A stretch of 23,682 bases of DNA from a virus. A program made the position numbers and the translations under genes. Each line of letters begins with the position of its first letter. Within the stretch, counting starts at the first letter, position 1. The notes under the pieces were generated by a model. The model did not search any database. It had not been told where the DNA came from and worked only from the letters and a program-made list of their open reading frames with translations. Location of the stretch: positions 1-23,682 of IMG/VR virus record IMGVR_UViG_3300043395_000403, one strand, 5' to 3'. Below, piece after piece: positions 1 through 23,682 of the stretch.

Positions 1-1
1 C

Positions 2-40
2 TCGGCTGAGGATACCGTTGTGGAGTTGCCTGCGGTGTAG
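2..40 (+). CDS. possible 3' end of an upstream gene (partial)
   Basis: One forward frame from the left edge reads SAEDTVVELPAV and stops at TAG 38-40. The short acidic and hydrophobic end looks like a normal protein C-terminus, and it is followed by a TTGACA box and a non-coding stretch, as expected past a gene end. Only 12 codons are visible, so chance is a real alternative. A second frame stays open to a stop at 84-86 but reads less like protein. Confidence 0.3.
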   Translation, partial: SAEDTVVELPAV

Positions 41-44
41 TGTG

Positions 45-73
45 TTGACACGCGAGAGCGGCACCGGCAGCAT
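45..73 (+). promoter_or_regulatory. possible sigma70-like promoter before the structured RNA
   Basis: A perfect TTGACA box lies at 45-50. With a 17-base spacer the -10 would be CAGCAT at 68-73, which matches TATAAT at only three positions. Transcription would begin near 80, just before the hairpin cluster at 101-181. The -35 box sits in a small palindrome, GTGT-TG-ACAC at 43-52 or so, which could also be an operator. The weak -10 keeps this a suggestion. Confidence 0.25.
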
Positions 74-100
74 TGCGGCACGGTAGATTGAAAAAAGAAA

Positions 101-190
101 GGCGTGTGGGTTCCGGGAGATCCCGGCGGTGTTTGGCAAAGCACCGATTGCGGTTCTTGTTGAGCTGCTGACCCACACGCCACTTTTTTT
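101..190 (+). ncRNA. unclassified structured RNA: three hairpins in a closing stem, ending in T7
   Basis: The closing stem P1 is perfect over 11 bp (101-111 with 171-181). Inside it are P2 (113-117 with 122-126, 4-base loop), P3 (127-134 with 139-146, 8 bp, loop GGCA) and P4 (150-156 with 162-168, 7 bp, loop TTGTT). P2 and P3 abut without a spacer, so the whole is a four-way junction. The run T184-190 follows P1 directly, as in an intrinsic terminator, and A91-96 with G97 can extend the stem against C183 and the T-run. P3 has one and P4 two G-U pairs that work only if the + strand is the RNA; on the other strand they become C-A mismatches. It resembles a cloverleaf but is not a tRNA: P1 is too long, there is no 7-base anticodon loop and no TTC T-loop. 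I cannot assign it to a family. Transcription is inferred. Confidence 0.5.
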
Positions 191-213
191 GTGAAGACCC
201 ACAAAAATCCAAC

Positions 214-256
214 GCGCAACAGCTTGCGCTGTACGCTCTTGCGAGAATCTTCTCGC
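214..256 (+). other. two tandem perfect hairpins in the early leader
   Basis: GCGCAA at 214-219 pairs with TTGCGC at 224-229 around loop CAGC. GCGAGA at 241-246 pairs with TCTCGC at 251-256 around a 4-base loop. Neither is followed by a T-run typical of a terminator, although TTTTCTTATT lies at 264-273. They fill the leader between the structured RNA and the MazG-like gene and could be leader-RNA structure or protein-binding palindromes. The stretch 41-333 contains no supportable gene. Confidence 0.35.
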
Positions 257-291
257 TCAGTGCATTTTCTTATTGCAGAAACGCACCAAAA

Positions 292-341
292 AGTGTCACA
301 GTCTCAATCGTTGGTTTGAAACACTAAAAGACTATGACACT
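292..341 (+). promoter_or_regulatory. inverted repeat that would mask the first start codon
   Basis: Bases 292-304 and 329-341 are inverted copies matching at 12 of 13 positions (C299 faces A334). Folded as RNA, the 3' arm contains the ATG at 334-336 of the MazG-like gene, with a loop of 24 bases. The sequence ACACT at 321-325 could compete with 337-341 for the same partner (292-296), so two alternative stems are possible. As DNA the same repeat could be an operator. The gene has no clear ribosome site, which fits unusual control of its start. Function is inferred. Confidence 0.4.
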
Positions 342-645
342 AGACGAACTTCAAGCAGCAGTGCTGCAATGGTCTTACGACCGTGGGATCACTTCAAATG
401 CAACTCTTGATAGTCAGCTCCTGAAGGCTGTGAGCGAGATGGGGGAGCTGGCGGATGCGGTAGCCAAGAGCCAGTTTGATGATATGCGAGACGCCATCGG
501 CGACGTGACGGTGTGTCTCATCAACTTGGCTTACCTGAGCGGTTGGTCGCTCCGGGAGTGCCTGGAGCTGGCGTATGACGAGATCAAAGACCGCCGAGGG
601 ATTCTCCTCCCCAACGGGGTGTTTGTGAAGGAGGTCATGGAGTGA
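334..645 (+). CDS. MazG-like nucleotide pyrophosphohydrolase
   Basis: A 103-aa all-alpha protein. The MazG-type metal-binding pattern is visible: SEMGEL at about residues 34-39 supplies ExxE, and DAIGD at about 53-57 supplies the distal acidic residues, followed by the hydrophobic helix TVCLINLAYLSG. The ending with ELAYDEIKDRRG and a lysine near the C-terminus is typical of short phage MazG-like proteins. The family hydrolyses (d)NTPs to monophosphates and pyrophosphate; in phages the substrate may be a dNTP or an alarmone, which the sequence cannot decide. The ATG has no good Shine-Dalgarno site and lies in an inverted repeat. The stop overlaps the next gene's GTG, so it heads a coupled operon. 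Confidence 0.8.
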   Translation: MTLDELQAAVLQWSYDRGITSNATLDSQLLKAVSEMGELADAVAKSQFDDMRDAIGDVTVCLINLAYLSGWSLRECLELAYDEIKDRRGILLPNGVFVKEVME

Positions 646-830
646 ACGAGCAAGAGAAAGTCCTGCTGCGTGTGCTGGGGCCGCTGTCGATAACGGCACT
701 GCAGCAAGTCACAAGCGCACTGCCGCCGAAGGCGTACTTCAGGCAAACCGGGGCGGTAGTGCATAACGGAAAAGAGTGCGCGGTGTTTGAGTTCTTGGCG
801 CTCGTCGACAATCAGGAGGAGGAAGGATGA
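642..830 (+). CDS. hypothetical protein, 62 aa
   Basis: It starts at GTG 642, overlapping the MazG-like stop, with GGAGG at 630-634 at good spacing. It ends in the ATGA shared with the next gene. The protein is small and soluble, with no membrane segment; the middle (PPKAYFRQTGAVVHNGKECAVFEFLAL) would be mostly beta strand, and the end is acidic. I do not recognise the family. Its coupling on both sides and strong ribosome site make it a real gene of the early operon. Confidence 0.65.
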   Translation: MNEQEKVLLRVLGPLSITALQQVTSALPPKAYFRQTGAVVHNGKECAVFEFLALVDNQEEEG

Positions 831-1249
831 GCGATTGCATCGAGGACATAATCCCCGAGTTGAGTGCTTTTGATTGGGGTGTTCCGCACGATGAAGACCG
901 GGCCTACGGCCCTGGTTGTCTTGGTCGTGTTTTGCATCTACGCAAGGTGTTTGCCTCCATCAGGCAGGAGCTTGAGGCGTACAAAGCTAGTGCCGGTTTC
1001 AACGAGGTTGTTCGTCGTCTGCGGTTCGATGTTTGGGAGCGTGAGCATCGCATCGAAGAGCTGATGCGAGTGCTAGAGGCTGAGGGAGGTTACACCGGCG
1101 AGGCTTGGCGTGATATTGCGCGGTTGAAGCGGTTGGTGGATGGGCTTACGGCAGAACGTGATGCTCTGCTCGCGCAGGTCGAAGCGATTGCCGGTGAGCG
1201 TGACCGTTTCAAGGCAAAGTTAATAAAGATTCAGGAGGAAGCAAAATGA
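827..1249 (+). CDS. hypothetical coiled-coil protein, 140 aa
   Basis: The start ATG 827 follows AGGAGGAGG and overlaps the upstream stop. The first third is not helical in character (SAFDWGVPHDEDRAYGPG). From about residue 45 to the end it is rich in Glu, Arg, Leu and Ala in heptad-like order (RIEELMRVLEAE, RLVDGLTAERDALLAQVEAI), so a long coiled coil is likely. No catalytic motif is visible. It is coupled by ATGA to the next gene, which is also helical, and the two could associate, though that is a guess. Confidence 0.6.
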   Translation: MSDCIEDIIPELSAFDWGVPHDEDRAYGPGCLGRVLHLRKVFASIRQELEAYKASAGFNEVVRRLRFDVWEREHRIEELMRVLEAEGGYTGEAWRDIARLKRLVDGLTAERDALLAQVEAIAGERDRFKAKLIKIQEEAK

Positions 1250-1896
1250 GTGAAATTGGAAAACTAAGACAACAAGACAATAGCGGAGACACCATTAGTT
1301 CTGTGGTCATCATAAACGAACTAGATCTGGTTAATAAGCTTCTAGCCCGCGCCGAGAAAGCCGAAGCCACTCTCGAAAGTGCGCAGAAGATGTATGACCA
1401 CTGTGAGAATAAAACCGCATACTGGAAGTTGCTCGCAAAGGAGACCGAAACGGCCCGTTCTCGCAGCATATTGCTGGGCCAAATGGAATCTATCCTTAAT
1501 GCTGTTGATGTCGAAACACGCCACCCATCTAACGAGGTTGGAGAGCGTAAGCCTATGACGCTAGGTGAGTGGGTTCAATGGCTGGTAAAGAGCAGGCACG
1601 AGTGGAGGCGGATTGCCCGTGAAAATGAAGCCCGAGCCGAGAAAGCCGAGGTTGAACTTTTCAGATTTATGAACATGCCAAGCTGTTCTCCGGAGTTGTT
1701 TCTGAGGTCCGCACAGCGGGCAGAAAAACCTGCGCCCGTTGACTGGGATCGCGTGCGGATTGAATCGGCTATGCTGATTTTGCGGCTTCTCCCATCAAAT
1801 TCTGTTGGTGATGGAATAATTGAAGAGGTGACAAAAGGTGCTGTGAAATGGGCAAACGCCCTCGTGGCGGAGCTGAAGAAGGAGGAGGAGGCATAA
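1246..1896 (+). CDS. hypothetical coiled-coil protein, 216 aa
   Basis: The start ATG 1246 has AGGAGG upstream and overlaps the previous stop. The protein contains the helical phrase ARAEKAE twice (about residues 34-40 and 128-134), so two related helical segments flank a middle part with MTLGEWVQWLVKSRHEW. The C-terminal part holds a hydrophobic helix (AMLILRLLPSN) and ends in KKEEEA. No enzyme motif or signal peptide is seen. Its 3' end, rich in GGAGGA, doubles as the ribosome site of the methyltransferase gene. Confidence 0.6.
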   Translation: MSEIGKLRQQDNSGDTISSVVIINELDLVNKLLARAEKAEATLESAQKMYDHCENKTAYWKLLAKETETARSRSILLGQMESILNAVDVETRHPSNEVGERKPMTLGEWVQWLVKSRHEWRRIARENEARAEKAEVELFRFMNMPSCSPELFLRSAQRAEKPAPVDWDRVRIESAMLILRLLPSNSVGDGIIEEVTKGAVKWANALVAELKKEEEA

Positions 1897-1897
1897 T

Positions 1898-2830
1898 GTG
1901 GATCCTACCAAAACAATTACACACATCGGCCTTTGTGCAGGATATGGCGGAATTGAACTTGGACTTAAGCGAGTCATCCCAACTTTGCGCACAGTCGCTC
2001 TTTGTGAGATCGAAGCATTTGCCATTGCAAACTTGGTTGCAAAAATGGAAGCGGGACTTATGGACCCGGCACCTATTTGGGCGGATCTTAAGAGCTTCCC
2101 ATACGAGCGGTTTCGTGACCGCGTGGACATCCTCACTGGCGGATACCCGTGCCAGCCATTCAGTACAGCAGGAAAGCGAGCTGGAGCAGACGACCCAAGA
2201 CACCTCTGGCCGTTTATTTCAGCCGGAATTGCTGCAATGCGACCAAGTCTCTGTTTCTTTGAAAACGTCGAAGGGCATATCTCACTGGGGTTGTACGACG
2301 TCATTGAAGACTTGGACCGACTGGGTTACAGAACAACGATGGGCATATTCAGCGCGGCTGAAACAGGCGCGCCGCACCAACGAAAGCGCGTGTTCATCCT
2401 GTCCTTCCGCAACGACGCGCGACTGGAAGGGCTGCTGGAATGCGGTGCCTCGCAAGGACGGAAAGCACAGGCTGGACACGCTGGAGGCCGTTGTGATGTT
2501 TGGCCCAGCCGCCCCAACGAACCCCAGCACGCATGGGAGCCGCCAAGAATCGTGGGCGACGGCAACAGTTTCGACTGGGGCTCACCGGCAAAAAAACGGC
2601 AGCATGACGCCAAAGCTGGACAAACAAGTGAACGGAAAACTAAATCCACGATGGGTGGAAACATTGATGGGAGTTCCAGTAGGATGGACTATGCCAAATT
2701 GTGCTTCACCTGTGATAATCGCGTCGATGAACTTCGTTTGCTCGGGAATGGAGTAGTTCCGGCTACAGCAAAGTTAGCATTTACAGAACTCATGAAACAA
2801 ATCAAAAAATGCAAGGAGGTGCAGGGGTGA
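1898..2830 (+). CDS. dcm: DNA cytosine-5 methyltransferase (Dcm family)
   Basis: This 310-aa protein should transfer a methyl group from S-adenosylmethionine to C5 of cytosine, protecting phage DNA from restriction or marking it. Visible motifs are: I at 11-18 (GLCAGYGG, SAM loop); II near CEIEAFA at 36-42; IV at 81-89 (GGYPCQPFS, catalytic Cys85); VI at 122-124 (ENV); VIII at 161-164 (QRKR); and X at 281-288 (LLGNGVVP, with Gly where Ser is usual). Motif IX and the usual target-recognition context are not clear in this frame between 165 and 280. A motif IX-like segment instead lies in the +1 frame of the same DNA (separate entry). The start is GTG 1898, with GGAGGAGGAG just upstream; an ATG two bases earlier is out of frame. 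No partner restriction enzyme is visible, so it is probably an orphan enzyme. Confidence 0.88.
   Translation: MDPTKTITHIGLCAGYGGIELGLKRVIPTLRTVALCEIEAFAIANLVAKMEAGLMDPAPIWADLKSFPYERFRDRVDILTGGYPCQPFSTAGKRAGADDPRHLWPFISAGIAAMRPSLCFFENVEGHISLGLYDVIEDLDRLGYRTTMGIFSAAETGAPHQRKRVFILSFRNDARLEGLLECGASQGRKAQAGHAGGRCDVWPSRPNEPQHAWEPPRIVGDGNSFDWGSPAKKRQHDAKAGQTSERKTKSTMGGNIDGSSSRMDYAKLCFTCDNRVDELRLLGNGVVPATAKLAFTELMKQIKKCKEVQG
2403..2756 (+). other. second-frame segment with methyltransferase target-recognition/motif IX-like sequence
   Basis: Inside the methyltransferase gene, the frame shifted by +1 is open to TAG 2754-2756. It reads protein-like text: TTRDWKG near 2409, then SWATATVSTGAHRQK, then LNPRWVETLMGVPVGW at 2640-2687. 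The last phrase resembles the motif IX region of phage cytosine methyltransferases. The main frame carries motif X (2738-2761) over the same DNA. Either two compensating indels displaced the recognition domain, or the region codes in both frames, or ribosomal frameshifting makes two C-termini. I see no classical slippery heptamer at the entry point (about 2391-2405). The same frame is also open upstream, from 1848. Confidence 0.5.
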
Positions 2831-3042
2831 AAGATATGTTTTTCGCCGACGGTTCTGTGGTCTCAGTGTGCGACCTGCCAGAGCAGAAGATCGTGGTCAA
2901 TGGTCGGGAGTGGCGGTTTGACTACGATAAGAGATTTGGCCCGCTGTGGCTGAAGAAAGACGGCACCGAAAGGAAATGCCAGAACCCAAGCAAAGCCGTT
3001 TGGCAGGCTTTTGAGCAGTGGCAGAAAGAAATACAGCAATGA
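2827..3042 (+). CDS. hypothetical protein, 71 aa
   Basis: I place the start at GTG 2827, which forms GTGA with the methyltransferase stop and lies 7 bases after AGGAGG; an ATG at 2809 lies upstream of that site and is less likely. The protein looks like a small beta-rich fold followed by a helix: FADGSVVSV, IVVNGREWRFDYDKRFGPLW, then the helical AVWQAFEQWQKEIQ. No family is recognised. The stop overlaps the ThyX start by ATGA. Confidence 0.65.
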   Translation: MKDMFFADGSVVSVCDLPEQKIVVNGREWRFDYDKRFGPLWLKKDGTERKCQNPSKAVWQAFEQWQKEIQQ

Positions 3043-3668
3043 ACGTCCGTATCATCTCCATCACACACCCGCTCATCGACGGCATTACAACCGCTGAAGA
3101 GCTTATCGTCCACAATGCTCGTGTTAGCAATCCAGACAACCAGCTTAACACGCTGACTGGGCCAAAGCTGCTGGCGTACTGAATTAAAAACGACCACTGG
3201 TCAGTGTTCGAGCAGGCCGACATGACGGTTGAGATCAAGACGTCTCGCGCCATTGCCGCGCAGATCCTGCGGCATCGGTCGTTCTCGTTTCAGGAGTTCA
3301 GCCAGCGGTATGCCGATGCGCCTGGTATCGAGCCCGTGGAGCTTCGCAAGCAGGCTGAGAGCAACCGGCAGAGCAGCACGGAAGTGTTGCCGTATTCTGT
3401 GGAGTCCTTTATGGCGCAGTCGCTGGCGTACTACAATGATCTCATCGAAGCTGGTGTAGCCCGCGAATGCGCTCGCATGATTCTGCCGCTGGCGACCAGT
3501 ACGACGCTATACATGAAAGGCTCAGTGCGGTCGTGGATACACTAGTTGTCAGTGCGCTGCGACCGCCACACCCAGAAGGAGCATCGGATCATCGCTGAGG
3601 AGATACGGGGGATCTTCGGGAAGTGTTTTCCGGTGACGGCAGCGGCCCTCCAGGAGGTGGCGAAATGA
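3039..3668 (+). pseudogene. thyX: flavin-dependent thymidylate synthase ThyX with two in-frame stops
   Basis: Read from ATG 3039 to TGA 3666-3668 this is a full ThyX of 209 codons. The signature RHRSFSFQEFSQR lies at codons 78-90 and HWSVFEQA at 53-60; ARMILPLATST and VRSWIH mark the C-terminal half. ThyX makes dTMP from dUMP with FAD, NADPH and methylenetetrahydrofolate. Two codons are stops: TGA at 3180-3182 (codon 48, after LLAY) and TAG at 3543-3545 (codon 169, after SWIH, where Tyr or another aromatic residue is common). There is no frameshift, and both ends still couple by ATGA to intact neighbours. Recent inactivation, sequence error or readthrough are all possible. A 113-codon piece between the stops keeps the signature but lacks both ends. 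Confidence 0.85.
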
Positions 3669-3895
3669 ACGACACCCAAAGCGTTCTCCGCACGGTCAGC
3701 CGCGTGATCGAGGCGGAGTTAAATCCTGAAGTCGTCGTGATCCTGATGCGAGTGAACGGTGAGAGCTATATGCAGCCATGCGGCAACTCGCAGCAGTGGC
3801 CAGAGCTTGTGCTGTCGGCAGCGGCAAGGGTAGCGGTGATGTTGGCTGACGAACTCAACACAGAAACAACAAATCAGAAGGAGGAACAGAAATGA
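3665..3895 (+). CDS. hypothetical protein, 76 aa
   Basis: The start ATG 3665 overlaps the end of the ThyX frame and follows AGGAGGTGG at ideal spacing; an in-frame start at 3623 has no such site. The protein is mixed alpha/beta: a helix (VLRTVSRVIEAEL), a strand (EVVVILMRV), then a helix with AAARVAVMLADELN and a polar tail. No function is recognised. It is coupled to the next gene by ATGA. Confidence 0.6.
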   Translation: MNDTQSVLRTVSRVIEAELNPEVVVILMRVNGESYMQPCGNSQQWPELVLSAAARVAVMLADELNTETTNQKEEQK

Positions 3896-4218
3896 CCGAC
3901 GAAGAAATCAACAGAGCGATTGCGGAGGTTCTTGATCTTGAAATTGAGCGTAGAACAAGAAGAGGGAAACCGGATCCGAATGGAGTTCAGTTGTGGTATT
4001 TAATTGAACATCACGGCGGAGTTGCGACATGGCGCAAACTTCCCAACTACTGTAACGACCTCAACGCAATGCACGAGGCGGAGAAGATGCTTCCTCCAAA
4101 TCTGTGGACTGCAATGGAGAATAATTTGTATCCAGCAGACGATGGGCATCCACTTCATTTTTCTGCAAGAGAAAGAGCAGTGGCGTTTCTAAAAACAATT
4201 GGCAAGTGGAAGGATTAA
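3892..4218 (+). CDS. conserved phage hypothetical protein, 108 aa
   Basis: The start ATG 3892 follows AAGGAGG and overlaps the previous stop. The pattern NYCNDLNAMHEAE at about residues 51-63, followed by a C-terminal RERAVAFLKTIGKW, is familiar from small phage early proteins of unknown role, where a bipartite layout of this sort recurs. The N-terminus (TDEEINRAIAEVLDLE) is helical. No catalytic residues can be named. It is the last gene of the tightly coupled operon that begins at 334. Confidence 0.7.
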   Translation: MTDEEINRAIAEVLDLEIERRTRRGKPDPNGVQLWYLIEHHGGVATWRKLPNYCNDLNAMHEAEKMLPPNLWTAMENNLYPADDGHPLHFSARERAVAFLKTIGKWKD

Positions 4219-4261
4219 CCAGCACCGAGGGGCGCGCATTCGTTAAACGCGTAAAAAAACT

Positions 4262-4474
4262 ATGTATAGACTATTGCACTTATTGTTTGGATGGGATTAC
4301 GTTTTAGTTCCGTGGTGTGGTGGGTTTGAGCGTTATAGGATTTTTAAGGATAAAGCTGGAAATGTGTTTTGTTGTAAATTTTATTTATGCTCAATGAAAA
4401 TTAAAAAACCAGACAACATTGGCTGGTTGACGTGTCATCCATCGAAGTATTTCCCTGAGGATCAAAAGAAGTGA
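4262..4474 (+). CDS. conserved phage hypothetical protein, 70 aa
   Basis: A small aromatic and basic protein (MYRLLHLLFGWDYVLVPW at the N-terminus, then strands such as YRIFKDKAGNVFCCKFYL). The opening and the late WLTCHPSKYF phrase resemble a short protein seen in other phages with no known role. It is visibly AT-richer than the operon before it, with few G or C third positions, and has no Shine-Dalgarno site: the leader is A-rich (seven A before CTATG). The 43 bases before it hold no gene. Confidence 0.55.
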   Translation: MYRLLHLLFGWDYVLVPWCGGFERYRIFKDKAGNVFCCKFYLCSMKIKKPDNIGWLTCHPSKYFPEDQKK

Positions 4475-4552
4475 CAAATCACACAAAATTCTTGCCGGAA
4501 TCGCAAATCTAGTTCAGAAAACACAACTGTTAGTCGCAAAAACACAAAAACC

Positions 4553-4879
4553 ATGAAAACAACCAAAGCAAATAAGCTTAAATCCAAGTCCAAGAAGCCA
4601 TTAGCCTCCAAGACTCACCCCTACACTGTGGGTGAAGCCTATGTATTTCGGACGGTGACGATGTACCTAACTGGCCGTGTGGAAGCGGTTTACCCACTGG
4701 AAATCACGCTCACTGACGCGGCGTGGATCCCTGACACTGGCCGCTGGAGTGACTTCCTGAGGAACCCGCAGGGGGCCTGTGAGATCGAGCCATTCCCGGC
4801 AGATTCAAGCGTCGGCGTCGGGCGTGGGGCGATTGTGGACTTCGCCTCAATTCCGTCGCTGCCTTCAGGCGTGAAATAG
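4553..4879 (+). CDS. conserved phage hypothetical protein, 108 aa
   Basis: A lysine-rich, probably disordered start (KANKLKSKSKK) is followed by a compact beta-rich domain: HPYTVGEAYVFRTVTMYLTG, LEITLTDAAWIPDTGRW, then VGRGAIVDFASIPSLP. This arrangement is familiar from phages as an uncharacterised protein. The ATG has no ribosome site and sits in an A-rich leader (4475-4552, no gene). A terminator-like hairpin follows its stop at 4892-4925, so it may end a transcript. Confidence 0.6.
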   Translation: MKTTKANKLKSKSKKPLASKTHPYTVGEAYVFRTVTMYLTGRVEAVYPLEITLTDAAWIPDTGRWSDFLRNPQGACEIEPFPADSSVGVGRGAIVDFASIPSLPSGVK

Positions 4880-4891
4880 TAAAATCCAACT

Positions 4892-4925
4892 GCGCGCCTT
4901 CAGCAATGGGGGCGCGCTTGTTCTT
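4892..4925 (+). terminator. terminator-like GC hairpin with T-rich tail
   Basis: GCGCGCC at 4892-4898 pairs perfectly with GGCGCGC at 4911-4917 around a 12-base loop, followed by TTGTTCTT at 4918-4925. This fits an intrinsic terminator at the end of the small-gene block. The interrupted T-run makes it moderate in strength. The next possible ATG is the very next base, which questions either the terminator or that start. Confidence 0.6.
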
Positions 4926-5117
4926 ATGAACGCAGCAACACTTAGAAGAGGATTTGAACGGAGCTGGAGCGGGAGCTGGAGCGGGAGCGGGAGCTGGAGC
5001 GGGAGCTGGAGCTGGAGCGGGAGCTGGAGCGGGAGCGGGAGCTGGAGCGGGAGCTGGAGCGGGAGCGGGAGCTGGAGCGGGAGCTGGAGCTGGAGCGGGA
5101 GCCAGAGCACAAAATGA
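4926..5117 (+). CDS. possible Ser-Trp/Ser-Gly repeat protein, 63 aa
   Basis: The frame opens with MNAATLRRGFER, an ordinary-looking basic helix, and then reads 23 Ser-Trp or Ser-Gly pairs, one Ser-Gln and STK. It is coupled by ATGA to the gene at 5114, which supports translation. Against it: no ribosome site, an ATG touching a terminator-like hairpin, and the fact that a hexamer array gives low-complexity text in any open frame. The array probably expanded inside a once ordinary small gene. No function can be named. Confidence 0.35.
   Translation: MNAATLRRGFERSWSGSWSGSGSWSGSWSWSGSWSGSGSWSGSWSGSGSWSGSWSWSGSQSTK
4962..5105 (+). repeat. hexanucleotide array, 24 units of AGCTGG/AGCGGG type
   Basis: Twenty-four consecutive 6-base units run from 4962 to 5105; 23 are AGCTGG or AGCGGG and the last is AGCCAG. 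The T/G choice is not random: the order of units (W for TGG, G for GGG) is WGWGG WGWWG WGG WGWGG WGWWG, so 13 units (78 bases) form a higher-order copy that then repeats for 10 units. The unit count is a multiple of three bases, so slippage would change length without changing frame. Each unit carries GGAG, a Shine-Dalgarno-like core, and GG every six bases, which could allow two-layer G-quadruplexes. Confidence 0.95.
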
Positions 5118-5353
5118 CCACTAGGAGCAAAACCTCAACCATTGCGGCGGCACTTCGTGTGCTCGCACAAGATGACGACTCAGAGTGCGGCACGGTCGGT
5201 GCGGCGCTATATGAAGCGGCGGAGCGGCTGGAAGAGTACCAGAAGCTTCTGCGGCTTGTGGATAGGCTGCTGATGAGTCTGCCGATTAACGTGCTTTCAG
5301 GCTCTACGGCTCAGAGAATTGCGTCTGCTGTTCAGCAATTTGCAAAGGAATGA
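5114..5353 (+). CDS. hypothetical protein, 79 aa
   Basis: The start ATG 5114 overlaps the previous stop. The nearest GGGAG (5097-5101, end of the hexamer array) is 12 bases away, a little far. The protein is helical: TIAAALRVLAQDDDSECG, then AALYEAAERLEEYQKLLRLVDRLL, and ends AVQQFAKE. Short proteins with an AAxRVLAQD phrase occur in other phages without known role. The same frame is open upstream through the whole array to 4958, reading Glu-Leu-Glu-Arg repeats, but has no ATG, GTG or TTG there. It lies where a small terminase might be expected but is too short and unlike one. Confidence 0.6.
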   Translation: MTTRSKTSTIAAALRVLAQDDDSECGTVGAALYEAAERLEEYQKLLRLVDRLLMSLPINVLSGSTAQRIASAVQQFAKE

Positions 5354-5372
5354 GCTGTGGTAAGCTGGTTCG

Positions 5373-6818
5373 GTGAACGAACTGGACCAGCTTGATGAAC
5401 GATTGGAGCTGACGCTCCTTCTCGAGGAGAAGATGCGGCGTCAGCGGGAGCGGAAGATCTCCACGTACTACCCTGAAACTGGGCCGCTGCGGCGGGAGTG
5501 GTATCCGAAGCACATGGAATACTTCGCTGCCGGAGCGAGGTACCGTGAGCGGCTAATGATGGCAGCGAACCGTGTCGGCAAGACGTGGGGGATCGGTGCG
5601 TACGAGATGGCGTTGCACCTGACTGGGAATTATCCGGCATGGTGGAAGGGGAAGCGGTTCGATGGGCCGATCAGTGCGTGGGCGGCAGGGGACACCGGGA
5701 AGACGACCCGTGACATCATTCAGCTTGCGTTGCTGGGGCAGTACGGGGATTTCGGAACCGGATTGATCCCGAAGGATTCTCTTCTTCGGTGGACGACCAA
5801 GCCCGGTGTATCTGAGGCAATCGAAATCGTGACGGTAAAGCACATCACCGGAGGCGAGAGTCGGTTGACGTTCAAGTCGTACGACCAGAAACGCGAAGCC
5901 TTTCAGGGAACCGCACAAGAGGTCATCTGGCTCGATGAAGAGCCTCCGGCTGATGTATACACGGAGTGCGTGCTCCGAACGATGACCAACGACGGTCTCG
6001 TGATGCTGACATTCACGCCGCTAATGGGGATGAGCGAGACGGTGATGATGTTTCTGCCGAATGGGACGATTGAGCCTGGGGCGTTTGGGAGCAAGTACGT
6101 CGGCATGGCGACGTGGGACGATGTTCCGCATCTCTCCAAGCAGCAGAAAGAGGAGTTGTGGGCGAGTATACCGCCATTCCAGCGAGACGCCCGTTCCAAG
6201 GGCATCCCGCAGCTTGGCAGCGGGGCTATCTATCCGGTGCCGGAGAGCGAGCTTGTGGTTGATGACTTCGATCTGCCGCAGCACTGGAAGCGCTGCTTCG
6301 GGATGGACGTTGGATGGAACCGGACGGCTTGTGTGTGGGGCGCGATTGATCCCGAGAGCGGCACGGTTTACCTGTACTCGGAATACTACAAAGGCCAACT
6401 GGAGCCAGCGTTGCACGCTGAAGCGATCCGGGCTCGCGGGATGATCCCCGGGGCGATTGATCCGGCGTCCAGGGGCCGCGCACAGACTGACGGTCAGCAG
6501 TTGCTGGGACTGTACCGGAGGCATGGGCTGGATATTGCGGTCGCGAACAACTCGGTGGAGAGCGGTCTGTACGAGGTCTGGCAGCGCATGTCCTCAAGTC
6601 GCCTGAAGGTGTACAAGAGCCTGCGGAACTGGGTAAACGAGTTTCGGCTATACCGGCGTGACGATAAGGGAAAGGTCGTCAAGGAAAACGATCACTTGAT
6701 GGATGCGACTCGTTACCTCATAGTTAGCGGCATAAATCGGGCGGCGATTGCTGGAAAATCACAAACAACTCGCAGTTCGTCGTTTGTCGTTCCGATGCTT
6801 AACTTTTTCAAGAGATGA
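5373..6818 (+). CDS. terL: terminase large subunit, ATPase and nuclease
   Basis: This 481-aa protein is the DNA-packaging motor. The ATPase half has Walker A at 64-71 (AANRVGKT), Walker B with the catalytic Glu at 184-190 (VIWLDEE; D188, E189) and a coupling motif TFTP at 213-216. The nuclease half has acidic residues D312 (GMDVGW), D363 (AIDP) and D440/D444 (NDHLMDATRY), matching an RNase H-like metal site that cuts the concatemer. Length is close to P22 gp2 (499 aa). I use GTG 5373 because the following helix (LDQLDERLELTLLLEEK) fits the family; its ribosome site is weak. The stop overlaps the portal ATG. No recognisable small terminase precedes it. Confidence 0.95.
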   Translation: MNELDQLDERLELTLLLEEKMRRQRERKISTYYPETGPLRREWYPKHMEYFAAGARYRERLMMAANRVGKTWGIGAYEMALHLTGNYPAWWKGKRFDGPISAWAAGDTGKTTRDIIQLALLGQYGDFGTGLIPKDSLLRWTTKPGVSEAIEIVTVKHITGGESRLTFKSYDQKREAFQGTAQEVIWLDEEPPADVYTECVLRTMTNDGLVMLTFTPLMGMSETVMMFLPNGTIEPGAFGSKYVGMATWDDVPHLSKQQKEELWASIPPFQRDARSKGIPQLGSGAIYPVPESELVVDDFDLPQHWKRCFGMDVGWNRTACVWGAIDPESGTVYLYSEYYKGQLEPALHAEAIRARGMIPGAIDPASRGRAQTDGQQLLGLYRRHGLDIAVANNSVESGLYEVWQRMSSSRLKVYKSLRNWVNEFRLYRRDDKGKVVKENDHLMDATRYLIVSGINRAAIAGKSQTTRSSSFVVPMLNFFKR

Positions 6819-8842
6819 AAGAAGGTCTTCACAGGCAGGCGATTGAGCAATTCAATGCCATTCAGATTGCGTATCAAGATGAGCGGTTGCAGTGCTTGGA
6901 TGATAGACGTTTTGCGACTATTCCGGGGGCGCAATGGGAAGGCCCATTAGGTCAGCAGTTCGATAACAAGCCACGCTTTGAGATAAACAAAGTCGCAATG
7001 GCAGTTTTGCGTATCGAAAACGAATATCGCAATAACAGAATTGGAGTTGAATTTGCATCAAAGGATGGTTCTGAGTACGATTCTCTCGCTGACGTGTGTG
7101 CCGGGCTGCACCGGGCCGACGAGCAGGATTCTTGCGCTGAAGAGGCCAAGGACAACGCCTTCAGTGAAGCGGTTCACGGTGGAATGGGGGCGTGGAGGCT
7201 GCGGACTGAGTACGAGAACGAGGAGGATGAGGAGGACGAGCGGCAGAGGATTCGGTTCGAGCCGATCTTTGACGCTGATTCGAGTGTGTTCTTCGATCTG
7301 GATGCCCGGCGGCAAGACAAGTCAGATGCAAAATACTGCTTTGTGCTGACGGCAATGACGCCGGACGCCTTCAAGGCTGAGTGGAATCGGGAGCCAGTGT
7401 CTTTCAATAAGGAAATTGAGCGCACCGAGTTCGACTGGTACACGCCGGACGTCGTCTACGTGGCTGAATACTACGTCGTGGAGATGAAATCTGAGGTGAT
7501 CCGCACCTTTCAGGATCAGTTGACCGGCGAAGAAGAGGGTTTTGACGAGGCCGAGTATGAGGAGAAGAAGGATATGCTGGCAGCGACCGGCTGGAAGGAG
7601 ATCAAGCAGCGCAAGGTGAAGCGACGCAAGGTCCACAAGTACATCCTTTCGGGTAATGAGATCCTTGAGGACTGCGGGTATATCGCCGGGAAGCATATTC
7701 CGATTGTGCCGGTGTACGGCAAGCGGTGGGTCGTGGACAATGTGGAGCGGTGCATGGGGCATGTGCGGCTCGCAAAAGACGCGCAGCGGCTCAAGAACAT
7801 GCAGGTGTCGAAATTGGGCGAAATCTCGGCCTTTTCGAGCATCGAGAAGCCAATTTTCACCCCTGAACAGGTCGCTGGGCATACAACCCTCTGGGCGGAG
7901 GATAACGTCAAGAATTACCCGTATCTGCTCGTCAATCCTGTGACGGATGCGACTGGAAATTCGGTCCCGGCAGGCCCGGTCGGGTTCACGAAGTCCCCTG
8001 ACATCCCGCAGGCGATGGCTGCGCTTCTGCAACTCACCGAGGTGGACATGCAGGACATCCTTGGGAACCAGAACCAGGGTGACAAGGTGCTCTCGCACCT
8101 TTCGAGCAAGACCGTGGAGATGGTTCAGCAGCGGCTGGACATGCAGAGCTACATCTACATGTCGAACATGGCCAAGGCCGAGAAGCGGTCTGCTGAAATC
8201 TGGCTGTCGATGAGCAAGGACGTGTACGTGGAGCCAAACCGCAAGATGAAGAAGATCATGGCGAACGGCAAAACGGAGCCCGCGCAACTCAATAAGCCGG
8301 TCATGACCGAGGAAGGTGAGGTCGAGGTTGAAAATGATATGTCTGAGGCCGAGTACGACGTTGTGGTAACAATCGGGCCGACGTCGGCAACGAAGCGGCA
8401 GGCAACGGTGCGCGCTCTCACCAACATGATGCAGATCACGCAAGATCCGGAGATGCTTCAGGTGCTGTCGGCGATGACCATGATGAACATGGAAGGCGAA
8501 GGAGTCGGCGAGGTGCGCGATTACTTCCGTAAGAAACTTCTGCGGATGGGTGTTATCGAGCCGACCGAACTGGAGGCTCAGCAACTCATGCAGGAGGCCC
8601 AAAATATGCCCCCTGACCCGCAGCAGCAGTATCTGGAGGCGGCAAGCGAGCAGGCCCTTGCACAGGCCACCAAGAGCCGCACAGAGACAATCCTGACGCT
8701 GGCTAAGGCCGAGGAGACCAGAGCGAAGACGGCTGAGACTCTTTCCAAGGTCAGCAATCTCGATCAGGACCGGATCTTCGGCCTTGCTGACCGCATAGGC
8801 CAAGCGGTGCAACGCGAAAGCGCGCCCCCACCTATGCAATAA
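6815..8842 (+). CDS. portal protein, P22 gp1-like
   Basis: A 675-aa protein in the portal position between terminase and scaffold, a little shorter than P22 gp1 (725 aa). It would form the dodecameric ring at one head vertex through which DNA enters and leaves, docking TerL during packaging and gp4 afterwards. The N-terminal part has PRFEINKVAMAVLRIENEYRNNR and the SEAVHGGMGAWRLRTEY phrase typical of P22-type portals, then a very acidic loop (ENEEDEEDE at about 129-137). The C-terminal third is helical and Gln/Ala-rich, as expected for the barrel. It starts at ATG 6815 in an ATGA overlap with terL; no clear ribosome site is visible, so coupling probably drives translation. Confidence 0.93.
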   Translation: MKEGLHRQAIEQFNAIQIAYQDERLQCLDDRRFATIPGAQWEGPLGQQFDNKPRFEINKVAMAVLRIENEYRNNRIGVEFASKDGSEYDSLADVCAGLHRADEQDSCAEEAKDNAFSEAVHGGMGAWRLRTEYENEEDEEDERQRIRFEPIFDADSSVFFDLDARRQDKSDAKYCFVLTAMTPDAFKAEWNREPVSFNKEIERTEFDWYTPDVVYVAEYYVVEMKSEVIRTFQDQLTGEEEGFDEAEYEEKKDMLAATGWKEIKQRKVKRRKVHKYILSGNEILEDCGYIAGKHIPIVPVYGKRWVVDNVERCMGHVRLAKDAQRLKNMQVSKLGEISAFSSIEKPIFTPEQVAGHTTLWAEDNVKNYPYLLVNPVTDATGNSVPAGPVGFTKSPDIPQAMAALLQLTEVDMQDILGNQNQGDKVLSHLSSKTVEMVQQRLDMQSYIYMSNMAKAEKRSAEIWLSMSKDVYVEPNRKMKKIMANGKTEPAQLNKPVMTEEGEVEVENDMSEAEYDVVVTIGPTSATKRQATVRALTNMMQITQDPEMLQVLSAMTMMNMEGEGVGEVRDYFRKKLLRMGVIEPTELEAQQLMQEAQNMPPDPQQQYLEAASEQALAQATKSRTETILTLAKAEETRAKTAETLSKVSNLDQDRIFGLADRIGQAVQRESAPPPMQ

Positions 8843-8874
8843 ATAGGATTGCTTTTTCTTTCAGTTAACAGCAA

Positions 8875-9795
8875 ATGGATACCAAACAAAAGGCAGACGA
8901 CGAGACGATAGACCAAAATAAAGAAGAAGTAGTTTCTGAAGTTGAAATCAAGGAAGAGCAAAATCCTTCTGTTGATGAAAACAAAGAAACTGATTCTAGC
9001 AAAAGTGAAGAACCTTCTTCGAGTAGCGAAGAAGATAATAGCTCTAGTGAAGAAGAATCTTCTGATGAGGTTATCGTCAAAATCGACGGGGAAACGCCGC
9101 CCCAAGAAGAAGACGAAAAGCGTGCTCCTGAGTGGGTTCGAAACGTAAGGAAGACCAATCGTGAGCAGCAGAAGCGGATTCGGGAACTTGAAGAGAAGCT
9201 GAAGGCTCTTGCTCCGGTGGAAGAAACACCGAAGTTGGGGCAGAAGCCAACTCTTGAGGCTTGTGATTATGACGCTGATAAGTTCGAGACCGAACTTGAA
9301 CGGTGGCACCTTCGCAAGCAGCAGGTTGAAGCAGCCGCGCAGAAAGCCAAGGCCGAAGAGGCGAAACAGCAGGAAGCGTGGAACGCGAAGTTAGAGAACT
9401 TTCAAAAGGCCAAGTCCTCTTTGAAGGTCAAAGACTTCGAAGAAGCTGAAGAGACCATTCAAGAGATACTGAATCAAACGCAGCTTGCTATCATTGTGGA
9501 GGGTGCAAAAAACCCTGCTGAATTAGTTTACGCCTTAGGTAAGAATCCCAAGAAAGCAAAAGAACTCTCTGAGATAAATAACCCAGTAAAGTTCGCATTT
9601 GAGATAGCCAAACTTGAAACTCGTGTGAGCGTGGAACGTAAAAAATCAGCACCACCGCCAGAAAAGACAGTGAAAGGAGCTGCGCCATTATCCGGCTCAT
9701 TTGACTCGACGCTCGAACGGTTGCGTGCGGAAGCAGACAAAACGGGCGACCGTTCAAAAGTCGCAAAGTATCTTAAATCTCAACGCAATAACTAA
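8875..9795 (+). CDS. scaffolding protein, P22 gp8-like
   Basis: A 306-aa protein, almost the length of P22 gp8 (303 aa), between portal and coat. It should direct coat assembly and leave the head before packaging. Residues 1-85 are extremely acidic and Ser-rich (SSSSEEDNSSSEEESSDE). Long charged helices follow (REQQKRIRELEEKLKAL; then WHLRKQQVEAAAQKAKAEE), and the end is basic (SKVAKYLKSQRNN), matching a coat-binding basic C-terminus. Sequence identity to any one scaffold is not obvious, so position and composition carry the call. The first 200 bases are AT-rich relative to neighbours. No ribosome site is seen before ATG 8875 (TTAACAGCAA leader). Confidence 0.85.
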   Translation: MDTKQKADDETIDQNKEEVVSEVEIKEEQNPSVDENKETDSSKSEEPSSSSEEDNSSSEEESSDEVIVKIDGETPPQEEDEKRAPEWVRNVRKTNREQQKRIRELEEKLKALAPVEETPKLGQKPTLEACDYDADKFETELERWHLRKQQVEAAAQKAKAEEAKQQEAWNAKLENFQKAKSSLKVKDFEEAEETIQEILNQTQLAIIVEGAKNPAELVYALGKNPKKAKELSEINNPVKFAFEIAKLETRVSVERKKSAPPPEKTVKGAAPLSGSFDSTLERLRAEADKTGDRSKVAKYLKSQRNN

Positions 9796-9797
9796 TT

Positions 9798-11099
9798 ATG
9801 CCTTCTGCATTCTCGAAACAGGAAACTGTTTTCTTCGATGAACTGTTGGCCGGATTCGATGACCGACTCAAGTTCGGTCGGAACGTCTCGGTCTTTAACG
9901 CTGACGCTCAGACCTTGGAACGCTCGCAGGGGACTGCGATTTGGCGGCCAATGCCGTACATCTCGACCTCCATCGACGGTCCTGCTGGCACCAGCATCTC
10001 CTCGTCCTTCAGTGACGTGACGCAGTTGTCTGTCCCGATCTCTCTTGGGTTTGACAAAACCGTCCCGTGGGTGATGACGAGCAATGACCTCAATGACCCG
10101 CTCCAGCGCGAGCGCAAGATGCGGTCTGCAACCCAGAAGCTCTCCAGTGACATCAACGTCGCCATTGCGAACGTTGCTGGCATCCAGGGCACGCTTGTCG
10201 TCAAGCGTCTCAGTGCGGCTTCCGGTTACGATGACCTCGCAATCGCGAATGCTCTGATGGAGGAGCAAGGTGTTGTAGACATGGGCTCGGCCCGGAAAGC
10301 GTTCATCCACACCCGCGATTATGCGTTGATGGCTGGAACTCTCGCTAAACCTCAGACCTCTGCCAATCCGAAGGTCAACAAGGCCTACGAAGACGGCTTC
10401 CTTGGTCCTGTGGCTGGATTTGACACCTACTCCGCTGAGTACACCTATCGTCTGACGGCAGCCACTGCCACTGGCGTTACGGTAAACGGTGCAAACCAAC
10501 GCTACGTGCCGAAGGCTACTTCGACCGCTGCGACTGGTGAAACCGCCAACGTTGACAACCGCTACCAGAACCTGACGGTTGCTGTGTCCTCTGGGACCAT
10601 CAAGGTTGGTGATAGGTTTACGATCTTGAACGTGAATGCGGTCAACGCGATCACCAAGTCTGACACCGGCCAACTCCGTACCTTCACGGTGACCGGCATT
10701 GTGTCCGGCGGGGGTGGATCTGGCGTGATTACGATCTCGCCCCCCATCATCGCAGCCGATTCGAGCCCCACGGCTCCTGAATCGGAGTACAAGAACGTGA
10801 CGGCAACGCCTGCAAACGGTGCTGCAATCACCTTCTTGAACACGGTGTCCTGCAACGTGGCTCCCTTCTGGGACGAGCGCGCAATCGAGTTGCTTCCGGG
10901 TCGCAATGGCGTGGACGGCAATATGGCTGAGTCCGGGGCTTCCTATATCACCGGCACAACCGACCTTGGGGTTCAACTCATCATGTATAAGTTCTTCGAC
11001 ATCAACTCGAAGACCTACAAGTACCGTTGCGACACCCGCTTCGGTGTTGGGATGACAAACCCGCAGATGTGCGGTGTCATCCTGTTCAGCCAGACCTAG
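9798..11099 (+). CDS. major coat protein, P22 gp5-like
   Basis: A 433-aa protein, near P22 gp5 (430 aa), in the coat position. Order of features agrees with P22: an N-terminal arm, then WRPMPYISTSIDG, a long-helix region with RKMRSATQKLSSDINVAIAN, PxVAGFD-like text (LGPVAGFDTYSAEY), then NVDNRYQNLTVAVSSGTIKVGD and TGIVSGGGGSGVITISPP, the beta-rich part. It builds the HK97-fold icosahedral shell. The start ATG 9798 follows ACTAATT and has no ribosome site. The stop is TAG 11097-11099, and a strong terminator follows at 11118. The long minus-strand frame opposite is a shadow of this gene. Confidence 0.93.
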   Translation: MPSAFSKQETVFFDELLAGFDDRLKFGRNVSVFNADAQTLERSQGTAIWRPMPYISTSIDGPAGTSISSSFSDVTQLSVPISLGFDKTVPWVMTSNDLNDPLQRERKMRSATQKLSSDINVAIANVAGIQGTLVVKRLSAASGYDDLAIANALMEEQGVVDMGSARKAFIHTRDYALMAGTLAKPQTSANPKVNKAYEDGFLGPVAGFDTYSAEYTYRLTAATATGVTVNGANQRYVPKATSTAATGETANVDNRYQNLTVAVSSGTIKVGDRFTILNVNAVNAITKSDTGQLRTFTVTGIVSGGGGSGVITISPPIIAADSSPTAPESEYKNVTATPANGAAITFLNTVSCNVAPFWDERAIELLPGRNGVDGNMAESGASYITGTTDLGVQLIMYKFFDINSKTYKYRCDTRFGVGMTNPQMCGVILFSQT

Positions 11100-11117
11100 T
11101 ATCTGGTGTTGACCAAC

Positions 11118-11156
11118 GAAGAGGGGTGGTAATCCCACCCCTCTTCTGCTATTTTT
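11118..11156 (+). terminator. strong intrinsic terminator after the coat gene
   Basis: GAAGAGGGGTGG at 11118-11129 pairs perfectly over 12 bp with 11135-11146 around a 5-base loop, followed by TGCTA and T11152-11156. It lies 19 bases past the coat stop. It would limit read-through so that head genes exceed the downstream tail and ejection genes, unless a late antiterminator is present. Confidence 0.85.
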
Positions 11157-11161
11157 GCATT

Positions 11162-11302
11162 ATGCCATTGAAGAAGGGTTATTCTCCAAAAACTGTATCA
11201 GCTAACATCAAAGCGGAGATGAAAAGTGGGAAACCGCAAAAACAAGCTGTCGCCATTGCTTTAAGTGTAGCGAAAAAGGCTAAATCTAAATCAAAGAAGT
11301 GA
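11162..11302 (+). CDS. small conserved phage protein, 46 aa
   Basis: The start ATG 11162 is six bases after the terminator's T-run. The protein is very basic: MPLKKGYSPKTVSANIKAEM, then SGKPQKQAVAIALSVAKK and a Lys-Ser tail. The pattern MPLKKG...SANI...SGxPQKQAVAIAL is found in tiny proteins of many phages; their role is unknown. A longer frame open from 11027 would start inside the coat gene and is unlikely. Its transcription must come from read-through or from a promoter I cannot see. Confidence 0.75.
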   Translation: MPLKKGYSPKTVSANIKAEMKSGKPQKQAVAIALSVAKKAKSKSKK

Positions 11303-11303
11303 G

Positions 11304-11543
11304 ATGGCAAATCCGACGATGCTTTATCGTGTTGGTGGTCCGCATCAAATTGATGGTGGCTCGTTTTCTTACGTTGTTGTCGATTCGGAAGACGAAGCGG
11401 CCTTCAAGAAGGCGCTTTCCGAGGGGTGGCATCTAACGCCTGTTGATGCTTTGGCCTACCACGAGGGCAAGCTTGATCCCGCAGAAGAAAAAATTGAAAG
11501 TCCTCGCATTCCCTCTGTGAAGCCGACGAGGGCTAGGGTATAA
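11304..11543 (+). CDS. conserved phage hypothetical protein, 79 aa
   Basis: It follows the 46-aa gene by one base; the only ribosome-site candidate is a weak AAAGAAG. The protein reads LYRVGGPHQIDGGSFSYVVV, EDEAAFKKALSEGWHLTPVDAL, and ends in a Pro/Arg-rich tail. The pair of phrases PGPHxIHGG-like and EEGWxLTxxxA-like is typical of short proteins next to head-completion genes in short-tailed phages. Function unknown; a virion-associated role is possible from position. Confidence 0.7.
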   Translation: MANPTMLYRVGGPHQIDGGSFSYVVVDSEDEAAFKKALSEGWHLTPVDALAYHEGKLDPAEEKIESPRIPSVKPTRARV

Positions 11544-11549
11544 ACAGTC

Positions 11550-12023
11550 ATGGGCTACACCAAGCGACAGTTCGTTGAGGCTGCGTTTGAGGAGATCGGG
11601 CTTGCGTCGTATGTGTTCGACCTGCAGCCCGAACAACTCGAAAGCGCAGTTCGTCGCTTGGATTCCATGATGGCCACTTGGGACGGTAGAGGGATCAAAG
11701 TCGGCTATCCGCTGCCGTCGAGCCCGGAGAATAGCGATCTGGATTCTGAGACGAATGTCCCGGCACTGGCCAATGAAGCGATCACGCTGGCCCTAGCAGC
11801 CCGTCTTGCACCCCAGTACGGCAAGCAGGTCTCACCGGAGACAAAAACCGCTGGGAAGGTCGCTTTTGACGCATTGCTGAACATCGCAGCGCATCCTTTG
11901 GAGAAACAACTCCCAAACTTGGTCCCCGCTGGATCTGGGTATCGGGCTTTCGATCAGGTGTTCTTGGACCCGCCAAACACCGCTCCGCTTCAAAATACAA
12001 ACAACGGGTTGCTTTTTAATTAA
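11550..12023 (+). CDS. head completion / tail accessory factor, P22 gp4-like
   Basis: A 157-aa protein, close to P22 gp4 (166 aa), and in the same place downstream of the coat. The N-terminal part is helical with FVEAAFEEIGLASY and LESAVRRLDSMMATWDGRGI, which is characteristic of this family; NEAITLALAARLAPQYGK follows, and the Pro/Asn-rich tail (LDPPNTAPLQNTNNGLLFN) fits an extended C-terminus. The protein should attach to the portal after packaging and keep DNA inside, forming the platform for the gp10 homologue. P22 gp4 also has wall-degrading activity, which I cannot confirm here. Confidence 0.88.
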   Translation: MGYTKRQFVEAAFEEIGLASYVFDLQPEQLESAVRRLDSMMATWDGRGIKVGYPLPSSPENSDLDSETNVPALANEAITLALAARLAPQYGKQVSPETKTAGKVAFDALLNIAAHPLEKQLPNLVPAGSGYRAFDQVFLDPPNTAPLQNTNNGLLFN

Positions 12024-12024
12024 C

Positions 12025-12474
12025 ATGGGCTCAATCGGAAATCTTTCAATCACCGATGCCGTTACGGCTTCCACACGCTTTGCTGTGGACCAGAACGACA
12101 TGGACTTCTCTGTCCCGGTCGGAGCCGTGGTAGACTACATCGAGTCTCAAATCCAGACCGGAGACGGCAAACGGCTCCAGTACGCAGCTCCATCTGCCAC
12201 AGGCTTCACCGTGGCAATCACAGACTCCAGTGCGAGCGTATGGCTTGTGCTGACTCCTGCCGCTGGATACGCAGCCGGAACGATCACGCTGCCAGCGGTC
12301 GCAAATTGCGTCGAGAATCAGGAAGTCTTGGTGAACTGCACACAATCGGTCGCAACGCTGACCGTGGCTGGCAACGGTGGAACCGTCATTGGAGCACCGA
12401 CAAGTCTTTCAGCGAATGGATTCTTTCGGCTTCGTTTTGAGCCGGTGTTAAAAACTTGGTACAGAGTAGGGTAA
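12025..12474 (+). CDS. putative virion-associated protein, 149 aa
   Basis: The N-terminal part (NLSITDAVTASTRFAVDQND, VPVGAVVDYIESQI) is followed by a beta-rich domain with LTPAAGYAAGTITLP, NQEVLVNCTQSVATLTVAGNGG and FFRLRFEPVLKTWYRVG. The C-terminal part resembles small structural domains found near tails and spikes in phages that present a scalar-value-like beta fold. Position inside the late operon, next to gp4, supports a virion role. Exact function unknown. No ribosome site (TTTTTAATTAAC leader). Confidence 0.6.
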   Translation: MGSIGNLSITDAVTASTRFAVDQNDMDFSVPVGAVVDYIESQIQTGDGKRLQYAAPSATGFTVAITDSSASVWLVLTPAAGYAAGTITLPAVANCVENQEVLVNCTQSVATLTVAGNGGTVIGAPTSLSANGFFRLRFEPVLKTWYRVG

Positions 12475-12478
12475 AATT

Positions 12479-14314
12479 ATGCCAGACGTATTCAAATCTC
12501 GCGACGGTGTTATCCGTCAAAACGTGGACCTCGGGAATGGGGCATTTGCTGAAGTTGTTTCAGCCTCTGTTGCCGCACCAGTTGGAGGAGCAACTGAGGC
12601 GAAACAGGATGTTGGAAATGCTTCTTTGGCAACTATCGCAACGAACACCACCGGAGCCGCTACAGCAGCAAATCAGGCCACTGGAAATGCTTCGCTTGCA
12701 ACGATTGCCGCAAATACTACTGGAGCAGCCACGGCAGCGAATCAAACGACAGGCAACGCTTCACTGTCTTCAATAAATAGCAAGACTGTAACTCCAATAT
12801 CAAGTATCCCAAGTTTTGATCAATCCAGTGTTCCTGTTCGTTCTGTTGGGCAGAATGTAACTGGGGCTGGATTTTCTGCTGTGGGGGTATCTGTGCTTGA
12901 TGCTTTTTTTGTTCAGACTCCGATTGTAGGAACTGGAGTTTCGTACAATCAAGCCACTGGAGCACTCAACATTGTTGCCGGGACCACTGCAAACGCAGAA
13001 TTTTTGGCACGCTCCGTCGGAGCCTATCGTGGGTCCATGCGAAAGCGTTTTACGTTGACCGCCTCGCAGCGAATTGCGAACAACAACCTAGCGGTTCTCC
13101 TCGCTGACCTCATCGGTGAAGGACTTGCCGTAACAATCAACAGTGCTACGTCTATCACGGTTGCGATCCCTGGACACACGTTTGATGCGACCAACGTCGG
13201 ACAATCTGTGCTTGTGGGAGGGATTGTTGGTACCGCAGGCGTCCCCGGCAGATACGCAATCGCGTCTGTTGTTGCTGGCGTTAGTATTAACCTGACAGTT
13301 GCAGGCTGGCCCGCCTCAGGCACTTGCACGGCAACGCTTTTTGGCCGCAACTACGTCCGACACTTAGTCACTGGAACTGTAGCAACAAACGTCGCAATCG
13401 ACGCGCAGCGTAATGGATGGGCCACTGGTGATACGACCGCAACCACAATAACGACTGCGTCTCCAGGTGTATTGCTTCAGACAGAATTGACTGGGCGAGA
13501 AATCTTTTTCTCAAACTCGCTTAGAGCAAGTACCACTACTCCAAACTTTTCAACGATTGGATCTCGGTACGAAAATATCCCAGATCAAAACGTGGATCTC
13601 TATGTGTTTTTGTGGTCGTTCAATGGAACAACGGCTCCGGCATCATCGACTACATGGACACTTGCATCGTTGGCTGTTGAGAACTTCCCAAACTTGCCGA
13701 TGTACGTGCAGGGGTTCCGTTCTCTCGGCCAGCAAAACGCTCTCCCAGTTCAGCTTCAATCAGGAACGGCTGCAAACGTGCTTGGAACGGTTTCGCTGGC
13801 GGCGGCGCAAACGCTGGCGACGTTGACCACACTTACAGGGGGAACAGCAGCAGAGGATGCCGCGACGACTGCCAACCCTCATATTATTGGCGGGGTTGTG
13901 AGAACAGCACCAGCTCCCACCACGCTGATCGCTGGTGATGCTGCTCGTCTCACAATGTCCAGTGCTGCTCAAGTAATTAACAAGCCCTTCTCTGTTTCTG
14001 AAACAGATTGGCAATACACTGGAGTGCTGACAACCACTACTCCGCAAGTAATGCGTGCTGCTGGTGCTGCTGGCATCAGGAATTACATTACAGGAATACA
14101 GTTTCAAAACACTAACGCAACCGCAACAACTATCTTGATTCAGGATGGAGCAACAACAATCGCTCAATACAACGCTGTAGCAAACATGGCAACAGTTGCT
14201 GATATGGAGTTCCCTACGCCACTGAAAGGGACAGCAGCCACAGCTATGAATGTCACGTGTGGTACAGCCGGAGCTTCTGTGTTTATGAACGCTCAAGGTT
14301 ATCAATCCGCTTAA
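12479..14314 (+). CDS. putative virion protein with N-terminal repeats, 611 aa
   Basis: A Thr/Ala/Ser-rich, cysteine-poor beta protein, as expected for a virion surface or tail protein. Residues 46-91 are two copies of a 23-residue repeat (GNASLATIA...TAANQ type) plus a partial third, joined to ATEAKQD, a phrase common in phage structural proteins. The middle has many strands (VTINSATSITVAIPGHTF, LYVFLWSFNGTTAPASSTT). The C-terminus (RNYITGIQFQN, then FPTPLKGTA, ending NAQGYQSA) matches a domain seen at the end of other phage structural proteins. It has no counterpart between gp4 and gp10 in P22. A decoration, fibre or adhesin role is possible; no catalytic motif is seen. Confidence 0.65.
   Translation: MPDVFKSRDGVIRQNVDLGNGAFAEVVSASVAAPVGGATEAKQDVGNASLATIATNTTGAATAANQATGNASLATIAANTTGAATAANQTTGNASLSSINSKTVTPISSIPSFDQSSVPVRSVGQNVTGAGFSAVGVSVLDAFFVQTPIVGTGVSYNQATGALNIVAGTTANAEFLARSVGAYRGSMRKRFTLTASQRIANNNLAVLLADLIGEGLAVTINSATSITVAIPGHTFDATNVGQSVLVGGIVGTAGVPGRYAIASVVAGVSINLTVAGWPASGTCTATLFGRNYVRHLVTGTVATNVAIDAQRNGWATGDTTATTITTASPGVLLQTELTGREIFFSNSLRASTTTPNFSTIGSRYENIPDQNVDLYVFLWSFNGTTAPASSTTWTLASLAVENFPNLPMYVQGFRSLGQQNALPVQLQSGTAANVLGTVSLAAAQTLATLTTLTGGTAAEDAATTANPHIIGGVVRTAPAPTTLIAGDAARLTMSSAAQVINKPFSVSETDWQYTGVLTTTTPQVMRAAGAAGIRNYITGIQFQNTNATATTILIQDGATTIAQYNAVANMATVADMEFPTPLKGTAATAMNVTCGTAGASVFMNAQGYQSA
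12614..12766 (+). repeat. 69-base coding repeat, two full copies and a partial third
   Basis: Copies start at 12614, 12683 and 12752. Each full unit encodes 23 residues beginning GNASLATIA and ending TAANQ plus two. Copies 1 and 2 differ mostly at third codon positions, so the protein repeat has been kept while the DNA has drifted. This suggests an old duplication held by function, possibly a helical or trimeric stalk. Confidence 0.85.
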
Positions 14315-14316
14315 TT

Positions 14317-14529
14317 ATGAACCTCATATCAATCAAACTTGATGCGGCTCGCGAGATAGTTTCTTGCTCTGCTGAATTTATTAAAAACGGAGAAGTGGTC
14401 GCAAATGTATCGTTTTCAGTTAATGAGTCTCGATTGATCGCTGAGGCTCAGTCAGATGGAAGATACACATGGGATAATCAAGATGTTGTGAAGATCGGGT
14501 ACGAGTTGCTTTCTGCTCCGATTGATTAG
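14317..14529 (+). CDS. hypothetical protein, 70 aa
   Basis: It begins at ATG 14317, two bases after the previous stop and preceded by TTAATT with no ribosome site. The protein is a small beta-type fold: ISIKLDAAREIVSCSAEFIKN, VVANVSFSVNES, then a helix and VVKIGYELLSAPID. No family recognised. An in-frame start at 14257 would lie within the previous gene and is not needed. Confidence 0.5.
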   Translation: MNLISIKLDAAREIVSCSAEFIKNGEVVANVSFSVNESRLIAEAQSDGRYTWDNQDVVKIGYELLSAPID

Positions 14530-14530
14530 T

Positions 14531-14800
14531 ATGGCAAAAAAGGTGTCACTGTCAGTCAAGCGTGGCGAAAAGCTTCCGGTCTCGAAAGGGGCCGGATTGA
14601 CTGCCAAGGGCCGCGCCAAGTACAACGCTGCAACTGGAAGCAACCTGAAGCCTCCGGCTCCAAACCCGAAGACCAAGGCCGATGCCGCCCGTAGGAAATC
14701 TTTCTGCGCCCGCATGAGCGGGATGCCCGGTCCGATGAAGGACGAGAAGGGCCGCCCCACGCGAAAGGCAGCAAGTTTGAAGCGGTGGAACTGTGACTGA
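14531..14800 (+). CDS. conserved basic phage protein, 89 aa
   Basis: The start ATG 14531 is one base after the previous TAG. The text LTAKGRAKYNAATGSNLKPP, RKSFCARMSGMPGPMKD and TRKAASLKRWNC is a well-conserved pattern of small, Lys/Arg-rich proteins in many phages, often near structural genes; no activity is known. The high charge and two conserved Cys suggest nucleic-acid or metal contact, which is inference. Its stop overlaps the gp10-like ATG by one base. Confidence 0.75.
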   Translation: MAKKVSLSVKRGEKLPVSKGAGLTAKGRAKYNAATGSNLKPPAPNPKTKADAARRKSFCARMSGMPGPMKDEKGRPTRKAASLKRWNCD

Positions 14801-16200
14801 TGCAAGTTCAACTCCTATCTGGGATCTACACGGATGAGCGGTCAGACTTTCGAGTCTCGTACCCGCGCAACATGGTGCCCGTGGCGCAGAACAACGGAAT
14901 CCTGGATGGGTATTTGCGCCCCGCAGAGGGCATTGTTGAACTGGCGACCGGACCCGGTTTAGACCGTGGCGGGATCGAGTGGAACGGGGTCTTGTACCGT
15001 GTCATGGGGACGATGCTGGTCCGCATCAACTCTGACTGGACGATCACCGAGATCGGCAATGTCGGCGGCACAGGCCAAGTGACGTTCGATTACTCGTTCG
15101 ACTACTTGGCGGCGGCTTCGTCTGGGGCCTTGTACCTGTACGACGGCACGACGCTTCAGCAAGTCACTGATGCGGACCTTGGGACGGTTGTGGATTTTGT
15201 CTGGGTGGATGGATATTTCATGACCACAGACGGAGAGTTCTTGGTTGTGACTGAACTCAACAATCCGTTTGCGGTGGACCCATTGAAGTACGGATCATCG
15301 GAGTTCAACCCTGACCCGATCAAGGCTCTGCTGAAGCTTCGCAACGAGGTCTACGCACTGAATCGGTACTCCATCGAGGTGTTCGATAACGTCGGCGGCG
15401 AGAACTTCCCGTTCCAGAGGGTAGACGGTGCAGTCATCGAAAAAGGAGTCATCGGAACTCATGCCTGCTGTCCGCTTGTGCAGTCCATTGCGTTTCTGGG
15501 GGGCGGCCACAACGAACAACCGGCAATCTGGCTCGGGAACAATGCTGTGGCCCAGAAGATTTCGACCCGCGAGATCGACAAGCAACTTCTCGAATACACC
15601 GAGGACGAACTCTCTCAAGTGCTCTTGGAGGGGCGGGTGACACAGGGGCACCAGATTTTGTACGTGCATCTGCCGGATAAGACGCTCGTGTTCGACTTCA
15701 ACGTGTCGCAACTGGCGAAGCAGCCGATCTGGTTTGTGCTGTCGTCTGCCGTTCGCGACGATGCCCAGTATCGGGCTCGAAATTTGGTGTGGGTCTACGG
15801 AAAAACAGTGGTCGGAGATCCACAATCCTCGAAGATTGGGTACCTCTCGGATGATGTGTCCTCCCACTGGGGAAGTGTGGTTGGATGGGATTTTGGCACT
15901 GAGATTCTCTATAACGAGGGGCGTGGCGCGATCTTTCACGAGATGGAGCTTGTGTCGTTGACCGGCAGACAGGCTCTTGGAGCAAACCCGACAATCTGGA
16001 CCCAGTACACGACCGACGGAGTGACGTGGAGCCAAGAGAAGCAAATCTCGCTTGGGACCACAGGCGACAGATCTAAGCGGCTTTGTTGGTTTCGGCAGGG
16101 GTCCATGCGGAACTGGAGGGCTCAACGTTTTCGTGGAACCTCGGATGCCCATATGTCTGTCACCAGGCTCGAACTGAAGCTTGAACCGCTGGCGGTGTAA
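14800..16200 (+). CDS. tail hub / DNA stabilisation protein, P22 gp10-like
   Basis: A 466-aa beta-propeller-like protein of nearly the P22 gp10 length (472 aa). The order of features agrees: YPRNMVPVAQNNGILDGYLRPAEG near the start, GIEWNGVLYRVMGTML, GTGQVTF, DPIKALLKLRNEVYALNRYSIEVFDN, EKGVIGTHACCPL, VAQKISTREIDKQLLEYT, ILYVHLPDKTLVFDF, and a C-terminal ending RLELKLEPLAV. It would form the hexameric hub below the gp4 ring, seal the channel, and hold the tailspikes. Start ATG 14800 shares one base with the upstream stop. Confidence 0.92.
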   Translation: MQVQLLSGIYTDERSDFRVSYPRNMVPVAQNNGILDGYLRPAEGIVELATGPGLDRGGIEWNGVLYRVMGTMLVRINSDWTITEIGNVGGTGQVTFDYSFDYLAAASSGALYLYDGTTLQQVTDADLGTVVDFVWVDGYFMTTDGEFLVVTELNNPFAVDPLKYGSSEFNPDPIKALLKLRNEVYALNRYSIEVFDNVGGENFPFQRVDGAVIEKGVIGTHACCPLVQSIAFLGGGHNEQPAIWLGNNAVAQKISTREIDKQLLEYTEDELSQVLLEGRVTQGHQILYVHLPDKTLVFDFNVSQLAKQPIWFVLSSAVRDDAQYRARNLVWVYGKTVVGDPQSSKIGYLSDDVSSHWGSVVGWDFGTEILYNEGRGAIFHEMELVSLTGRQALGANPTIWTQYTTDGVTWSQEKQISLGTTGDRSKRLCWFRQGSMRNWRAQRFRGTSDAHMSVTRLELKLEPLAV

Positions 16201-16961
16201 TGAAAGACCCGCGTCCACTCACACGAGATCAGCTTGAGGCTTTCCTCGGGACAGATCACCGGGCGATCCGGGCATTCGAGAAACTGTTCGATCTGGTGCC
16301 GACAAGCCTCGATGACAATGCCGCAAGGATTGAAGAGGTTGGCATCGAATCAGCATCTGCCAACGCCGCTGCACAGCAGGCCCTAGCGAGCCTTCAGAGC
16401 ATCGCTGGCTCACTTGATCTCATTGCGTCCGCCCCGCCTCAACAGGGGATTTTAGACCAATACCGAAATGCAATCGAACTTCTGTCTGTTGCTCCTCCTG
16501 CCGGGGAGAATCCACCGAAGCGGTATGGAACTTTCCTCGACACGACTACGCAGACGGCTGCGGCGGCAAACACGGCCTATGCCGTCACTTTCAACACCAC
16601 GGACCTATCATTCGGGGTGTCTGTTGGTAGTCCCACTTCAAGAATTGTCGTTGATACACCCGGCATCTACAACTTTCAGTTTTCTTGTCAATTAGACAAG
16701 ACCACATCTCCGGTTGGTAATGTTTGGATATGGGCAAGAATCAACGGAGTTAATATCGCAAACTCTGCAACTCAGATTCGCATTCAAGGCAATAACGCTG
16801 AGACTGTCGCGGCTTGGAATTTTGTCTTCAGAATGAAGGCGAACGATTATTTTGAGCTGATGTGGGCGGTTGATGACAATACCATCCAGATACAGTATGT
16901 TGCAGCGGCGGGGGTTGTACCGGCGATCCCGTCCATCCTTTTGAGCGTCACTAGCGTATGA
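16200..16961 (+). CDS. virion protein with helical stem and jelly-roll tip; tail-needle candidate
   Basis: A 253-aa protein directly after the gp10 homologue, the place of the needle gene 26 (233 aa) in P22. Residues 5-30 (PLTRDQLEAFLGTDHRAIRAFE type) form a conserved N-terminal module; residues 35-80 are helical and Ala-rich. From about 108 the C-terminal domain reads YGTFLDTTTQTAAAANTAYA, GIYNFQFSCQLDKT, NVWIWARINGV, AAWNFVFRMKANDYFELMW, a C1q/TNF-like jelly roll of the kind that forms trimers. A fibrous N-terminus with a TNF-like knob recalls the Sf6 needle. Similar proteins also occur in other tailed phages without an assigned role, so the needle call is inference. Confidence 0.65.
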   Translation: MKDPRPLTRDQLEAFLGTDHRAIRAFEKLFDLVPTSLDDNAARIEEVGIESASANAAAQQALASLQSIAGSLDLIASAPPQQGILDQYRNAIELLSVAPPAGENPPKRYGTFLDTTTQTAAAANTAYAVTFNTTDLSFGVSVGSPTSRIVVDTPGIYNFQFSCQLDKTTSPVGNVWIWARINGVNIANSATQIRIQGNNAETVAAWNFVFRMKANDYFELMWAVDDNTIQIQYVAAAGVVPAIPSILLSVTSV

Positions 16962-17293
16962 GTGTCATCGTCAAGAACATCATTCCTCGGAAGCAGGCTG
17001 AGAACTCTCAGACTGCCCAATACACCGCCGTGAACTGCAAGACTCTGATAGACAAGTTCACCGTGACAAATACGTCTGCGAGCAACGTGACCTTGTCAGT
17101 AAACTTGGTGGCGAATGGCGGCAGTGCTGGAGATAGCAATCTTGTGATGAAGGCCCGCACCATTCTGCCTGCCGAGACGTACACATGCCCGGAGCTTGTC
17201 GGGCAGTCTCTCGAGGCCGGGGGATTCATTTCAACGATTGCGAGTGCGGCAACTTCGCTGACAATCAGCGCGACGGGGAGAGAGATCACCTAA
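16958..17293 (+). CDS. conserved phage structural-module protein, 111 aa
   Basis: An all-beta protein: VIVKNIIPRKQ, IDKFTVTNTSASNVTLSVNL, then ILPAETYTCPELVGQSLEAG and FISTIASAATSLTISATGRE. This pattern (IDKFT.TN...TLTV, PAETYT.PELVGQ.LE.GG, SGRE at the end) is recurrent in small proteins of phage late operons, probably a beta-sandwich in the virion. Its start overlaps the previous stop by ATGA and its end overlaps the cupin-SET gene by one base. Confidence 0.65.
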   Translation: MSVIVKNIIPRKQAENSQTAQYTAVNCKTLIDKFTVTNTSASNVTLSVNLVANGGSAGDSNLVMKARTILPAETYTCPELVGQSLEAGGFISTIASAATSLTISATGREIT

Positions 17294-18114
17294 TGCAACT
17301 GGCCCTTCCAGAGGTTGAGAGCAACATGCTGGCACTTCCGCAAGTGGAATGTCCGGTCGTACATCATTTTGGGCCGGGAGTGTATATCCGTGAAGTGACA
17401 ATTCCAGCCGGTACGATTGCTCTTGGCCACTACCACCGGCACGCCCACATGAACATCATGCTGGCAGGGAAACTGGCGCTTCTGTGCGATGACGGGCAGA
17501 TACGCATCCTGACAGCTCCGATGATGCTGGAGAGTGCTCCCGGCCAGAAGCTGGCTTATGCTATCGAGACGACTGTCTGGCAGAACGTCTATGCTACCGA
17601 AGAGCGAGACATCGAGAAGCTTGAGGAGCAGCTGTTCGAGAAGAGCGACATCTGGAAAGCACACGCAGCCGACGTCTGGGCTCTTGAGTATGCAGCCCGG
17701 CAGGAAGATCGAGAGGACTTCGCGGAGATGGCTTCAGAGATCGGCCTTGAACCGAGTTTGATTCGGTCGCTGTCAGAGGATTCGTCCGATCAGATCCCGT
17801 TTCCGAAAGGGACTGCTCAGAAGCTGACGCAGAGGCCCTCGGCAATCGAGGGAGTCGGAATGTTTGCGAGCGCACCGATTGAGCAATGGGAGATTATCGC
17901 CCCAGCTAGGATTCGCGGGAAGCGGACTCCGGCAGGCCGGTTTGTGAATCACTCGAAGAACCCAAACGCATTTTTCGTAAAGGACGACCGGGACGACATT
18001 CACCTTGTGGCACTGCGGAGAATCCGTGGCTGCATGGGCGGGGATACCGGCGAAGAAATCACTGTTGATTATCGTCAAGCCATTGGAGTTTCAGGTATAA
18101 AGGAGATCGCATGA
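17293..18114 (+). CDS. cupin-SET fusion, putative protein-lysine methyltransferase
   Basis: A 273-aa two-domain protein. Residues 25-100 form a cupin-like beta barrel with GHYHRHAH at 45-52, a cluster of four His that could bind a metal. After a charged helical linker (105-180), the rest has SET-domain motifs in order: IEGVGMFA at 185-192 (SAM contact), RFVNHSKNPNA at 226-236 (the RFxNHSxxPN signature) and GEEITVDY at 263-270 (with the catalytic Tyr270). SET enzymes move a methyl group from SAM to lysine. The domain is small, like viral SET proteins, and lacks post-SET cysteines. Start ATG 17293 follows GGGGAGAGAG; an in-frame start at 17185 would overlap the upstream gene. Its target is unknown; virion or host proteins are both possible. 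It fills the P22 gene 14 position. Confidence 0.8.
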   Translation: MQLALPEVESNMLALPQVECPVVHHFGPGVYIREVTIPAGTIALGHYHRHAHMNIMLAGKLALLCDDGQIRILTAPMMLESAPGQKLAYAIETTVWQNVYATEERDIEKLEEQLFEKSDIWKAHAADVWALEYAARQEDREDFAEMASEIGLEPSLIRSLSEDSSDQIPFPKGTAQKLTQRPSAIEGVGMFASAPIEQWEIIAPARIRGKRTPAGRFVNHSKNPNAFFVKDDRDDIHLVALRRIRGCMGGDTGEEITVDYRQAIGVSGIKEIA

Positions 18115-18779
18115 GTGCTGTAATCGCTGCCGTGGTTGGATCAGTTGGGGGATCAATTCTTGGTGGAAACCAAGCCAAGAAGCAGGCTAAGGCTGCTGCT
18201 GAATCTCAAGAGAATCAGGCTCGTGCAGCGATCTCTGACCAGCAGGCCCGCGAGGAAGAGGTCAAGAAGCTGTTCATGCCGTACCTTGAGGCAGGGGTGG
18301 CTGGCATTGGCGCGCAGAGGGAACTGATTGGGTTGGGTGGCCCGGGAACACAGCAGAAAGCCATTGAGGCACTGCAAGCGTCTCCAGAGTTCACATCGCT
18401 GATCCAGCAGGGAGAGAATGCCATGCTCCAGAATGCTGCGGCGACCGGAGGGCTCCGGGGCGGCAACCTTCAGAATGCGTTGGCCCGGTTCCGACCGCAG
18501 GTGCTGGCGAGTCTAATCAATCAGCAGTACGCTAGGCTTGGGGATCTCTCACGTCTTGGACAGGCTTCTGTTGTTGGGCAGGCCGCGCAGTCTCAGGCCG
18601 CCGGACAACAGATCGCAGCGCAGTTCGGCAATATCGGAGCCGCGCAGGCCGGAGCAAATCTGACTCCGGGAGCGACTTTGGGTGCGACTGGGGCAGGAAA
18701 AAACATCAGCGGACAGTTCCTCGGTGGAGGAATGAAGAACTACTTCAGCACTGGAAGTTTCCTGCCAAAAACTCCGTAA
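18111..18779 (+). CDS. DNA ejection protein, P22 gp7-like
   Basis: A 222-aa protein close to P22 gp7 (229 aa). It begins with a Gly/Ala-rich hydrophobic segment (AVIAAVVGSVGGSILGG), then an Ala/Gln/Lys helix (NQAKKQAKAAAESQENQARA). The typical part of the family follows: SPEFTSLIQQGENAMLQNAA, TGGLRGGNLQNALARFRPQ, and LARLGDLSRLGQASVVGQ-like text, ending in Gly/Ala-rich sequence. These proteins are packed in the head and leave with the DNA to build a channel across the envelope. Start ATG 18111 has a good AAGGAG site and overlaps the SET gene by ATGA. Confidence 0.85.
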   Translation: MSAVIAAVVGSVGGSILGGNQAKKQAKAAAESQENQARAAISDQQAREEEVKKLFMPYLEAGVAGIGAQRELIGLGGPGTQQKAIEALQASPEFTSLIQQGENAMLQNAAATGGLRGGNLQNALARFRPQVLASLINQQYARLGDLSRLGQASVVGQAAQSQAAGQQIAAQFGNIGAAQAGANLTPGATLGATGAGKNISGQFLGGGMKNYFSTGSFLPKTP

Positions 18780-18783
18780 AAAT

Positions 18784-20133
18784 ATGGAACCTTTTAACTA
18801 CCGGGCGATGCTGCCCGATCCGTCTCATGAATTGTTGAAGAGCCTTCAGATCGGGGCGCAGCTTGCTGGGCAAAGGAAGACTCCAGAGGAAGTCGCGGCA
18901 GATCAGCAGAGGCTTGAGCTTCTGAAGCTTCAGACTGCATCGGCAAGGCAGGAGGCTGCGGCTGCGCCAGCCATGCAGTCTGCGCGCCTTGCGAGCGAAC
19001 AGGCACTTGCGGAGTACAGGCGTGCTCAGGCCGCTGAACAACAGCAGGAACTGGATCGGTACAATGTTTACTCTGAGAATGTAGCCAAGTTTCAGGAAAC
19101 AGGAGACATCTCTTTCATGGAAAGAGCATCACTTTATGCTCCGACAAAAATGATGGAGGAGTCTCGTAAAAACTTGGATTTAATTAGGAAGAATGTCGGA
19201 GATCCAATCACCAAGCAGTACATAGCATCGGTGTCTCGGTCTTTGCCTTCAGCTTGGGCTGGGAACGCTGAAAGATCTGCCGAGATATTAACAGAAGAGG
19301 CGCAATCGTTCAGCAATAGCGAGAATCCTAAGGTCAAGGCGCTTTCTCCGATGCTGCTGCGGCTCGCAGATCAAATGCTGTCTGATCCAAAAAACGCAGC
19401 AACTGCTGCTTTCATGGGGTTGAGTGCTGTTGACCAAAAAGCCGCCGAGAATACCGTCAAGATATTCTCTGATATTCTCGGAGGACAAGTAAAACAGGCT
19501 GAGGTTAAAGAGAAGGAGGCTTTAACTTCCTTGAATGAGATAAAGGCAAGCATAGAAAAGTCGAAGCTGGGTGGCGAGTTTGTGCCAGAGGAAATGGTTA
19601 AAGCTGAAAGAGACTTATCAAAGGAGTACAATGCAGTCCCAGTAATTAGAGAGTTTCCTGAGATTACATCAAGATTCAACTCAATTATGTCTGCTAGTGA
19701 AAATCCAATAGGCGATAAAAGTATGGTTGTGGATTTCATTAAGCTAAAAGACCCAAACTCCACTGTATCTGTAACGGAATCTGGCCAAATTGAAGCAACA
19801 ACAGGAGTGCAAAAGCTGCAAAATCTGGCCGCAATGATGAACAGTCTTATTAAAACAAAAGGAGAGAATGCAGCCTTTCTTGATCCGAAAGTAAGAAAAA
19901 ACATAAAAGCTGAGTCGAAAGTTATTTTTGACAACAAAAAGAAAGAGGTTGATCGAATCACCTCAAATTACAGAAAAGTAGCAGAGCAGTATAAATTGAG
20001 CCCTGATCGAGTCACTCTTGTGATTGGAGAAGTGAATGATCCAGTTACAGACAAGATGGATTTGAATAGGGCTGATGTTGTTGCTCCAAGCAAAGACATT
20101 CCGCCTGCTGGTGCCGTAAGGAGGATTAGGTAA
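18784..20133 (+). CDS. putative ejection protein in gp20 position, 449 aa
   Basis: Position between gp7-like and gp16-like genes and length close to P22 gp20 (471 aa) are the main support. The N-terminal 100 residues are a long Gln/Ala/Glu helix (AAAAPAMQSARLASEQALAE, RRAQAAEQQQELDRY). The rest is mostly helical and charged with no visible catalytic motif. The gene's first 300 bases are GC-rich, and the remainder is visibly AT-richer with AAA, ATT and AGA codons, a break inside the gene. No ribosome site before ATG 18784 (GTAAAAAT leader), whereas the next gene has a strong one embedded in this gene's end. Confidence 0.65.
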   Translation: MEPFNYRAMLPDPSHELLKSLQIGAQLAGQRKTPEEVAADQQRLELLKLQTASARQEAAAAPAMQSARLASEQALAEYRRAQAAEQQQELDRYNVYSENVAKFQETGDISFMERASLYAPTKMMEESRKNLDLIRKNVGDPITKQYIASVSRSLPSAWAGNAERSAEILTEEAQSFSNSENPKVKALSPMLLRLADQMLSDPKNAATAAFMGLSAVDQKAAENTVKIFSDILGGQVKQAEVKEKEALTSLNEIKASIEKSKLGGEFVPEEMVKAERDLSKEYNAVPVIREFPEITSRFNSIMSASENPIGDKSMVVDFIKLKDPNSTVSVTESGQIEATTGVQKLQNLAAMMNSLIKTKGENAAFLDPKVRKNIKAESKVIFDNKKKEVDRITSNYRKVAEQYKLSPDRVTLVIGEVNDPVTDKMDLNRADVVAPSKDIPPAGAVRRIR

Positions 20134-22160
20134 TGGCTACATTCGAAGTAGATGTTCAAGGGGCTACTTATGAAGTCGATGCTCCTGATGAGGCAACTGC
20201 ATGGAGATGGGCAAATGCAACGCATCAGCAGTCTTCGGCGACAGCCGCTCCTGCCACGATGGTGCAGACTGAGCCACAAGCACCGATCATGAGTGGCGGC
20301 CAAATGCCAGAGCCGCAGATGGTCAATCTGATGGCATCAGGCGGAGGGATTGATAGCGGAGAGCGATCACAGACACAGCAGATGATTGGAGGGGTGCTTC
20401 GTGGAGCTGGAGATATTGGAGCTGGCGCTTTGGCTGGGGGCATGATGGCTGGGCCTCCAGGGGCTCTAGCAGGAGCCGCAGCGGTTGCACTCACCAACCC
20501 GACAATTTCGCTCATCAATAATCTATTCGGAACGAATTACACTCGCCCGGAAGAGGCGATGCAGCATCTACTCACACAAATTGGTGTCCCAAAGGCCGAC
20601 ACGGAAGCTGCAAGAATGGTCCAAGCGATGTCTCGTGGAGTCGCAGAGGGTGTAGCTCAAGTGGGAGTCGGGAAGGCTCTCCAGATGGCTGCATCTCCGG
20701 TCGTGCGCGGTGTTGGCGAGACCTTGGCTTCGCAGCCTGCACAGCAGATTGCAGGTTCCGCCGGAGCCGCTGGCGGCGCTCAAGTAGCGCAAGAGATGGG
20801 GCTTGGAGCGGTGGGGCAAGTGGCTGGGGCTTTGGCCGGTGGAGCACTTGGGTCTACATTGACAGCAGAAAAGCAACTTGCTTCTGCTGCTATGCCAAAA
20901 GGAGTAAGTGAAGCGGAGCAGATTGGAGTGACTCCCTTGACATCACAAGTGTTCCAATCCAAGACGCCACTTGGAAATGCTCTCGCAAAGATGCGAGAGA
21001 TTACGTTCATGGGAACAGGGTCTCTATTAGCCAAGCAAGAAGTTGGGCGTAAAAAGGCTATTGAGACTTTAGTGGAAGATTTTGGAGCAAACCTTCCGGG
21101 TGTTGATTATCTTCCACAATTAACTGAGGCCCTCACGTCCAGAAGGCGAGATATTGTTAATAAATTTTCAGCAATGAAGTCTGATGTAATAGACAAACTA
21201 TCGTCAGCTGGAAAAGACGTAAACGTAGACAATACACTAAAAGTTGTCGGGGATGAGATAAGTAGGCTCAAGGGAATAAGCGGAACTGGATATGATAAGG
21301 CCGTCGCTGAGCTTGAGTCTTTTGGGATGGACATTATTGGCAAAGACTTAAAGAACATTGAGGCTCGCAGGAAACTGCTAGGTCTACAATTTAAGGCTCC
21401 AGAATTAGCCACAGTCAGCGAAGAGGGTGACAGGTCTGTCCGTAGGATTTATGATTCCCTTCGAGCCGACATGGGCGACTTCATTCAGTCTGAAGGTTCT
21501 CGATCTGATTACATTAAGTGGAAGGTTGGAAACAAAAACCTTTCAGAAATGTCTGATGAGCTAAGGGACTCAACATTAAAGCGAGTGCTAAACAAGGGAG
21601 ATATTTCACCTGAGAGAGTTAGGGATATGCTTTTCTCTCAAAATAAAAGCACAATTCAAAGGCTTTACGACAATCTTGATAAAACTGGGAGAGAGACAGC
21701 AGAGAGAGCTGTGATAAGAAGGGCAGTAGATAGATCAGGAGGATTGGATGGGTTTACTCCAAATAAATTTTTGTCTGAAATCAAAAAGATGGAAGATGAA
21801 ACTGGTATAATTTTTAGGGGTGAAAAAAGGCAAAGGATTGATGGTTTAACAAAGGCATTAGATCTAACAAAGCGAGCAGGAGAGTTTGCAGTTAATACTC
21901 CAACAGGAGTTCAACTTGTTCCATTTGGAGTAGCTACAATGCTTGGGCAATATCTTGGAGTGACTGGAACTGCCGTAGGTGCTGCTGCTATGACAGCAGG
22001 GATTAGAACATACGAATCAAAACCAGTAAGAGATATTTTGATAAAACTATCCAGAGAGAATGATGGATACAAGCAACAGCTTCTAATAAGGAAGTTGTCT
22101 GAGGTCATTAAATCTCAGCAGGCAAAAACTTCCGAACCATCTCAAGAATCCGAAAAATGA
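20133..22160 (+). CDS. large ejection protein in gp16 position, 675 aa
   Basis: It is in the place of P22 gp16 (609 aa). The N-terminal 31 residues (TFEVDVQGATYEVDAPDEAT, AWRWANATH) are a short module seen at the start of other phage ejection proteins. Gly/Ala-rich hydrophobic stretches follow (about 85-140 and 175-245, e.g. GAGALAGGMMAGPPGALAG), which could insert in a membrane. The second half is helical and charged. No lytic transglycosylase or peptidase motif is visible. Start ATG 20133 follows AGGAGG. From about 21040 on, the DNA becomes AT-rich with AGA/AGG arginines, unlike the first 900 bases. Its stop overlaps the tailspike ATG. Confidence 0.7.
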   Translation: MATFEVDVQGATYEVDAPDEATAWRWANATHQQSSATAAPATMVQTEPQAPIMSGGQMPEPQMVNLMASGGGIDSGERSQTQQMIGGVLRGAGDIGAGALAGGMMAGPPGALAGAAAVALTNPTISLINNLFGTNYTRPEEAMQHLLTQIGVPKADTEAARMVQAMSRGVAEGVAQVGVGKALQMAASPVVRGVGETLASQPAQQIAGSAGAAGGAQVAQEMGLGAVGQVAGALAGGALGSTLTAEKQLASAAMPKGVSEAEQIGVTPLTSQVFQSKTPLGNALAKMREITFMGTGSLLAKQEVGRKKAIETLVEDFGANLPGVDYLPQLTEALTSRRRDIVNKFSAMKSDVIDKLSSAGKDVNVDNTLKVVGDEISRLKGISGTGYDKAVAELESFGMDIIGKDLKNIEARRKLLGLQFKAPELATVSEEGDRSVRRIYDSLRADMGDFIQSEGSRSDYIKWKVGNKNLSEMSDELRDSTLKRVLNKGDISPERVRDMLFSQNKSTIQRLYDNLDKTGRETAERAVIRRAVDRSGGLDGFTPNKFLSEIKKMEDETGIIFRGEKRQRIDGLTKALDLTKRAGEFAVNTPTGVQLVPFGVATMLGQYLGVTGTAVGAAAMTAGIRTYESKPVRDILIKLSRENDGYKQQLLIRKLSEVIKSQQAKTSEPSQESEK

Positions 22161-23682
22161 GCATCGAATCCCCATATCCAGTCTTCACCGACCTCGACGG
22201 CACACCGCTTCAGGACGGCTACATCTACGTCGGCACTGCGAACCTGAATCCGGTCACGAATCCAGTGGCGGTGTACTGGGACGAGGCCCTCACGCAGCCC
22301 GCTGCGCAGCCCATTCGGACCTCTGGAGGGTATCCGGTGCGCTTGGGCACTCCGAGCCGTTTCTGGACCGCGCAGACGTCGTATTCGGTGCTCGTCAAAA
22401 ACAAGCGCAGCCAGCAAGTCTTCTACGCTCCGGTGGAGGGCATTCTGTCCTCAAGCCAGGTTTCGTTTCTGCAAGAGGGGACAGGGGCGGTGACGCGCAC
22501 GATGCAGAGCAAGGCGCGGGACTTCAAGACCTTCAAGGACTTCGGAGCTGTAGGTGATGGAACCACAGACGACACGGCAGCGGTTCTGGCGGCACTCCAG
22601 AGTGGATTCCCGGTAGACGGTGGAGGGCTCACGTATGCGGTCAGCGGTACGGTGCAGCCTACTTCGTTCAAGGGGCTTCGCAACTGCACACTGAAGCAGA
22701 CGAATCAGGCTGGAGTGTTGGCTTGTGTGACTCTTTACATCAAGGAGATCCCAAGCTTTTTTATCGAAAACGTGCGGATCGACCGTGGCACAAATGTCTA
22801 CTCAAACGCGGCTTACAGTACCGATGTCAATGTTGCAATAAACGCAGTATTTGGCCTGAAAGTTGAGGGTACAGGAGCCACGTACGCCACCGATTTTGAT
22901 ATCCGAAACGTGGAGGTTTTTGGTCACGGAAGCGGGAATGGAATCGGTTTGTGGTGGTGCAATGACTTCAGTTTAGCGGATTGCTACGTTCACGATATGA
23001 GTGCCCGCCGGGCGCCTGGGGCACCAGGAGATCAGGATGATGATTACATCCAAGGAATCTGGCTTTCTAACTGCGAAAATGGAACGCTATCAAATAACCG
23101 AATCAAGCGGCTTTATACTTGGAACGGAACAACTTACACGAACATTGCTGGGCGTGGATTTGCATTTGGAAATGTTCGGAGCCTTGCTATTACAGGTTGC
23201 ATTTCAACTCTTGTAGATCAGTGCTTCGACTTCACAGGAACTGGAGATGGGGTGGATGGGAATAGAAACTTGAGTCTGACTGGGTGTGTGTCTGATCTTG
23301 GCGCAGCAGTTGGTTTTAAGTTTGCTAACGCATGCCATGACATCATCGTGACTGGGTGCACGGCAATCCGGTGTGGTGACATGGGGTTTTTGGTTAGCGG
23401 AATGAAAACAGCAGGTACGTCAATCCCGGAGAAGGTTGATTTTGTGGGGTGTCAGGCAATCAACACTGGTTTTGTGTCTGGCCGCTCAAGTCTGACTTAT
23501 CGGGCGGGATTTTATGTAAACCGGGAGCCGGACGTAGACGGATTCCAGCCTCGTGCAATTAGGTTCAACTCATGTTTCGTTAAAGATAATCAGGCCGTAA
23601 AAACGACTCAGACGGGCTTCCTGAACACTGTTTTCCCGATTGAGTTCCCGAATGCTGGCTATAACAAAAACTATGCCAACGT
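22157..23682 (+). CDS. tailspike with P22-type head-binding domain (partial, runs off the window)
   Basis: The reading frame is open from ATG 22157 to the last base, about 508 codons without a stop. Residues 1-100 match the P22 tailspike head-binding domain in layout: PVFTDLDGTPLQDGYIYVG, NPVAVYWDEALTQPAAQPIR, SGGYPVRLGTPSRFW, YSVLVKNKRSQQVFYA. At 118-147 comes DFKTFKDFGAVGDGTTDDT, the usual entry to a right-handed beta-helix of the pectate-lyase type, followed by turns such as CYVHDMSA, CISTLVDQC and CTAIRCGD at regular distances. It should trimerise, bind the gp10 hub and recognise or cleave a surface polysaccharide; any catalytic residues are not identifiable. It overlaps the upstream gene by ATGA with no ribosome site of its own. 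Confidence 0.9.
   Translation, partial: MSIESPYPVFTDLDGTPLQDGYIYVGTANLNPVTNPVAVYWDEALTQPAAQPIRTSGGYPVRLGTPSRFWTAQTSYSVLVKNKRSQQVFYAPVEGILSSSQVSFLQEGTGAVTRTMQSKARDFKTFKDFGAVGDGTTDDTAAVLAALQSGFPVDGGGLTYAVSGTVQPTSFKGLRNCTLKQTNQAGVLACVTLYIKEIPSFFIENVRIDRGTNVYSNAAYSTDVNVAINAVFGLKVEGTGATYATDFDIRNVEVFGHGSGNGIGLWWCNDFSLADCYVHDMSARRAPGAPGDQDDDYIQGIWLSNCENGTLSNNRIKRLYTWNGTTYTNIAGRGFAFGNVRSLAITGCISTLVDQCFDFTGTGDGVDGNRNLSLTGCVSDLGAAVGFKFANACHDIIVTGCTAIRCGDMGFLVSGMKTAGTSIPEKVDFVGCQAINTGFVSGRSSLTYRAGFYVNREPDVDGFQPRAIRFNSCFVKDNQAVKTTQTGFLNTVFPIEFPNAGYNKNYAN

Follow-up and report, generated by a model that had tools for sequence, protein, structure and literature searches.

The question raised by the left end of this virus record is whether a set of nested stems followed by a T run forms a functional RNA and, if so, to which gene's transcript that RNA belongs. 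The window, by which we mean the whole stretch of DNA analysed, is a 23,682-base virus record that encodes a P22-like podovirus and shows no end repeats. Its genes all lie on the + strand and include MazG, a DNA methyltransferase, ThyX, terminase, a P22-type portal, coat, and tail genes. The first gene 3' of the element, given here for context only, encodes a MazG-like pyrophosphohydrolase (334..645, + strand; PHROG 1992/715 and Pfam MazG). Elsewhere in the window, the thyX gene (3018-3545) is apparently split into ORFs at 3018-3182 and 3204-3545, both of which match adjoining stretches of the locus L136 (6776-6633 and 6608-6255); the split appears to be a frameshift, a sequencing error, or a real interruption.

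Fold, strand, and known RNA families

Read as RNA, positions 101-181 of the + strand fold into a closing stem, P1, around three hairpins of 5, 8, and 7 bp with only four linker bases, which confirms the arrangement of inner hairpins proposed in a sequence-only reading of this DNA. The closing stem that the same reading described as 11 perfect base pairs is present, but it is 12 bp long, with 11 Watson-Crick pairs and an innermost U-G pair between its arms at 101..112 and 170..181, the 3' arm being placed both by the RNA fold and by an alignment of the three sequences described below. P2 (113..126; 5 bp, 113-117/122-126) reads CCGGG-AGAT-CCCGG and is followed directly by P3 (127..146; 8 bp, 127-134/139-146); P4 (150..168; 7 bp, 150-156/162-168) carries the loop UUGUU, and AUU (147-149) and U169 serve as linkers. 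The T7 run at 184..190, a candidate 3' end of an intrinsic terminator judging from its sequence, does follow P1, though after a two-base spacer (AC) and not at once as had been claimed. Directly 5' of P1, a box consisting of GGTAGATTG and A6 (82..96, + strand) is similar in all three phages by flank alignment, and its A run is able to face the T run. The minimum free energy of the fold is -57.9, as compared to -31.3 +/- 3.5 for dinucleotide-preserving shuffles (z = -7.6), and none of 200 shuffles was as low.

The strand was assessed through G-U pairs, of which the window has three in P3 and P4, as the sequence-only reading had noted in arguing for a + strand RNA, and a fourth closing P1. Since these pairs have no counterpart on the opposite strand, the - strand fold is weaker by 15 kcal/mol in the window (-37.0 vs. 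-52.0 for the + strand) and by 9-15 kcal/mol across the three members, each of which has 3-5 G-U pairs at differing positions. A near-perfect inverted repeat near terminase or replication genes could also be a DNA site for packaging, replication, or recombination, extruded as a cruciform; the G-U pairs, in different places in each member, and the weaker - strand favour a + strand RNA over such a site, which we regard as very improbable.

No known RNA family accounts for the element. ARAGORN found no tRNA or tmRNA genes, and none of the 4227 models of Rfam 15 matched at the gathering threshold; on the + strand, 101-190 had no Rfam match even at E values up to 10, and the copy in the more distant of its two homologues (L134, below) had none at E up to 1. 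A BLAST search against phages and plasmids likewise gave no match. The earlier assertion that the element is neither a tRNA nor a member of a known family is thus borne out, as is its separation from the small self-cleaving ribozymes: hairpin and hammerhead ribozymes are ruled out, as internal loops are absent from every arm and Rfam gave no match. A riboswitch does not fit either, given linkers of 4, 0, and 0 nt in the three members, mostly unconserved loops, and a position behind a gene in all three. Nothing was found in support of the suggestion that the element is a host-RNA mimic or a decoy.

Homologues and covariation

A scan of IMG/VR with the P1 pattern yielded one further contig with the element (L014:1434-1510). 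This contig also bears the second-closest terminase (87%) and shares the P22-like backbone of the window, and its RNA likewise sits between a small gene and MazG. Its P1 is identical to that of the window and its linkers are zero, while ten pairs in P3 and P4 differ and are all still paired, six pairs being altered on both sides. Other sequence matches to P1, in genomes L128-L130, are chance occurrences or other inverted repeats in which the three-hairpin interior is absent, and apart from L012, which belongs to the same contig as L014, matches to the loop motif have neither the closing stem nor the fold. Two other features are common to the window and L014. A low-complexity tandem coding repeat (SWSGSG / GAGA; window 4926-5117 and L014:4077-4265) lies between a small gene and the genes preceding terminase. 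A second conserved stretch, at window positions 225-285 between the RNA and MazG, consists of a GCGAGAA...TCTCGC hairpin plus ...AGTGxATTTTCTTAT... and is retained in L014 with C-to-T changes that preserve G-U pairing; it might act as promoter, operator, or leader for the MazG operon.

The second homologue (L134:5058-5135, at position 25,058 of contig G001) came from a descriptor scan of fetched loci that uses no sequence. This phage shares MazG (92%) and a tail protein (76%) with the window and has a different structural backbone. Its P1 is largely different (GCGTCGCAGGTT/GATCTGCGACGC), and it retains all four arms and the GGTTCCGGG...CCCGG block, with an A run on the 5' side, a T run on the 3' side, and, again, zero linkers. 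The longest block that is identical across all three members, GGTTCCGGG, lies in the P2 region. The T-rich run 3' of the element falls at the same place in each of them, as T7 in L134 and as TTTCTTTT in L014, where a C interrupts the run.

The three members each fold independently into the same structure by minimum free energy. In their structural alignment (A11; window, L014, and L134, the first two with identical P1), standard pairs occupy 99% of cells and 16 of 32 pairs are changed on both sides (20 such cells), figures that are somewhat inflated because the alignment was fitted to the structure. By arm, the double-sided changes number 6 of 12 pairs in P1 (in L134), 4 in P3, and 6 of 7 in P4. 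None of 500 shuffles of A11 reached any of the covariation measures, and sliding the pairing partners by 1-3 columns left 36-45% of cells paired with 0-4 double-changed pairs. The compensatory changes that had been predicted for all four stems in relatives are therefore present in P1, P3, and P4 and not in P2, for which there is no such evidence because four of its five pairs are invariant among the three sequences; in P2 it is the sequence that is conserved. These matched base changes, which keep the shape while most of the sequence is rewritten, suggest that the RNA itself is probably functional.

The element is also rare. When both strands of 290 phage loci (2.33 Mb) were scanned with a descriptor that asks for perfect hairpins closed by a stem of 9 bp or more, no more than 8 linker bases, and a T run, only three places fitted, all of them the homologues, and an order-1 Markov resample of the same 290 loci gave four weaker matches. 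The proposed route of Infernal with Rfam followed by a custom model led, after the empty Rfam search, to a three-sequence model (R3), which recovered only the three members from ~1.55 Mb of loci plus 50 whole phage records, other matches being weak. The default filters of an earlier two-sequence model (R2) missed L134 (52.7 bits with filters off), so negatives from that model do not show that the RNA is absent. Scanning the whole of IMG/VR for the P2 block plus a T run added no member, with the proviso that members with an altered P2 outside the fetched loci escape such a scan. Homologues, covariation, and rarity in 2.33 Mb together establish the element as a real, conserved, + strand RNA family that is absent from Rfam 15 and, as had been surmised from the one sequence, undescribed.

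Position behind a small basic-protein gene

The sequence-only reading placed the element just before an early operon. The genes past the RNA are indeed all co-directional in the window and L014 and lead to terminase, but in G001/L134 they are convergent, and the terminase genes lie on the opposite strand. The constant neighbour is instead a small gene upstream, whose stop codon precedes P1 by 60 nt in the window, 30 nt in L014, and 25 nt in L134. The upstream proteins of L014 (109 aa) and L134 (127 aa) are homologous (E = 7e-7), and AlphaFold predicts one long helix for the upstream protein (pLDDT 73.8, pTM 0.31), a model too slight to support a search by fold. In the window this gene is cut by the end of the record, such that only its last 13 codons remain (2..40, + strand; SAEDTVVELPAV, stop TAG). 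It probably belongs to the same small basic-protein family, as it ends in VVELPAV-stop, resembling the family C-termini TVVLDPSAAA and SVVLEPSAAA, a likeness that is weak alone because only 12 residues are available. In all three phages the upstream gene ends in GTG TAG. MazG was rejected as the linked gene: most MazG relatives have no such RNA upstream, and in one phage (L002; MazG 92%) the RNA is ~8 kb away. Given the constant place behind the small gene and the convergent genes of L134, the context that the three phages share is the 3' end of the small gene and not the start of an operon. The convergent genes of L134, which own a simple hairpin adjoining the RNA, are as expected at a transcript end.

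These same observations bear on a leader terminator of a late or delayed-early operon, comparable to lambda pR'-tR' and its 6S RNA, that would be read through with the help of a Q-like small basic protein. The co-directional genes of the window and L014 would suit such a leader, as would a homologous small gene found upstream of terminase in 12 related contigs; yet the gene orientations in G001 do not, and PHROGs and Pfam show no likeness between the small protein and known antiterminators. We therefore hold this explanation to be improbable.

Those 12 contigs lack the RNA, and other structured repeats lie in the space behind the small gene. Structured repeats, dispersed or in tandem, occur in P22-like relatives (L034:3086-3149 and 8229-8700; L017:722-1010; L044:4273-4686; also L015, L021, L022, L023, L045, L049, L055, L070, and L073), several of them directly behind the small basic-protein gene. 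In these repeats, a 5-bp stem (ACACC/GGTGT or ACGCC/GGCGT) encloses one or two hairpins; GAC comes next, followed by a hairpin with a GAGAGA loop, the stem of which varies in sequence and keeps its pairing (4 of 5 pairs double-changed among 13 units). The repeats have no Rfam match at gathering thresholds. Just before one of them, L044:4214-4259 gave a below-threshold match to the Rfam abiF RNA (26.4 bits against a gathering threshold of 37; E = 0.016).

We consider it somewhat better than an even chance that the transcript of the small basic-protein gene ends in this element, as a structured 3' end with its own terminator, and that the element is not the leader of the downstream operon. Like an intrinsic (Rho-independent) terminator, it has a GC-rich stem, the 12-bp P1, with a U-tract within 2 nt, just behind a gene, and T-rich runs are found in L014 and L134 as well. 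Unlike such a terminator, in which the loop is usually 3-8 nt, it has an interior of 57 nt made up of three hairpins, and its shape is conserved by covariation; a terminator scan does not call it, because the loop is far outside the usual range.

It is conceivable that the element is a bidirectional intrinsic terminator and nothing else, the inner hairpins being passive filler. An A run precedes and a T run follows P1 in all three phages, and the - strand also folds well (z = -4.2). Against this, three linker-poor hairpins of near-constant size have outlasted the replacement of most of P1, and the neighbourhood also has ordinary simple terminator-like hairpins. Since a plain terminator needs no three conserved arms, termination is not the whole story, and we think such a passive role unlikely. 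The precise four-armed form and the GGUUCCGGG...CCCGG arm have persisted through the rewriting of P1, P3, and P4, so this form probably has a use beyond termination.

Under the preferred reading of a structured transcript end, RNA polymerase would transcribe the small basic-protein gene first and the element after it; the three hairpins inside would form in succession and bring the halves of P1 together, and the long GC-rich P1 beside the U-tract would halt transcription. What remains, whether the mRNA or an RNA of ~80-110 nt arising by processing or from a separate start, would carry a compact and perfect four-way junction at the 3' end, and this shape could serve 3'-end protection or protein recognition, perhaps by the protein encoded just upstream. 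Release of the element as a small RNA, or binding by that protein, is possible. A more specific version, in which the small basic protein binds the junction in which its own transcript ends, whether for autoregulation or as a ribonucleoprotein acting on host or phage transcription, we put forward only tentatively.

About equally tentative is an independent, trans-acting small RNA with its own promoter and terminator, whose loops, such as UCUUGUUGAG, would pair with phage or host messages. A TTGAC(A/G) motif precedes P1 by exactly 56 nt both in the window (TTGACA, 45..50, + strand, a possible -35 box) and in L014 (TTGACG), all three phages have a similar GGTxG-TTGA-A-run box, and the P4 loop block of the window recurs unchanged in L014 even though the underlying stem has changed. 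Nevertheless, the possible -35 box has no good -10 at 16-18 nt and no clear match in L134, and was rejected as a promoter; a promoter scan gave no suitable + strand site for the window and nothing resembling a promoter for L014. L134 has a different P4 loop (GUGU), a search of the window, L014, and L013 for 9-nt antisense matches to the CUUGUUGAG loop block found none, and with such short linkers few bases are left free for pairing.

Comparison with known systems

Several phage RNAs resemble the element in part. The lambda sib/tI retroregulator of int, one long hairpin that is cleaved by RNase III, decides the fate of the mRNA. It too combines a phage terminator with structured RNA behind a gene; in contrast to its single hairpin, a four-way junction is found here, and a control through read-through has no support here. 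The lambda 6S RNA (pR'-tR') is a terminated RNA by a small regulatory gene, ahead of the operon that leads to the late genes. The likeness is that of a terminated RNA beside a small gene; unlike 6S RNA, the element has no co-directional late operon after it in G001/L134 and no promoter was identified. The c4 antisense RNA (RF01695), OOP, and DicF are likewise short phage RNAs with their own terminators, but the element is far more compact, and neither an antisense partner nor an Rfam match was found for it.

Outside the phages, the L17 downstream element (RF01708) is a structured 3' UTR RNA behind a small basic-protein gene, with its strand assigned from G-U pairs, for which feedback through the 3' UTR was proposed by its authors (PMC2864571). 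By analogy, it may serve as a precedent for structured RNA directly behind a small basic-protein gene, while differing from the present element in sequence and structure (no Rfam match) and in belonging to a ribosomal-protein gene as opposed to a phage gene.

The element adds to uncultivated P22-like and related phages an RNA family that is supported by covariation and absent from Rfam 15. None of the families tested shares its combination of a linker-poor four-way junction closed by a terminator stem with a constant site behind one small-protein gene. If the reading given here is true, phage terminators would be able to double as folded RNA domains, and the element and its neighbouring gene would provide a small, testable protein-RNA pair.
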